NCBI GenBank assembly: GCA_023251555.1
Contig: JAHEYN010000010.1
Location: 1-64,000 of the forward strand
Direction of reading: 5' to 3'
DNA: 64,000 nucleotides
Source of the DNA: Bacteroidota bacterium
GTDB lineage: Bacteria > Bacteroidota > Bacteroidia > AKYH767-A > JAHEYN01
The notes beneath the pieces were generated by a model. That model saw only the letters and a list, made by a program, of their open reading frames with translations, was not told where the DNA came from and did not search any database. This document shows, piece by piece, positions 1 to 64,000 of this stretch (positions are counted from its first letter, which is position 1; each line of letters opens with the position of its first letter). The position numbers and the translations under genes were made by a program.

Positions 1-1
1 G

Positions 2-229
2 GCAATGATTTTTACAGGGATTGTCCTGCATAGAAATTTTTACCATAACCAGTTTATGGGGTTTTCCAGCCTTATTGTTATTGCCTGTCTTCCCTTTGCA
101 GGCTTGATTTACCTTATCTTCTCCTCGGGGACAAAAAAAGAAATTCACTTTGTGAGCAGTTATATCCGCATGCTCATGCTGGCTGGGATCATGACAATGC
201 CGCTGCTGTGGTTCCTGATATTGAAATGA
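2..229 (+). CDS. C-terminal end of a membrane protein, probably UbiA-family prenyltransferase (5' truncated)
   Basis: The reading frame is open to the left edge, so only about 75 C-terminal residues are present. Two hydrophobic segments are visible (around residues 20-38 and 57-74), separated by a charged loop with KKEIHF, and the protein ends right after the last helix. This tail resembles the end of Bacteroidota UbiA-type geranylgeranylglycerol-phosphate geranylgeranyltransferases, which often sit next to maf. The family call rests on this short tail and on context only. Its stop overlaps the preferred maf start (ATGA at 226-229), which suggests one operon. Confidence 0.45.
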   Translation, partial: AMIFTGIVLHRNFYHNQFMGFSSLIVIACLPFAGLIYLIFSSGTKKEIHFVSSYIRMLMLAGIMTMPLLWFLILK

Positions 230-816
230 AGACTATACTTATGACCGGGAAAAATATCATCCTTGCCTCGAAATCTCCCCGCCGGCAGCAGCTTCTGAAA
301 GGTCTTGACCTGGAATTCGTGGTTAGGACAAAAGAGGTGGAGGAGGTATATCCCCCCGGTCTTCCCCGCGAAGAAGTGGCGCTGTACCTTGCCCGCCTGA
401 AAGCAAAGGCCTTCGAAGGAGATCTTTCTCCTGATGATATTCTCATTACTGCAGATACGATTGTTTGCATTGACGGGCAGATAATAGGAAAGCCTTCGGA
501 CGAGGCGGACGCAAAAAGAATACTCGGTATTTTGTCCGGAAAAAAACATGAAGTGATTACGGGAGTATGCCTGTGCAGCACTCAAAATCAAAAAAGTTTT
601 TTTGTAAAAACGGAAGTTTTTTTCCGCACCCTTAAAAAGGATGAGATAGATTACTATCTTGAACATTACAGGCCCTATGATAAAGCCGGTGCTTATGGTG
701 TCCAGGAATGGATAGGATATATCGGGATAGAGAAAATAGCCGGCTCTTATTTTAATGTAATGGGGCTCCCGGTAAAGGAATTATACGAGGAGTTGTCCGC
801 TTTTACAGCCTTATGA
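226..816 (+). CDS. maf: Maf family nucleoside triphosphate pyrophosphatase
   Basis: Maf/HAM1-fold house-cleaning enzyme that hydrolyses nucleoside triphosphates (dTTP/UTP in the main subfamily) to the monophosphate and pyrophosphate in the cytoplasm. The N-terminal signature LASKSPRRQQLL, the ADTIV motif with the conserved Asp, the GKP segment and the late YDKAGAYGVQEW motif are all present. I chose ATG 226 because it overlaps the upstream stop (ATGA); ATG 208 and ATG 241 are alternatives. The length of about 196 residues is normal. The 3' end overlaps the next gene by 4 nt, so translation is probably coupled. The family is clear; the exact base preference is inferred. Confidence 0.93.
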   Translation: MKTILMTGKNIILASKSPRRQQLLKGLDLEFVVRTKEVEEVYPPGLPREEVALYLARLKAKAFEGDLSPDDILITADTIVCIDGQIIGKPSDEADAKRILGILSGKKHEVITGVCLCSTQNQKSFFVKTEVFFRTLKKDEIDYYLEHYRPYDKAGAYGVQEWIGYIGIEKIAGSYFNVMGLPVKELYEELSAFTAL

Positions 817-1712
817 AAAAGGCATACCTGCAGCTTCATATTTCAGTGTTCCTCTGGGGGTTTACCGGCATCCTTGGCCGCCTTATAGACCTGCCGGATG
901 CATTGCTGGTATGGTACCGTATGATTATTACTGCCCTGATGATGCTTATAGGCCTGCTGCTCCGGGGAAATTTCCGCATGCCTACTGCCCGGGAAGTTTT
1001 AAGGATATCACTTGTGGGAACTCTTGTTTCTCTCCACTGGCTTTGCTTTTACGGCTCTATAAAATCTTCCGGCGCTTCCGTTGCATTGAGCTGTCTTGCT
1101 TCCACAGCCCTCTTCACCTCCCTCCTGAACCCCGTGTTCGGGGGAAAGAAAATTCACCTCAGGGAAATTTTTTTCGGACTGGCCGCCATTGCCGGTATCA
1201 GTATGCTGTATTTATACAGGGGGGCATATACTTCAGGACTTCTGCTGGGCTTGTCGGCATCCGCTATCGGAGCGCTCTTTACCATTCTTAACAAGAAGCT
1301 GATGGAGAAACAGGATCCGCTCATCGTTTCTTTTCTTGAGATGGGAAGCGGTTTCCTGTTTCTCACTGCCATATTGCCTCTTTATTTTTCCTTCTTCCCG
1401 GGAGGAAAAATGATTCCATCAGCGGCGGATTGCATATACCTGCTCTGCCTCAGTTTTTTTTGCACGGTGATCCCCTTTACGCTCTCCCTTTATGCACTGA
1501 AAAAACTTTCGGCTTTTACCAGCAACCTCATTCTGAATATGGAACCGGTTTACGGAATCCTGTTGGCAGTGGTCCTTTTCAGGGAAGACAGGTTTCTTCA
1601 TGCAGGCTTTTTTGCAGGAAGCGCATTGCTGGTTGCCACCGTTATTTTGCATAGCTTCCTGGAACGCCGGAAGCAATTTCCTGTTATTACCAAAACCCTT
1701 AAACATGATTAA
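813..1712 (+). CDS. EamA/DMT-superfamily transporter
   Basis: Inner-membrane protein of 299 residues with about ten hydrophobic helices arranged as two EamA repeats, the usual drug/metabolite transporter layout. The first repeat starts with the LHISVFLWGFTGILGR type opening and the second covers roughly residues 145-285. The C-terminal tail is short and basic. Members export or import small metabolites, but the substrate cannot be read from the sequence. The start overlaps the maf stop (ATGA), and the 3' end overlaps the mscL start by 8 nt, so maf, this gene and mscL are very likely co-transcribed. Confidence 0.9.
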   Translation: MKKAYLQLHISVFLWGFTGILGRLIDLPDALLVWYRMIITALMMLIGLLLRGNFRMPTAREVLRISLVGTLVSLHWLCFYGSIKSSGASVALSCLASTALFTSLLNPVFGGKKIHLREIFFGLAAIAGISMLYLYRGAYTSGLLLGLSASAIGALFTILNKKLMEKQDPLIVSFLEMGSGFLFLTAILPLYFSFFPGGKMIPSAADCIYLLCLSFFCTVIPFTLSLYALKKLSAFTSNLILNMEPVYGILLAVVLFREDRFLHAGFFAGSALLVATVILHSFLERRKQFPVITKTLKHD

Positions 1713-2055
1713 AGAATTTAAAGCCTTTGCCATGAAAGGCAATCTGATTGATATGGCAGTTGCCTTTGTAATGGGTGGATCTTTCGGTAAAGTGGTGAGC
1801 AGCTTCATTGATGGAATGGTGATGCCCATAGTCGGAAAGCTTACTACCGGTGTGGATTTTAAATCCATGAAGTATGTACTGAGTGAAGCCCGGTTTGATG
1901 CATCAGGGAGGATAATAGCTGCAGAAGCCTCGGTTAAGTATGGAGAGTTTATTACAATTTTTATTGATTTTATTCTCGTGGCGTTTGTGATGTTTCTTGT
2001 TGTAAAAGCAATGAACAGGGCAAGGCAAAAACAGGAAACTTTGCGGGAAAAATAG
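1705..2055 (+). CDS. mscL: Large-conductance mechanosensitive channel MscL
   Basis: Homopentameric inner-membrane channel that opens under membrane tension to release solutes during hypo-osmotic shock. The N-terminal amphipathic helix (MIKEFKAFAMKGN) runs into TM1 (LIDMAVAFVMGGSFGKVVSSFI), which carries the Gly/Ala-rich gate pattern. A periplasmic loop follows, then TM2 (FITIFIDFILVAFVMFLVVKA). At 116 residues it is shorter than the usual 130-150, because the C-terminal cytoplasmic helix is reduced to a short basic tail. An in-frame ATG at 1600 lies deep inside the transporter gene and is rejected; ATG 1705 begins at the proper N-terminus. Confidence 0.95.
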   Translation: MIKEFKAFAMKGNLIDMAVAFVMGGSFGKVVSSFIDGMVMPIVGKLTTGVDFKSMKYVLSEARFDASGRIIAAEASVKYGEFITIFIDFILVAFVMFLVVKAMNRARQKQETLREK

Positions 2056-2100
2056 GTGACCGGAAACGATTGGGCGGGGAAAGGTTTTGAAATGAATTCT

Positions 2101-2142
2101 AAAGAAAAAAGAAAGAGGAACCTGGAAAACAAGTTCCTCTTT
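2101..2142 (-). terminator. Rho-independent terminator after dnaK
   Basis: A perfect 10-bp inverted repeat (AAAGAGGAAC at 2112-2121, GTTCCTCTTT at 2133-2142) has an 11-nt loop. On the minus strand it is followed by CTTTTTTCTTT, so it fits termination of dnaK, whose stop lies 16 nt upstream. It may also slow transcription arriving from mscL on the plus strand, where the following tract is less T-rich. Confidence 0.85.
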
Positions 2143-2157
2143 GATAATTTTCTCTCC

Positions 2158-4086
2158 TTATTTCTTATCGTCTTTTACTTCTTCAAAGTCCACATCGGTT
2201 ACGTTACCGTCAGTTTTTCCGGGTTCTCCCGATGCCTGCTGATTCTCATCCTGGGGCTGGGCTTTACCATCGGTCCCGGTGCCCTGTGTGGCTTTGTACA
2301 TCTCTTCAGATGCCGCCTGCCAGGCTGTGTTTAAAGCCTCCATAGCCTTTTCCATATCGGCCGCATTCCGTGCTTTGTGTGCATCCTTCAGCTCAGACAA
2401 TGCTTTCTGTATGGTTTCTTTTTTCTCCCTCGGGAGTTTATCTCCGTAATCTTTGAGTTGTTTTTCCGTATTGAATATCAGGGAATCGGCAGCATTGAAT
2501 TTATCCACCTCTTCTTTTGTTTTCTTGTCGGCTTCAGCATTGGCTTCAGCTTCAGCTTTCATTTTTTTGATTTCTGCATCCGACAGCCCTGAGGACGCTT
2601 CAATTCTTATGTTCTGTGATTTTCCCGTCGCTTTGTCTTTGGCTGTTACGTTGAGTATCCCGTTTGCATCAATGTCAAAGGTGACTTCAATCTGGGGTAT
2701 TCCCCTTGGGGCGGGAGGAATCCCGTCAAGGTGGAATCGCCCGATGGTCCTGTTGTCTTTTGCCATAGCCCGTTCTCCCTGAAGTACGTGAATTTCCACG
2801 GAAGGCTGGTTGTCCGAAGCGGTTGAAAAAACTTCACTTTTCTTTGTGGGTATGGTGGTGTTGGACTCTATCAGCTTCGTTGCCACACCTCCCATGGTTT
2901 CTATGCCTAGGGAAAGAGGAGTTACATCCAGTAGCAGCACATCCTTGATTTCACCGGTGAGTACAGCGCCCTGTATGGCAGCGCCAACGGCTACCACCTC
3001 ATCCGGGTTTACGCCTTTGTGCGGTGTTCTGCCAAAGAATTTTTCAACGAGAGCCTGTATGGCCGGGATTCTTGTAGATCCGCCCACGAGGATGACTTCT
3101 TCAATGTCCGAAGGATTCATGCCGGCATCGCTGAGAGCTTTTTTACAGGGCTCAAGCGTTGCCTGGATGAGCTTGTCACAAAGCTGCTCAAATTTTGCTC
3201 TTGAAAGAGTTTTGACCAGATGCTTCGGAATACCGTCCACAGGGATGATGTACGGGAGGTTGATCTCCGTGGATGTAGAACTTGATAATTCTATCTTGGC
3301 TTTCTCTGCGGCCTCTTTAAGTCTTTGAAGAGCCATAGGATCTTTGCGGAGGTCAATCCCTTCATCTTTTTTAAATTCTTCTGCAAGCCAGTTAATGATC
3401 TCCTGGTCGAAATCATCACCGCCGAGATGGGTGTCGCCGTTGGTCGACTTCACCTCGAAAACTCCATCTCCCAGTTCGAGAATGGATATATCAAAGGTTC
3501 CGCCTCCAAGGTCAAACACAGCTATTTTCTCATCTTTGCTTTTCTTGTCAAGTCCGTATGCAAGAGCTGCTGCAGTGGGCTCATTGATGATCCGGAGAAC
3601 TTTCAGCCCTGCAACCTCACCCGCCTCTTTGGTGGCCTGCCGCTGGGAGTCATTAAAATATGCGGGAACGGTAATTACTGCTTCGCTTACCTCTGACCCC
3701 AGATAATCTTCGGCAGTTTTTTTCATCTTCTGAAGGATCATGGCGGAAATCTCCTGGGGAGTGTATAGCCTGTCAGCAATTTTTACCCTCGGCGTGTTGT
3801 TATCTCCTTTCACCACCTCATAGGGAACTCTTTGTGTTTCTTTACTCACATTCCCGAAACCCTCTCCCATGAATCGTTTAATGGAGAATATTGTTTTTTT
3901 CGGGTTGGTGATCGCCTGTCTCTTTGCAGGATCCCCGACCTTGCGCTCTCCATTATCTAAAAATGCAACAATCGAAGGGGTTGTCCTTCTTCCCTCACTG
4001 TTTGGAATCACAACAGGCTCGCTGCCTTCCATCACTGCAACACAGGAGTTCGTTGTTCCTAAGTCAATACCGATCACTTTTTTCAT
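2158..4086 (-). CDS. dnaK: Chaperone DnaK (Hsp70)
   Basis: ATP-dependent Hsp70 chaperone that works with DnaJ and GrpE (also in this window, near 24-25 kb). The nucleotide-binding domain begins with [16 protein letters not shown] and has the phosphate-2 motif DLGGGTFD and the adenosine motif GGSTRIP. The interdomain linker [13 protein letters not shown] leads into the substrate-binding domain, and the C-terminal lid ends in an EEVKDDKK-like acidic tail (EEVKD). Length 642 is typical. It stands alone as a single gene with its own terminator; I see no CIRCE operator upstream. Confidence 0.99.
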
Positions 4087-4176
4087 ATTATTTGTTTTTT
4101 TAGTTAAGATTCAATTTGATACTTCCTGACTGTCAATGGATGTGCCAAATGTCGGTTTATGACAAAAAGGCAGAGG

Positions 4177-5199
4177 TTAGTTGCAGCTGCAGGCATTTCC
4201 CGGGGGAAGGGAAGGATCGCAAAAGCCGAGAAGCCCTGTAACTGAGCCCCTGCAAAGGCTGTCGGCCGAGGCCTGGTTGAGAATTTTATTTGAAATTACC
4301 TGGGTGTAACGGGATGAGAAAATCCCGATACCACCTGTGATATTGGTGTAAAGGGGCTTATCCTGGACAATCCCGGTTGAGGGTTTATTTATATTGATGT
4401 AGTTATTCAGCTCCTCAGAGGCTACTGTAAACATGAAATCCAGTTTCCCGATAACTCTTTTGAGGTTAATGTCGGGCTTTACCTTTGAGGCCGTCATAGT
4501 GTAAAAAGAGGATGCTGTGAAAGGCAGCTCCATAGTTTCTCCTCCCGCAGTTGAAGTTGAACTCTCATCAGGAAATGACCAGTCAAGGTATTTGTCGGTG
4601 GTATCAGCGGTGTTGTTCTTATCTACTTCCCTGTAGTGAAAGCGGATAGTGAGGTTATAGAGTTTCCCGTACTTTGCCGAAATCCATTTCACCCGGTAAA
4701 ATGCATTGTTTGTGAAATCAATGCTGAACAGGGGATTGGCAGAAGGGGTTGAAACGGAGAACCCATCAATGGTGGGAGTCTTTGCTGTAGCAGTTTTCCC
4801 GCTTTTAATGTTTTTTACAACGAGCTGGTAGTTACTGTTTTTCTGGATGGGGGTAGTCGTTTTATAAAGTATATTGGGCACATTGGCGAAGGTGCCTGCA
4901 TTTTTAGGAAGGCTTAGGTCAGGAGTGAGGTGGATAAGGCTTCCGTCTTCAATTCGCTGAATGTTTACATCCAGGTCTCCAGGGGTATAATTGATGGAAT
5001 CTGCCACTCCCGCCATAACCGTGGCATCCCCGTCGCCAAGGAAAGCCCTGTTAATCCTTATGTACTGTATAGAATCGTAAGGGTTCAGCAGCCCGTAAAT
5101 GACGGGTATCTCCTGCCAGTCGGCAGTGATATCAGTCTTCTCCGAGCAGGCACAGAAAAGGCTTGTAATGGAGGCTAATATGAAAACTGTTCTTTTCAC
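4177..5199 (-). CDS. Predicted lipoprotein, DUF4249-like
   Basis: A 340-residue exported protein. The N-terminus has a short hydrophobic signal (TVFILASITSLF) ending at Cys17 or Cys19 in a lipobox-like CAC, so it is probably a lipoprotein of the outer membrane or periplasm. The body is beta-rich with the motif IPVIYGLLNPYDSIQYIRIN, which resembles the start of DUF4249 proteins often found with outer-membrane receptors. The C-terminus is unusual, with several cysteines (CDPSLPPGNACSCN). No TonB receptor gene is adjacent. Function unknown; the DUF4249 assignment is a recollection of pattern, not a search result. Confidence 0.7.
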   Translation of the reverse strand: MKRTVFILASITSLFCACSEKTDITADWQEIPVIYGLLNPYDSIQYIRINRAFLGDGDATVMAGVADSINYTPGDLDVNIQRIEDGSLIHLTPDLSLPKNAGTFANVPNILYKTTTPIQKNSNYQLVVKNIKSGKTATAKTPTIDGFSVSTPSANPLFSIDFTNNAFYRVKWISAKYGKLYNLTIRFHYREVDKNNTADTTDKYLDWSFPDESSTSTAGGETMELPFTASSFYTMTASKVKPDINLKRVIGKLDFMFTVASEELNNYININKPSTGIVQDKPLYTNITGGIGIFSSRYTQVISNKILNQASADSLCRGSVTGLLGFCDPSLPPGNACSCN

Positions 5200-5326
5200 A
5201 TTGTAAATGTATGATAAATATACTGTTCGTTATGGCTTTCATAGTTAACACCCGGGAGACTATATGAATATAAATGGCAAAAGTGCAAAATACCGTACAC
5301 CCATGCCTCTCAGGGATGGAGAGACA

Positions 5327-6727
5327 TTATTCTTCTCCCTTCACCCGTATTTTGAAATCGAGAAAGAGCCCTTTGCCAAGATCATTGGTGGCATAGAAGG
5401 CCGTGTCATGCGAGATCTCTGCAGAGTACAAAAGCCCGGAAGGAGGCAGGCTGTCAAGTTCAATAAGATCCCTGTTGCCTTTGTGTTGGAGTTCTTCCAG
5501 GAACTGTACCCTCTTATCAGCTGCCTCCGAATACTTTGACACCACAGGGTATTGTGTAATGAATGTATCCGAGATAATGAGAATGCATCCTGCAGCAGGG
5601 ATGTAAAATGCTGCCTGGATATATTTCCGTGGAATCCGGATACGGTATCCCGCATAAAAGAAGAAAAATGAAAAAAGGCATGTAAGAAAAAATGAGATAT
5701 GTGTAAGAGACCTTGGCGGCCCCATTTCAGACATCGCAAGCACAATAGGGTAGAGGCTCAGTATGGTAATCAGCAGGAATACTGCTAATGCCCGGAAGAA
5801 TACTTTCCTTGATTCTGAAAAGGATGATTGTCTGGATGAAAATTGCCGCCCGAGCAAAACAAAAGGAGCGCAGAAAAAAAGTGCAAACGGTAGTTTGACA
5901 GGGATCATCAGAAGCATGATTTTCAGGAGCGAGATTCCAAGGGTTGGTATGCTGTGAGGGACTGACACCGGCGGCAGGCAGGATTGCCTGTATGCCCGGC
6001 CCGGCGCTGAATAGTTAATGACAAATGAAATCAGGCATAAGAAAAAGGCAAGAATGATTTTTTTCAGATTTTTATCGGTGGACAAAGTGCTGAAACCTTC
6101 TTTCATTAATTGACGGCCCGAAACGAACAATAACAATACCAGAGCAGTGATTGCATAGGCTTCGCTGGAAGAGCCTGTGAAGAGAAATGAGGTGGTAAGA
6201 ACTGCTATTGTGGGAATTGAATAGGAGGAAGACACCAGGCATGCAATACCCAGAGCACATGCGCTGATGCCCCAGAGATAAGTGGTAGAAGTACTGAACC
6301 AGAACCATGTTTCACTGATGCTGAAGCTGAGAAAGAAGAAGGAAGCGCACAGGAGTACTGCATAGTTGAGGAGTATGAATTTGTTTGCTTTATGCCCTGG
6401 AAAGAATTTGCTCAGAAGTTCTTTCAGAAGGATATAAAATGAAGCAATGGTACCTGCTATGGAGATTATGTGATAGGCAAAAAGAGTAAAGTGTGTATGA
6501 TATATTTTCAGCACTGAAAATATCAGCAGGCATGGGAGCATGTGGGCATTCCAGGTGGCATATATGTATTTTAAAGCGCCCCATATTCCATGAAGTTTCA
6601 GGTTGTAAAGATTTACATAATCATCCCCTGCCAGCCGGTTGTGAAAACTCAGCATAAGATAGAGGAGCAGGAAAACAACACTTATGGCAGTAAGAAAGCC
6701 GGCCTGGATTTTATTTATGGTTTGCAT
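5327..6727 (-). CDS. Polytopic membrane protein, DUF6056-like
   Basis: About 466 residues with ten or more hydrophobic helices. After the first helix comes AGDDYVNLYNL, then a WNAHMLPCLLIF stretch; an acidic DD right after TM1 and a Trp/Asn loop are typical of GT-C-like or DUF6056 membrane proteins of unknown function. I chose ATG 6727 (MQTINKIQ); the 48 residues encoded further upstream have no family-like character and run through the intergenic inverted repeat. The C-terminal roughly 60 residues are soluble. A role in envelope glycan or O-antigen modification is possible but not shown. Confidence 0.72.
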   Translation of the reverse strand: MQTINKIQAGFLTAISVVFLLLYLMLSFHNRLAGDDYVNLYNLKLHGIWGALKYIYATWNAHMLPCLLIFSVLKIYHTHFTLFAYHIISIAGTIASFYILLKELLSKFFPGHKANKFILLNYAVLLCASFFFLSFSISETWFWFSTSTTYLWGISACALGIACLVSSSYSIPTIAVLTTSFLFTGSSSEAYAITALVLLLFVSGRQLMKEGFSTLSTDKNLKKIILAFFLCLISFVINYSAPGRAYRQSCLPPVSVPHSIPTLGISLLKIMLLMIPVKLPFALFFCAPFVLLGRQFSSRQSSFSESRKVFFRALAVFLLITILSLYPIVLAMSEMGPPRSLTHISFFLTCLFSFFFFYAGYRIRIPRKYIQAAFYIPAAGCILIISDTFITQYPVVSKYSEAADKRVQFLEELQHKGNRDLIELDSLPPSGLLYSAEISHDTAFYATNDLGKGLFLDFKIRVKGEE

Positions 6728-6793
6728 TCCGGGATGTGCGTATGCAAATATATTAAAAGCCGTACAGGTATGGATTTTAATCCGCCTTTGCGT

Positions 6794-6807
6794 TCCGCTA
6801 CGGCGGA
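6794..6807. repeat. Small GC-rich inverted repeat in an intergenic gap
   Basis: TCCGC TACG GCGGA forms a 5-bp hairpin with a 4-nt loop, with a further TCCGCC copy at 6781-6786. It lies between the small T9SS cargo gene and the DUF6056-like gene. It looks like a short dispersed intergenic element, but only this copy was noticed. Confidence 0.4.
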
Positions 6808-6899
6808 CAAGAAGGTTTGGTTCAATTCCCCGTAACCTGCTGCAGAATTCAGTGCCCGGGGTTAATACCAATTTAATGGCTTAGGACAGGAAAAAGATT

Positions 6900-7676
6900 T
6901 TATTGAACGGAAATTTTCTGCAGATCTTTCCTTCCGGGTGTTTCTACCCTGATAAAATACATTCCTTCCGGGAGCATACCCAGGTCAAGTGGGAAAATTC
7001 TTTGCCCGTTAAATGCTGCTGTTGTAATTTCCCTTCCGGCCAGGTCAAGTACCCGGACAATCCCGCTTCCTGTATAATCGCCTGCATCAAGATACACTTG
7101 CTTTCCTGCAGGATTGGGAAATATATTGAATGTGTGTTTGTTATAGTTGTTGTTAACCGACGAAACAACAGAATTTATCACTGCTACGGCATCAATTTCG
7201 TTCCAGCCGGTGCGGTCGGGGGAGTTAATGGCCAGCCGTACTTCCGTTACGACAAAAGAAGTCATGGGGAACCCTACCCGCAGAATACGGGCAACGGAAA
7301 TGGTATCCACCGGGTGGCTGTAAACCACTTCCCACAAGCCTGTGCCTGGGTTTTTGACGTACACAGTGTCAGTGAACCCGCAGTTGTATGTTTCGTAAAC
7401 CCATATAGAATCAATGGGAAGAAAATTGGAAAAGTGGAGCTCAAGGAATTCTCTCTGTCCGTCCATGTTTTGTGATGTCCATGAAGTTGGAATATCACCA
7501 TAATTCGGGTAGGTGTTTGGTGTATCAAGCACCTGTTTGGCGCTCCAGTTTGTGGAAGTGTATTCACTGCTGAAACTGATTACAGAGTCTGCATAGGTTA
7601 TGGTTTGTCCGAATACCGCATAATGTCCCGAGAGAGCGGCTATAAGCCCCAGGCAGGAAAGATAGAGATTCTTCAT
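6900..7676 (-). CDS. Secreted protein with T9SS type A sorting domain
   Basis: 258 residues. An N-terminal signal peptide (MKNLYLSCLGLIAALSGHYAVFGQ) is followed by a beta-sandwich region of about 130 residues, rich in aromatic residues and resembling discoidin/F5-8C-type binding domains. The last 75 residues or so match the Por secretion sorting tail: FNIFPNPAGKQVYL, then VRVLDLAGREI, then LPEGMYFIRVE and a final basic strand. The protein should cross the outer membrane by the type IX system and be surface-attached or released. The binding target is unknown. Confidence 0.82.
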   Translation of the reverse strand: MKNLYLSCLGLIAALSGHYAVFGQTITYADSVISFSSEYTSTNWSAKQVLDTPNTYPNYGDIPTSWTSQNMDGQREFLELHFSNFLPIDSIWVYETYNCGFTDTVYVKNPGTGLWEVVYSHPVDTISVARILRVGFPMTSFVVTEVRLAINSPDRTGWNEIDAVAVINSVVSSVNNNYNKHTFNIFPNPAGKQVYLDAGDYTGSGIVRVLDLAGREITTAAFNGQRIFPLDLGMLPEGMYFIRVETPGRKDLQKISVQ

Positions 7677-7738
7677 AGTGTGGATTGTTATTTAGGTGTA
7701 TATGTCTGAAATAAAAGAATAACCCCGGAGGGGGTGAG

Positions 7739-7768
7739 TAAAAAAGGAAGCACTGGGGCTTCCTTTTT
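7739..7768 (-). terminator. Rho-independent terminator of the thrS-infC-rpmI-rplT operon
   Basis: A perfect 11-bp inverted repeat (AAAAAGGAAGC at 7741-7751, GCTTCCTTTTT at 7758-7768) has a 6-nt loop. On the minus strand it lies just after the rplT stop and the stem runs into TTTTTTAC. T-runs on both sides mean it could act in both directions. Confidence 0.88.
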
Positions 7769-7783
7769 TTTAATGAGAAGACT

Positions 7784-8128
7784 TTACTTTACCGATTTCA
7801 GGACGGCCTCAAATGCCTCCGGGTGATTGGTGGCAAGGTCTGCGAGAGCTTTCCTGTTCAGGGTAATATTCTTCTTTTTTATTTCTCCCATGAATTCAGA
7901 ATAGGACATACCATGCATCCTGGCAGCTGCGTTGATACGCTGTATCCATATAGCCCTGTAGGTTCTCTTTTTGAGCTTCCTGTGTTTGTAGGCGTATTGT
8001 AAGCCTTTTTCAACCGTGTTCTTTGCTACGGTCCATACATTGCCCCTTGCCCCGAAATTTCCTTTGGCGCGTTTGAGAACTTTTTTCCTCCTCTGCCTGG
8101 AGGCTACTGCATTTACTGATCTTGGCAT
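7784..8128 (-). CDS. rplT: 50S ribosomal protein bL20
   Basis: bL20 binds 23S rRNA early in 50S assembly and is a known translational autoregulator in other bacteria. The 114-residue protein starts [21 protein letters not shown] and carries the conserved RDLWI-type segment as [13 protein letters not shown] and the MSYSEFM loop. It is the last gene of thrS-infC-rpmI-rplT, followed by a strong terminator. An unusually long 86-nt spacer separates it from rpmI and holds a GC-rich hairpin ending 14 nt before the start codon. Confidence 0.98.
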
Positions 8129-8142
8129 ACTGCTTGGTTTTG

Positions 8143-8193
8143 TGGCGTCAGCGGCCCCGGACTATCCGTGAACACTTTGTGGGCTGATCGCCA
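8143..8193 (-). promoter_or_regulatory. Candidate regulatory RNA hairpin before rplT
   Basis: In the rpmI-rplT spacer, TGGCGTCAGC (8143-8152) pairs with GCTGA-T-CGCCA (8183-8193), giving ten pairs with a single bulge plus two further G-C pairs inside. On the minus-strand RNA the hairpin ends 14 nt before the rplT AUG. Because bL20 controls its own translation through structured mRNA sites in E. coli and B. subtilis, an L20-responsive role is a reasonable inference. The stem itself is seen directly; the function is not. Confidence 0.5.
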
Positions 8194-8214
8194 GGTTAGT
8201 AATTGATTGTTGTT

Positions 8215-8415
8215 TTATTTTCCGATGGTGAGCATCCGCTTTACTCTTCCTTCGTCACTTACATTGACCAGGGCGACTTTTTCAAGCCCCCGTTTCCTTT
8301 TAGTGGACTTTTTAGTGAGAATATGATTCTTGAAGGCGTGCTTCCGTTTAATTTTTCCTGTTCCGGTGATAAAGAATCTCTTCTTTGCACTGGAGTTGGT
8401 TTTCATCTTTGCCAT
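8215..8415 (-). CDS. rpmI: 50S ribosomal protein bL35
   Basis: Small basic 50S protein of 66 residues. It begins [25 protein letters not shown] and has the conserved KRKRGL and MLTIGK elements of the family. It lies between infC and rplT in the common bacterial order infC-rpmI-rplT, 26 nt after infC. Confidence 0.97.
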
Positions 8416-8441
8416 TGTTCCTGTTTTTAGTGACGGGTTTA

Positions 8442-9038
8442 TTAATTTTTTTTCTTTCCTGCCGGGGCAAGGTGGAGAAACATCCTGTTTCCTTCCAGCT
8501 TGGGAAGGGATTCTACCTTGCCGTATTCCGAAAGTTCCTGAGCGAATTTAAGCAGCATGAGCTCCCCCTGCTCTTTATATGTGATTGACCTGCCGCGGAA
8601 GTGTACATACGCTTTTACTTTTGCTCCTTCTTCGAGGAAACGTTTTGCATGCTTTACCTTGAAGTTAAAGTCGTGTTCATCGGTGGTAGGCGTGAAACGG
8701 AGTTCTTTCACTACTACCTTTGCAGCCTTGGATTTCAGCTCCTTTTCTTTTCTTTTTTTCTCATACAGGAATTTCTGATATTCAATTACCCTGCAGACAG
8801 GCGGGCTGGCGCCCGGTGCTATCTCAACAAGGTCAAGGCCTCTATCGGCTGCTATCTTCAATGCATCCCTGATGGGATAGACATCGGATTTGATGTTTTC
8901 CCCCACCAGCCTTACTTCAGAAGCAGTGATAAACTCATTGATTTTGTGCTCAGGCTCCCTTTTAAAGACTCTTGGGGTCCTGAACGGAGGCCTGTTACCA
9001 TAGAAAGGCCTTCCTGTGTTGTAATGAAAAGTAGCTAT
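8442..9038 (-). CDS. infC: Translation initiation factor IF-3, probable AUA start
   Basis: IF-3 binds the 30S subunit, checks the start codon and prevents early 50S joining. The N-terminal domain ([18 protein letters not shown]), linker and C-terminal domain ([29 protein letters not shown]) are complete. No in-frame ATG, GTG or TTG precedes the essential HKINEFI segment; the first GTG, at 8906, would remove about 44 residues. Between an in-frame TAA and this region the only plausible start is ATA at 9038-9036, placed 7 nt after a perfect TAAGGAGG (9053-9046). This gives 198 residues. A rare start codon is known for infC, where IF-3 uses it for autoregulation. Confidence 0.9.
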
Positions 9039-9053
9039 GTGTGTTCCTCCTTA
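9036..9053 (-). promoter_or_regulatory. infC ribosome binding site (full TAAGGAGG) and AUA start
   Basis: TAAGGAGG at 9053-9046 is an eight-base match to the universal 16S anti-Shine-Dalgarno end, with the ideal 7-nt spacer (AACACAC) to ATA at 9038-9036. Most genes in this window have no such site, so the element decides the infC start. It lies just after the thrS stop (9058). Confidence 0.8.
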
Positions 9054-9057
9054 TTTA

Positions 9058-11007
9058 TTATTGGTTAGACTTAATGTTTTTTTCTACTTCTTCTTTTATT
9101 AAGCAGATAAATTCGTTTATTTTATAAGATCCTTTATCTCCTTCTCCATGCCTGCGGACAGAAACTGTTTCTTCCGCCTGTTCTTTTTCCCCGACAATCA
9201 GCATAAAAGGCATCTTTTTTACCTCTGCGTCACGTATCTTTTTCCCAATCTTTTCGCCCCTTTCGTCAAGAGAGGTGCGAATATCGGAATTATTTAATAA
9301 ATTCAAAACTTTGAGTGCATAATCATTGTACTTATCGCTTACCGGCAAAATGATGGCTTGCTCAGGGGTGAGCCAGAGCGGGAAGTTCCCGGCACAGTGC
9401 TCTATCATCACTGCCATGAACCTTTCAAGGGAGCCGAAAGGTGCCCTGTGTATCATCACCGGCCTGTGTTTCTGGTTGTCGCTGCCTGTGTATTCGAGGT
9501 CGAACCGCTCCGGGAGATTATAATCCACCTGTATGGTGCCGAGTTGCCATGCTCTGCCTAAGGCGTCTTTTACCATAAAGTCGAGCTTGGGGCCGTAAAA
9601 AGCGGCCTCCCCCGTTTTAACAACGGTTGTAAGTTTCTTTTCATCGGCAGCTTCAATGATTTCTCTTTCCGCCATCTCCCAGTGTTCATCGGAACCGATG
9701 TATTTTTCTTTGTTGTTTTTATCGCGGAGCGATACCTGTGCCGTGTAATTTTCGAAGCCAAGCGCGTTAAATACATAGAAAACCAGGTCTATAACCTTAA
9801 TAAATTCTTCCTTTACCTGGTCAGGGCGGCAGAACAGGTGAGCATCATCCTGAGTGAAGCCGCGAACCCTTGTCAGCCCGTGCAGTTCCCCGCTCTGCTC
9901 ATAACGGTACACGGTGCCAAACTCTGCCAGGCGAACCGGAAGGTCGCGGTAGGAGCGGGGTTTACTTTTATAAATCTCGCAATGGTGGGGACAGTTCATT
10001 GGCTTGAGGAAAAACTCTTCCCCTTCAACCGGGGTGTGTATCGGCTGGAAAGCATCTGCACCATATTTTTCATAGTGCCCGGAAGTGACATACAACTGCT
10101 TGCTGCCGATATGCGGAGTTATTACAGGCTGGTATCCTGTCCTTGTCTGCGCTTTCTGCAGAAAATTTACGAGACGCTCTCTCATTGCGGCTCCCTTTGG
10201 AAGCCAAAGCGGCAGTCCGGAACCAACTTTTTCTGAAAACGTAAACAACTCAAGCTCTTTCCCGATTTTGCGGTGATCTCTTTTTTTCGCTTCTTCCAGC
10301 AGAGTGAGATATTCGGCAAGGTCTTTTTGTTTAGGGAAAGTAATCCCGTAAATGCGTGTCAGTTGCTTGTTCTTTTCATCCCCCCTCCAGTATGCGCCTG
10401 CAATATTCATGAGCTTTACCGCCCTGATGAACCCTGTGTCTGGAATGTGAGGTCCCCTGCACAGGTCTGTAAATCCGCCCTGGGTATAAAAGGAAATGGT
10501 CCCGTCTGCCAGGTCTTTCAGGAGATCAAGTTTGTACTGATCTCCTTTTTCTTCAAAATAAGCAATGGCATCTTTCTTTGAAATTTCTTTTCTCTCGTAT
10601 TTATTTCCCTGCCTTGCCAGCTCCAGCATCTTGTCTTCTATCTTTTTAAAATCATCCGAAGAAATTTCCCTGCCGCCGAGATCCACATCGTAGTAGAATC
10701 CGCTTTCAACGGGAGGGCCAATGCCAAACTTTATGCCGGGATAAAAAGTTTCCAGGGCTTCTGCCATCAGGTGTGCGGAGGAATGCCACATGGTAGATTT
10801 TCCTTCCTGGTGCTCCCAGGTCAGCAATTCCAGTGCTGCATCCGAACGTATGGGCCGCGCGGCATCCCAGACTTCATCGTTTACTTTCGCCGACAGGACA
10901 TTCCTTGCCAGCCCCTCGCTGATGCTTTTTGCAATCTCAAGGGCTGTAATGCCTTCAGGGTACTCCCGCACTGCTTTATCCGGAAAAGTAATTTTGATTG
11001 TGTTCAT
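9058..11007 (-). CDS. thrS: Threonyl-tRNA synthetase
   Basis: Class II aminoacyl-tRNA synthetase that charges tRNA-Thr. An N-terminal TGS domain (about residues 1-60) comes first, then the editing domain with [11 protein letters not shown] (HxxxH), then the catalytic core with the zinc-ligand segment [10 protein letters not shown] and motif 2 ([22 protein letters not shown]). The anticodon-binding domain is C-terminal. The start at ATG 11007 ([13 protein letters not shown]) gives the standard 649 residues; the 27 residues encoded upstream are not family-like. It is first in thrS-infC-rpmI-rplT, with 19 nt to infC. I saw no T-box in the leader. Confidence 0.99.
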
Positions 11008-11034
11008 TGAGTGAACGGTCTTTTTTAGGGCATG

Positions 11035-11042
11035 CAAAGATA
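11035..11042 (-). promoter_or_regulatory. Possible -7 promoter box for thrS
   Basis: TATCTTTG on the minus strand matches the Bacteroidota -7 consensus TAnnTTTG, 28 nt before the thrS start. No good TTTG -33 box was found at the right distance, so this is only a candidate. Confidence 0.4.
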
Positions 11043-11130
11043 ATGAAATTCGTGAAGCATACCCGGCCGTTTGGAACCTTCGAATCATATTTTTTATCGT
11101 GATTACTTATGAGGAAAATTAAAAATGTAA

Positions 11131-11138
11131 TACATTTG
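11131..11138 (+). promoter_or_regulatory. Possible -7 promoter box for the signalling cluster
   Basis: TACATTTG matches TAnnTTTG, 60 nt before the PAS-kinase start. There is no clear -33 box upstream. The divergent thrS promoter candidate lies about 90 nt away. Confidence 0.4.
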
Positions 11139-11198
11139 GTTGTTTTCTGAAGCCCTGTTTGCCCCCGCCTCTTGTTGTGAGAATTATTTGATTATTAC

Positions 11199-12644
11199 AT
11201 GTTAAAAGCAGATCAGTACACAATAAAAATCTTTACGGCAGCCATTGCCCTTTCGATCGTTATTTTCATTATTGACCTCATGACTCCCCTTGGTGTTGCA
11301 GATGCAATAAGCTATGTGCTGGTGGTTCTGCTTACGATATGGATGCAGGGGGTTCTCTATACCTATATAATGGCTTTAGCCGCTATTGCACTGACAGTAA
11401 TTGGCTTCCTGCTTTCTCCTCCCAATGACACAATGCTCTCTATTGCCATTGCGAACAGGGCTCTTGCTATAGGAGGTATCGTACTTTCAGGATGGGTAAT
11501 ACTAAGGTTTAAAAAATCTGAAGAGGTCGGGAGAAAGAACAAAGAAGGCCTTGCGGCTTTGTTTCAATATGCTACGGAAGGTCTTCTTATCAGTAATTCC
11601 AGGGGAGAAATGGTGATGGTGAATCCGAAGGCAGAGGAGATGTTCGGCTATGAAAAAGGAGAATTGCTGGGGAGAACTGTCGAGGATCTTATCCCATCCA
11701 GGTTTACGGGAAAACACGTTGCTCACCGTCATGCATATTATGCCCGTCCTCAACCCCGTTCAATGGGCAAAGGGGATATGGAACTCTTTGCCAAAAGAAA
11801 AAACGGAGACGAATTTCCTGTCGAGATCAGTCTCACTCATTACAAAACGGAAGAGGGAATCTTTGTAATAGCATTTATTGTTGACATCACCGGGCACAGG
11901 CAGCAGGAAAGAGCGCTGAAGAAAGCTCACAGCGATCTTCTCCGATCGGCGGAAGACCTTAAAGCGTCCAATGCCGAACTCGAAAACTTCGCTTATATTT
12001 CATCCCACGACCTCCAGGAACCCTTGAGAAAAATACAGGCGTTCGGTGATCGCATAAAGACAATGGAGAAGGACAATCTCAGCGCCCATGGGAAAGATTA
12101 TCTTGACCGCGTGCTGAATGCTTCTGCCCGTATGCAGAATCTTATCAATGACCTGCTGTTGTTTTCCAGGGTTACAACGAGAGCACAATCTTTTTCCAGG
12201 CTGGATCTGAATGTCGTTCTTGCCGAGGTACTCTCTGATCTTGAAGTAACAATTGAGAAAAATAGGGCCCGCATAGAGTCGGGCGAACTTCCTGTTGTTG
12301 AAGCCGAGCCCACCCAGATGCGCCAGTTGTTCCAGAATCTTATTGTGAATGCCATCAAGTTCAGGAAAGAGGGAGAAGACCCCGTGGTAAAAATATCGGC
12401 TGCACCATCTCCCCTGAATAAAAGCATGTTTGATATTTCCTTCAGTGATAATGGAATAGGCTTCGATGAAAAGTATAATGACAGGATTTTTAATATTTTC
12501 CAGCGGCTCGAAGGACATAGATACGAAGGTTCGGGCATAGGGCTGGCTATTTGCCGGAAAATTGTTACCCGTCACGGAGGCAGTATTGCAGCCCGCAGCA
12601 AACCCGGTGAAGGCGCTACCTTTGTTGTCACAATTCCAGGATGA
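11199..12644 (+). CDS. Membrane PAS-domain sensor histidine kinase
   Basis: 481 residues. Three or four membrane helices (about residues 11-102) form the input region. A PAS domain follows (about 115-235, with NPKAEEMFGYEKGELLGR), then a coiled linker, then the HisKA domain with phospho-acceptor His270 in ISSHDLQEPLRKIQ. The ATPase domain has N, G1 (DNGIGFDEKY) and G2 (GSGIGLAICRKIV) boxes. The HDLQEPLR form of the H-box is typical of phytochrome-type or cyanobacterial-like kinases that pair with Rcp1-like receivers, and such a receiver is the next gene. The signal is unknown. Confidence 0.92.
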   Translation: MLKADQYTIKIFTAAIALSIVIFIIDLMTPLGVADAISYVLVVLLTIWMQGVLYTYIMALAAIALTVIGFLLSPPNDTMLSIAIANRALAIGGIVLSGWVILRFKKSEEVGRKNKEGLAALFQYATEGLLISNSRGEMVMVNPKAEEMFGYEKGELLGRTVEDLIPSRFTGKHVAHRHAYYARPQPRSMGKGDMELFAKRKNGDEFPVEISLTHYKTEEGIFVIAFIVDITGHRQQERALKKAHSDLLRSAEDLKASNAELENFAYISSHDLQEPLRKIQAFGDRIKTMEKDNLSAHGKDYLDRVLNASARMQNLINDLLLFSRVTTRAQSFSRLDLNVVLAEVLSDLEVTIEKNRARIESGELPVVEAEPTQMRQLFQNLIVNAIKFRKEGEDPVVKISAAPSPLNKSMFDISFSDNGIGFDEKYNDRIFNIFQRLEGHRYEGSGIGLAICRKIVTRHGGSIAARSKPGEGATFVVTIPG

Positions 12645-12678
12645 AGAAATGATACGAAACATATAAAACCTTAATACT

Positions 12679-13134
12679 ATGCAAACACGTGAATCTAAAT
12701 CAATCCATATCCTTATCGCTGATGATGATGCTGAGGATAGAATGCTCATAAGGGAGGCGCTCGAAGAGAGCAGGCTCAGGAATCCCGTGCACTTCGTGGA
12801 AAACGGGGAGCAGCTGATGGATTTCCTGCAGAATACAGGAGTCTTTTCAGACAAGGAAAAATACCCCCTGCCCGGACTTATCCTGCTGGACCTCAATATG
12901 CCTAAAAAAGACGGGCGTGAAGCACTGAAAGAAATTAAAAATGATCACCGTCTTCGCGCTATACCGGTGATTATACTCAGTACTTCCAAAGCAGAAGAAG
13001 ATATCATCAGAAGCTATGGGCTTGGTGTCAGCTCTTTCATCACAAAACCTGTCAGTTTTGCATCCCTGGTTGATATCATGCGGACGCTTAACAAGTACTG
13101 GTTTGAAATAGTTGAGCTTCCGCTTATTCCGTGA
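12679..13134 (+). CDS. Rcp1-like single-domain response regulator
   Basis: A 151-residue stand-alone receiver. The acidic pocket is DDD near residue 15, the phospho-acceptor is Asp71 in LILLDLNMPKKDG, then IILSTS with the conserved Ser/Thr and ITKP with the conserved Lys. The long loop before the acceptor Asp and the GREALKEIK helix are typical of the Rcp1 type that partners phytochrome-like kinases. There is no output domain, so it probably relays phosphate or acts by protein contact. It lies 34 nt after the PAS kinase, which is its likely partner. Confidence 0.92.
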   Translation: MQTRESKSIHILIADDDAEDRMLIREALEESRLRNPVHFVENGEQLMDFLQNTGVFSDKEKYPLPGLILLDLNMPKKDGREALKEIKNDHRLRAIPVIILSTSKAEEDIIRSYGLGVSSFITKPVSFASLVDIMRTLNKYWFEIVELPLIP

Positions 13135-13144
13135 AGATATTTTT

Positions 13145-14359
13145 ATGGATACCCCTATAAAAATTCTGATGATTGATGATGATGAAGAGGATTTTATTAT
13201 CACCCGCGATGTGCTCCATGAGATTCCCCGCAGAAAATACATTATAGACTGGGTTCCTGCTTATGATGAAGCCCTCCTCAAAATCCGCGCCGGAGAGTAC
13301 CAGGTGTATCTCGTTGATTACCGCCTCGGGGCAAAAAACGGCCTGGACCTCATCCGTGCTGCGCTGGAATCAGGCTGCACTGCACCATTGATCCTTCTGA
13401 CAGGACAGAATGACCCGGAGGTTGATGAACAGGCGATGCGTGCAGGGGCTGCTGATTATCTTGTGAAAGGGACTATATCATCCCGCCAGCTCGAAAGTTC
13501 CGTTCGTTACAGCATTGAGCATGCAAAAAATATGAATGAAATACGCCTCCTTAATGCTGAACTCGAAAAAAGGGTGAAAGACCGGACCATGATACTGGAG
13601 GAGGCCCTGATGGAAATAGAAAGTTCCAGGAAAGAATTACAGAAAGCTCTGGTCAAAGAGAAAGAACTGAATGATCTTAAATCACGTTTTGTTTCCATGG
13701 CCTCCCATGAGTTCCGCACACCCCTCGCGACAATCCTCTCATCCCTCTCCCTTGTTTCTAAATATACGGGTCAGCAGAATGAAGAAAAAAGAAACAAACA
13801 TATTGAAAGAATAAAGTCCTCTGTTCATAATCTTACCGAGATTCTGAATGACTTTCTCTCCATCGGAAAACTGGAAGAGGGAAAAACAGAAAGCAGTCCT
13901 GTACTCTTTGATATCAAAGAGTTTGCTTCCGAATCAGTACAGGAGATGCAGGCCGTTGCAAAGCAGGGACAGCAGATACAGTATTCTCATACCGGAAGCA
14001 GGAAACAGGTTTGCCTCGACAAGAAACTTCTCAAAAATATTATCATCAATCTTCTCTCTAATGCAATCAAATTTTCTGCCGAAAACAAAAATATCCGTCT
14101 TTCAACAGCTACGGGCAACATGGAAACAGCGCTCATTGTTTCCGATGAAGGAGTGGGCATTTCAAAGGAAGACCAGGAGCACCTTTTCGAGAGATTTTTC
14201 AGGGGGCAGAATGTAACCAATATCCAGGGAACCGGACTTGGATTGAATATTGTTTCCAAATACACGGAACTGATGAACGGAAAAATCGAGTTTGAAAGTG
14301 AACTTGGAAAAGGCACGAAAATATCCATTGTGTTTGCTGAAAAAGCCGAGACTTATTAA
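13145..14359 (+). CDS. Receiver-histidine kinase fusion
   Basis: 404 residues: an N-terminal receiver (acceptor Asp58 in YLVDYRLGAKNG, Thr in LLTGQ, Lys in YLVKG), a coiled coil at about 130-180, a HisKA domain with His188 in SMASHEFRTPL, and an ATPase domain with DEGVGISKEDQ and GTGLGLNIVSKY. It has no membrane segment, so it is cytoplasmic. This layout lets a phosphorylated receiver control kinase output, an intermediate step in a relay. ATG 13145, just after the preceding stop, is preferred to a TTG at 13112 inside the upstream gene. Confidence 0.92.
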   Translation: MDTPIKILMIDDDEEDFIITRDVLHEIPRRKYIIDWVPAYDEALLKIRAGEYQVYLVDYRLGAKNGLDLIRAALESGCTAPLILLTGQNDPEVDEQAMRAGAADYLVKGTISSRQLESSVRYSIEHAKNMNEIRLLNAELEKRVKDRTMILEEALMEIESSRKELQKALVKEKELNDLKSRFVSMASHEFRTPLATILSSLSLVSKYTGQQNEEKRNKHIERIKSSVHNLTEILNDFLSIGKLEEGKTESSPVLFDIKEFASESVQEMQAVAKQGQQIQYSHTGSRKQVCLDKKLLKNIIINLLSNAIKFSAENKNIRLSTATGNMETALIVSDEGVGISKEDQEHLFERFFRGQNVTNIQGTGLGLNIVSKYTELMNGKIEFESELGKGTKISIVFAEKAETY

Positions 14360-14441
14360 TTGCATACAGCTATGTTTCCAAAACGCTTTGTATTTTTACG
14401 GTGAAAGAAAAAAATATTAACCTGATAGTTTGAAGAATATT

Positions 14442-15500
14442 ATGAAAACAATTCTGCTTATCGAAGACAATGACCAGATGCGGGAAAATACGGCTGAAAT
14501 ACTTGAGTTGTCTAACTATAGTGTGCTTACGGCGAAGAATGGGAAAATAGGCGTGGAGCTGGCTATGAAAGAATCCCCGGATTTGATTATCTGTGATATC
14601 ATGATGCCCGTCCTTGACGGATACGGAGTTCTCCACATGCTTTCAAAAAACCCGTCCACATCTTCCATCCCGTTTATTTTTCTTACCGCCAAAGCTGAAC
14701 GCTCTGAGCTCAGGAAGGGAATGGAGATGGGGGCAGATGATTATCTCACCAAGCCTTTTGATGATATTGAGCTGCTGAATGCAGTGGAGGTGCGCCTTAA
14801 AAAAAGCGAGATGTTTAAGTCCGACTTTAAAAGAAATCCGGAAGGGCTTGATGAGTTTATGAGCGAAGCTAAGGTCCTTGAAGAGTTGAAGAAACTGTCG
14901 GGCGAAAGGGAAGTAAGGATTTATAAAAAGAGGGAGCAGATATATTCAGAAGGATCTTTCCCAAGGGGTGTTCACTTTGTGAACAAGGGCCGTGTGAAAA
15001 TATTCAGGAGCAATCCTGATGGCAAAGAGCTCATTACCGCACTTTGCAAAGAAGGAGACTTTTTCGGCTACATACCCCTCCTTGAAGAATCTGCTTATCA
15101 GGATTCAGCCGTTGCTTTTGAGGATGCCGAGATTTCTCTTATTCCACAGGAAGATTTTTTTGCACTGATATACAGTAACCCCCATGTCTCAAGGAAGTTT
15201 ATCAGGATGCTCTCGGATAATATTGCCGAGAAGGAGGACCAGCTTATCAGGCTGGCTTATAATTCTGTCAGGAAGCGTGTGGCAGAAGCTCTCGTGATGC
15301 TCCAGGATCGCTATAAAAAAGCCGATGAAAAAAATTTCAGCATCGTGATTTCGAGGGAAGACCTTGCCAATATCGTTGGTACTTCCCAGGAAACAGCTAT
15401 ACGCATGCTCAGCGATTTTAAAGAAGAAAAACTGGTGGAGATTGATGGTAGTGCTATCACTGTGACTAACTATGACAGGCTCGCCCGGATGAAAAATTAA
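14442..15500 (+). CDS. Response regulator fused to Crp/Fnr DNA-binding module
   Basis: 352 residues. An N-terminal receiver (Asp52 in LIICDIMMPVLDG, FLTAKAE, YLTKPF) is joined to a cyclic-nucleotide-binding-like beta-roll (about 135-250) and a Crp-type winged helix (about 265-345, with SREDLANIVGTSQETAIRMLSDF as its recognition region). It should be a transcription factor switched by phosphorylation, not only by ligand. ATG 14442 (MKTILLIEDND) is preferred to TTG 14430. It closes the signalling cluster and is the only DNA-binding output in it. Confidence 0.9.
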   Translation: MKTILLIEDNDQMRENTAEILELSNYSVLTAKNGKIGVELAMKESPDLIICDIMMPVLDGYGVLHMLSKNPSTSSIPFIFLTAKAERSELRKGMEMGADDYLTKPFDDIELLNAVEVRLKKSEMFKSDFKRNPEGLDEFMSEAKVLEELKKLSGEREVRIYKKREQIYSEGSFPRGVHFVNKGRVKIFRSNPDGKELITALCKEGDFFGYIPLLEESAYQDSAVAFEDAEISLIPQEDFFALIYSNPHVSRKFIRMLSDNIAEKEDQLIRLAYNSVRKRVAEALVMLQDRYKKADEKNFSIVISREDLANIVGTSQETAIRMLSDFKEEKLVEIDGSAITVTNYDRLARMKN

Positions 15501-15514
15501 CCGGGAGGGATTAT

Positions 15515-17179
<1,665 letters not shown>

Positions 17180-17195
17180 TCCCGCATTTTAATTT

Positions 17196-19064
17196 ATGGA
17201 TCGTAATACTATTTTAGGATTTGCCCTTATCATTGCCATACTTGTGGGGTATGAGTTTATAACCCGTCCCGGAGAGGAACAGCTAAGGCAGATGAAGCAC
17301 CGCCAGGATTCCCTTACCATGGCTGCTGCCGATAGTCTTAAAATGGTGCGTGCTGCACAGAAAGATCATCTTCCCGTTTTGCCGGCGCAGGCATCGGCTG
17401 ACAGCTCCTTTGCCGATTCTCTCAGCAGGCTCCGGTTTGGATTATTTGCCCCGGCAGCACAGGGCGAGAAGAAAATAGTCACACTCGAAAATGAACTGGT
17501 TAAAGTTTCACTTTCTACCAGGGGAGGCAAGGTCCGCTCAGTAGAATTGAAAAATTTTAAAACTTTTGATAAGCATCCTCTTGTTCTTTTTGACGGAGAT
17601 ACCAATGTGTTTAACCTGCAGTTCCCTGCGCGGGATAATAACGTAATCAATACCGACAGCCTGTATTTTATTCCCCTTCCCGGAAACCCTGCCGGAAAAG
17701 GGTCAGCTATCACCATGCGCCTGCAGGCAGGAGAAGGCCACTATATTGATTATATCTATACCCTGGATCCCGGGAGCTATATGCTTGGATTTACAATAAA
17801 GATCAGCGGGATGAATGAGGTTATTGCTCCCAACAGCAGCTATATCGGCATGGGATGGAAAACACATCTTCCAAGGCAGGAGCAAAGTGTAAAGGCCGAA
17901 AGAGCTGTAAGCTCCCTCTATTACAGGTATTCAGATGGAGAGGTGGATTACCTTTCTGAAACTAAAGATGAGAAAAAAAATATTCCTACAAAGATAAAAT
18001 GGATCGCTTTCAAACAGCAGTATTTTACCTCTGTCCTAATTGCGGATAATGAGTTCGATAAGCCTACTTCAGTAGAATCAGTTACGGACCACACTACGGA
18101 AAAGTATGTTAAAACTTTTTCTGCAGAACTTACGCTCCCGTATAACCATAAGGCCGAAGAGGTTTTCCCCATGAAATTTTACTTTGGCCCCAACCATTAC
18201 CAGTCGCTTAAAGCATACGGCCTTTCCCTGGAAAAGCAAATCCCAATGGGGTGGGGCATCTTCGGCTGGGTGAATAAATATTTTATCATATGGGTCTTTA
18301 ATTTCCTGAATGCCTTTCACCTGAATTACGGACTGATTATTTTCATACTCACCATCGTTGTCCGTTTGATACTGCTCCCGCTTACGTACAGTTCATACCG
18401 CTCCATGGCTAAGATGAAAGTACTGAAACCCGAGGTGGATGAGATTAATGCGAGACATAAAGGCGGGGATCCCATGAAGATGCAGCAGGAGATGATGAAG
18501 CTGTACCGGAGGGCAGGGGTGAATCCCCTCGGTGGCTGTATCCCCGGCCTTCTTCAAATGCCTATACTGATTGCGATGTTCCGCTTTTTCCCAGCCTCCA
18601 TTGAACTCAGGCAGCAGGGGTTCCTCTGGGCGCACGATCTCTCAACGTATGATTCTGTATGGGATTTCGGATACGTTCCATTTATCAATGGCATCTATGG
18701 CGACCATGTCAGCCTTTTTACAATTCTGATGACAATCTCCACCATCCTGTATACCAAGGCAAACAGCCAGCAATTCTCGGCCAGCGGGCCGAATGCCCAA
18801 ATGACCAAATGGATGATGTATATCATGCCGCTCGTCTTTCTCGGCTTTCTGAACAATTATGCTGCTGCACTCAGCTATTATTACTTCCTTTCTAATGTAA
18901 TGGCTTTCGGACAGCAGTATCTTTTCCGGCTGATGATAGATGAGAAGGCTATTCACAAAAAGATACAGGAAAATAAAAACCGCCCGCAGTCGGCTAAAAA
19001 ATCCCGTTTCCAGCAGAAACTTGAGGAGATGGCTAAGTCAAGAGGGTATAAGCTGCCTAAGTAA
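17196..19064 (+). CDS. yidC: Membrane protein insertase YidC
   Basis: Inserts and folds inner-membrane proteins, alone or with SecYEG. A 622-residue Gram-negative type: N-terminal TM anchor (ILGFALIIAILVGYEFI), a large periplasmic beta-sandwich domain (about 85-355), then the five-helix insertase core starting near FFIIWVFN-type FIIWVFNFLN, with the cytoplasmic hairpin (MKVLKPEVDEINARHKGGD) and GGCIPGLLQMPILIAMFRFF. The basic C-terminal tail (KKSRFQQKLEEMAKSRGYKLPK) may contact the ribosome. Probably co-transcribed with pyrG; it converges with the NtrC-like gene 12 nt away. Confidence 0.98.
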   Translation: MDRNTILGFALIIAILVGYEFITRPGEEQLRQMKHRQDSLTMAAADSLKMVRAAQKDHLPVLPAQASADSSFADSLSRLRFGLFAPAAQGEKKIVTLENELVKVSLSTRGGKVRSVELKNFKTFDKHPLVLFDGDTNVFNLQFPARDNNVINTDSLYFIPLPGNPAGKGSAITMRLQAGEGHYIDYIYTLDPGSYMLGFTIKISGMNEVIAPNSSYIGMGWKTHLPRQEQSVKAERAVSSLYYRYSDGEVDYLSETKDEKKNIPTKIKWIAFKQQYFTSVLIADNEFDKPTSVESVTDHTTEKYVKTFSAELTLPYNHKAEEVFPMKFYFGPNHYQSLKAYGLSLEKQIPMGWGIFGWVNKYFIIWVFNFLNAFHLNYGLIIFILTIVVRLILLPLTYSSYRSMAKMKVLKPEVDEINARHKGGDPMKMQQEMMKLYRRAGVNPLGGCIPGLLQMPILIAMFRFFPASIELRQQGFLWAHDLSTYDSVWDFGYVPFINGIYGDHVSLFTILMTISTILYTKANSQQFSASGPNAQMTKWMMYIMPLVFLGFLNNYAAALSYYYFLSNVMAFGQQYLFRLMIDEKAIHKKIQENKNRPQSAKKSRFQQKLEEMAKSRGYKLPK

Positions 19065-19076
19065 GCGCACAGTACT

Positions 19077-20240
19077 TCACTGGGCATTTCCTGCAAACGC
19101 CTGCACATCTTTGCCACTAATCTTTTTGTCTGAAAAGATAATCAGCCGCTCTACCACGTTTCTCAACTCCCGGATGTTTCCTGTCCAGTTTATTTTCTGG
19201 AGCTCTTTTACGGCATCCTCGGTAAAAGTTTTTAATGGCGTCCCGTAATCGGTACAGATTTCTTTTGCAAAGTGCTCTGCGAGCAGGGGAATATCTTCTT
19301 TCCGTTCATTCAGCGAAGGCACATGAATGAGAATCACTCCCAGCCGGTGAAAAAGGTCTTCCCTGAAGTTGTTTTTTTCAATCTCTTTTTTAAGGTCTTT
19401 GTTGGTTGCCGCAATAACCCTCACATTTACCGGAATCTCTTTTTCTCCCCCAACTCTTGTGATTTTACTCTCCTGGAGCGCCCTCAGCACCTTGGCCTGG
19501 GCAGATAAACTCATGTCTCCAACCTCATCAAGGAAAAGTGTTCCTCCGTTTGCCTGTTCAAATTTCCCGATGCGCTGTTTCACGGCAGATGTGAAGGAGC
19601 CCTTTTCATGACCGAACAACTCGCTTTCAATCAGTTCCGAGGGAATGGCAGCACAGTTAACCTCAACAAGGGGGCCGGTAGCCCTCGCACTCTTCATATG
19701 GATCCAACGTGCTACGAGTTCCTTGCCGGTTCCGTTTTCCCCGGTGATGAGAACCCTGGCCTCGGTGGGTGCTACCTTTTCTATAAGGTCCCTGACCCGC
19801 CGTATGGCTTTTGATTCTCCTATCATGTCAAAAATCTTGCTGATTTTCTTTTTCAGCACTTTTGTTTCAGCTACAAGAGAGGATTTGTCAAGCGCATTGC
19901 GGACGCTCACCAGCACCCGGTTGAGGTCAAGAGGTTTGGACAGAAAATCATAAGCACCCCTCTTGACGGCATCTACCGCAGTGTCTATGGTTCCATGGCC
20001 GGAAATCATAATTACAGGTATGTCATTTTGAGCCTCCTGTATTTTGGAAAGAACCTCAATCCCGTCCATATGCGGCATCTTGATGTCGCACAGCACCAGA
20101 TCGAATGCTGTTTTCCCGATGAGCCGGAGTCCTTCTTTCCCGTCAGAAGCCTCATGCACTTCAAAGCCCTCGTATTCAAGAATTTCCCGGAGGGCGTCCC
20201 GGATACTTTTTTCGTCGTCAATGATAAGTATGGATGGCAT
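19077..20240 (-). CDS. NtrC-like sigma-54 AAA+ response regulator without DNA-binding domain
   Basis: 387 residues: a receiver (Asp52 in LVLCDIKMPHMDG, ending in FLSKPLDL), then a sigma-54 interaction AAA+ domain with Walker A GENGTGKE (167-174), Walker B TLFLDEVGD and the arginine-finger segment FREDLFHRL. The sigma-54 contact loop, GAFTGA in classic members, reads GSFTSA here (about 214-219). The protein ends about 15 residues after the AAA+ lid (WTGNIRELRNVVERLIIF), so the usual C-terminal Fis-type helix-turn-helix is missing. It may act from solution or have another role. ppx lies 6 nt upstream on the same strand. Confidence 0.93.
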   Translation of the reverse strand: MPSILIIDDEKSIRDALREILEYEGFEVHEASDGKEGLRLIGKTAFDLVLCDIKMPHMDGIEVLSKIQEAQNDIPVIMISGHGTIDTAVDAVKRGAYDFLSKPLDLNRVLVSVRNALDKSSLVAETKVLKKKISKIFDMIGESKAIRRVRDLIEKVAPTEARVLITGENGTGKELVARWIHMKSARATGPLVEVNCAAIPSELIESELFGHEKGSFTSAVKQRIGKFEQANGGTLFLDEVGDMSLSAQAKVLRALQESKITRVGGEKEIPVNVRVIAATNKDLKKEIEKNNFREDLFHRLGVILIHVPSLNERKEDIPLLAEHFAKEICTDYGTPLKTFTEDAVKELQKINWTGNIRELRNVVERLIIFSDKKISGKDVQAFAGNAQ

Positions 20241-20246
20241 GTGTAT

Positions 20247-21185
20247 TTATTTTCCTGTAAGCCTTTCGATCGTTCTCCACAGCAGCCCTTCTTTAAGGGC
20301 ATACGTGGACAAGCGCATCTTTTTTATGCCTGACTCCCGCATAATAAAGTTAACAAAAATACCTGCAATCACTATCATGTCTGCCCTCATGGGTATAAGT
20401 CCCTTGGTACGTAAACGTGTGGCATGAGTCGACTCCAGGAGCTGCCGGTAGATTTCCCCGAATTGATTCATGTCAAAATCAAAGGTGGTTTTTCCTTTCA
20501 GCAGGGCAGGGGTGAAGTAGCGGTGTGCAATTATTTCTGCAAAGGTGTCGAATGAGCCTGAAGATCCGATGAGTGCTTCCGGTTTGTATTCTTTAAGTGC
20601 ATGAAATAAGGGCAGGAGATTTTCTTTAAGGTATTGCTCTATCCCGATAATCTCACTTTCCTTTATGGGATCCGATGGGATGAAATGCTCAAGCATCAAA
20701 CCTGCTCCCAGCATGAAACTCTGCCTCCAGAATATTTTTTCTTCATTCGCTATGATGAATTCCGTGCTACCCCCGCCTATGTCCATTATAAGCGAGTTTT
20801 CTTTACCGAGTTCAACAGCCTTTCTTACTCCCATGTAGATCAGTTCTGCTTCTTTTTCCCCGCTGATTACGCGAATCTCTGTCCCGGTAATTTTTTTCGC
20901 TTCAGCTATAAAATCCGCTGCATTGGATGCTTCCCTGAAAGCGGCCGTTCCGATGATCTCGGTATGATCCGGGTTGTACTTTTTCAGCTCATTCCAAAAC
21001 TCCCCGAGGGCACGTAAACCTCTTGCAGCAGCATCTTCCGTGATTATTTTTTTGTTGATCCCTCCCTGACCGAGTTTTACAGCGATTTTTCTCTTGAAGA
21101 GTTTCTTTACGCTCCCGTCATTTTCTACCCTGGCTATAAGGCAATGAAAAGTATTCGTTCCCAGATCCAGGATTGCGATGATCAT
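20247..21185 (-). CDS. Exopolyphosphatase / pppGpp phosphohydrolase (Ppx/GppA family)
   Basis: 312 residues of the ASKHA fold. The N-terminal phosphate-binding loop DLGTNTFHCLIARV and the second loop DIGGGSTEFII are clear, as is the YMGVRKAV segment. The family removes terminal phosphates from polyphosphate or converts pppGpp to ppGpp; which substrate applies here is not readable. It is the short form without the C-terminal HD domain. It lies 6 nt upstream of the NtrC-like regulator and is probably co-transcribed with it. Confidence 0.92.
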   Translation of the reverse strand: MIIAILDLGTNTFHCLIARVENDGSVKKLFKRKIAVKLGQGGINKKIITEDAAARGLRALGEFWNELKKYNPDHTEIIGTAAFREASNAADFIAEAKKITGTEIRVISGEKEAELIYMGVRKAVELGKENSLIMDIGGGSTEFIIANEEKIFWRQSFMLGAGLMLEHFIPSDPIKESEIIGIEQYLKENLLPLFHALKEYKPEALIGSSGSFDTFAEIIAHRYFTPALLKGKTTFDFDMNQFGEIYRQLLESTHATRLRTKGLIPMRADMIVIAGIFVNFIMRESGIKKMRLSTYALKEGLLWRTIERLTGK

Positions 21186-21224
21186 GTTATATGCTAATGG
21201 GGAAAAATGATAATTGAAGATGCT

Positions 21225-22553
21225 TTATTCCTTGTAAAAAAGCCACTTGGCCAGTTCTTTGTAGGTGATTTTTTTTCCGTACATCAGTATGCCGGTACGG
21301 TATATTTTGGCGGCAAGCCAGGTGGTGAAAATAAATCCTGCTATGAGCAGGGTCACCGAAAGTATAAAGTGCGGAACAGGCACACCGAAAGGAATCCGCA
21401 CCATCATTACAATAGGAGAAGTGAACGGGATGATGGAAAACCAGAATGCAAGCGCACCGTCAGGGTTGGTCATCACCACGCTCTGGGCAACAATGAATGA
21501 AAGAATAAGCGGGATGGTAATCGGAAGCATGAACTGCTGTACGTCCGTCTCACTGTCAACAGCCGCGCCGATAGCAGCAAACAGCGCGCCGTATAAAAGA
21601 TATCCCCCGAGGAAAAAGAAAATAAATGAGCCGACAATCAAAGGGAAATTGATGTTGCCCAGGAGTTCTTTCACCGGGGAGCTTTGTGCTTCTTTTGCAA
21701 TCTCTTTTGCAGCGATAGACTGGGAATCACCCATCTGCTGGTTTCTCTGTACCATCATTTTTTCTATTTTTTTCCTGCTGCCCGGGTTTTGAAAAGCGTA
21801 ATTCATGAAAAATGTGGTAATGCCCGCCGTGAGAATTACCCACAGCAGGAATTGCGTAAGTCCTACCATCGCCACGCCTAAGATCTTTCCCATCATCAGC
21901 TGGAAAGGCTTTACGGAAGAGATAATTATCTCTACAATCCTGTTGGTTTTTTCTTCTATAATGCCCCGCATTACCTGCGCCCCGTAAAGAAAAATAAAAA
22001 AGTAGATCAGCGCCCCGCTTATCAGCCCTATCATGGTGGCTTTTTCAGATTCGCTTTTTTCTTCTCCTTTTTCAGTGGCTTTTATAGTCCGTATCTGTAT
22101 GTCGGTTTTCAGGGTTCTCAGCAGCTCCTTGTCTATACCGTGCGAAGCCAGCTTCGCCTCGTATAACTCCTGCCCTATGGCATTGGATATGTATTCCTTG
22201 ATGGAAAGGTTTACATCTTTTTTTGAATAAAGTATGGTGCCTCCCGGGTAGTTCAGCATGATCATGGGCATGTACAGGATCGCATAATAGTGCTGCCTGC
22301 GGAAATTTGCTTTCGCATCCTCAAAAGAGATATTCTTGTAGTCGAAGGTAATATTCTCTGTTTCAGGGAGCTTTATCCCGATTTCATCAATGACTTCTAT
22401 GACTATTTTCTCCTCCGAAATTTTATTGATAAGGAAAGGTGCAATGAAAATGGATGCCATCAGGATTGGCCCCAGTATGGTCATAATGATGAAAGATTTC
22501 TTCTTTACACGCGTAAGGTATTCCCTTTTAATGATGAGCAGTATCTTATTCAT
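21225..22553 (-). CDS. ABC-2 type transporter permease (NatB-like)
   Basis: 442-residue membrane subunit of an ABC exporter. One N-terminal helix (FIIMTILGPILMASIFIAPFLI) precedes a large extracytoplasmic domain of about 150 residues, followed by five or six helices in the C-terminal half (GLISGALIYFFIFLYG onward). IVEIIISSVKPFQLMMGKILG is typical of ABC-2 permeases such as NatB. The ATPase gene lies 3 nt upstream, so the two form one transporter. NatAB exports sodium in Bacillus; the substrate here is unproven. Confidence 0.92.
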   Translation of the reverse strand: MNKILLIIKREYLTRVKKKSFIIMTILGPILMASIFIAPFLINKISEEKIVIEVIDEIGIKLPETENITFDYKNISFEDAKANFRRQHYYAILYMPMIMLNYPGGTILYSKKDVNLSIKEYISNAIGQELYEAKLASHGIDKELLRTLKTDIQIRTIKATEKGEEKSESEKATMIGLISGALIYFFIFLYGAQVMRGIIEEKTNRIVEIIISSVKPFQLMMGKILGVAMVGLTQFLLWVILTAGITTFFMNYAFQNPGSRKKIEKMMVQRNQQMGDSQSIAAKEIAKEAQSSPVKELLGNINFPLIVGSFIFFFLGGYLLYGALFAAIGAAVDSETDVQQFMLPITIPLILSFIVAQSVVMTNPDGALAFWFSIIPFTSPIVMMVRIPFGVPVPHFILSVTLLIAGFIFTTWLAAKIYRTGILMYGKKITYKELAKWLFYKE

Positions 22554-22556
22554 GGG

Positions 22557-23468
22557 CTATCCGTTTACTTTGTTGATGAAAATCTCATTCATGCCCGGGA
22601 CGATCTCCCTGAGACCGTGAATCTGTACATGGGGAATAAGTGCATGCAGCAGGTTGTTTACGGTATTGTCCCCGAGCATTTTTACCCTTGCTCTGGTAGT
22701 GGTGAAATCCTGGCTGCTTGAAACCAGCTCAAACCCGCTTCCGAGCGCATTTGAAAACCCAATGACATTGCCTGAATACTCCAGTTCGTATATGTTCGTT
22801 TTATGTGCTGCACGGATTTCCTTTACCGTCCCATCCAGGATTTTCTTTGATTTGTTTATTAATGCGATGTGGCTGCACAGTTCTTCCACGGACTCCATCC
22901 TGTGCGTGGAAAGGATGATGGTGGCCCCTTTGCTCCGGAAGGAAAGCAGTTCTTCCGTGATAAGGCGGGTGTTGATGGGATCGAAACCGGTGAAAGGTTC
23001 ATCAAGGATCAGGAGCCTGGGTTCATGTATCATGGTTACAATGAACTGCACTTTCTGCTGCATACCCTTTGACAATTCCTCAATCTTTTTCTTCCACCAG
23101 CTTTGCATTTCGAACTTTTCAAACCACGATTTAAGTTTAGCAATGGCGTCTTTTCTTGTAAGCCCCTTGAGTTGTGCAAGGTAAATGGCCTGTTCTCCCA
23201 CCTCCATTTTTTTGTAAAGGCCTCTCTCTTCCGGGAGATAGCCGATCATGGAAACATGAGAAGGAGAAAGCTTCTCCCCGCAGAACAACACCTTCCCCTC
23301 ATCAGGAGCAGTGATCTGGTTGATGATTCTTATGAGAGATGTTTTACCTGCACCGTTGGGCCCGAGAAGCCCGAAAATACTGCCCTCCGGTATACTTATA
23401 CTTACATTGTCAAGCGCAAGCTGGGATGCATATCTTTTGGTGACACCCTGTATTTCTATAATATTCAT
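22557..23468 (-). CDS. ABC transporter ATP-binding protein (NatA-like)
   Basis: 303-residue ATPase of the adjacent permease. Walker A GLLGPNGAGKTSLIR, the Q-loop, the signature LSKGMQQK, Walker B LLILDEPFTGFD and the switch His in LSTHRM are all present. The last 80 residues or so form the C-terminal extension common in ABC-2 exporters of the NatA/DrrA type. It starts the two-gene unit and has a promoter candidate 23 nt upstream. Confidence 0.95.
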   Translation of the reverse strand: MNIIEIQGVTKRYASQLALDNVSISIPEGSIFGLLGPNGAGKTSLIRIINQITAPDEGKVLFCGEKLSPSHVSMIGYLPEERGLYKKMEVGEQAIYLAQLKGLTRKDAIAKLKSWFEKFEMQSWWKKKIEELSKGMQQKVQFIVTMIHEPRLLILDEPFTGFDPINTRLITEELLSFRSKGATIILSTHRMESVEELCSHIALINKSKKILDGTVKEIRAAHKTNIYELEYSGNVIGFSNALGSGFELVSSSQDFTTTRARVKMLGDNTVNNLLHALIPHVQIHGLREIVPGMNEIFINKVNG

Positions 23469-23490
23469 AAAGGAATTCCCGTTGAGCGCT

Positions 23491-23517
23491 CAAAAGTAGT
23501 AAAAAGGGTATTGTCAA
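23491..23517 (-). promoter_or_regulatory. Promoter candidate of the ABC exporter operon
   Basis: On the minus strand TTG (23517-23515), a 16-nt spacer and TACTTTTG (23498-23491) fit the Bacteroidota TTG / TAnnTTTG promoter, 23 nt before the ATPase start. Confidence 0.55.
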
Positions 23518-23542
23518 TCCGGTATGTATACTAAAAGATTAT

Positions 23543-23569
23543 TTCCCTGATATCTCCGTTTGAAGGGAA
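23543..23569 (-). terminator. Weak terminator candidate after dnaJ
   Basis: TTCCCT (23543-23548) and AGGGAA (23564-23569) form a 6-bp stem with a 15-nt loop. On the minus strand it is followed by ATAATCTTTT. It lies 55 nt after the dnaJ stop. Modest evidence. Confidence 0.3.
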
Positions 23570-23623
23570 GTTGGGCAGAAGCGGCAAATGCGGGGCAGGA
23601 AAGAACAGTGACAGGGTATAAGT

Positions 23624-24766
23624 TTAACTGAAATATTCTTTCATCCTGTCAAAGAAACTTTTATCCTCTTTGGAGGGGTTGGGCTTGAAGTTGGCAGAGT
23701 GCCGGAGTTTTTCGAGTATGTTTTTTTCTTCGGAAGAGAGTGACTTCGGCGTCCATACATTTACATTGACGATAATATCCCCGCGCCCGTGGCCGTTTAC
23801 ATCCGGCAATCCTTTTCCCCTCAGCCGCAGTACCTTTCCTGCCTGGGTACCGGGTTCTATCTTGATTTTTGCTTTGCCTTCAATGATTGGAATTTCAGCC
23901 TGTGTACCCAGGGCTGCATCTGCGAAGCTGATATGCAAATCATACAGCAGGTTGTTGTTGTCTCTTTGGAGGTCTTCGTCTTTTATTTCTTCAAAAGCAA
24001 TGATTAAGTCGCCCGCAATTCCGCCCCGCTCACCCGCATTTCCTTTCCCGCTCATGCTGAGCTGCATGCCTTCTCCGACACCTGCAGGGATGTTGATGGA
24101 AATTACTTCTTCCCCTCTCGTGATTCCTGATCCTGAACAGGGTTTGCATTTTACAGTGATGGTTTGCCCCTCGCCATGGCACTGCGGACAGGTAGATGTG
24201 GTCTGCATCTGCCCGAGAATGGTGTTGGTTACCCTTCTTACATGTCCTGTTCCCTTGCAGGTGGAGCATGAATGGAAGGAGGATCCTTTTTCAGCCCCGG
24301 TTCCATGGCAGGAGTGGCAGGGTCCCATCTTGTTTACACGTATTTTCTTTTCCGTTCCGTGGGCAATTTCTGCGAGGGTGAGTTTTACTTTAATGCGCAG
24401 GTTGCTTCCCCTGTATACAGGTCTTTCGCCCCCATGCCTTGAGCCCCCTCCGAAAAAACTTTCGAAAGGATGGGCGCCGCCAAAAACATCCCCGAAGTGG
24501 CTGAAGATATCCTCCATGTTCATGTCTCCCGTTCCGGGTCCGCCCATACCATGGTGTCCGTACTGGTCGTATCTTCTTCTCTTCTCGGGATTGCTCAGAA
24601 TCTCGTACGCCGAAGCAGCTTCCTTGAATTTTTCCTCGGCAGCTTTGTCGCCGGGGTTTTTATCAGGATGGTATTTCAGCGCAAGCTGGCGGTAAGCCTT
24701 TTTGATCTCTGCTTCAGTGGCGTTCCGTGAGATACCAAGCACTTCGTAATTATCCCGCTTAGACAT
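23624..24766 (-). CDS. dnaJ: Chaperone DnaJ
   Basis: Hsp40 co-chaperone that delivers substrates to DnaK and stimulates its ATPase. A type I DnaJ of 380 residues: J domain (about 1-70) with KYHPDKNPG containing HPD, a Gly/Phe-rich linker (about 75-115), four zinc-binding CxxCxGxG repeats ([32 protein letters not shown]) and C-terminal substrate domains. It lies 39 nt after grpE in a grpE-dnaJ unit; dnaK is about 20 kb away. Confidence 0.99.
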
Positions 24767-24805
24767 AAATAGAATTTGAACCGGAAGTTATCGTATAAAT
24801 GTGAG

Positions 24806-25354
24806 TTATTGGCCTATCACTACCTTGGGATGTCTTATTACCTTCCCGTTAAAGAGGTATCCTTTTTCAAGCACTTCAAGAATTGTTCCCTTCTGGCCCT
24901 CTGAAGGGGCGGCAGTGCTGGTAACAGCCTCGTGGAGGTCGGTGTCAAACTTATCCCCTTCGCTTTTCATCTCCTGAAGGCCCTTCTGCTCAAGAAGATT
25001 CCTGAATTTTAAATGTACCAGCCGGATACCTTCTTTTACGGCATTCAGTTCAGAAGCTTTATCAATGGATATTGCAGCCCTGTCAAAATCATCGAGTACC
25101 GGAAGAAGTCCAAGAACCAGTTCGGCCGCCGCCATTTTACCTAACTCAACCCTTTCTTTAAGAACTCTTTTTTTATAGTTCTCAAACTCCGAATAGAGCC
25201 TGATAAACTTGTCGTTTACAGAAGCGATCTCGGCTTTTAGCAATGATATTTCATCAGGCTGTTCACCGGCCGCAGGATCTTTTTCAGTTTCCGGATCTTC
25301 TTGTTTTTCTTTTTTCTCTTCTTGCTCAGTTTTTTCTTTGGGATGGTCTTTCAT
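24806..25354 (-). CDS. grpE: Nucleotide exchange factor GrpE
   Basis: Releases ADP from DnaK. 182 residues: a highly charged Glu/Lys-rich N-terminus (about 1-45), a long coiled coil (about 45-100, with KFIRLYSEFENYKKRV) and the C-terminal beta domain ending VIRHPKVVIGQ. First gene of grpE-dnaJ. The first 40 residues are low-complexity acidic sequence, which is common in this family. Confidence 0.98.
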   Translation of the reverse strand: MKDHPKEKTEQEEKKEKQEDPETEKDPAAGEQPDEISLLKAEIASVNDKFIRLYSEFENYKKRVLKERVELGKMAAAELVLGLLPVLDDFDRAAISIDKASELNAVKEGIRLVHLKFRNLLEQKGLQEMKSEGDKFDTDLHEAVTSTAAPSEGQKGTILEVLEKGYLFNGKVIRHPKVVIGQ

Positions 25355-25393
25355 CAGTTTTTTGCAGTTTTAACGTCTTGTAATTCTTATATC

Positions 25394-25426
25394 CAAAAAT
25401 ATTGCCATTGGTGTGTGCAGCGACAA
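25394..25426 (-). promoter_or_regulatory. Promoter candidate of grpE-dnaJ
   Basis: TTG (25426-25424), a 22-nt spacer and TATTTTTG (25401-25394) match TTG / TAnnTTTG on the minus strand, about 40 nt before grpE. A second -7-like box, TACTTTTG, lies at 25444-25437 without a good -33 partner. No CIRCE repeat is present. Confidence 0.45.
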
Positions 25427-25528
25427 TTTGTCAGTACAAAAGTAGAAAAACATTTCACGGAGTACGGGTTACTCATCGAACGTTGTTGTATTTATCTATG
25501 AAAAATAGGAATACCGGGCAGGCGCCCT

Positions 25529-26077
25529 TTATTTTTTGTCTGCCAGTAATTTTTCCAGTTCCATCTCTAGATATTCTCCTCTCAGCGCTTTGGCGACAAT
25601 CACCCCTTTTGCATCAAGCAGGAAATTGGTTGGGATGGAATTAACTCCATATTTGCGGGCAGCTTCGGATCTCCATCCTCCCATATCACTTACATGGTTT
25701 TCCCATTCCAGTTTGTCTTTGGCAATGGCTTTTATCCATGCATTTTTATCTGTGTCAAGGGATACGCTGTATATGGTGAAACCCTTTTTGGCATTCCTGA
25801 ATTTTAAATTCCTGTACTTTTGGTATGCTCTTACTACATTGGGGTTTTCCATTCTGCACGGATAACACCATGATGCCCAGAAATCTACAAGTACAATGTT
25901 GCCTTTGAGGGAAGAAAGTGCTATGTTTTTGCCATCAGGGTTAGGCACATTGAGTTCGGGAGCCTTGTTTCCGATTCCCGTTCCCTCCTGTTCTGTTTTT
26001 TCAGGGCGAACAAGGACGAACCCCAATAACATAATGCAGAGAGAAAATGTAATGATGATGAATGTTGCCTTTTTCAT
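25529..26077 (-). CDS. TlpA/ResA-like thioredoxin-family protein
   Basis: 182 residues with an N-terminal membrane anchor or signal (ATFIIITFSLCIMLLGFVLV) and a thioredoxin-fold domain. The redox site is WASWCYPCRMENP (CxxC), with the cis-Pro in NSIPTNFLLDAKG. The family works outside the inner membrane, usually reducing disulfides or serving cytochrome c maturation; the client is unknown. It lies downstream of murA with a short gap holding its own -7-like box. Confidence 0.9.
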   Translation of the reverse strand: MKKATFIIITFSLCIMLLGFVLVRPEKTEQEGTGIGNKAPELNVPNPDGKNIALSSLKGNIVLVDFWASWCYPCRMENPNVVRAYQKYRNLKFRNAKKGFTIYSVSLDTDKNAWIKAIAKDKLEWENHVSDMGGWRSEAARKYGVNSIPTNFLLDAKGVIVAKALRGEYLEMELEKLLADKK

Positions 26078-26105
26078 TTTGTTTTTAGTTTTGATGAAGA
26101 TGAAG

Positions 26106-26113
26106 CAAATATA
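26106..26113 (-). promoter_or_regulatory. Possible -7 box for the TlpA-like gene
   Basis: TATATTTG on the minus strand matches TAnnTTTG, 28 nt before the start codon and just before the end of murA. No -33 partner was found. Confidence 0.35.
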
Positions 26114-26119
26114 ATACCA

Positions 26120-27427
26120 TTATGACAGGCGCTTTATTTTCGCTCCAATCTGGTTGAGCCTCAGGTCAATGTTTTGGTAACCCCGGTCAATCTGCTCAAT
26201 GTTGTGTATCGTGCTTTTTCCTTCGGCTGAAAGGGCGGCAATGAGAAGAGCTACGCCCGCCCTGATATCCGGAGAGGTCATCTGAATGCCCCGCAGCGGC
26301 TGTTTCCTGTTCAGGCCGATGACAGTTGCCCGGTGAGGGTCGCAGAGAATGATTTGTGCCCCCATGTCAATGAGTTTATCTACAAAGAAAAGCCGGCTTT
26401 CAAACATTTTCTGGTGTATGAGAACAGTTCCTTTACTCTGTATTGCAACAACCAGTGCTATGCTGAGCAGGTCTGGTGTAAAGCCCGGCCAGATGGCATC
26501 AGCAATGGTAAGAATGGACCCGTCAATGAAAGTTTCTATCTCATAGCTTTCCTGCTTTGGAATGAACAGATCTTCCCCTCTCCGCTCCATTTGTATTCCC
26601 AGTTTCTGGAAAACCCCGGGTATAATACCGAGATGCTCATATCCCACATTCTTAATGTTGATCTCCGACCTCGTCATTGCTGCAAGTCCGATAAAACTTC
26701 CGATTTCTATCATGTCCGGAAGCATGCGGTGTGTACATCCCCCCAGGCTCTCTGATCCTTGAATAGTGAGAAGGTTCGACCCTGTGCCGCTTATCCTGGC
26801 ACCCATGCTGCTGAGCATTTTGCAGAGCTGCTGTATATATGGCTCACAGGCAGCGTTGTATATTGTAGTAGTGCCCTCTGCAAGGACAGCTGCCATTATA
26901 ATATTTGCTGTTCCTGTAACAGAGGCTTCATCAAGAAGCATGTAGGTTCCTTTTAACTTTTTTGCCGAAACACTGTAGAAGTTGGCTTCCGCATCAAACT
27001 CGAACCTCGCACCGAGGTTCTGGAACCCGATAAAGTGAGTGTCTAATCTTCTCCTCCCGATTTTATCTCCCCCGGGGCGTGGAATTCCTGCTTTCCCGAA
27101 CCGGCTCAGGATAGGACCGATGATCATGATAGAACCACGGAGGCTCTCGGCTTGCCTCACAAATTCAGGAGAATGGAGATACTCAAGATTGATGTTGTTC
27201 GCCCGGAAAGTATAAGTGCCCTCGCTGACTTTTTCAACCGTAACCCCCATATTACCAAGCAACTCAATGAGCTTGTTTACATCCCTGATGTCGGGGATGT
27301 TGCTGATGGTAACTTTTTCAGAGGTGAGAAGTACGGCAGAGATTACCTGCAGGGCTTCGTTTTTTGCCCCCTGAGGAATAATATCCCCTTTTAAAGAAGA
27401 TCCCCCGGTTACTTCAAAACTGCTCAT
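26120..27427 (-). CDS. murA: UDP-N-acetylglucosamine 1-carboxyvinyltransferase MurA, Asp variant
   Basis: First committed enzyme of peptidoglycan synthesis, adding enolpyruvate from PEP to UDP-GlcNAc. The 435-residue EPSP-synthase-like fold has the conserved GAKNEALQ near residue 20 and the active-site loop at about 117-128. That loop reads PGGDKIGRRRLD, so the residue that is Cys115 in E. coli is Asp121 here. Cys is the fosfomycin target, and Asp at this site is known to give intrinsic resistance in other bacteria. The start overlaps the stop of the DUF4290 gene by 1 nt (TAATG). Confidence 0.97.
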   Translation of the reverse strand: MSSFEVTGGSSLKGDIIPQGAKNEALQVISAVLLTSEKVTISNIPDIRDVNKLIELLGNMGVTVEKVSEGTYTFRANNINLEYLHSPEFVRQAESLRGSIMIIGPILSRFGKAGIPRPGGDKIGRRRLDTHFIGFQNLGARFEFDAEANFYSVSAKKLKGTYMLLDEASVTGTANIIMAAVLAEGTTTIYNAACEPYIQQLCKMLSSMGARISGTGSNLLTIQGSESLGGCTHRMLPDMIEIGSFIGLAAMTRSEINIKNVGYEHLGIIPGVFQKLGIQMERRGEDLFIPKQESYEIETFIDGSILTIADAIWPGFTPDLLSIALVVAIQSKGTVLIHQKMFESRLFFVDKLIDMGAQIILCDPHRATVIGLNRKQPLRGIQMTSPDIRAGVALLIAALSAEGKSTIHNIEQIDRGYQNIDLRLNQIGAKIKRLS

Positions 27428-28092
27428 TAGTATAATCCTTTGTTTCTTCTGTTGTCCCTGCGTTTACCCATATCCGGCCTCCCGTATTTACCATGGCTCT
27501 TTCCTTTCCCCGCCGGACTTCTCTTCCCTATGTGAGTCCTTGCAAGTATCTCGCTGGTCTGGCTGAGCTTTGCATTGGCATGAAGTTTCAGCTTCCCTCC
27601 CGACAGGGTGTTGAGGTCGTCAATGATTAGCTCATCGCTTACAGAATCATGGTTCCAGCTGAGATAGGACATTTTCATAAAGTTGGCCGTTTTCTCAATG
27701 ATGGCATCCCTTGCCGGCCCATCTTCAATTTTTATGATTTCTTTGATGATGAGCTCAAGTATATTTCCGTAATGCCTGAACCGGATCTGTTTATTGGGGT
27801 AGTGAACTTTTTCGGGTTTGGAATGCAGAGCCTGTGCAGATGGACGTGGGTATGGAGAATCCACATCCAGCTTGAAGTCTGAAATGATAAAGAGCTGGTC
27901 CCACAGCTTCTGCTTATAGTCGGTAATCTCCCGTAACTGGGGATTGAGCTGTGCCATAACACTTACTATGGCTTTGGCTGTTTTATTCCTTTCTTCCTTG
28001 TCTTTTACGTTTACCGCATACTGCACCATCTTTTGTACATTTCTTCCGTATTCGGGCAGAATTAAATTTTCTCTTGCACTGTTGTACTCCAT
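27427..28092 (-). CDS. DUF4290 protein
   Basis: 221-residue soluble protein opening with MEYNSARENLILPEYGRNVQKMV, the hallmark of DUF4290, a family I know only from Bacteroidota. The body is helical, and the last 35 residues are basic and Gly-rich (RSPAGKGKSHGKYGR), possibly disordered. Function unknown. It is translationally coupled to murA through TAATG, which suggests but does not prove a link to cell-wall synthesis. Confidence 0.85.
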   Translation of the reverse strand: MEYNSARENLILPEYGRNVQKMVQYAVNVKDKEERNKTAKAIVSVMAQLNPQLREITDYKQKLWDQLFIISDFKLDVDSPYPRPSAQALHSKPEKVHYPNKQIRFRHYGNILELIIKEIIKIEDGPARDAIIEKTANFMKMSYLSWNHDSVSDELIIDDLNTLSGGKLKLHANAKLSQTSEILARTHIGKRSPAGKGKSHGKYGRPDMGKRRDNRRNKGLY

Positions 28093-28124
28093 AAGTTTAA
28101 TTAATATAGTGTTGAGTTAAAAAT

Positions 28125-28156
28125 CAAATGTAGTCGGTTTTTTATTACCGGACAAA
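28125..28156 (-). promoter_or_regulatory. Promoter of DUF4290-murA
   Basis: On the minus strand TTTG (28156-28153), a 20-nt spacer and TACATTTG (28132-28125) match the Bacteroidota consensus fully, 32 nt before the DUF4290 start. Confidence 0.7.
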
Positions 28157-28162
28157 AAGAAG

Positions 28163-30490
28163 TTATTGTACAATCTTTAATTTGGCAAATCTCAGAAGCA
28201 ATTGCTTTTGCCCGTGCTGATGGAAAAGGATGGTAGCCTTGATATCGGGGAAAGGCCCGTCAAGATTGATGACTTTTCCGGATCCGAATTTCATGTGCTC
28301 AACGCTCATGCCTACCTGAATCTTGCTGAGGTCATCTGAAAACCCTGCGCCGCCCGTGTGCTGAACCTTGCTGACAGCCTTTAAATTGACAGGTACCTTT
28401 GTTTCTGCCGGAATATTTTTTTTTAATGGAAAATTGTTGGTCACCCGCGGACTGTTGCGAAATACGGGCTCTTCATATTGTGATGGCCGGGTGTGTCCGG
28501 GAACAGGCTCAATAAAATTGCGGTCAATATCTTCTAGGAAACGGCTGGGTTCGCAATCCGTAAGGTTGCCCCACCGGTAACGGCTCTTTGCATATGATAA
28601 AACCAATCTTTTCTGTGCCCTTGTGACAGCTACATAAAATAACCGGCGCTCTTCTTCCATGTCCTCCCTCGAGGCTGCCGACATATACGAAGGGAAAAGA
28701 TTTTCCTCCATGCCAACGATGAAAACATTAGGAAACTCAAGCCCCTTGGAGGCATGAATTGTCATCAGGGAAACGGTATCGTTTTCGCCCGTATCTTCAT
28801 CTGCATCCGTGAGCAGGGCAATATCCTGCATGAAAATGTCAAGTGTTTTCGCTTGTGACTCCACAAGGATTTCACCATCTTCTGGGTTTGCAATTACCGT
28901 TCCTGAGCTCTTTTCAACAAATTCCTTTATACCGTTGAGGAGTTCCTGGATGTTTTCATACCGGCTTATGCCTTCAGGTGTATGGTCGGAATAAAATTCT
29001 TTGAGAACGCCTGACGCGGATGCAATGTGGCTCGCTGCCTGGTATGCATCCTGTTGCCTGGCAACGCCGGCAAAACTTTTTATCATGGTGCAGAACTCGC
29101 TGATTCTTTTAGCAGATGCGCCTCCCGTAATACCTGAATACGGGAAGATATTTTCAATGATCTGCCACAGGTTCAGGTTTTGCTCATCAGCAATAACCAT
29201 GAGTTTCTCAAGCGTTGTTTTTCCAATGCCTCTCGCAGGATAATTGATAATCCGCTTTAAGGCTTCCTCATCCGAAGGATTAATGGCAAGCCTGAAATAA
29301 GCAAGAATGTCCTTGATCTCCTTCCGCTTGTAAAATGAAAGGCCTCCATATATCCTGTAAGGAATATTGAATCTTCTGAGCGCCTCCTCCATTGATCTGG
29401 ATTGCGCATTGGTGCGGTACAGGATTGCGAAATCCCTGTTTGAAAAACCTTCACGGTTTTTAAGATCAAAAATAGATTTCGCTACCTGATTTCCCTCCTC
29501 GTTGTCTGTCAGGGCTCTCAGTAATTTGATTTTCTCCCCGTCTGCATTTTCAGTCCAAACGGATTTATCAATCTGGTCTTTGTTCCTGCTGATGATATTG
29601 TTGGCAGCCTTGACTATGATGCCCGTTGAACGGTAATTCTGCTCCAGTTTGAAAACAGCCAGATCCGGGTAGTCCATAGAGAAATTCAGTATATTCTTGA
29701 TCGTGGCACCCCTGAATGAATAAATGCTCTGGGCATCATCCCCCACAACTGAAATATTTTCATTGCGTGCTGCGAGTTTTTTCAGAATGGCATACTGGAG
29801 GAAGTTGGTGTCCTGGAACTCATCCACGAGTATATACTGGAATTTTCCCTGATACTTGGTTAAAGCCTCGGGCGATTCTTTCAGGAGATCATATGTTTTA
29901 TAGAGGAGATCATCGAAATCCATGGCTCCCGCTTTGTAACATTTAATGCAGTATGTCTCATAGATCCTGCCCGTATGAGGTCTTCCTGAATATGTATCTT
30001 CATTCTGAAAGTCAGGATTTTGCTGGTATTCCTGATACGAAATGAGATTTGTTTTTGCCGTTGATATCCTGTGCAGAATGATATCAGGTTTGTATGTTTT
30101 TTCATCCAGCCCCTTTCCCCGGATGATGTCTTTCAATAAGTTCTTTGAATCATCAGTGTCGTATATGGTGAAGTTGGAAGGGTAGTTTATCCTTTTTGAT
30201 TCGAGCCGCAGGATGCGGGCAAAGACAGAATGAAATGTCCCCATCCATACTTGGGATGATTCAGGTCCCGCAGCAGCAATAATACGGCTTTTCATTTCTC
30301 TTGCTGCCTTATTGGTGAATGTAAGGGCAAGGATATGAAAAGGATCGGCCCCCTGTTTAATCTTGTGAACAATGCGGTAGGTCAGAACTCTTGTTTTCCC
30401 CGAACCCGCTCCTGCAATGATCATCACAGGGCCTTCACTGTGCTCTACAGCTTTTCTTTGAGATTCATTTAGTGCTTCAAGGTAATGCAT
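28163..30490 (-). CDS. ATP-dependent 3'-5' DNA helicase, PcrA/UvrD family
   Basis: Superfamily 1A helicase for DNA repair and replication-fork or transcription conflicts. 775 residues: Q motif (LNESQRKAVEH), Walker A (GAGSGKT), Walker B (VDEFQDTN), motif III (VGDDAQSIYSFRGA), motif IV region and motifs V/VI (TIHASKGLEFPNVF, VAVTRAQKRL). The C-terminal 50 residues (VGMSVEHMKFGSGKVINLDG) resemble the Tudor-like tail of PcrA that binds RNA polymerase. It lies 34 nt after the TPR gene. Confidence 0.97.
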   Translation of the reverse strand: MHYLEALNESQRKAVEHSEGPVMIIAGAGSGKTRVLTYRIVHKIKQGADPFHILALTFTNKAAREMKSRIIAAAGPESSQVWMGTFHSVFARILRLESKRINYPSNFTIYDTDDSKNLLKDIIRGKGLDEKTYKPDIILHRISTAKTNLISYQEYQQNPDFQNEDTYSGRPHTGRIYETYCIKCYKAGAMDFDDLLYKTYDLLKESPEALTKYQGKFQYILVDEFQDTNFLQYAILKKLAARNENISVVGDDAQSIYSFRGATIKNILNFSMDYPDLAVFKLEQNYRSTGIIVKAANNIISRNKDQIDKSVWTENADGEKIKLLRALTDNEEGNQVAKSIFDLKNREGFSNRDFAILYRTNAQSRSMEEALRRFNIPYRIYGGLSFYKRKEIKDILAYFRLAINPSDEEALKRIINYPARGIGKTTLEKLMVIADEQNLNLWQIIENIFPYSGITGGASAKRISEFCTMIKSFAGVARQQDAYQAASHIASASGVLKEFYSDHTPEGISRYENIQELLNGIKEFVEKSSGTVIANPEDGEILVESQAKTLDIFMQDIALLTDADEDTGENDTVSLMTIHASKGLEFPNVFIVGMEENLFPSYMSAASREDMEEERRLFYVAVTRAQKRLVLSYAKSRYRWGNLTDCEPSRFLEDIDRNFIEPVPGHTRPSQYEEPVFRNSPRVTNNFPLKKNIPAETKVPVNLKAVSKVQHTGGAGFSDDLSKIQVGMSVEHMKFGSGKVINLDGPFPDIKATILFHQHGQKQLLLRFAKLKIVQ

Positions 30491-30524
30491 TCTTAAAAGT
30501 ACCGTTTTTAAATACCTTGGGTTA

Positions 30525-31643
30525 CTACCTGCAGTGGAGCTTTATGATCTCGTATGCTTCCGTATCTCCCATTTCTCCCGCCTTGCTGAAATCCAGGCAA
30601 GCTCCGTCTTTATCGCCCGATAAGTATTTCGCATTCCCCCTGTTGAAAAATGCATTTGAAAAGTCTGGTTTTAATTCAACTGTTTTATTGAAATCATCTA
30701 TCGCTCCACGGTAGTCTTCCATCTCGCTTTTTGCAACACCCCGGTTATAATAGGCTTTATAGAAATCCGGCTTAAACTCAATTACCTTACTGTAGTCTTT
30801 AATGGCTCCCCTGTAATCTTTGAACCTGCTTTTACTGAGTCCTCTGAAAAAATACGCATCAACAATTCCTGAATCAAGCTCTATTGCTTTGCTGAAATCC
30901 TTTATGGCAGCACTGTATAGCTCTGAATTGAAGCGGAACAAAGCCCGTTTCATATAAGCCTTGTCGTATTTCGGGTCCACATCTATTGCTTTCTCGTAGT
31001 CGGGCAGGGCAGCTTTGACCCCTTTTTTCCTTTCTGTGGAAACACCCCGGTAATAAAATGCCTCCGCTGCATCCGGACGAAGAGCTACAGCCTTTTCAAA
31101 ATCGTCGGATTCTCCTTTGGTATCGTCTGTAGAACCTTTTGCAATGGCCCGGTACACATATGCCATGTAATAATCCGGGTTTTCTCCGATGGCCCGGTTG
31201 AAGTCCTTAATGGCACTTTCATAGTCTTTTAATTCAGTTTTGACAAGTCCCCTGTTGTAGTAAAATTCAGCATTGTCGGATTGCTGGTCAATAGCTTTGT
31301 TATAATCCTCCAGCGCAGCTTTATAATCACCGAGATTAAATTTAACAATGCCTCTGTTGTTGTATGCAAGAGGGTACGTCGGCTTTAGTTCTATCACCTT
31401 GCTGTAATCCTCCAGAGCACCGCGCAGATCTTTCAGCAGAACTTTTACGTTTCCCCGGTTGTAATAAGCCTTTGAAAAATCAGCCTTTAAATCAATAGCC
31501 TTATTGTAATTGTCAAGCGCAGCTGGATAATCACCCGCCATTTCCTTTTCAAATCCGGCAGCCCAGAACTCAAGGGCGGTTTTCTGAGAAAATGAAATAT
31601 TTACGAGAAACAGTGAAAAAAATGTTACAAGAAGTTTCTTCAT
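30525..31643 (-). CDS. Exported TPR-repeat protein
   Basis: 372 residues with a signal peptide (MKKLLVTFFSLFLVNISFSQ) followed by about ten 34-residue TPR units of the type DYSKVIELKPTYPLAYNNRG, covering most of the protein. The end carries GDKDGACLDFSKAGEMGD and a final Cys (KLHC), a cap also found in the second TPR protein of this window (62360-62995). It probably mediates protein contacts in the periplasm; partners are unknown. Located upstream of the PcrA-like helicase on the same strand. Confidence 0.9.
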   Translation of the reverse strand: MKKLLVTFFSLFLVNISFSQKTALEFWAAGFEKEMAGDYPAALDNYNKAIDLKADFSKAYYNRGNVKVLLKDLRGALEDYSKVIELKPTYPLAYNNRGIVKFNLGDYKAALEDYNKAIDQQSDNAEFYYNRGLVKTELKDYESAIKDFNRAIGENPDYYMAYVYRAIAKGSTDDTKGESDDFEKAVALRPDAAEAFYYRGVSTERKKGVKAALPDYEKAIDVDPKYDKAYMKRALFRFNSELYSAAIKDFSKAIELDSGIVDAYFFRGLSKSRFKDYRGAIKDYSKVIEFKPDFYKAYYNRGVAKSEMEDYRGAIDDFNKTVELKPDFSNAFFNRGNAKYLSGDKDGACLDFSKAGEMGDTEAYEIIKLHCR

Positions 31644-31793
31644 GGCTTTTTTTTGACACGGAACTTTTCCCCGGAAGGCAAATTTATAAAATAATGTATA
31701 TAACGGATGTTGAATGATCTTATTTTTCCCGAAAAAGAATGTGAGGGGAGTTTATTCACCCTTTTTAAAGAGGCCGAAGCAAAGGTGGGCACT

Positions 31794-31827
31794 CAAAAGT
31801 AGTGAGAATCAAAAAAAATCATACAAA
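31794..31827 (-). promoter_or_regulatory. Promoter candidate of the TPR gene
   Basis: TTTG (31827-31824), a 22-nt spacer and TACTTTTG (31801-31794) match the Bacteroidota promoter on the minus strand. The gene starts about 150 nt downstream, leaving a long leader. It is back to back with the rpsL promoter. Confidence 0.5.
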
Positions 31828-31831
31828 TCGT

Positions 31832-31860
31832 TTTGGATTATGAAAATAATTTTACCTTTG
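31832..31860 (+). promoter_or_regulatory. Promoter of the str-S10-spc-alpha cluster
   Basis: TTTG (31832-31835), a 17-nt A/T-rich spacer and TACCTTTG (31853-31860) match TTTG / TAnnTTTG fully. rpsL starts 62 nt downstream. It is the only strong candidate ahead of the ribosomal genes. Confidence 0.75.
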
Positions 31861-31922
31861 CAGTCCCAAAAAAAATAAATGGGTCGTTTTTGTATTGTAA
31901 ATAAAAGAGGGAAATAAAGAAC

Positions 31923-32312
31923 ATGCCTACCATTCAACAGTTGGTTCGGAAAGGACGAAAACAGGTGATTGACAAAAGTAAATCACCCGCACTGGTTTCA
32001 TGTCCTCAGCGCAGAGGCGTATGTACGCGCGTGTATACAACTACTCCTAAGAAACCTAACTCTGCATTGAGGAAAGTCGCAAGGGTCAGGCTTACAAACG
32101 GATTTGAAGTGACTGCATATATCCCTGGCGAAGGACACAACCTTCAGGAGCACTCTATCGTCCTTATCAGAGGCGGGAGGGTGAAAGACCTTCCCGGGGT
32201 GAGGTACCATATAATCAGGGGTGCTCTTGATACTTCAGGAGTGGAAGGGAGAAATCAGAGAAGGTCAAAGTATGGAACTAAAAAACCTAAGCAGGCATCC
32301 GCAAAAAAGTAA
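31923..32312 (+). CDS. rpsL: 30S ribosomal protein uS12
   Basis: 129-residue decoding-centre protein. [13 protein letters not shown] keeps the Lys at position 43 and GGRVKDLPG keeps the second conserved Lys, the two main sites of streptomycin-resistance mutations, so the wild-type sensitive form is present here. First gene of the supercluster, with a promoter 62 nt upstream and a purine-rich but not canonical leader. Confidence 0.99.
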
Positions 32313-32335
32313 AACAATTCAGTTGAACAGTTACG

Positions 32336-32794
32336 ATGAGAAAAGCAAGATCAAAAAAAAGAATACTACTGCCCGATCCCAAATTCAATGACCGGTTGGT
32401 TACACGGTTTGTCAATAACCTTATGGACTCAGGTAAAAAACCTAAGGCCTATGGTATTTTCTATGATGCCCTTGAAATAGCCGAGGGTAAACTCAAAGAA
32501 AACGGATTGGAAGTATGGAAAAAGGCACTTGAAAATGTAATGCCTTCCGTAGAGGTAAGAAGCCGCAGGGTTGGGGGTGCTACCTTCCAGATTCCTGCCG
32601 AAGTAAGGCCCGACAGGAAAATATCTCTCGGCATAAAATGGCTGATAAAATACGCGGGTGAAAGACACGAAAAGTCCATGAAAGAAAAACTGGCAGCTGA
32701 AATCGTATCCGCTTTCAAAGGAGAAGGATCGGCTGTTAAAAAGAAAGACGATACCCATCGTATGGCAGAAGCCTTTTCACATTTTAAAGTTTAA
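32336..32794 (+). CDS. rpsG: 30S ribosomal protein uS7
   Basis: Nucleates assembly of the 30S head and contacts the E site. 152 residues, with the N-terminal basic segment ([16 protein letters not shown]), the beta-hairpin region [21 protein letters not shown] and a complete C-terminus. It lies 23 nt after rpsL, in standard str order. Confidence 0.99.
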
Positions 32795-32811
32795 AAAGTA
32801 ATAAAGACGGA

Positions 32812-34929
32812 ATGAGTCAGGATCTTCGATATACAAGGAACATAGGGATAATGGCGCATATTGATGCGGGCAAGACCACTACTACTGAACGTATTCTTTA
32901 TTATACCGGTATTGTTCATAAGATGGGAGAGGTGCATGAGGGGGCGGCTACCATGGACTGGATGGTCCAGGAGCAGGAAAGAGGCATTACAATTACCTCT
33001 GCCGCCACAACTACATACTGGAATTACAATGACGAAAAATTTAAAATAAATATAATTGATACACCCGGCCACGTTGATTTTACCGTTGAGGTTGAACGCT
33101 CCCTGCGTGTGCTTGACGGTGCAGTTGGCTTATTTTGTGCAGTTGGCGGTGTAGAACCTCAGTCTGAAACTGTCTGGCGTCAGGCTAATAAATATCATGT
33201 TCCCCGTATTGCCTTTGTTAATAAGATGGACAGGGCAGGAGCGAATTTCTATAACGTCGTAAAGGAAATTAAAGATAAACTTGGCGCACGCCCTGCCCCA
33301 CTCCAGGTCCCTATAGGTTCGGAAGATACTTTTAAAGGAGTGGTGGATCTCGTTACCAATAAGGCTATTATATGGGATGAAGAAACCAGAGGCATGACCT
33401 TTAAAGAGATCCCTATCCCTGAAGAACTTAAGGAAGAGGTAAAGCAATGGAGGTCAAACCTCGTTGAAACAATAGCAGAATATGATGATAACCTTCTGAC
33501 CAAGTTTTTTGAGAATCCGGATTCCATTACTGCTGATGAGATGAGGGCAGCAATCAGAAAAGCAACCATAGCAATGAGCATTACCCCCGTTTTGTGCGGG
33601 TCTGCTTTTAAAAATAAAGGCGTGCAGACTATGCTTGATGCGGTGATTTCTTTCCTTCCCTGTCCCCTTGACGTTCCTTCTGTGAAGGGAACAAATCCTC
33701 AAACCGGAGAGGAAGAAGAGCGCCGCCCCGATGCAAAAGATCATTTTGCTGCTCTTGCCTTTAAAATAATGACAGACCCCTTTGTGGGCCGCCTTGCATT
33801 CTTCCGCGCTTATTCCGGAAAGCTTGACGGAGGATCGTACGTCCTTAATACAAGGACTATGAAAAATGAACGGATCTCCCGCCTTATCAGGATGCATGCC
33901 AATAAACAAAATCCCGTTGAGTCCGTGGAGGCTGGAGACCTTGTGGCCGCTGTCGGGTTTAAAGATATTCGTACCGGTGATACTTTGTGTGACCCGGACT
34001 ATCCCGTTACGCTTGAATCAATGAGTTTCCCAACACCTGTGATAGGTCTTGCGGTGGAACCTAAAACCCAGGCGGATGTGGATAAACTTGGTATGGCTCT
34101 TGCCAAATTGGCTGAGGAAGACCCTACTTTCAGGGTACACACCGATGAAGAAACCGGACAGACTGTAATTTCAGGTATGGGTGAACTTCATCTTGAAATT
34201 ATTGTTGACCGCCTCAGGCGTGAATTTAAAGTGGAATGCAATCAGGGTGCACCTCAGGTTGCTTATAAAGAAGCTATTACAGGAAAAATTGAACATCGGG
34301 AAGTTTATAAAAAACAAACCGGCGGACGTGGAAAATTCGCAGATATTTACTTCGAAATATCCCCCGTTGACCCTGATTTCGATCGGGCTAAAAGTGACCT
34401 GCAGTTTATTAATGAAGTTGTCGGAGGTAATATCCCAAGAGAATTTATCCCTTCAGTGCAGAAAGGGTTTGATGCCGCTATGGTAAATGGAGTGCTTGCG
34501 GGCTATCCTATGGATAATCTTAAGGTCCGGCTTATGGATGGCTCATACCATACTGTTGACTCCGATTCACTTTCTTTTGAAATATGTGCCCGCAATGCTT
34601 TCAGGGAGGCATGCAGGAAGGCTAAACCGATTTTGCTTGAACCGATTATGAAAGTGGAAGTTATTACCCCTGAAGAAAACATGGGAGATGTGATGGGCGA
34701 TCTTAATAAAAGGCGCGGGCAACTTGAAGGTGTGGATACAAAGGCCGGCTCTCAGGTTATTAAAGCAAAAGTGCCCCTCTCCGAAATGTTCGGGTATGTA
34801 ACTACACTTCGTACTATAACCTCTGGCCGGGCTTCTTCAACGATGGAGTTCTCCCATTATGCTGAAGTGCCTAAGTCTATTTCTGAAGAGGTGGTTGCAA
34901 AAGTGAAAGGTAAAACGGAAAAAGTTTAA
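32812..34929 (+). CDS. fusA: Elongation factor G
   Basis: GTPase that drives ribosomal translocation and, with RRF, recycling. 705 residues: G1 [12 protein letters not shown], switch I with [11 protein letters not shown]3 DTPGHVDF, G4 NKMDR, then domains II to V with the loop of domain IV in GGRGKFADI. It follows rpsG in str order, but tuf, often next, is absent; rpsJ begins 7 nt downstream, so the str and S10 groups are joined. Confidence 0.99.
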
Positions 34930-34936
34930 TTTAAAT

Positions 34937-35242
34937 ATGAGCCAGAAGATAAGGATAAAGCTTAAGTCGTACGATTATAATCTCGTTGATAAGTCAGCTG
35001 AGAAAATCGTGAAAACAGTGCGCTCAACCGGAGCTGTCGTGAGTGGTCCCATCCCCTTACCGACAGAGAAAGACATCTTTACGGTTCTCCGCTCTCCTCA
35101 CGTGGATAAAAAGTCTCGTGACCAGTTCCAGTTATGCTCATATAAAAGGTTACTCGATATTTATAGCTCTACATCCAAAACTGTGGACGCATTGATGAAA
35201 CTTGAACTTCCCAGCGGGGTGGACGTTGAAATAAAAGTCTGA
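34937..35242 (+). CDS. rpsJ: 30S ribosomal protein uS10
   Basis: 101 residues, the first gene of the S10 group. It binds the 30S head and, in other bacteria, NusB/NusG for antitermination. The [21 protein letters not shown] opening and [25 protein letters not shown] loop are standard. Confidence 0.99.
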
Positions 35243-35269
35243 TTAATCAATAAAAAAATTACAATAGTC

Positions 35270-35887
35270 ATGTCAGGACTGATAGGAAAAAAAATAGGGA
35301 TGACAAATATCTTCAGCGCCGAGGGGAAAAATGTTCCTTGCACTGTTGTTGAAGTCGGTCCCTGCATTGTTACTCAGGTTAAAACGGTTGAGAAGGATGG
35401 ATACCAGGCTGTGCAGCTTGCATTTGATGAGAAGAAAGAAAAACATACCTCTGCCGCCCTTAAAGCCCATTTTGTAAAGGCTAAGACAACACCCAAACGT
35501 AAAGTGACAGAGTTTCGCCATTTCCCGGAAGCCCTTAATCTTGGAGATGTACTTAAAGCAGATCTTTTTACTGAAGGAGATTTTGTTGATATAAGAGGGG
35601 TTTCAAAGGGAAAGGGCTTTCAGGGTGTGGTTAAAAGACATGGATTCAGCGGAGTTGGAATGCAGACACATGGTCAGCATAACCGTTTGAGAGCACCCGG
35701 ATCTATGGGCGCATCTTCATTCCCTTCAAGAGTTATTAAAGGAAAAAAACTCGGCGGAAGGACAGGCGGGAGTAATGTTAAGGTGCAAAACATTCAGGTA
35801 GTGAAAGTTCTTCCCGATGAAAATTTATTGCTTGTGAAGGGAGCCGTACCCGGACACAAGGGTTCGTATGTAATTATTGAAAAGTAG
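35270..35887 (+). CDS. rplC: 50S ribosomal protein uL3
   Basis: 205 residues, an early 23S-binding protein whose long central loop reaches the peptidyl-transferase centre. [13 protein letters not shown] at the start and [20 protein letters not shown] in the loop are diagnostic; the Gln in GQHNR is the site methylated by PrmB in E. coli. 27 nt after rpsJ. Confidence 0.99.
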
Positions 35888-35889
35888 CC

Positions 35890-36519
35890 ATGGACGCAAA
35901 GGTCATAAATATTAAAGGAGAGGATACCGGCAGGAAAGTAAAACTTCCTGCATCAGTTTTTGCTGTTGATCCTAATGATCATGCTATATATCTTGATGTA
36001 AAACAGCACCTCGCAAACCTTAGGCAGGGAACGCATAAATCGAAACAAAGAAATGAGGTTGCCGGAAGCACAAAAAAAATTAAGCGCCAGAAGGGAACTG
36101 GTGGCGCACGTGCTGGTAGTTTGAAAAATCCTGAATTCAGAGGAGGCGGAAGAATATTTGGCCCCGTTCCGCGTGATTATAGTTTTAAGTTGAATAAGAA
36201 ACTTAAAAAACTGGCCCGTCTTTCTGCTCTTAGTTATAAAGCAAAGGAAAATGGCATTACTGTCGTAGAGGATTTTAACTTCGAAAATCCTAAAACGAAA
36301 CAGTATACGGAAATTATGAAGAGTCTTAACTTTGCAGCTAAAAAGATCCTGCTGGTGATGCCTGAAATGAATCGCAATATCTATCTGTCCTCAAGAAATA
36401 TTCCCTCCCAAAAAGCAACTACTGTAGCTGAGATAAACACCTATGATATTTTGAATGCACAGAATTTGCTGCTGCTGGAGAGTTCGGTGAAGCTTCTGGA
36501 AAAATCGCTATCGAAATGA
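35890..36519 (+). CDS. rplD: 50S ribosomal protein uL4
   Basis: 209 residues. The loop lining the exit tunnel ([20 protein letters not shown], then [15 protein letters not shown]) is intact. In E. coli L4 also represses the S10 operon; no such leader is evident here. The stop overlaps the rplW start (ATGA), so the two are translationally coupled. Confidence 0.99.
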
Positions 36520-36806
36520 GTATAATACAAAAACCGGTTGTTACTGAAAAAATGACTGCCGCCAGTGAAAAACTTGGCTCATATGGATTTATTGTGGATA
36601 AAAAATCAAATAAACTTCAAATTAAAAAGGCCATAGAAAGCACTTATAGTGTTACAGTCGAATCTGTAAGAACTATGTCTTATTATGGAAAAAAGAAAGT
36701 CAGGTATACCAAGACAGGTGTTATGCAGGGTAGAAAAAATCAATATAAAAAAGCTGTTGTTACCCTTAAAAAAGGAGATACAATAGACTTTTTTAATAAC
36801 ATATAG
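36516..36806 (+). CDS. rplW: 50S ribosomal protein uL23
   Basis: 96 residues, at the tunnel exit where SRP and trigger factor dock. Starts [12 protein letters not shown] and keeps the [21 protein letters not shown] segment. The start overlaps the rplD stop by 4 nt. Confidence 0.98.
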
Positions 36807-36815
36807 AAAAGCATC

Positions 36816-37646
36816 ATGGGAATAAAAAAATACAGACCAATCACCCCTGGTCAGCGTTTCAAGGAAATTGTTGACTTTCAGGAGTTGACCTCAGAATCAA
36901 CAGGCCCTGAAAAGAGTTTGTTGGTTTTTAAAAAAAATAGCGGTGGAAGAAATAACACTGGAAAGATGACAGTCAGGTATATTGGCGGCGGACATAAAAA
37001 GATGCTCAGGGTAATAGATTTTAAGAGAGATAAATCAGGGGTCCCCGCTAAGGTGCAATCCATTGAGTATGATCCGTACCGCACATCGAGAATAGCTCTC
37101 CTGCAATATGCTGATGGAGAAAAAAGATACATCCTTGCGCCTAACGGGTTGAAGCTGGGCCAGAAGGTTCTTTCCGGAGAGGGAGCTGCCCCGGAAATAG
37201 GGAATGCACTGTATCTTAAAGATATCCCGTTTGGAACACTTGTTCATAATATTGAAATGAAACCTGGTCAGGGTGGCATACTTGCACGGGGGGCCGGTTC
37301 CTATGCCCAGTTGCTTGCACGGGAAGGCCGGTATGCAACATTGAAACTTCCTTCCGGTGAAATCAGAATGGTCCTTGTGACTTGTATGGCCAGCATAGGT
37401 ACAGCATCAAATGCAGACCATATTCTTGAAAGCCATGGGAAAGCAGGACGCAGAAGATGGCTTGGCAGAAGACCCCGGAACAGGGGGGTTGCCATGAACC
37501 CTGTTGATCATCCTATGGGAGGCGGTGAAGGAAAGGCATCAGGAGGGCATCCGAGGTCTAGGAAAGGTTTGTATGCCAAAGGTTATAAAACCAGATCTAA
37601 AAAGAAAACGTCTGACATGTATATTGTAGAAAGAAGAAAGAAATAA
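36816..37646 (+). CDS. rplB: 50S ribosomal protein uL2
   Basis: 276 residues, needed for subunit joining and peptidyl transfer. The C-terminal signature [19 protein letters not shown] holds the conserved His thought to be close to the catalytic centre. Standard length and position after rplW. Confidence 0.99.
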
Positions 37647-37661
37647 TAAAATAAAGAAGCA

Positions 37662-37970
37662 ATGAGCCGATCGCTGAAAAAAGGTCCCTTTATAGATTAT
37701 AAACTTGAGAAGAAAATTCTTGCGATGAATGAATCCAGAAAAAAAACTGTGCTTAAAACGTGGTCAAGGCGATCTGTAATCTCCCCTGACTTTGTAGGTC
37801 ACACTATTGCAGTTTACAATGGAAATAAATTCATCCCTGTTTATGTCACAGAGAACATGGTAGGGCATAAATTGGGAGAATTTGCACCTACAAGGACTTT
37901 CAGGGCTCATGCAGGTAACAAGGAAAAGACCGCAGAAACCCCGGCACCAAAGCCAGCCGCTGCTGCTTAA
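37662..37970 (+). CDS. rpsS: 30S ribosomal protein uS19
   Basis: 102 residues. The core ([14 protein letters not shown], then [16 protein letters not shown]) is standard and binds the 30S head with uS13. The last 18 residues or so form an extra Ala/Pro/Lys-rich tail ([14 protein letters not shown]) beyond the usual end, probably disordered. Confidence 0.98.
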
Positions 37971-37985
37971 TAACTAAGACAGACT

Positions 37986-38456
37986 ATGGGAGAAAGAAAA
38001 CGTACCGCTGCTAACGCAAGGAAAGAGGCAAACAAATCCAGATATTTTGCCTCTCTTAATAATTGTCCTACATCACCTCGTAAAATGAGGCTTGTTGCGG
38101 ATTTAATACGCGGCCAGAAGGTTGATACAGCGATCAGTATCTTAAAATATACCAGGAAGGAAGCATCTGAGCGGCTCGAAAAACTTCTGCTTTCCACTCT
38201 CGCCAACTGGCAGGCTAAAAATGAAGGCCGAAGAATGGAAGATGCAGGTCTTTATATAAAGGAGATATTTGTGGATAGTGCAAGGCAGCTTAAGCGTTTA
38301 AGTCCTGCTCCGCAGGGTCGCGGCTATAGGATTAGGAAAAGATCCAATCATGTTACTCTTGTTGTAGATTCAAAAGAGGAAGATACAAACGGAAAGAAGT
38401 TGAAAAAAGAACAGTCAGTAGGGGATAAACCTTTGGAACCGGTAGCAGAAAAATAA
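37986..38456 (+). CDS. rplV: 50S ribosomal protein uL22 with C-terminal extension
   Basis: The core (about residues 20-120) has [15 protein letters not shown] and the tunnel hairpin ending [20 protein letters not shown]. About 30 further residues ([20 protein letters not shown]) follow the usual end, giving 156 residues compared with about 110 in E. coli. The tail is charged and probably flexible. Confidence 0.97.
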
Positions 38457-38475
38457 AATTATTAAAATATAATTA

Positions 38476-39219
38476 ATGGGACAAAAAGTTAACCCTATAA
38501 GTAATAGGTTGGGAATTATAAGAGGTTGGGACTCTAACTGGTATGGAGGGAGGAAGTATTCCGATAAGCTCGTTGAGGATGAAAAGATCCGGAAATATCT
38601 TCATGCAAGGCTGGCAAAGGGAAGTGTGTCCAAGGTTGTAATTGAGAGAACGCTTAAATTAATTACTGTTACCATTCATACAGCAAGACCCGGTATTGTG
38701 ATAGGTAAAGGAGGCAGCGAAGTGGATAAGATTAAAGAAGAGTTGAAAAAGATTATTAACACTGCTAAAGATGCTGAACAGAAGGATATACAAATAAACA
38801 TTTTTGAAATTAAACGCCCCGAACTTGATGCACAACTGGTAAGCGACAGCGTTGCAAGGCAGCTTGAGGCGAGAATCTCATACAGGAGAGCCATTAAGAT
38901 GGCTATTGCGTCTACAATGAGAATGGGTGCGGAAGGAATTAAGGTGATGACGTCCGGGCGCCTCGGCGGGGCTGAAATTGCGCGATCAGAACATTACAAA
39001 GAAGGCAGAATTCCTCTGCATACTTTTCGTGCCGATATAGATTTCGCTGTTTCTGAAGCACAAACTTCTTATGGGAAAATAGGGGTGAAGGTATGGATAT
39101 GCAAAGGAGAAGTCTTGGGGAAACGGGATCTTTCCCCCAACATAGGTATGTATAGTGCTGCTGCTAAAGGTCCGGGAGGTAATAAACCACAGGTTGGCAG
39201 GAAAGGCAGAAGAGATTAA
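38476..39219 (+). CDS. rpsC: 30S ribosomal protein uS3
   Basis: 247 residues at the mRNA entry site. The KH domain has the GKGG loop in [15 protein letters not shown], and the C-terminal domain carries [23 protein letters not shown]. Standard order between rplV and rplP. Confidence 0.99.
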
Positions 39220-39233
39220 TAAAAAGTATCCAG

Positions 39234-39662
39234 ATGTTACAACCGAAAAAAACAAAATACAGAAAGCAGCAAAAAGGGAAAGGCCAGTTTAAGGGTATTG
39301 CTCATAAAGGCAATGATATCCAATTTGGATCTTTTGCCATTAAGTCTTTGGAAAATGCGTGGATATCAAGCCGCCAGATTGAAGCTGCCAGGGTAGCTGT
39401 TACCCGCTTTATGAAACGGGAAGGCCAGATATGGATAAGAATATTTCCCGATAAACCTATTACAAGGAAACCTGCAGAAGTGCGTATGGGGAAAGGGAAG
39501 GGGAATCCTGAGTTCTGGGTGGCTGTTGTAAAACCCGGAACGGTTTTGTTTGAGGCGGATGGTGTGACAATAGTAGACGCTAAAGAAGCCTTGAGGCTTG
39601 CTGCTCAAAAATTACCCGTTACAACTAAGTTTGTTGTGAGAAGAGATTATGCTGCTCAGTAA
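39234..39662 (+). CDS. rplP: 50S ribosomal protein uL16
   Basis: 142 residues, organises the A-tRNA site on the 50[22 protein letters not shown] and [21 protein letters not shown] are diagnostic; the Arg in the latter is the PrmC-independent hydroxylation site (YcfD) in E. coli, present here as an Arg in PAEVRMG. Confidence 0.99.
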
Positions 39663-39679
39663 TAAAAAATAAATTGACA

Positions 39680-39880
39680 ATGAAACAGGCGGTAATAAAA
39701 GAATTATCTACTACGGAACTCCGGGAAAAGCTTATAGAGGAGAAGGGCAAGTATTTTAAGCTTAGAACAAACCATTCTATTTCTCCTGTTGAGAATCCTA
39801 TGCGTATCAGGGATGCAAGAAGAACAATTGCCCGTATACATACTGAACTGGTAAAAAGAATAAAACAGGAGACTAAATAA
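39680..39880 (+). CDS. rpmC: 50S ribosomal protein uL29
   Basis: 66-residue two-helix protein near the tunnel exit. ELREKLIEEKGKYFKLR and the ARRTIARIHTEL helix are standard. ATG 39680 is chosen; a TTG 6 nt upstream is less likely. Confidence 0.96.
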   Translation: MKQAVIKELSTTELREKLIEEKGKYFKLRTNHSISPVENPMRIRDARRTIARIHTELVKRIKQETK

Positions 39881-39889
39881 CCTTTTACT

Positions 39890-40150
39890 ATGGAAAATAA
39901 ACGTAAGTTGCGGAAAGACAGGATAGGCATTGTAACAAGCAATAGGATGAAGAAATCCATCGTTGTCTCTGTTGAACGGAAAGTAAAGCATGACAAATAC
40001 GGAAAGTTTATAAAGAAAACGACCAAGTTCATGGCTCACGATGAAAATAACTCATCTAACATTGGTGATAAAGTAAGAATTGCCGAAACCAGATTACTTA
40101 GTAAAAATAAATGCTGGAGATTAGTTGAAATAATTGAAAGGGTTAAATAA
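39890..40150 (+). CDS. rpsQ: 30S ribosomal protein uS17
   Basis: 86 residues, OB-fold primary 16S binder. [19 protein letters not shown] and the [19 protein letters not shown] segment match the family. Last gene of the S10 group, 2 nt before rplN. Confidence 0.98.
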
Positions 40151-40152
40151 CC

Positions 40153-40521
40153 ATGATACAACAGGAGTCAAGATTACAGGTGGCAGATAACAGCGGGGCA
40201 AAAGAAGTGCTTTGTATCCGGGTTTTGGGTGGTACTGCTAAAAGGTATGCCTCAATCGGAGATAAAATAGTGGTTACCGTGAAGCATGCTCTTCCCACCG
40301 GCAACATTAAACAAGGTACTGTTACAAAAGCTGTTGTGGTTAGAACGAAAAAAGAGATCCGGCGTAATGATGGATCTTATATACGTTTTGATGATAATGC
40401 AGTAGTACTTCTTACGGCTACTGACGAACTTAGAGGAACAAGGATATTTGGACCCGTAGCACGCGAGCTTAGAGAAAAGCAATATATGAAGATTGTTTCT
40501 CTGGCCCCTGAAGTTTTATAA
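40153..40521 (+). CDS. rplN: 50S ribosomal protein uL14
   Basis: 122 residues, contacts 16S helix 14 in an intersubunit bridge and is the docking site of the silencing factor Rsf[22 protein letters not shown] and [14 protein letters not shown] are diagnostic. First gene of the spc group. Confidence 0.99.
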
Positions 40522-40538
40522 CTTAAGAATAGAAAAAT

Positions 40539-40862
40539 ATGCAGTCGAAGTTTCATATCAGAAAAGGGGATACCGTTAAGATAATAGCGGGCAATTTTAA
40601 AGGACAACAAGGGCGTGTTCTGGAAATTATCGTTAAGGATTGTAAGGCGCTGGTTGAAGGTGTAAATATGGCATCAAAGCATACAAAGCCCAATGCATCC
40701 AGCCCACAGGGAGGAATTGTCAAAAAGGAAGCCCCGGTGCACATTTCTAACTTAATGTTGGTTGATCCCGCAGGAGGTAACGCAACCCGTACTGGAAGAA
40801 AGATGGACTCAGATAACAAATCAGTAAGGTATTCAAAAAAATCAGGGGAGGCAATTAAATAA
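40539..40862 (+). CDS. rplX: 50S ribosomal protein uL24
   Basis: 107 residues, assembly initiator with a KOW motif ([20 protein letters not shown]). The stop shares one base with the rplE start (TAATG), so translation is coupled. Confidence 0.98.
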
Positions 40863-41410
40863 TGACATACATTCCGAGGTTAAAAGATAAGTATAAAAAA
40901 GAGGTAGTCCCTTCTTTGAAAAAGAAGATGAATTACAAAAGTGTGATGCAGGTGCCTAAAATTCTTAAAGTGTGTCTCAATCAGGGTCTTGGAGATGCTG
41001 TTGCAGATAAGAAAATCATTGAAGGTGCAATAAATGAGGTGACATTGATTACAGGTCAAAAGCCCGTCTCCACAAGGGCCAAAAAAGACATTTCAAATTT
41101 CAAACTCAGGGCGGGAGTTCCTATAGGTGTAAAGGTGACTTTACGTGATAATAATATGTATGAGTTTCTTGATCGCTTGATTTCTGTGGCACTTCCCCGC
41201 ATCAGGGATTTCAGAGGTATAAGCCGGAAAGGCTTTGACGGTAAAGGAAATTATACGCTTGGCATTACAGAACAAATAATATTTCCTGAAATAGACATTG
41301 ATAAGGTCAATAAAGTGCGTGGAATGGACATTACACTTGTTACTTCTGCTAAGAGTGATAAGGATGCACTTGAACTTTTAAAAGAATTTGGGTTACCATT
41401 TGCTGATTAA
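40862..41410 (+). CDS. rplE: 50S ribosomal protein uL5
   Basis: 182 residues, binds 5S rRNA and P-site t[20 protein letters not shown] and [20 protein letters not shown] are diagnostic. Overlaps rplX by 1 nt. Confidence 0.99.
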
Positions 41411-41422
41411 AATATAAAAACG

Positions 41423-41692
41423 ATGGCAAAAGAATCTATCAAAGCAAGAGAAGTGAAAAGACAAAGGCTTGTTGCAAAATATGCGGCTAAAAGAGCAGCA
41501 CTAAAGGCAGCAGGAGACTATGTGGGATTGAGTAGGTTGCCGAGGAACTCGTCTCCTGTTCGTTTGCGGAACAGATGTAAGATGTCAGGCAGGCCCAGGG
41601 GCTATATAAGACAATTTGGAATCTCAAGAATTGTTTTCAGGCAAATGGCATCCTTTGGAAAAATACCCGGTGTTACAAGATCCAGTTGGTAA
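41423..41692 (+). CDS. rpsN: 30S ribosomal protein uS14, zinc-independent form
   Basis: 89 residues, the long form. The only Cys is in [17 protein letters not shown], so the four-Cys zinc ribbon of the short form is absent; this paralogue type does not need zinc. The C-terminus [10 protein letters not shown] is standard. Confidence 0.98.
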
Positions 41693-41719
41693 AAATAAAA
41701 ACCTAATTAAATAATACAC

Positions 41720-42115
41720 ATGACAGATCCTATAGCAGATTATCTCACAAGAATCAGAAATGCCGTAAAGGCAGGTCATCGTATTGTGGAAATACCGTCT
41801 TCCAAATTTAAAAGAGAACTCACTAAAATTCTTTTTGAGCAGGGATTTATTTTAAACTACAAATTTGATGAAACATCTGTTGTCGGTAATATTAAAATAG
41901 CGTTGAAGTATAACCCTGTAAGTAAAGCTCCTGCCATCCGTCACGTGGAGAGAGTTAGTCGTCCGGGTCTTAGGAGATATACAGGGCATTCAAAACTGCC
42001 AAGGGTTTTAAATGATTTGGGTATTGCTATTGTTTCTACTTCTAAAGGACTGATGACTAATAAGGAAGCTAGAAGTAAGAATATCGGTGGGGAGGTAATT
42101 TGTTATTTATATTAA
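41720..42115 (+). CDS. rpsH: 30S ribosomal protein uS8
   Basis: 131 residues, primary 16S binder of the central domain and, in E. coli, the repressor of the spc operon. DPIADYLTRIRNAVKAGH and the C-terminal segment STSKGLMTNKEARSKNIGG are standard. Confidence 0.99.
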   Translation: MTDPIADYLTRIRNAVKAGHRIVEIPSSKFKRELTKILFEQGFILNYKFDETSVVGNIKIALKYNPVSKAPAIRHVERVSRPGLRRYTGHSKLPRVLNDLGIAIVSTSKGLMTNKEARSKNIGGEVICYLY

Positions 42116-42131
42116 AAAAACAACTATAAAG

Positions 42132-42692
42132 ATGTCAAGAATAGGCAAGCTTCCTGTTAATATTCCTTCCGGGATAGAGGTTATCATTGCTAATAATATA
42201 GTTAATGTTAAAAGTCCTAAAGGGCAACTGTCTCAGTATATAGACCCCGCTATTTCTGTGAAAGTTGATGGCTCAAAGATTATTTTCGAAAGGCACACCG
42301 ATCAGAAAAGACATCGTGCAATGCATGGGTTGTATCGTGCACTGGTTGCCAATATGATACAAGGTCTGGTTAAGCCATATAAGATTGAGCAGGAACTGGT
42401 TGGAGTGGGATACAGGGCGTCAAACCAAGGCCAATTGCTGGATCTTGTACTTGGTTATTCTCATCATGTCCTTTTTGAAATACCCACTGAAATCAAACTT
42501 GCTACCAAAACAGAAAAAGGCAGCAATCCTACCATAATCATGGAAAGTGCCGATAAACAGCTATTAGGACAGGTAGCTGCTAAAATACGTTCTTTAAGAC
42601 ATCCTGAGCCTTACAAAGGAAAAGGAATAAAGTTTTCAGGTGAAATATTAAGGAGAAAAGCAGGAAAAGCTGCTGCTAAGGCTTCTGCATAA
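42132..42692 (+). CDS. rplF: 50S ribosomal protein uL6
   Basis: 186 residues near the factor-binding site. [37 protein letters not shown] and the C-terminal [14 protein letters not shown] with an Ala/Lys-rich end are diagnostic. Confidence 0.99.
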
Positions 42693-42705
42693 CATTACAA
42701 TAATC

Positions 42706-43062
42706 ATGTCAACTAAAAAAGAAATAAGAAGATATAGTATTCGTGAGCGGATACGAAAAAAAATAAAAGGCACATCTGCTCGTCCTCGCCTTTCAGTATT
42801 CAGGAGCAACAAACAGATATATGCCCAGATAATTGACGATAGCAAGGGTATTACATTAATTTCCGCCTCTTCTGCTGATAAAGAGTTTTCCAGTCAGAAG
42901 TCCAATAAAACAGAACAGGCCCGTATGGTTGGAAAAATTCTGGCAGAGAAAGCCTTGAAAGCCGGAATTGATATTGCTGTGTTTGACAGGGGGGGGTATT
43001 TGTACCATGGAAGAGTAAAATCATTAGCTGAGGCTGTAAGAGAAAGCGGATTAAAATTATAA
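42706..43062 (+). CDS. rplR: 50S ribosomal protein uL18
   Basis: 118 residues, 5S rRNA binding. [20 protein letters not shown] and the [20 protein letters not shown] end are standard. 4 nt before rpsE. Confidence 0.98.
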
Positions 43063-43066
43063 TATT

Positions 43067-43585
43067 ATGTCAACGGCAAATATCAGACGGGTAAAGTCTA
43101 GCGAGATAGAGTTAAAAGATCGTCTTGTACACATAGGAAGGGTTACCAAAGTAACCAAAGGAGGAAGAACGTTTAGTTTCTCTGCAATGGTAGTGGTGGG
43201 AGATGAGAAAGGTGTTGTCGGCTTTGGCCTCGGAAAAGCAAAAGAGGTTACAGATGCTGTTACTAAAGGTGTAAATGATGCAAAGAAAAATCTTGTAAAG
43301 GTTCCCGTATACAAAGGTACTGTTCCCCATGAACAATATGGGAAATTTGGCGGGGCATATATATTTCTCAGACCTGCCGCTCCGGGTACAGGGGTAATTG
43401 CCGGAGGTGCGATGCGTGCGGTTCTTGAGAGTGTCGGAATTAAGGACGTTTTGGCCAAATCTCAGGGATCTTCAAATCCGCACAATGTCGTAAAAGCCAC
43501 GATTGACGCATTGACTAAAATGCGTGATGCAATTACTGTGGCTCAGCATAGGGGTGTTAAAATGGAAAGAGTATTTAAAGGATAA
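43067..43585 (+). CDS. rpsE: 30S ribosomal protein uS5
   Basis: 172 residues, with the dsRNA-binding-like N-terminal domain ([19 protein letters not shown]) and [21 protein letters not shown]. It helps decoding accuracy and has the loop altered in spectinomycin resistance, here unaltered as far as can be judged. Confidence 0.99.
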
Positions 43586-43591
43586 TATCAG

Positions 43592-43771
43592 ATGAAAAAA
43601 TTCAGGATTAAACAGGTTAGAAGTGGTATTGGCCGGCCTGTAAAGCAGAAAAGAACCCTTGAGGCCCTTGGCCTCAGGCGGATGCACAGCGTAAGAGAAA
43701 TCGAAGCAACGCCTCAGGTTCTTGGGATGATTGCAAAAGTAAAACATTTAGTAACTGTAGAAGAAATCTAA
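43592..43771 (+). CDS. rpmD: 50S ribosomal protein uL30
   Basis: 59-residue gene, ATG 43592 to TAA 43771, between rpsE and rplO. Translation gives MKKFRIKQVRSGIGRP at the start, LGLRRMHSVREIE in the middle and VKHLVTVEEI at the end, all typical of uL30. Confidence 0.97.
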   Translation: MKKFRIKQVRSGIGRPVKQKRTLEALGLRRMHSVREIEATPQVLGMIAKVKHLVTVEEI

Positions 43772-43783
43772 TTTTATCAGGAT

Positions 43784-44236
43784 ATGAATTTATCAAATCT
43801 TAAACCTGCGAGGGGATCTGTCCGGAACAGGAAAAGAATAGCGAGGGGTCAGGGATCCGGGAAAGGCGGTACATCTACGAGGGGGCATAAAGGAGGACAG
43901 TCCCGTTCCGGATTTCATTATAAAGCCGGTTTTGAGGGAGGTCAGATGCCATTACAAAGAAGGGTGCCTAAATACGGATTTCACAACATTTCCCGTGTCG
44001 AATACCGGGGTATAAATCTTGATGTTATACAACAACTTTCGGAAAAACATAATCTTACATCTATTGATACCCATGTGTTAGTTTCTCATGGTCTGGCTTC
44101 CAGGAGAGAATTAGTAAAAATACTGGGAAGAGGAGAGTTGAAAACCAAGCTCGAAGTTAAGGCCCATGCTTTTTCGGGGAGTGCTAAATCGGCAATTGAA
44201 GCCCTCGGTGGAGAGGCTGTTGTGGTCAAGAGATGA
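43784..44236 (+). CDS. rplO: 50S ribosomal protein uL15
   Basis: 150 residues. The flexible Gly/Arg-rich N-terminal arm (KRIARGQGSGKGGTSTRGHK) and QMPLQRRVPKYGF lead to the C-terminal domain. The stop overlaps the secY start by 4 nt (ATGA). Confidence 0.98.
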   Translation: MNLSNLKPARGSVRNRKRIARGQGSGKGGTSTRGHKGGQSRSGFHYKAGFEGGQMPLQRRVPKYGFHNISRVEYRGINLDVIQQLSEKHNLTSIDTHVLVSHGLASRRELVKILGRGELKTKLEVKAHAFSGSAKSAIEALGGEAVVVKR

Positions 44237-45588
44237 AGGACCTGATTAACACCTTAAGGAATATTTTTAAAATTGAAGATCTCAGGGTGAGAATCCTCAA
44301 TACGCTTGGCTTTATTCTTATATACAGGCTCGGATCACATATTGTTCTTCCGGGCGTGGATCCTTCTGAATTATCTAACTTGAAAAATCAAACATCGGGC
44401 GGCATTCTGGGTTTGCTGGATATGTTTGCCGGTGGGGCATTTTCCCAGGCGTCAGTTTTTGCTCTTGGCATAATGCCTTATATCTCAGCTTCCATTGTAG
44501 TACAACTTCTTGGTATAGCGATTCCTTATTTCCAAAAACTTCAGAAGGAGGGGGAGAGCGGAAGAAGAAAAATAAATCAAATTACAAGATACCTTACTGT
44601 ACTTATTACAGCTTTCCAGGCTCCTGGATATCTTGTAAATCTTAAAGCCCAAGCTCCGTCGGCTATCATTTCTATAACGCACCCGGAAATTGTATCTCCG
44701 TTTACATTCTGGTTTACAGCAATCGTAATGCTTGTAACAGGGACAATGTTTGTGATGTGGCTTGGTGAAAAAATCACAGATAAGGGTATTGGAAACGGTA
44801 TATCCATGATTATTATGATTGGCATTATTGCCCGGCTGCCGGCATCGCTATGGGCTGAATTCAATTCCAGGCTTACAAGCGGAGGTTTGATAGCTTTTCT
44901 TATTGAAATAGTTGCGCTCGCAGGTGTAATAATTATGGTTATCCTTCTTGTGCAGGGAACAAGGAGGATACCTGTCCAAATAGCGAAAAAAATAGTTGGG
45001 AATAAGCAATATGGAGGTGTGCGGCAGTACATCCCTTTAAAGGTAAATGCTGCAGGTGTAATGCCGATTATATTTGCACAGGCAATTATGTTTATTCCTG
45101 TAACAATTGCACAGTTCTTTCCGGAATCAAGTGCATCCCAGGGAGTTGCTTCTGCTTTTACCAATTTCACTTCGTTTTCTTATAATATAACCTTTGCGCT
45201 TCTCATCATATTATTTACATATTTTTATACAGCTGTATCAGTCAACTCTAACCAGATGGCAGAAGATATGAAAAGGAATGGGGGCTTTATTCCAGGTGTT
45301 AAACCGGGTAGGAAAACAGCTGAATTTATCGATAGCGTTATGTCAAAAATTACACTACCAGGTTCACTTTTTCTAGCACTGGTAGCGATTCTTCCTACCT
45401 TTGCAATTATTGTTGGAATCAGTAGTAATTTCGCTCACTTTTATGGAGGCACATCGCTTCTCATACTTGTAGGTGTTGTGCTTGATACGTTACAGCAGAT
45501 AGAAAGTCACTTGCTGATGCGTCATTATGACGGCCTGATGAAATCCGGACGGATAAAAGGGAGAACAGCAGTAGGGGCTGCCATGTAA
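44233..45588 (+). CDS. secY: Preprotein translocase subunit SecY
   Basis: Central pore of the Sec channel, 451 residues with ten membrane helices. RLGSHIVLPGVDP, the plug region GLLDMFAGGAFSQASVFALGIMPYI, and the cytoplasmic loop between helices 8 and 9 (MKRNGGFIPGVKPGRKTAEF), which binds SecA and ribosomes, are clear. It is in the spc group as usual. adk, often between secY and map, is absent; map starts 1 nt later. Confidence 0.99.
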   Translation: MKDLINTLRNIFKIEDLRVRILNTLGFILIYRLGSHIVLPGVDPSELSNLKNQTSGGILGLLDMFAGGAFSQASVFALGIMPYISASIVVQLLGIAIPYFQKLQKEGESGRRKINQITRYLTVLITAFQAPGYLVNLKAQAPSAIISITHPEIVSPFTFWFTAIVMLVTGTMFVMWLGEKITDKGIGNGISMIIMIGIIARLPASLWAEFNSRLTSGGLIAFLIEIVALAGVIIMVILLVQGTRRIPVQIAKKIVGNKQYGGVRQYIPLKVNAAGVMPIIFAQAIMFIPVTIAQFFPESSASQGVASAFTNFTSFSYNITFALLIILFTYFYTAVSVNSNQMAEDMKRNGGFIPGVKPGRKTAEFIDSVMSKITLPGSLFLALVAILPTFAIIVGISSNFAHFYGGTSLLILVGVVLDTLQQIESHLLMRHYDGLMKSGRIKGRTAVGAAM

Positions 45589-45589
45589 A

Positions 45590-46363
45590 ATGGTATATTG
45601 TAAGACGGACGAAGAGGTTGAGTTAATAAGAGAAAGTTCTTTACTTGTTGCAAAAACACTTGCGGAGGTTGCAAAAGCAATCCGCCCCGGAATCCAGACT
45701 GTTGATATTGACAGGTTGGCAGAAGAATATATAAAGGATCATGGGGCGCTTCCTGCCTTTAAAGGCTACCGGGGATTTCCGTATACTTTGTGCATTTCAT
45801 TAAATGCAGAAGTTGTACATGGAATGCCTTCCGACCGTGAATTGAAAGAAGGAGACATTCTTTCAGTTGATTGTGGTGTTCTTAAAAACCATTTCTATGG
45901 GGATTCGGCATATACTTTCCCCGTTGGTCTTATTGATGAATCAAAGGCGAGATTGCTTCATGTGACCAGAGAATGCTTAATGATGGGGATTGCCAAGGCC
46001 ATTGAAGGATACAGGATTGGTGATATAAGTTCGGCTATACAGGAACATGCAGAGAAAAACGGATATGGTGTAGTAAGAGAATTGGTTGGACATGGGATTG
46101 GAAAAAATTTACATGAAAGTCCTGAGGTGCCCAACTATGGGAAAAAGGGGACTGGCATGAAACTGAAGGAAGGGATGGTAATTGCAATTGAGCCAATGAT
46201 TAATATGGGAAGACGGGAAGTTCGGGAAGAAAAGGATGGCTGGACAATAACTACAAAAGATGGCTTGCCTTCAGCTCATTATGAACACACAGTTGCAATA
46301 AGAAAAGATAAAACGGATGTATTGACAACATTCAATTATATTGAAGAAGCATTAAATAAGTAA
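45590..46363 (+). CDS. map: Methionine aminopeptidase type I
   Basis: Removes the initiator Met from nascent proteins. 257 residues of the pita-bread fold. The five metal ligands are visible: Asp in LSVDCGV, Asp in YGDSAYTF, His in ELVGHGIG, Glu in IAIEPMIN and Glu in HYEHTVAI. No N-terminal zinc-finger extension, so type Ia. Tightly placed between secY and infA. Confidence 0.99.
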
Positions 46364-46364
46364 T

Positions 46365-46583
46365 ATGGCCAAACAGGCTTCAATAGAACAGGATGGTACT
46401 ATAAAGGAAGCATTATCAAATGCGATGTTTCGAGTTGAACTGGAGAATGGGCATGAGATAATTGCTCATATATCCGGAAAGATGAGAATGCACTACATTA
46501 AAATACTGCCGGGAGATAAGGTGAAAGTTGAGATATCTCCTTACGATTTGACAAAGGGAAGAATAACATACAGGTACAAATAA
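46365..46583 (+). CDS. infA: Translation initiation factor IF-1
   Basis: 72-residue OB-fold factor that blocks the A site during initiation. [23 protein letters not shown]-type start ([12 protein letters not shown]) and [15 protein letters not shown] end are diagnostic. 1 nt after map. Confidence 0.99.
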
Positions 46584-46593
46584 TTAGTTTACT

Positions 46594-46710
46594 ATGAAAG
46601 TAAAGCCTTCAATAAAGAAAAGAAGCACAGATTGTAAAATCGTCCGCCGAAAGGGGAGATTGTATGTAATCAATAAAAAAAATCCTCGCTTCAAACAGCG
46701 CCAAGGATAA
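46594..46710 (+). CDS. rpmJ: 50S ribosomal protein bL36
   Basis: 38-residue gene from ATG 46594 to TAA 46710. It reads [19 protein letters not shown], then [16 protein letters not shown]. There is one Cys only, so this is the form without the zinc ribbon, as is common in Bacteroidota. Confidence 0.96.
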
Positions 46711-46733
46711 TATAACCAATTAAATATTAAAAT

Positions 46734-47111
46734 ATGGCAAGGATAGCAGGTATTGATTTACCGAAAAATAAAAGAGGGGAGATTGGTCTCACATACATAT
46801 ATGGTATTGGCCGCAGCAATGCCCGGAAGATACTAAATGAAGCCGGTGTGGATCTTAATACCAAGGTCCAGGATTGGACCGACTTACAGCTTACGAGGAT
46901 CAGATCTGTGATTACAGAAAAATATAAAGTGGAGGGATCGCTTCGTTCCGAAACGCAACTTAACATCAAGCGGTTGATAGATATTAACACATACCGTGGC
47001 CTGCGTCATAAGAGAGGCCTTCCTGTCAGGGGTCAGAGAACTAGGACTAATTGCAGGACCCGAAAAGGAAGACGTAAAACAGTCGCAAACAAAAAAATGG
47101 TAACAAAATAA
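46734..47111 (+). CDS. rpsM: 30S ribosomal protein uS13
   Basis: 125 residues, head protein that contacts the P-site tRNA and 50[21 protein letters not shown] and [19 protein letters not shown] are diagnostic. First gene of the alpha group. Confidence 0.99.
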
Positions 47112-47123
47112 AACATAATTGAG

Positions 47124-47552
47124 ATGGCTAATACAGGGAATACGAATAGTAGTAATACGCAATCAGCAGCTCCGGTTAAGGTTGCCAGGAAAAAAAATGT
47201 AAAAGTGGATCCGGTTGGCGTGGCTCATATAAATGCCACATTCAACAACATCATTATTTCACTTACAAACCAGTCTGGGCAGGTAATATCGGGTGCTTCT
47301 GCGGGAAAGATGGGGTTCAGGGGATCGAAAAAAAATACTCCATATGCAGCTCAGCTTGCGGCCGGTGAATGTGCAAGATCCGCTTATGATATGGGATTGA
47401 GAAGGGTAAAGGTTCTTGTTAAGGGGCCTGGTTCAGGCAGAGAGTCTGCAATAAGGACATTACATAATTCAGGAATAGAAGTGGTAGAAATTATTGATGT
47501 TACTCCCATCCCTCACAATGGATGCCGCCCTCCGAAAAAAAGACGTGTTTAA
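47124..47552 (+). CDS. rpsK: 30S ribosomal protein uS11
   Basis: 142 residues at the platform and E site. An N-terminal Ser/Asn/Thr-rich extension of about 25 residues precedes the normal core ([21 protein letters not shown], then [20 protein letters not shown]). Ends [18 protein letters not shown]. Confidence 0.98.
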
Positions 47553-47568
47553 ATAAAAAAGAAAAATT

Positions 47569-48174
47569 ATGGCAAGGTATACAGGTCCAAGATCAAGAAT
47601 TTCAAGAAAATTCAGAGAGCCTATTTTTGGTGCGGATAAGTATTTTGAAAAAAAGAATTATCCTCCCGGAATGCACGGTCAGTCAAAGAAAAGGGCTAAA
47701 CAATCGGAATATTCTGTACAGCTTCAGGAAAAGCAAAAAGTAAAATATACTTACGGTATATTAGAGCGGCAGTTCTCCCGGCTGTTTGAGCTTGCTTCCC
47801 GTAAAGAAGGAATTACAGGTGAAAATCTTCTCAGGCTTATTGAGTCACGCCTTGATAATACAGTTTACCGTATGGGGATTGCCCCTTCAAGAGCTGCTGC
47901 GAGGCAGGTGGTTGGGCACCGTCATATTTCAGTGAATGGGAAAATGGTAAATATTCCCTCATATCTTTTAAAGCCAGGAGATATTATTTCAGTCAGAGAA
48001 AGGTCTAAAGCTCTTGAGTCTATAAATCAGTCCCTTTCATCGAAATTGAATAAATACCCGTGGCTGGAATGGGATGATAAAGCGATGACTGGAAAATTTA
48101 TGACTTTCCCGGAACGTCAGCAGATACCGGAAAACATTAAAGAGCAGCTTATTGTGGAGTTATATTCTAAGTAA
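47569..48174 (+). CDS. rpsD: 30S ribosomal protein uS4
   Basis: 201 residues, 16S 5'-domain assembly initiator. [20 protein letters not shown], the S4 RNA-binding domain ([20 protein letters not shown] and [19 protein letters not shown]) and a normal end. No zinc Cys cluster at the N-terminus. Confidence 0.99.
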
Positions 48175-48207
48175 TAAATCAGGTTTAACAAATAATAAAC
48201 AATAAAT

Positions 48208-49200
48208 ATGGCAATACTAGCATTTCAGAAACCGGATAAGGTAATCATGTTGAATTCCAATGAAACACATGGAGAGTTTGAGTTTCGGCCACTGGAGCCG
48301 GGTTATGGGATAACTATTGGCAATGCGCTGAGACGGATACTTCTGTCCTCGCTGGAAGGGTATGCCATAACATCGGTTAAGCTTTCAGGCGTTGATCATG
48401 AGTTTTCTACAATCAAAGGAGTTGTAGAAGATGTTGTGGAGGTGATACTTAACCTTAAGCAGGTAAGATTTAAAAAACAGATTGCCAATACTGAAAGTGA
48501 GAAAGTTGTGATATCCATAAATGGAAAAGATGTATTCACAGCCGGAGATATCGGTCGTTTCACTTCTGCCTTCCAGGTATTAAACCCGGAGCTTGTAATC
48601 TGCAATATGGAAAAAAATGTGAAGTTTCAGATGGAACTTACCATTGATAAAGGAAGGGGTTATATTCCTTCTGAGGAAAACAAGTTCAGGACAAATTCTC
48701 ATGGACAAATTCCCATCGATGCTATTTTCACACCTGTCAAAAATGTCAATTATACTGTTGAGAATTATCGTGTTGAACAAAAGACAGATTATGAAAAGTT
48801 GCTTATTGAATTAACAACGGATGGGTCTATACATCCTAAAGATGCTCTGAAAGAGGCAGCCGAAGTGCTGATTCATCATTTTATGCTTTTCTCTGATGAG
48901 AAAATAACTCTTCAGTCAAAGGATAAATCACCTACGGAGGAGTTTGATGAGACCTCACTTCACATGCGCCAGCTTTTGAAAACCAAACTTGTTGACCTTG
49001 ATCTTTCTGTACGTGCTCTTAATTGTCTGAAGGCTGCAGATGTCGAATCTCTTGGGGATCTGGTGACATACCACAAGAATGATCTTCTCAAGTTCAGGAA
49101 TTTTGGTAAGAAGTCTCTTACGGAATTAGAAGAACTTGTAAGCGCAAAGGGGCTTACCTTTGGAATGAATCTTTCAAAATATAAATTAGATAAGGAGTAA
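48208..49200 (+). CDS. rpoA: RNA polymerase subunit alpha
   Basis: 330 residues. The N-terminal assembly domain has [21 protein letters not shown]; the C-terminal domain (about 255-330) has [24 protein letters not shown] and [14 protein letters not shown], the regions that touch UP-element DNA and regulators. It lies between rpsD and rplQ as usual. Confidence 0.99.
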
Positions 49201-49202
49201 CC

Positions 49203-49688
49203 ATGAGGCACGGTAAAAGATTTAATCATTTAGGCAGGAAAACAAATCATCGTAAGGCTTTATTGTCCAACTTGGCTTCTTCCCTTATACTCCATAAGCG
49301 GATTACAACTACGCTTGCCAAAGCGAGGGCACTGCGTACTTATATTGAACCGCTTATTACAAAATCCAAGACTGATTCTACCCATTCGAGGAGAGTAGTT
49401 TTCAGCTACCTGAAGGATAAAGATGTGGTTTCTGCATTGTTCAGGGATGTTGCTGTAAAGATTGCTAACCGGCCGGGGGGATACACCCGCATTCTAAAGA
49501 TCGGGAACCGACGGGGAGATAATGCTGAGACATGCATTATTGAGTTTGTGGACTATAATGACAACATGTTAAAGGAAGGTCAGGATTCAAAGGTAAAAGT
49601 ACAGAAGACAAGAAGGGGTGGAAAAAAAGCCAAGCCTTCACCTGCTTCTGAATCTTCTTCAGACACACCGGCGGCTGAAGATAAATAA
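49203..49688 (+). CDS. rplQ: 50S ribosomal protein bL17 with C-terminal extension
   Basis: 161 residues compared with about 120-130 in many bacteria. The core begins [21 protein letters not shown] and includes [20 protein letters not shown]; the last 40 residues or so are a Lys/Ser/Ala-rich tail ([19 protein letters not shown]). It lies 2 nt after rpoA, with AAGGAG from the end of rpoA correctly placed as a ribosome binding site, one of very few in this cluster. A strong terminator follows. Confidence 0.98.
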
Positions 49689-49715
49689 AGCACCAACGCT
49701 ACTTTTTAATTAATT

Positions 49716-49746
49716 AAGGATAAAGAGTTTCTCTTTATCCTTTTTT
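49716..49746 (+). terminator. Rho-independent terminator of the ribosomal supercluster
   Basis: GGATAAAGAG (49718-49727), a 3-nt loop and CTCTTTATCC (49731-49740) pair perfectly and can be extended by two A-T pairs. Six T residues follow at 49741-49746. It lies 29 nt after the rplQ stop. Confidence 0.93.
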
Positions 49747-49802
49747 GTTAATAATTTTTCACTGAAACGTGTGTGCCGTATTAAAAATAATATTCATCTT
49801 TG

Positions 49803-50927
49803 ATGAGTACAAAGAACCAAAAGGTGAAGCATATTTCAGAACATCGTCAGGCGGTTTTGCTTTTAGAGGATGGAACTGTTTTTTATGGTAAGTCAGAAGG
49901 TGTTACAGGAATTGCCACAGGAGAAATTTGTTTCAATACAGGAATGACCGGTTACCAGGAAATTTTTACTGATCCATCATATTATGGACAAATCCTGGTC
50001 TCGACAAATGTTCATGTTGGTAACTATGGTGTTCACGAAGTTGAAACTGAATCATCTTCCATAAAAATAGCTGGCCTAGTTTGTAGAAGCCTGTCTTCAG
50101 TATACTCCAGGAGATCTGCGCAGGCTTCTATAAATAAATATTTTGAAAGAGATAACATTGTTGCAATTTCAGGGATTGACACACGTGCCCTAGTGCGATA
50201 TGTTAGGGATAAAGGGGCAATGAATGCAATCATTTCTTCGGAGGAACTGAATATTGAAAAGTTGAAAGAGCGGATGGCATTAATACCTTCAATGGCCGGT
50301 CTTGAGCTTTCTACCAGTGTATCTACTTCTGTCCCTTATTTCGCAGGGAATGAGGGTGCTAAATATAAAGTGGCTGTGCTTGATTTTGGTGTAAAGGCTA
50401 ACATTATAAGGAATATAACGGATCGTGATTGTTTCGTACAGGTGTTTCCGGCGAAAACGAGTTATAAGGAAATGAAGCGATGGAATCCTGATGGTTACCT
50501 GCTTTCGAACGGTCCTGGAGATCCTGCAGCAATGCCATATGTGGTTGGAACAGTCTCTGCCATACTTGAAGAGAATAAACCGATTTTTGGTATTTGTCTT
50601 GGACACCAGATACTTGCAGAAGCATGCGGGCTTGGAACCTATAAAATGCATATTGGGCATAGGGGGGCCAATCATCCTGTAAAAAACCTCTTGACTGGTA
50701 AGTGTGAGATTACATCGCAGAACCACGGATTTAACGTAAGTGAAGAAGGGGTAAAAAAATCTTCAAAGGTGGAAGTGACACATGTGAACCTGAACGATAA
50801 TACTATTGAAGGTCTCCGCGTGAAAGGGAAAAATGCGTTTTCTGTCCAATATCACCCTGAGGCATCGCCAGGTCCTCACGACTCAAGGTATCTTTTTGAC
50901 CAGTTCATCGCCAGTATGAGCGAATAG
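49803..50927 (+). CDS. carA: Carbamoyl-phosphate synthase small subunit
   Basis: Glutaminase subunit that feeds ammonia to CarB for arginine and pyrimidine synthesis. 374 residues: an N-terminal CPSase_sm domain (LLLEDGTVFYGKSEGVTG, then FNTGMTGYQEIFTDPSYYGQI) and a class I glutaminase with nucleophile Cys in FGICLGHQILAEACG and His/Glu in QYHPEASPGPHDS. carB is not adjacent; the next gene is lon on the other strand. ATG 49803 is preferred to the TTG 3 nt before. Confidence 0.97.
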   Translation: MSTKNQKVKHISEHRQAVLLLEDGTVFYGKSEGVTGIATGEICFNTGMTGYQEIFTDPSYYGQILVSTNVHVGNYGVHEVETESSSIKIAGLVCRSLSSVYSRRSAQASINKYFERDNIVAISGIDTRALVRYVRDKGAMNAIISSEELNIEKLKERMALIPSMAGLELSTSVSTSVPYFAGNEGAKYKVAVLDFGVKANIIRNITDRDCFVQVFPAKTSYKEMKRWNPDGYLLSNGPGDPAAMPYVVGTVSAILEENKPIFGICLGHQILAEACGLGTYKMHIGHRGANHPVKNLLTGKCEITSQNHGFNVSEEGVKKSSKVEVTHVNLNDNTIEGLRVKGKNAFSVQYHPEASPGPHDSRYLFDQFIASMSE

Positions 50928-50935
50928 TCATATAC

Positions 50936-50953
50936 TTTTTCTTATTCGAAAAA
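50936..50953. terminator. Weak A/T-rich hairpin between carA and lon
   Basis: TTTTTC (50936-50941) and GAAAAA (50948-50953) form a 6-bp stem with a 6-nt loop in the 32-nt gap between the convergent genes, followed by T-rich sequence. It may act as a weak two-way terminator. Confidence 0.3.
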
Positions 50954-50959
50954 TAGCAG

Positions 50960-53443
50960 TTATTTTTTATACATCTCTCTTGCTGCCGAAAGGTCAAGAG
51001 CATTTTTAACTTTTCTGTTTTCGAGGGCAATATTCAGCACATCCATCATTCCTTTTACATAATGAAACTCCATATCAGATATATATTCTTTTTTGATTTC
51101 ATCAATATCTTTCTTATTATCTGTACAGAGGATGATATTTTTAATGCCTGTACGTTTCGCTGCGAGAACTTTTTCTTTTATTCCTCCAACCGGAAGAACT
51201 CTTCCGCGGAGGGTGATTTCTCCTGTCATTGCAAGCTTTGATTTGACGGATTTCTGTGTGTAAACGGAAGCGAGTGCAGAAAGCATAGCAATTCCGGCAG
51301 AGGGACCATCCTTTGGAGTAGCTCCTTCCGGCACATGTATGTGAATGTCCCAGTGATTAAAAACGTCGGGATCAATATTGAGCGAACCACTGTTGGCTTT
51401 CAGGTAAGCCAGGGCAATTACTGCGGACTCTTTCATTATGTCTCCAAGGTTTCCTGTAAGAGTGAGTTTCCCTTTTCCCCTGCTAAGGCTGGCCTCAATG
51501 AAGAGGATATCTCCTCCTGCGGAAGTCCACGCGAGTCCGGTTACAACTCCTGGAATGTCTTTACTAAGGTACTTTTCCTTTTGAAAAATCGGTGCTCCAA
51601 GAATTCTTGTAATATCATTGCCGGAGAGTTTTTTGTTATAGTTTTCCTCTGTGGCAACGGATTTCGCAATGCTTCTCACCAGAGAAGCAATCCGTTTATC
51701 AAGATTCCTTACACCTGATTCACGTGTGTACCGTTCAATGATTAATTCTATCAGGCCGGGAACAAGCTGGAATTGTTCTTTTTTGAGGCCGTGCGCATCA
51801 ATCTGTTTCGGGATAAGATATTTGGAAGCGATTTGTATTTTTTCCTCTACGGTATATCCATTAATTTCTATAATTTCCATACGGTCTCTCAGGGCAGGTT
51901 GTATATTGGCCACCTGATTTGCCGTAGCTATAAACAATACCTTGGAGAGGTCGTAATCCACCTCGAGGTAATTATCATAAAACGAATTGTTTTGCTCGGG
52001 ATCGAGTACTTCAAGCAGTGCAGATGAAGGATCTCCATGAAAGTCCCTATCAAGTTTATCAACTTCATCAAGAACGAAAACAGGATTGGATGACTGAGCT
52101 TTTTTGATGGATTGAATAATTCTTCCGGGCATCGCTCCAATATATGTTTTCCGGTGTCCTCTGATTTCTGCTTCGTCGCGCAGTCCACCGAGTGACATTC
52201 TCACGTATTTTCTTCCCAATGCCCGTGCGATGGATTTCCCAAGAGAGGTTTTCCCTACTCCCGGGGGGCCATAGAGGCAAAGGATTGGGGACTTCATATC
52301 TTTTTTTAGCTTCAGAACAGCAAGATATTCCAGAATCCGCGCCTTTACTTTTTCAAGACCGAAGTGATCCTCATTCAGAATTTTCTCGGCATGTTTCAGG
52401 TCAAAATTGTCATTGGTATATTCTTCCCATGGTACATCAAGCAGCATTTCCAGGTAATTCAGGATGACTGAATATTCCGCGGCTGCGGGGTTCATACGGT
52501 TCAGCCTCTCCAGTTCCTTATTAAAAGTATCTTCAGCCTGTTTACTCCATTTTTTCTTTTTCCCCCTTTCTCTTAAGTCATTGATTTCCTGGTCCATTGT
52601 TTTTACGCCCAGTTCTTCCTGGATGGTTTTCATCTGCTGATGAAGAAAATACTCCCTTTGCTGCTTGTCAATATCGGTTCTGACCTTGGTTTGTATCTGG
52701 TTCTTTAGTTCCAGCATCTGGAGGTTTTTTGTAAGTTGCTGAAGTATGAGGGAGCCTTGTTCTCTTATGTCAGAGGTTTCCAACAGTTTTTGTTTGATAT
52801 CAACTTCCGCATTCATATTGGAAGAAATGAAATTGATGAGAAAAGAAGGGCTTTCAATGTTTTTAACAGCAAATGCGGCTTCTGTAGGCATATTTGGAGA
52901 AAGCTGGATAATTTGGGTAGAAAGGTCTTTCAGGGAGCTTATCAAAGCAAGAAACTCTTTGTCTTTCGGAATAATCTTAGTGCTGTTATAAGGCAATATT
53001 TTTGCTTTGATATATGGGTCATTTTGCACAAATTCTTTGAGCTCAAATCGCTGTCTTCCCTGTATGATAACGGTTGTGTTCCCATCGGGCATTTTTAACA
53101 TCTTGATAATTAGTGCGATGGTGCCAACGGTGTTCAAATCTTTAAGAGCAGGATCTTCGATACTATTATTCTTCTGGGACACCACACCTATGGTTTTGTC
53201 TGCCTTGTATGCATCCTGGATGAGCCGTATGGATTTATCTCTTCCTACGGTAATGGGAATCACTACGCCGGGGAAGAGTACAGTGTTTCGGAGGGGAAGG
53301 ATTGGCAAAACTTCCGAGAGGTTTTCTTTGTTCATCTGCTCTTCATCTTCCGCGCTTAGAAGGGGAATCAACTCTGCATCATCGTTGATAATGTTTGAGA
53401 ACATGGGAAACTCTCCTAAAATAAAATTATCTTTTTCAGTCAT
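50960..53443 (-). CDS. lon: ATP-dependent protease Lon
   Basis: Cytoplasmic AAA+ protease for damaged and regulatory proteins. 827 residues: an N-terminal substrate domain opening at LPILPLRNTVLFPGVVIPI, a coiled region, the AAA+ module with Walker A YGPPGVGKTSLGK and Walker B PVFVLDEVDKL, and the Ser-Lys protease domain with the catalytic Ser in PKDGPSAGIAM and Lys in GIKEKVLAAKR. The N-terminal extension (MTEKDNFILGEFPMF) is typical of Bacteroidota. Start as given; no clear promoter box upstream. Confidence 0.98.
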   Translation of the reverse strand: MTEKDNFILGEFPMFSNIINDDAELIPLLSAEDEEQMNKENLSEVLPILPLRNTVLFPGVVIPITVGRDKSIRLIQDAYKADKTIGVVSQKNNSIEDPALKDLNTVGTIALIIKMLKMPDGNTTVIIQGRQRFELKEFVQNDPYIKAKILPYNSTKIIPKDKEFLALISSLKDLSTQIIQLSPNMPTEAAFAVKNIESPSFLINFISSNMNAEVDIKQKLLETSDIREQGSLILQQLTKNLQMLELKNQIQTKVRTDIDKQQREYFLHQQMKTIQEELGVKTMDQEINDLRERGKKKKWSKQAEDTFNKELERLNRMNPAAAEYSVILNYLEMLLDVPWEEYTNDNFDLKHAEKILNEDHFGLEKVKARILEYLAVLKLKKDMKSPILCLYGPPGVGKTSLGKSIARALGRKYVRMSLGGLRDEAEIRGHRKTYIGAMPGRIIQSIKKAQSSNPVFVLDEVDKLDRDFHGDPSSALLEVLDPEQNNSFYDNYLEVDYDLSKVLFIATANQVANIQPALRDRMEIIEINGYTVEEKIQIASKYLIPKQIDAHGLKKEQFQLVPGLIELIIERYTRESGVRNLDKRIASLVRSIAKSVATEENYNKKLSGNDITRILGAPIFQKEKYLSKDIPGVVTGLAWTSAGGDILFIEASLSRGKGKLTLTGNLGDIMKESAVIALAYLKANSGSLNIDPDVFNHWDIHIHVPEGATPKDGPSAGIAMLSALASVYTQKSVKSKLAMTGEITLRGRVLPVGGIKEKVLAAKRTGIKNIILCTDNKKDIDEIKKEYISDMEFHYVKGMMDVLNIALENRKVKNALDLSAAREMYKK

Positions 53444-53563
53444 AATGTCATATATAAGTGTTTGTCATTACCAAACTATATGATAATGCTCTGTAAATCA
53501 GATTTTAGTTAATGTGTCTTTAATAAGTCAATAGATGTGCCAGAAAAATAATGTGGCATTAAG

Positions 53564-54763
53564 TCATGACTTTTCCCAATAACGATAACGGGAAGTGGCA
53601 TTATAAACGTGATGTAATATTTTTTCATCGGTATCTGTAAAGGAAACACTCCGTCTTTCAAAAACTCTTTTAGCTACTTCTACTGCCTGTCTGAAGTCAA
53701 AGGTGTTGAGGTTGTTTGCCCCATCCCATGAAAAGGAAGGTATAAATTTTGCAGGGAACCCGGAACCAAAAATGTTGGCATTAACCCCTACGACAGTTCC
53801 GGTGTTAAACATACTGTTTATAGCGCATTTGGAATGATCGCCCATCATCAGACCGCAGAACTGGAGGCCGCTGTCTTCATAGCCTTCCTTCTCATAGCTC
53901 CATACTTTTACAGAGGAGTAGTTGTTTTTAAGATTGGAACTGTTGGTGTCAGCACCCAGGTTGCACCATTCTGCAATGACTGAGTTCCCGAGGAATCCAT
54001 CATGGGCCTTGTTTGAGTTAGAGAAAAACACGGAGTTATTGATTTCTCCTCCAACTTTGCAATTCGGGCCTACTGTAGTGGGGCCGTATACCCTTGTTCC
54101 CATTTTAAGTGTTGCATTGTCACATAGTGCAAAAGGTCCGCGTATGGTACAGCCTTCCATTACCTCTGCATTTTTGCCGATATAGATTGGGCCAAGAGAA
54201 GTGTTCATGGTAGAGCACTCCACATTCGCCCCTTCCTCAATAAACACCGGTGCACCACCTATAACGGTATTGGTGTTGCTCAGGGTGATGGAGGATTTTC
54301 CAGCAGAGAGAAGGGAAAAGTCATCTGACAGTGCCTGGCCGTTTTTTGAAAAAATATCCCAGTGATGAGAGAGTTTAAAGAAATCGCCCCGTACTTCCGT
54401 TTCTTTACTCCAATTAAAATCTTCCAAAGTTTTAATTCTTTTCACCTCTGAATTGTTTACCCTCATTGCGATAATATTCTTGCCTGCAACAAGGCCGCTG
54501 CCCTGACTCAATGAGGTTATTTGTTCTATAAGATTTGGAGAAGGTAAAACACTGCCATTAATAAGCAGGTTATCTTCCATTATAACCAGAGGGTATTTTT
54601 CACTGAGGTAGGATTCTGTAAGGGTGCTTGTTTTCTGTAAAAGATAGTGTTCCCACTTTTCTCTGATGGTAAGTATACCAATACGTATATCACAAACAGG
54701 CCTGGTGAAAGTAAAGGGTAAAAGATTAATCCTTGAGCGGTCGTCGAACAATATATAATTCAT
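53564..54763 (-). CDS. GlmU-like putative sugar nucleotidyltransferase
   Basis: 399 residues, recognised as the Bacteroidota GlmU-family variant. MNYILFDDRSRINLLPFTFTRPV starts the N-terminal region, which lacks the usual LAAGxGTRM signature; the middle and C-terminal part (about 175-330) is a left-handed beta-helix of hexapeptide repeats (VFIEEGANVECSTMNTSLGP, then IGKNAEVMEGCTIRGPFALC). It may activate a sugar phosphate for envelope polymers, but catalysis is unproven without the signature loop. It lies 120 nt upstream of lon on the same strand. Confidence 0.85.
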   Translation of the reverse strand: MNYILFDDRSRINLLPFTFTRPVCDIRIGILTIREKWEHYLLQKTSTLTESYLSEKYPLVIMEDNLLINGSVLPSPNLIEQITSLSQGSGLVAGKNIIAMRVNNSEVKRIKTLEDFNWSKETEVRGDFFKLSHHWDIFSKNGQALSDDFSLLSAGKSSITLSNTNTVIGGAPVFIEEGANVECSTMNTSLGPIYIGKNAEVMEGCTIRGPFALCDNATLKMGTRVYGPTTVGPNCKVGGEINNSVFFSNSNKAHDGFLGNSVIAEWCNLGADTNSSNLKNNYSSVKVWSYEKEGYEDSGLQFCGLMMGDHSKCAINSMFNTGTVVGVNANIFGSGFPAKFIPSFSWDGANNLNTFDFRQAVEVAKRVFERRSVSFTDTDEKILHHVYNATSRYRYWEKS

Positions 54764-55101
54764 TATCCTTTAAATATGATTAAAGTAAAAGTCTATGCAA
54801 ATATCGGAACTTTCTTTTATTTGCCTGAGTGTTTTTTTTGAGAGAGGATGAATAATGTTAGTTGACTAAAACAAGGGTGTGGATGGGTAGCCTAAAATTA
54901 AAACACAAATGTGGGTTTGAGGATGTTTCTTATATTTCCAGTGAAAAAAATATTATTGGATAAAAGTAGTATTATAAAGGCCATGTCGCAGTATCTGATC
55001 AGGTACTAAAGTGTTGATTTTCAAATTACTACTTATATGGGGATGACAGTACTAAATATTCTCTATTATTTTGCAGAATCGAAAAAAAGCTATTTTCTAA
55101 A
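54764..55101. other. 338-nt intergenic region between divergent genes
   Basis: A/T-rich gap between the GlmU-like gene (-) and the XRE regulator (+). No RNA gene or ORF of note was seen. No full TAnnTTTG box was found: TTATTTTG just before the regulator is a near match. It probably holds the two promoters. Confidence 0.6.
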
Positions 55102-55368
55102 ATGTCAAAGATTGAGAGAGAGAAGGAGGTACTTTACGGTAAAATCGGTGAGCGCCTGAAAAAAATCCGGCTTGAAAAAGGATATAAAAACCAGGAATCT
55201 TTTGCTTACGTAAGTGATATTCCAAGGGCTCAATACGGGCGTTACGAAAAAGGTACCAACCTCACCCTGTTAAGCCTGTTCTGGATTCTCAGCCATCACA
55301 ATATTTCTTTTGAAGAATTTTTTTCAGAGGGTTTCGAAGATCTGAACAAATTGATGAAGGGTAAATAA
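55102..55368 (+). CDS. XRE-family helix-turn-helix regulator
   Basis: 88 residues. A helix-turn-helix of the lambda Cro/XRE type covers about 13-75 (GERLKKIRLEKGYKNQESFAY, SDIPRAQYGRYEKGTN). There is no further domain apart from an acidic C-terminal helix (FEEFFSEGFEDLNKLM). Small stand-alone XRE proteins repress or activate nearby genes. It is not next to a toxin, phage gene or restriction gene, so it has no obvious partner. Confidence 0.85.
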   Translation: MSKIEREKEVLYGKIGERLKKIRLEKGYKNQESFAYVSDIPRAQYGRYEKGTNLTLLSLFWILSHHNISFEEFFSEGFEDLNKLMKGK

Positions 55369-55409
55369 TCTTCCGGTTTAGTTTTTTTTATTCTTGCCGG
55401 CTTAATCTT

Positions 55410-55417
55410 TACCTTTG
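55410..55417 (+). promoter_or_regulatory. Possible -7 box for the secreted protein-glycosyltransferase pair
   Basis: TACCTTTG matches TAnnTTTG about 100 nt before the secreted protein gene. A TTG lies only 13 nt upstream of it, short of the usual spacing. An inverted repeat CTTTGGT / ACCAAAG (55476-55482, 55491-55497) lies between box and gene. Confidence 0.4.
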
Positions 55418-55520
55418 TTTTTATCTGTCTTGTAGAAAGATACGGGTGTAACTCTATGGATGAATGTGGCGAAGGCTTTGGTGGGGTTTTACCAAAGTAA
55501 TATTGATGCCATGCATGTAA

Positions 55521-56024
55521 ATGCCTGAGATTTCAATGACAAACAATATAATGAGAGCAACTGTTGTTTTATTTTCATTTCTTTTTCTTAGTTCTGTAAA
55601 TGCTCAGCGACAGTTTAAAATTCTTGAGGCTACATTACAGGTATGGACAGGAGGTGCTCATTCCGGTGGGTCGGGCGTTAACTACAGGCTTATGCTGCTT
55701 GTGCATAAATCCTCTTCTAAGCTGATACTTGATACCTTATGGACTGGGGATGCTTGTTACCCGCTGCTTTTGTCACATGCCGGGCGGGGTAATCCCGGGT
55801 CAGGGTTTATGAAAAATGATACAATATACCTTAGCGCCTCAAAGAGGAATCCCATGGAGCCTGATGGGAAAGGTGAAAAGGCTACATACAAGGCGGGTGA
55901 AAAGAATTGTATTGCCCCCATAGTATTTAATGGCACGGCATTACTGGGATACAGGTACAGGGGCAAAAGAAAATATATGACACTCCTGAAATTTAAAGAA
56001 CTTCCTCCTCTAAGATATCCATAA
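55521..56024 (+). CDS. Secreted protein of unknown function
   Basis: 167 residues or slightly fewer. A signal peptide (MRATVVLFSFLFLSSVNAQ) is clear; the start could be ATG 55521, 55536 or 55551, and the last gives the most typical signal. The mature part, about 140 residues, is beta-rich with TLQVWTGGAHSGGSGVNY and NPMEPDGKGEKA, and one Cys in each of DACYPL and KNCIAP that could form a disulfide. I do not recognise the family. Its stop shares one base with the next start (TAATG), so it is co-translated with the glycosyltransferase. Confidence 0.7.
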   Translation: MPEISMTNNIMRATVVLFSFLFLSSVNAQRQFKILEATLQVWTGGAHSGGSGVNYRLMLLVHKSSSKLILDTLWTGDACYPLLLSHAGRGNPGSGFMKNDTIYLSASKRNPMEPDGKGEKATYKAGEKNCIAPIVFNGTALLGYRYRGKRKYMTLLKFKELPPLRYP

Positions 56025-56893
56025 TGAAGGTAAGTGGGTTTACATTTATCAGGAATGCAGTAAAGTTTGATTATCCGGTAGTTGAGGCTATTTTATCCAT
56101 TCTTCCTGTTTGTGACGAGGTTGTCGTGGCTGTTGGAAAATCTGACGATGGCACCCGGGATCTCATTACTGCAATTGATCCTTTAAAAATAAAAATTATA
56201 GATACGATATGGGATGATTCCCTGCGTGACGGAGGGAGGGTGCTTGCAGCAGAAACAGATAAGGCTTTTGATGCTGTTTCACCTGATTCTGATTGGGCCT
56301 TTTATGTGCAGGGCGATGAAGTGGTGCATGAAAGGTATCTTCCTGCCATATCAGAAACAATGAAAAAGTGGAAGGATGACCCATCTGTAGAGGGCATTCT
56401 TCTGGGGTGCCTTAATTTTTATGGATCATATGACTATATAGGAGATTCACGGAAGTGGAGGAGGCATGAGATCAGGATTGTAAGAAAAGACAGTTCAATC
56501 CGTTCTTATGGAGACGCACATAGTTTTAGGAAAAAAGGACAATTGCTGAGAGTCAAGCCTGCAGATGCTGTTGTGTATCATTACGGGTGGGTAAAGCCTC
56601 CTGTGATACAACAACAAAAGCAGCAAAATTTTCATAAGCTTTGGCACGATGATAACTGGATGAAAAAAAATATTCCTGAGGTGGATGAGTTCGATTATTC
56701 TTTAATTGATTCGCTCGCTTTGTTTAAGGGTTCTCACCCTCAGGTAATGCAGGAACGGGTGAGAAAACAAAACTGGAAATTTTCTTTTGATCCTCTGAAA
56801 AAAAACTTTTCCGTGAAGGTGAGAGTGTTACAGTTTATTGAAAAGTACACAGGCTGGAGGATAGGGGAATACAAAAACTACCACCTTATCTGA
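56024..56893 (+). CDS. Glycosyltransferase family 2-like protein
   Basis: 289 residues with a GT-A fold start (VSGFTFIRNAVKFDYPVVEAI), DEVVVAVGKSDDGTRD for nucleotide-sugar binding and YVQGDEVVHER, where the acidic residues may be the metal-binding DxD-like site. YHYGWVKPP and a charged C-terminus follow. There is no membrane anchor, so it works in the cytoplasm, probably on envelope glycan or a protein. It is coupled to the preceding secreted protein by TAATG and converges with the Fe-S protein gene 6 nt away. Confidence 0.85.
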   Translation: MKVSGFTFIRNAVKFDYPVVEAILSILPVCDEVVVAVGKSDDGTRDLITAIDPLKIKIIDTIWDDSLRDGGRVLAAETDKAFDAVSPDSDWAFYVQGDEVVHERYLPAISETMKKWKDDPSVEGILLGCLNFYGSYDYIGDSRKWRRHEIRIVRKDSSIRSYGDAHSFRKKGQLLRVKPADAVVYHYGWVKPPVIQQQKQQNFHKLWHDDNWMKKNIPEVDEFDYSLIDSLALFKGSHPQVMQERVRKQNWKFSFDPLKKNFSVKVRVLQFIEKYTGWRIGEYKNYHLI

Positions 56894-56899
56894 AAATCT

Positions 56900-57619
56900 T
56901 CACCATCCTGAGGCAAGCACATCGGCGAGGTGCATAATTTTCATTCCTCTGGACTGCATTTTTATATAGCTGTCAAGGTGCATAAGGCATGACATATCTG
57001 TGGAAATCAGGTAATCGGCTCCGGTTGCCATTGCATTTTCTACTTTTTGTTCAGCCATGCCTACTGATATAGATTCGTATTTTACTGAAAAAGTTCCTCC
57101 GAAACCGCAACACACATCACTGTCTTTTAATTCACGGATTTCAAGTCCCCTGACTTTGCTCAGAAGTTCTCTTGGTGCTGACCGGATGTTGCATTCCCTG
57201 AGGGCGCTGCAGGAGTCATGGTAGCAGGCGACCCCATCCAGTCTTGCTCCGACATCAGTTATTTTTAAGACATTTACAAGAAAGTCAGAGAACTCATAAA
57301 TGTTCTTCTGCACCTGCTTGTATTCGTTGTGGAGCACAGAGTTATGAAATATCTCTGGGTAGTAATTCCTGACCATTCCTGTGCATGAGGCCGAAGGAGA
57401 TACGATAAAGCGGTCGTTAGGGAAATCCCGTATGAATTTCGTACCTACTTCTTTTGCCTGATCCCAGAATCCTGCATTGAAAGCAGGTTGTCCGCAGCAG
57501 GTCTGTTCGGGATTGTAATTTATCCCGCACCCTAATTTTTCAAGTACCCTGATCATGTTGGATGCAGTATCAGGATAGAGTTGATCAATAAAACATGGTA
57601 TAAAAATGTCGACAATCAT
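56900..57619 (-). CDS. LutA-like (Fe-S)-binding oxidoreductase
   Basis: 239 residues with two copies of the Cys-rich domain: CxxC-like start IFIPCFIDQLYP with TCCGQPAFNAG, and VACYHDSCSALRE with VCCGFGGTFSVKY. This is the CCG pattern of LutA/YkgE and of heterodisulfide reductase subunits. LutA works with LutB and LutC in L-lactate oxidation, but neither partner is adjacent, so it may act with a distant partner. The start sits 2 nt after the large T9SS cargo on the same strand. Confidence 0.88.
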   Translation of the reverse strand: MIVDIFIPCFIDQLYPDTASNMIRVLEKLGCGINYNPEQTCCGQPAFNAGFWDQAKEVGTKFIRDFPNDRFIVSPSASCTGMVRNYYPEIFHNSVLHNEYKQVQKNIYEFSDFLVNVLKITDVGARLDGVACYHDSCSALRECNIRSAPRELLSKVRGLEIRELKDSDVCCGFGGTFSVKYESISVGMAEQKVENAMATGADYLISTDMSCLMHLDSYIKMQSRGMKIMHLADVLASGW

Positions 57620-57621
57620 CC

Positions 57622-59853
57622 TTATTCAATAATAAATTTAGTGTATGCAAAGGTGTTGCTGTTCCTGGCTTCCACGATGTAAATTCCTTTGGATAATGCA
57701 TCTGCACTTAGGAGTGTCTCTGCAGATTTTATGATAAACTCTTTAATTTTTCTTCCGAAAATATCATAGATAACAACTTTTGTATCGCTCCTTTTCCAAA
57801 GGTCTCCGGGAACTGTTAAACGGGCAGAGGATATGCATGGGTTAGGCACGACAGTAAGCTTTTCAGTTAATATGTCAACCGGTCGGGCAGAGAGATTACC
57901 GGTGATATTTTGGAGATATATGGCGCAGCCTCCTTGATAATTGCCTACAACAAGATCAAGTTTATTGTCATTGTTTATATCTGCTCCTGAAACGCTGACT
58001 CTGTTCCCTTCTTGTATTCCCTTTATCATACTGTCAACCATGCTGAAAGTTCCGCCAATATTTCCGTCTATGTGATCATAGAGATACACATAACCTCTTT
58101 CTGATCCCACGAAGAGTTTGAAGGAGCCACTGCTATCCGTAAGAAACGGAATACTGTATCCGGTATAGTTTCCCTGCTCTCTCACGTTAACTCCCCCGAG
58201 GCTGTCTATGGTTGGAGATGAAGAAAAGTCGGCATTGCCTGTTGTCCCGAGGTTTTGGAAGTACGACAACATACCATTTCTTTTTCCTATAATAAGATCC
58301 TGTAGTCCATCCCGGTTTAAGTCTGCCAGTTGAGGTGCTGCAAAATCTCCAACATCAATTCCTTTATAGGATGAAGCTGTCAGGGTGAAACTGGCGGAAT
58401 TGCCGGGGGGTGCTGTGTTTGTGAAAAAGTGGATCTCTCCTGCATAATCCCCCAGTATCATATCTTCGTCTCCATCTCCGTCCAGATCACCGAATGCAGG
58501 ATAAACACCATTAAGTCCGAGAGAGCTGATATTAGCGTAGTCCCTTGTAACAAGCTGGAATGAAGGGATAGAGGATGTTCCATTGTTTTTATACAAAGAG
58601 AGCTCAGAAATGAAATTCCCGGAAGGGTTAAAGTAACCGTAATTTCCAATAATAAGGTCTTTTAGTCCGTCCCCATCGTAATCGAAAAAAACAGGATAAT
58701 TTCCCTCACCGGTTTCAATCATTTCATCCTGGAGAAATGAATTTTTGACAAAATGAAATACAGGGGCAGAAGTACTCCCTGTATTTTTAAAGAAAAGAAT
58801 ACCGGTAAAATTTTCAGATGCACTTGGAGCGTTAGGGGCAACAAGAAGATCATTTATACTGTCGTTGTCCACATCCAGGTAATAACTTGCGGGAAAAGAG
58901 GAGAGGTTGACCGAGTCTGTGTTATTATAATTTTTAGGAAAGGTTCCATCCTGTGCTGTCATATCTGCAACGGCGGGTGTCCCTCCGTTAGTAAGCAGGA
59001 GGAGGTTGTTGGAGAGTACATCGCCTATTACGAGTTCTTTGTCTCCGTCGCCATCCATATCCAGTGTCAGTAATGTTGAGCCGGAATGCTGGAGTGTGTT
59101 ATCTGTAGCAAGGCTGTCAATGGGGATATCAGCCTTGCAACTTATATGAAGTGTGACGCTGTTGGAAGTTGAGTTGCCAAGAAAACTCCCCCAGCAGGCA
59201 CTGGTGCGCTGAAATTTCAGGCTGTCGCAGTGTCCGAATGTTTCCATAGACATATTCTGATGGTACTCCACATACATGCCGAATATGTCGAAGGTGAGAA
59301 TATCAAGGTCCCCATCATTGTCAATATCTGTAAGTGCAGGGAGATTAGCGGGAGAAACGAAGAGGTTTATATAACTGGAATAATATTTTGAGTAAAGAAG
59401 ATTTGTGACGAGGGTAAATTTCAGCCCGGTGATGGAGTCAAAATCATTCCGGTACACAGCCATTCCTGCATTGGAGTATCCGAAGATATCTTCTTTTCCA
59501 TCGCAGTTATAATCGGCAAGCAGATTAAAATCATGAAGGTTCGGGAAGGCTGAAATATATTCGGGGGCATACACATAGTCAACCGAGTCTTGAGTTCCCT
59601 TGTTGATGAAAGTCCGTATTGCGAGGTTACTCCTGTCGAACACAAAAAGATCTTTAATGCCGTTTCCATCAAGGTCAATCATGGAGAACTGCGGTTGATT
59701 CAAGCCTCCTGCCCATGGGTTTTTAAGAATGTTCCCTGAGATGATTACAGGGATTGTATCTGCCCGCCCGAAAAGATATTGGGCTTGCAGAACTTTTTCC
59801 GGAAACACAACTGTCAGAGTAAATAATAAGGATAAGGAAAAATAGTTTTTCAT
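57622..59853 (-). CDS. Secreted FG-GAP/VCBS repeat protein with T9SS type A sorting domain
   Basis: 743 residues. A signal peptide (SLSLLFTLTVVFPEKVLQAQ) is followed by about nine Asp-rich FG-GAP/VCBS units, each with a DxDxDG-type calcium loop, such as DLDGNGIKDLFVF, DIDNDGDLDILTF, DMDGDGDKELVIG, DYDGDGLKDLIIG and DLNRDGLQDLIIG. These should fold as a beta-propeller. The last 80 residues or so form the Por sorting tail (VVPNPCISSARLTV, VVIYDIFGRKIKEF, LSKGIYIVEARN). A large surface or secreted protein, probably for adhesion or binding; no enzyme domain is seen. Confidence 0.9.
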   Translation of the reverse strand: MKNYFSLSLLFTLTVVFPEKVLQAQYLFGRADTIPVIISGNILKNPWAGGLNQPQFSMIDLDGNGIKDLFVFDRSNLAIRTFINKGTQDSVDYVYAPEYISAFPNLHDFNLLADYNCDGKEDIFGYSNAGMAVYRNDFDSITGLKFTLVTNLLYSKYYSSYINLFVSPANLPALTDIDNDGDLDILTFDIFGMYVEYHQNMSMETFGHCDSLKFQRTSACWGSFLGNSTSNSVTLHISCKADIPIDSLATDNTLQHSGSTLLTLDMDGDGDKELVIGDVLSNNLLLLTNGGTPAVADMTAQDGTFPKNYNNTDSVNLSSFPASYYLDVDNDSINDLLVAPNAPSASENFTGILFFKNTGSTSAPVFHFVKNSFLQDEMIETGEGNYPVFFDYDGDGLKDLIIGNYGYFNPSGNFISELSLYKNNGTSSIPSFQLVTRDYANISSLGLNGVYPAFGDLDGDGDEDMILGDYAGEIHFFTNTAPPGNSASFTLTASSYKGIDVGDFAAPQLADLNRDGLQDLIIGKRNGMLSYFQNLGTTGNADFSSSPTIDSLGGVNVREQGNYTGYSIPFLTDSSGSFKLFVGSERGYVYLYDHIDGNIGGTFSMVDSMIKGIQEGNRVSVSGADINNDNKLDLVVGNYQGGCAIYLQNITGNLSARPVDILTEKLTVVPNPCISSARLTVPGDLWKRSDTKVVIYDIFGRKIKEFIIKSAETLLSADALSKGIYIVEARNSNTFAYTKFIIE

Positions 59854-59908
59854 ATTTCAAAGATAGAGATTTATGCCTAATTTTACGATGCATTGAGAAT
59901 ATAAGAAC

Positions 59909-60400
59909 ATGGCTTCTTTTGATATAGTAAGCAAAGTGGAGATCCAAAGGTTGGACAATGCCATTAACACGGCTAAAAAAGAAATTATGCACCGTTACGA
60001 TTTTTATGGATCTAAAAGCGCAATAGAGTTGGATAAAAAGACCTTAAATATTTTTATTCTTACGGAGAATAATATGAGGATGAAGGCATTGCAGGATGTG
60101 ATTATCGCACATATGGTCAAGCAGGGATTGAACCCTGCATCTCTTGATATGGGGACAGATCAGTATGCTTCCGGAAACATGGTGAAGAAAGAGGTAAAAA
60201 TAAAACAGGGTATTGATAAAGAAACTGCGAGGAAAATAGTTAGGGTTGTGAAAGAAAGCGGCATGAAATTACAGGGGACTGTAATGGATGACCAGGTAAG
60301 AGTTACAGGAAAAAAACTGGATGATCTTCAGAAGATGATACAGATGATAAGAATAACCGGCTTTGAGATTCCTTTGCAGTTTGAAAACTTCAGAAGTTAA
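59909..60400 (+). CDS. YajQ-family (DUF520) protein
   Basis: 163 residues: two ferredoxin-like domains, with FDIVSKVEIQRLDNAINTAK at the start, YDFYGSKSAIELDKK, and the end MIQMIRITGFEIPLQFENFR. The family binds nucleotides, including cyclic di-GMP in some members, and has been linked to gene regulation. Function in this organism is not evident. Confidence 0.94.
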   Translation: MASFDIVSKVEIQRLDNAINTAKKEIMHRYDFYGSKSAIELDKKTLNIFILTENNMRMKALQDVIIAHMVKQGLNPASLDMGTDQYASGNMVKKEVKIKQGIDKETARKIVRVVKESGMKLQGTVMDDQVRVTGKKLDDLQKMIQMIRITGFEIPLQFENFRS

Positions 60401-60448
60401 CAAATCTCCCCGTCTATGTGTGTTCTTATGGGTTTTGTCTGCTATTCC

Positions 60449-60456
60449 TAACTTTG
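60449..60456 (+). promoter_or_regulatory. Possible -7 box for kup
   Basis: TAACTTTG matches TAnnTTTG and ends 19 nt before the GTG start. The nearest TTTG lies only 11 nt upstream, too close for a normal -33 box. Confidence 0.4.
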
Positions 60457-60475
60457 TACCCTTTACTCCGGTTTT

Positions 60476-62377
60476 GTGATTGAAAAAAAATATAATGTAA
60501 ACAGGGTAACGGCAGGTGGACTCCTTATTACGCTTGGGATAATATACGGTGATATAGGAACATCGCCGCTTTATGTACTTCAGGCTATAATCGGCCAGGG
60601 AGATCCAAGAAGGGATGTTATACTGGGAGGGCTTTCGTGTATATTCTGGACGCTTACAATGCAGACTACCCTTAAGTATGTGATTTTTACCCTGCGTGCT
60701 GATAATAAAGGAGAAGGCGGAATTTTTTCTCTTTACGCCCTGGTGCGTAAAGCAAAAGCAGGCTGGCTGGTTCTGCCCGCTATTATAGGGGGAAGCACCC
60801 TCCTTGCGGATGGAATAATCACTCCGTCCATTTCAATTTCATCAGCGGTAGAAGGGCTTCGTCTGGTCTACCCTGATATAAAAACAATACCCATAGTATT
60901 GTCAATACTGGCCGGACTTTTCCTCATACAACAGTTTGGTACCAGGCTTATCGGGTTTCTCCTGGGACCTTTGATGCTTGTGTGGTTTCTCATGATAGGT
61001 ATTCTCGGTATTTCGGCGCTGACCTATTATCCAGGGATTATACAGGCAGTAAACCCTTCATATGCTTATCAACTTCTTGCTGAACACCCGGGGGGATTCT
61101 GGCTGCTTGGTGCTGTGTTCCTTTGTACAACGGGTGCTGAAGCACTATACTCCGATCTTGGTCATTGCGGGAAAACCAATATACGTATCACATGGGTATT
61201 TGTAAAGGCAATGCTTCTTATTAATTATTTTGGGCAGGGAGCATGGCTTCTTTCGAAGCAGGATCATGTTGGTGATGTCATTAATCCCTTTTTTGCGCTT
61301 ATGCCCAAAGAATTTCTTTTTACCGGTATTATCATTGCCACGTTGGCTGCTATTATAGCAAGCCAGGCACTTATCAGCGGATCCTATACTTTAATTAATG
61401 AGGCGATTCGCCTGAATTTCTGGCCTAAAATCAGGATAAAATATCCTACAAACTTTAAGGGTCAGCTTTATATCCCTTCCGTTAACTGGCTTCTTCTTGC
61501 CGGGTGTGTGGCTATTGTTCTGTATTTCAGGGAATCATCTAATATGGAGGCGGCATACGGACTTGCCATTGTTCTTACGATGATTATGACATCTCTTTTA
61601 TTGTCTTATTATATGAAGCTGAAAAAATACCCTGTCGTGATAATCATGCTGATCTTAACAGTCTATCTTTCTATTGAATTTTCTTTTCTTGCGGCCTGCT
61701 TGGTGAAACTTGTACACGGGGGATGGATCACCCTGTTAATTGCATCTCTCCTTGCGGCAGTCATGTGGACCATGTATTCTGCAAGAAAAATTAAGAACAG
61801 GCAGACCGAATTCGTTTCCATAGAGGCTTATTATCCCAGGATAGTTGAGCTTATCAGTAATGAAAAAATAGATAAAATCACCCCCAATCTGGTGTTTCTT
61901 ACCAGCGCTGATATGAAACATGAGATAGAATCAACTATTCTGGATTCAATACTGGATAAGCATCCCAAACGCGCTGATGCTTATTGGTTCCTGCACATAG
62001 ATGTGCTTGACGAACCTTATGCATTCAGGTATGACTTCACAGAGTTAATTCCGGATAAACTGATCAAGATTGATTTTCATCTTGGATTCAGGGTGGAACC
62101 AAGAATAAGGCTGTTATTCAGAAGAGTGCTAGAGGATCTTGTGATGCTCAATAAAAAAGTTGTAATAGGGGATTTCAGCTTTATTGTACTGGACAGAAAA
62201 TTACAGCCTCAAAAGCAGGTAAACATATATGAAAAGATGATGCTGAGGTTATATACCATCCTTAAGAAACTCAGTCTTTCCGAGGGCGAAGCTTTTGGGT
62301 TGGATCTTTCTAAGGTAACAGTAGAAGAAGTAAATATTCCGGTGCTTCCGCGGGCTGGATCACTGGGTCGGAGGTAG
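60476..62377 (+). CDS. kup: Kup-family potassium uptake protein
   Basis: 633 residues with about twelve membrane helices (about 15-450) and a cytoplasmic C-terminal domain of roughly 180 residues. GGLLITLGIIYGDIGTSPLYV, KYVIFTLRADNKGEGGIFSL and FLCTTGAEALYSDLGHCGK are the diagnostic Kup segments. It takes up potassium coupled to protons. The start is GTG 60476; no ATG fits the conserved N-terminus. The 3' end overlaps the convergent TPR gene by 18 nt. Confidence 0.97.
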   Translation: MIEKKYNVNRVTAGGLLITLGIIYGDIGTSPLYVLQAIIGQGDPRRDVILGGLSCIFWTLTMQTTLKYVIFTLRADNKGEGGIFSLYALVRKAKAGWLVLPAIIGGSTLLADGIITPSISISSAVEGLRLVYPDIKTIPIVLSILAGLFLIQQFGTRLIGFLLGPLMLVWFLMIGILGISALTYYPGIIQAVNPSYAYQLLAEHPGGFWLLGAVFLCTTGAEALYSDLGHCGKTNIRITWVFVKAMLLINYFGQGAWLLSKQDHVGDVINPFFALMPKEFLFTGIIIATLAAIIASQALISGSYTLINEAIRLNFWPKIRIKYPTNFKGQLYIPSVNWLLLAGCVAIVLYFRESSNMEAAYGLAIVLTMIMTSLLLSYYMKLKKYPVVIIMLILTVYLSIEFSFLAACLVKLVHGGWITLLIASLLAAVMWTMYSARKIKNRQTEFVSIEAYYPRIVELISNEKIDKITPNLVFLTSADMKHEIESTILDSILDKHPKRADAYWFLHIDVLDEPYAFRYDFTELIPDKLIKIDFHLGFRVEPRIRLLFRRVLEDLVMLNKKVVIGDFSFIVLDRKLQPQKQVNIYEKMMLRLYTILKKLSLSEGEAFGLDLSKVTVEEVNIPVLPRAGSLGRR

Positions 62378-62995
62378 GGGAGGTGCTTCTTCGCAGTATT
62401 CAGCGAGGTTATATTTTGATCGTTCATCACCGAGGTTGCTTCCTTTAAGGAAGTCTGGACATGCGCCTGGTTTATCACCTGCTTCTATTTTAGCCATTCC
62501 TCTGTTGTTATATGCAGTGGCATAGTCCGGCCGGAGACTGATTGCCTTTGTATAGTCAGCTATGGCTCCGGGGTAGTCCCTGCTGAGAAATTTCAGATAG
62601 CCCCTGTTGTTATAAGGCTCGGCATAACCTGGCTTCACTTCAATTGCCCTTGTAAAGTCCAAAAGTGCTCTGGCGTAATCTTTCATGTGAAACTCTGCCA
62701 GGCCTTTGCTGTTGATAGCTTCTGCGTCATTATGCCTGAACTCCAGAACCTTCTCAAAATCTTTGATTGCCCCTGAATAATTGCTGGTAAACATTTTTGC
62801 CATCCCACGCCCTAAATAGGCATCGGCATAATCGGGTTTTATCGCGAGACTTTTATTATAGTCTGAGATGGCGTCTCTGTATTCCCCGTTCGCACTCTTT
62901 GTATCAGCACTTTTTTTATACTGTTCGGCATTCTCCTGAGCTTTCACAAAAATGCAGGAAATCAACAGCGGCAGGATAATCGTGAAGAATTTCAT
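62360..62995 (-). CDS. Exported TPR-repeat protein (short)
   Basis: 211 residues from ATG 62995: signal peptide (MKFFTIILPLLISCIFVKAQ) and four to five TPR units (DYNKSLAIKPDYADAYLGRG and similar). The end has GDKPGACPDFLKGSNLGD and a final Cys, close to the tail of the other TPR protein in the window, then a Pro-rich PPLPPTQ. The upstream start at 63154 would add 53 residues without a family-like character and would run into the namZ-like gene. It converges with kup and overlaps its last 18 nt. Confidence 0.86.
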   Translation of the reverse strand: MKFFTIILPLLISCIFVKAQENAEQYKKSADTKSANGEYRDAISDYNKSLAIKPDYADAYLGRGMAKMFTSNYSGAIKDFEKVLEFRHNDAEAINSKGLAEFHMKDYARALLDFTRAIEVKPGYAEPYNNRGYLKFLSRDYPGAIADYTKAISLRPDYATAYNNRGMAKIEAGDKPGACPDFLKGSNLGDERSKYNLAEYCEEAPPLPPTQ

Positions 62996-63062
62996 TAAAC
63001 GGGTAGTTCTCAATGTATAAGCAAATATAACGTATGCAAAATTAAGGCCATTGCCGCAGTGT

Positions 63063-64000
63063 TTATTCAAAGTCTTCGTAAAGCAGGTATTTTTTTCGGA
63101 TGAACTTGAATTTTTTGATTCCGGGTTCCCACCCCTGCTTGATTTCATTTTCACTTACGTCATTAATAATTTGCTGCTTCAGGGTTGAATTCCCTGCCAA
63201 ATGATTAAAGTAGTCATTAAAGAATTTCTTTTTATTCGGGAAGTTTTGGTACATAGTTTTCAGCCAGGACAACTGCAATCTGTGAATATTTATTTTGTGA
63301 AGTTCTGCATCCCTGATAATATCAAGGCCTCCGCATAATTTTCCTTCGTACAGAGGATTTTTTGCAGATCCTTCTATGCTTACTGGCGTAAAAGAAAAAT
63401 CTTCGTTTGTAAATCCGGGATACCCGATTATCTGGAATGGCCTTTTGGTTCCTCTCCCAACACTTACAACAGTTCCTTCAAACAGGCATAATGAAGGGTA
63501 GAGGTAAACGGATGTCATGTCGGGAAGATTGGGTGATGGTTTTACAGGCAGTGAGTAAAGATCCCTGTGGGAATAGTGTTCTGCGGTGATATAAGTTAAT
63601 TTGCACTGTACCCCATTCTTTAGCCAGCGCTCCCCGTTAATCATGCATGCGTATTCAGCCACTGTAAGCCCGTGAACGATGGGTACAGGGTGCATGCCTG
63701 AAAAAGAAGTGTATTTTTTTTCAAGCACCGGTCCGTCAACATAGAATCCATTGGGGTTAGGCCTGTCGAGAATAAGAAGAGGTACAGCATTTTCTGCACA
63801 CGCTTCCATTATAAAGTGCATAGTGGAAATGTATGTATAATAACGTGCACCTACATCCTGGATATCGAAGATCACTAAATCAATTCCATGGAGATCTTTT
63901 TTATCGGGCTTTTGGTGTTTGCCATATAATGAAACAATCCGTACACCCGTTTTACGGTCAATACCGTCGTCGACCTTTTCACCGGCATCGGCAGTTCCCC
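63063..64000 (-). CDS. NamZ-like exo-beta-N-acetylmuramidase (DUF1343), 5' truncated
   Basis: About 312 C-terminal residues; the reading frame runs off the right edge. Near the edge it reads GTADAGEKVDDGIDRKTG, then VRIVSLYGKH, then IDLVIFDIQDVGARYYTY, which are diagnostic of DUF1343/NamZ. Further on are LDRPNPNGFYVDGP, the histidine-rich GMHPVPIVHGLTVAEYA and SVGRGTKRPFQIIGYPG. NamZ removes terminal MurNAc from peptidoglycan fragments in cell-wall recycling. A GTG at 63875 is only an internal codon. The short TPR gene lies downstream on the same strand. Confidence 0.93.
   Translation of the reverse strand, partial: GTADAGEKVDDGIDRKTGVRIVSLYGKHQKPDKKDLHGIDLVIFDIQDVGARYYTYISTMHFIMEACAENAVPLLILDRPNPNGFYVDGPVLEKKYTSFSGMHPVPIVHGLTVAEYACMINGERWLKNGVQCKLTYITAEHYSHRDLYSLPVKPSPNLPDMTSVYLYPSLCLFEGTVVSVGRGTKRPFQIIGYPGFTNEDFSFTPVSIEGSAKNPLYEGKLCGGLDIIRDAELHKINIHRLQLSWLKTMYQNFPNKKKFFNDYFNHLAGNSTLKQQIINDVSENEIKQGWEPGIKKFKFIRKKYLLYEDFE

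Follow-up and report, generated by a model that had tools for sequence, protein, structure and literature searches.

A covarying, rRNA-like hairpin before rplT in Bacteroidia and its probable role as an L20 translational operator

The window analyzed in the present study, a 64-kb stretch of DNA from a Bacteroidota bacterium, carries an infC-rpmI-rplT operon on its minus strand. In the direction of the operon, a thrS ORF (9058-11088) lies upstream, followed by the infC ORF as listed (8442-8906), the names of both being read from the translations, and then by rpmI, encoding ribosomal protein L35 (8215-8415), and rplT, encoding ribosomal protein L20 (7784-8128), which is proposed herein as both the regulator and the regulated gene. 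Between rpmI and rplT is a spacer of 86 nt, running from 8214 down to 8129 on the minus strand, and the element described herein is housed in this spacer. A pattern scan revealed no terminator-like site within 8129-8214, and a scan for sigma-70-type promoters, a type of scan whose reach does not extend to Bacteroidota promoters, gave none in 7700-8500. Just 3' of rplT, at 7740-7771, there is a hairpin with an A run before it and a T run after it, which looks like the operon terminator; the pattern scan gave another site, 7722-7735, and not this one.

A sequence-only reading of this DNA had described a bulged ten-pair stem in the 86-nt spacer, with 14 nt between it and the rplT AUG, as a candidate L20 autoregulatory RNA. 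The stem was confirmed at 8193-8143, with the pairs, the bulge and the distance as described; the minus strand, on which it lies, had been left unstated. In the stem, UGGCG-A-UCAGC (8193-8183) is paired with GCUGACGCCA (8152-8143), resulting in ten pairs, 7 of them G-C, and one bulged A at 8188, and 14 nt separate it from the AUG at 8128. The whole element, as matched by the covariance model R1 (built from 13 relatives, with the window left out of training), spans 8139-8199 on the minus strand, and this was the only match of R1 in the window at E<=1 (30.5 bits, E 4.3e-4). From 5' to 3' on this strand, the element comprises a conserved, unpaired UAACC (8194-8198); the P1 5' arm UGGCG (8189-8193, partner 8143-8147); the bulged A (8188), at the position of an internal loop or bulge in relatives and of a bulged C in rRNA helix 40; the P2 5' arm UCAGC, including a conserved AGC (8183-8187, partner 8148-8152); AAAG (8175-8178), with an unpaired AA and a G, proposed as the L20 contact; the variable hairpin P3 (8154-8173), the counterpart of the start of 23S helix 41; a C at 8153 between P3 and P2 that is invariant in the 48-row alignment A1; and the 3' arms of P2 and P1, GCUGA and CGCCA (8143-8152). 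In the fold of the window, the invariant C is the partner of the G in AAG, and the W base after this G is bulged. The linker to the start codon occupies 8129-8142, and in relatives it is A-rich at -12 to -15, a translation-enhancer position. For the 89 nt made up of the spacer and the rpmI stop codon, a folding energy of -20.9 kcal/mol was obtained, which 3 of 200 shuffles equaled (z -2.41); with longer flanks (141 nt), z was +0.20, and 115 of 200 shuffles did as well. Single-sequence folding is therefore weak evidence, being unremarkable once the longer flanks are added, and it is the comparative evidence that decides for the element.

For this comparison, rplT was located in 56 of 61 genomes (the own genome and its relatives), and the upstream stretch was examined in all 56. 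The element was judged present by eye in 48 of these loci, the other eight (L028, L039, L049, L050, L051, L054, L055 and L057) being set aside; a strict pattern parsed 44 of the 56, and four of the 12 loci it missed (L017, L029, L032 and L056) were matched by R1 at E<=0.05. The consensus is UAACC-N-P1-(internal loop or bulge)-N-AGC-N2-5-AAG-W-P3-loop-P3'-C-GCU-N-(loop)-P1'-AAAAA, with the AUG about 10 nt further on, and the core follows the order P1, AGC:GCU, unpaired AA, a G:C pair and a variable hairpin; some relatives have AGU:ACU or GGU:RCC in place of AGC:GCU. In an alignment of 81 rows, the middle G:C of AGC:GCU is found in all 81, and the inner pair is C:G in 65 and U:A or U:G in the remaining 16. 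In five loci of the Flavobacteriaceae type (L111, L144, L145, L148 and L120), GGC and AAG are separated by long inserts or the 5' part is altered.

The sequence-only reading had named covariation and conservation among relatives as the points on which its proposal would stand or fall, and the pairs of the element covary strongly, whether counted from anchored positions, in 13 rows or in 81. First, the arms of P3 were measured outwards from AAG+1 and from C-GCY in an alignment made without pairing information. In this anchored count, P3 positions 1-4 were paired in 39, 42, 40 and 37 of 42 distinct rows (shuffled means 24.9, 32.2, 28.5 and 24.5) and positions 5-6 in 29 of 38 and 26 of 37, and none of 2000 shuffles equaled any of these six counts; the seventh position was unremarkable (13 of 28 paired, with 221 of 2000 shuffles as high). 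The first P2 pair took many forms in the 42 rows (UA 19, CG 7, GC 6, AU 6, GU 2, other 2). Second, in A2, a 13-row MAFFT alignment, 95.4% of the cells were paired, compared with 79.0% when shuffled and at most 42.1% when slid; the rows were selected to have AGC and AAG three bases apart, which favors a clean alignment and makes AAG invariant by choice. Third, the 81-row alignment, which was fitted to the model and hence leans towards the model structure, gave 95.7% paired, compared with 72.8% when shuffled and at most 52.6% when slid. Two of the five covariation measures were less striking, namely pairs with both sides changed (11 of 12 in the 81-row alignment, equaled by 17 of 500 shuffles; the 13-row number was equaled by 3 of 500) and further pair types (equaled by 3 of 500 shuffles for 13 rows and 30 of 500 for 81 rows). 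Since the shuffles do not preserve relatedness, all of these shuffle counts are not to be read as probabilities. RNAalifold on the unfitted 48-row alignment gave only -2.06 kcal/mol and missed P3 because of its variable loop length.

The spread of the element was determined with R1 and two further models: R2, trained on 81 rows that include the window, and R3, built from eight Flavobacteriaceae-type rows because R2 misses this type. At E 0.001, R1 matched 50 of 295 Bacteroidia genomes, and the own genome was without a match in this whole-genome search; R2 matched 114 of 295, and the own genome was matched by R2, which had been trained with the window. In a phylum sample, R2 matched 14 of 296 genomes, and R3 matched 30 of 296; the phylum-sample rows displayed, which leave out 246-262 matchless ones, were all the own genome or Bacteroidia. 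Each genome listed with a match had one match, with at most 19 candidates scored per genome. All 73 fetched matches (30, 13 and 30 from the three models; 70 distinct sites, with three common to R2 and R3) lay between rpmI and rplT, the place having been checked for these fetched loci, a part of all matches, and R3 also gave one weak match away from rplT (L029 2491-2509, E 0.041). When one genome was taken for each of 63 families with rplT, R2 matched directly before rplT in 39 (18 of 24 in the first batch and 21 of 39 in the second, E<=0.006), as the predicted conservation of the stem would have it. The training set of R2 overlaps 16 of the 18 first-batch families and 3 of the 21 second-batch families, leaving as the independent part 18 matches in 36 second-batch families outside the training set. 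In these 18 matches, AAG follows RGY in every case and AACC is present in 16. The other 24 of the 63 families were without an R2 match, and two more families (L199 and L221) have what look by eye like divergent forms. Finally, 80 loci were named, of which L113 and L153 were without upstream DNA; 64 of the remaining 78 were matched loosely, 26 by R1 (E<=0.83), 27 by R3 (E<=0.0005) and 11 more by R2 (E<=0.064). The carriers include records of Flavobacterium, Chryseobacterium, Pedobacter, Mucilaginibacter, Fulvivirga, Chitinophaga and Rikenellaceae. Among the 14 unmatched loci, five have spacers of 13-38 nt (L101, L138, L152, L159 and L164), and nine look divergent by eye (L090, L092, L094, L106, L110, L118, L124, L125 and L146). 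No recognizable element was observed before rplT in L138, L152, L164, L196 and L197; L138 and L152 are uncultured Bacteroidales and L164, in which the element is absent, is a Prevotella record, and the rpmI-rplT spacers of these three are just 28-38 nt. If a lineage has lost the element, studies of gut Bacteroidales could overlook it.

The position of the element before rplT is nearly constant. In 50 of the 64 matched named loci (25 R1 and 25 R3 matches, with L099, L102 and L162, whose gaps are 11, 13 and 11 nt, left out), the gap between the element and the AUG is 9-14 nt (sd 1.2), and it is 9-15 nt with the other 14 named loci included, while the rpmI-rplT spacers in the 50 loci range from 73 to 199 nt. 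The element is thus tied to the start of rplT and not to rpmI. Within the gap, A is found at -12 in 43, at -13 in 49, at -14 in 48 and at -15 in 44 of the 50 loci, and none of them has GGAGG, AGGAG or GAGGA within the last 20 nt before the AUG. Bacteroidota ribosomes are reported to leave Shine-Dalgarno pairing unused (PMC10931766, PMC9976891), and in Flavobacterium johnsoniae A at -12 and -13 promotes initiation, which is also tuned by mRNA structure (PMC6847099). In the window there is no U run 3' of the stem, and the stretch there is A-rich in the 50 loci.

The likeness to rRNA was examined at the helix 40/41 junction. L20 is said, in work of 2005 by Guillier et al., to bind at helices 40/41, and we take the helix 40/41 junction of 23S rRNA to be the L20 site. 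In the Rfam LSU model, the site matching E. coli 23S 991-1003 has CCAU-(C)-AGC paired with GCU-AUGG, then UAA and GAA unpaired, and then a GGU:ACC helix. The order of parts in the element matches that of the 23S site: P1, a bulge or loop, AGC:GCU, unpaired AA, G:C and P3. A profile of the 5' strand was made from three blocks (AACCNGR, NAGC and AAG) of the 75 of 81 rows that parse, with gap ranges of 3-6 and 0-8, wider than in the elements themselves. In six Bacteroidia 23S genes and that of E. coli, its top match was AACCCAGAC..AGCUAAGG at the helix 40/41 junction (18.4-19.1 bits): the own 23S (locus L058) scored 18.55 bits at this site, with the next, unrelated match at 13.3; five other Bacteroidia 23S, for three of which the scan took in the entire fetched locus, flanks included, scored 18.5-19.1 bits; and E. 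coli 23S scored 18.44 bits, with the next at 16.84. Dinucleotide-matched Markov sequences equaled the 23S score in 43 of 1000 cases (own) and 56 of 1000 (E. coli), or about 5%, so that the strength of the match by itself is moderate; in a separate Markov run the score was equaled by 4 of 150. The stronger point is that the top position falls on the helix 40/41 site, with the qualification that the seven 23S genes are homologous and therefore not independent tests. The rRNA-like site suggested from the sequence was the top match of the profile in 23S rRNA, and the recognizable part is AGC:GCU with the unpaired AA rather than the loop. The likeness has limits. In the own 23S, the helix 40/41 site was insignificant for R1 (4.3 bits, rank 11, E 9.7); AGC and AAG are separated by one base in the rRNA and mostly by three or four in the elements; the rRNA site has an unpaired GAA on its 3' side, which the element is without; and the AACC likeness may be a coincidence, because the AACC match in the rRNA lies in a separate hairpin. 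The 23S genes were found in 6 of 10 genomes, and the scan covered five full-length copies but neither the pieces of G075 nor a second set of G172. In these two genomes, 23S matches are broken into neighboring pieces (L253, L258, L260 and L263 in G172; L257, L259, L261 and L262 in G075), in G172 beside a whole copy, and they may be fragmented genes, genes with inserts or pseudogenes.

Herein, we propose that the element is a cis-acting L20 translational operator of Bacteroidia, a reading we hold with considerable confidence. The initial suggestion of an L20 autoregulatory RNA thereby gains support from the covariation, from the R2 matches in 39 of 63 families and from the top match in 23S rRNA, which together point to such a role. 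From the structure, place, spacing and rRNA likeness observed above, we infer that L20 binds the element, that rplT is repressed and that 30S is blocked sterically. L20 in surplus over free 23S rRNA would bind the element as a copy of its own site. The base of the bound hairpin, about 15 nt before the AUG, would adjoin the A-rich stretch at -12 to -15, and the hairpin might thus block the entry of 30S on rplT. L20 would thereby repress its own translation, with no Shine-Dalgarno sequence to hide and no terminator.

Other explanations should be weighed against this proposal. The element might bind L20 and yet act otherwise, with the binding or absence of L20 governing how the message between rpmI and rplT is cut by RNase or how stable it is, giving the proper protein ratio; its place between two genes of one operon and the varying length of the upstream spacer, as a processing site would allow, agree with this, but the distance to the AUG is fixed within a few bases and the A-rich -12 to -15 stretch directly follows the helix, which indicates initiation rather than cleavage, and we regard such a role as unlikely. 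A shade less likely is a structured initiation region without L20 binding, in which the hairpin tunes rplT or couples it to the translation of rpmI. The hairpin does end near the AUG, and mRNA structure tunes initiation in F. johnsoniae (PMC6847099); however, the unpaired AAG and AACC kept outside the training set would not be needed by a plain hairpin, the same bases match the 23S L20 site, and matched genomes have one match each among at most 19 candidates scored. As the element lies in the infC-rpmI-rplT operon, L35, IF3 or a different rRNA-binding protein might be the ligand. This is improbable given that the element lies next to rplT, with a nearly constant distance between the two, and is similar to the helix 40/41 junction, which we presume to be the L20 site. 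Moreover, in both E. coli and B. subtilis the operon is known to be repressed by L20 (PMC10931766). A transcription attenuator or terminator, although the B. subtilis L20 leader works through an L20-stabilized terminator (PMC6097659), is hardly credible with no terminator-like site in 8129-8214, no U run in the window and an A-rich rather than U-rich stretch after the stem in the 50 loci.

Returning to the L20 operator, we consider it fairly probable, at lower confidence, that the operator is class-wide in Bacteroidia, from Flavobacteriaceae to Sphingobacteriaceae and Rikenellaceae, that it is a compact copy of 23S helix 40/41 that covers the A-12/A-13 enhancer and suits non-Shine-Dalgarno ribosomes, and that several lineages with short spacers have lost it. 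If so, L20 mimicry of rRNA would have arisen on a further scaffold, and in a class that does without Shine-Dalgarno pairing repression must act on other initiation signals. A missing Rfam family would also be supplied, and L20 autoregulation would become testable in Flavobacterium johnsoniae.

The element can be compared with several known RNAs. The sequence-only reading knew of no described element at this place in Bacteroidota, but a candidate had been listed in 2021 by Fremin and Bhatt. There, HMP2_39 is a 49-bp candidate structured RNA, mostly of Alistipes, directly upstream of L20 and a possible ribosomal leader (PMC8040213). The element of A. senegalensis (L094) measures 49 nt, counted across its outermost P1 bases, and shares the core, which is common to five Rikenellaceae rows. 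The Alistipes loci L090 and L094 were matched by none of R1, R2 and R3, and their kinship with the window type rests on place and core. Since the Alistipes element agrees with the description of HMP2_39 in length and place and has the core of the family, HMP2_39 is probably the form that the element takes in a single genus, and would be one tip of a class-wide element if our proposal is true. As described in the main account, HMP2_39 goes no further than "mostly Alistipes" and comes without an rRNA comparison, so that the class-wide family and the rRNA comparison go beyond that account (PMC8040213). Within our survey, made for the most part on open-access main texts, no RNA other than HMP2_39 was described at this location in Bacteroidota. 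An RNA antisense to L20, with a spread including Bacteroidetes (PMC7160235), is another thing than the element.

With Rfam 15, no family reached its gathering score in the window and none was found at the element, and sub-threshold matches to other families lay away from it. RF00558, the L20 leader reported in Firmicutes and Thermotogales (PMC3766115), was absent from the matches obtained at E<=5 in 6900-8800, nor was it found in the loci of 10 relatives at E<=1. Membership in RF00558 is not supported, with no model match, a place before rplT and not infC, and no terminator-like site in the spacer. The B. subtilis/Firmicutes leader has, as here, a two-helix-junction L20 site in the infC-rpmI-rplT mRNA, but it lies upstream of infC and acts by transcription attenuation, whereas the present element lies before rplT (PMC6097659). 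Two G-C pairs in succession and an AA dimer are given as features of the rRNA site that L20 leaders preserve (PMC7247131), and the element has both. The predicted Deltaproteobacteria L20 leader shares these parts; however, it belongs to another phylum, and its conserved parts are parted by a helix of several pairs, whereas here they are adjacent as in 23S (PMC7247131). Table 1 of that article gives rpsT as the gene regulated by this leader, probably a slip for rplT. In E. coli, as proposed here, L20 represses translation through rRNA-like sites at the rpmI-rplT operators; there, two sites are used, one of them a long-range pseudoknot, whereas here a single compact rpmI-rplT hairpin is found (PMC10931766).
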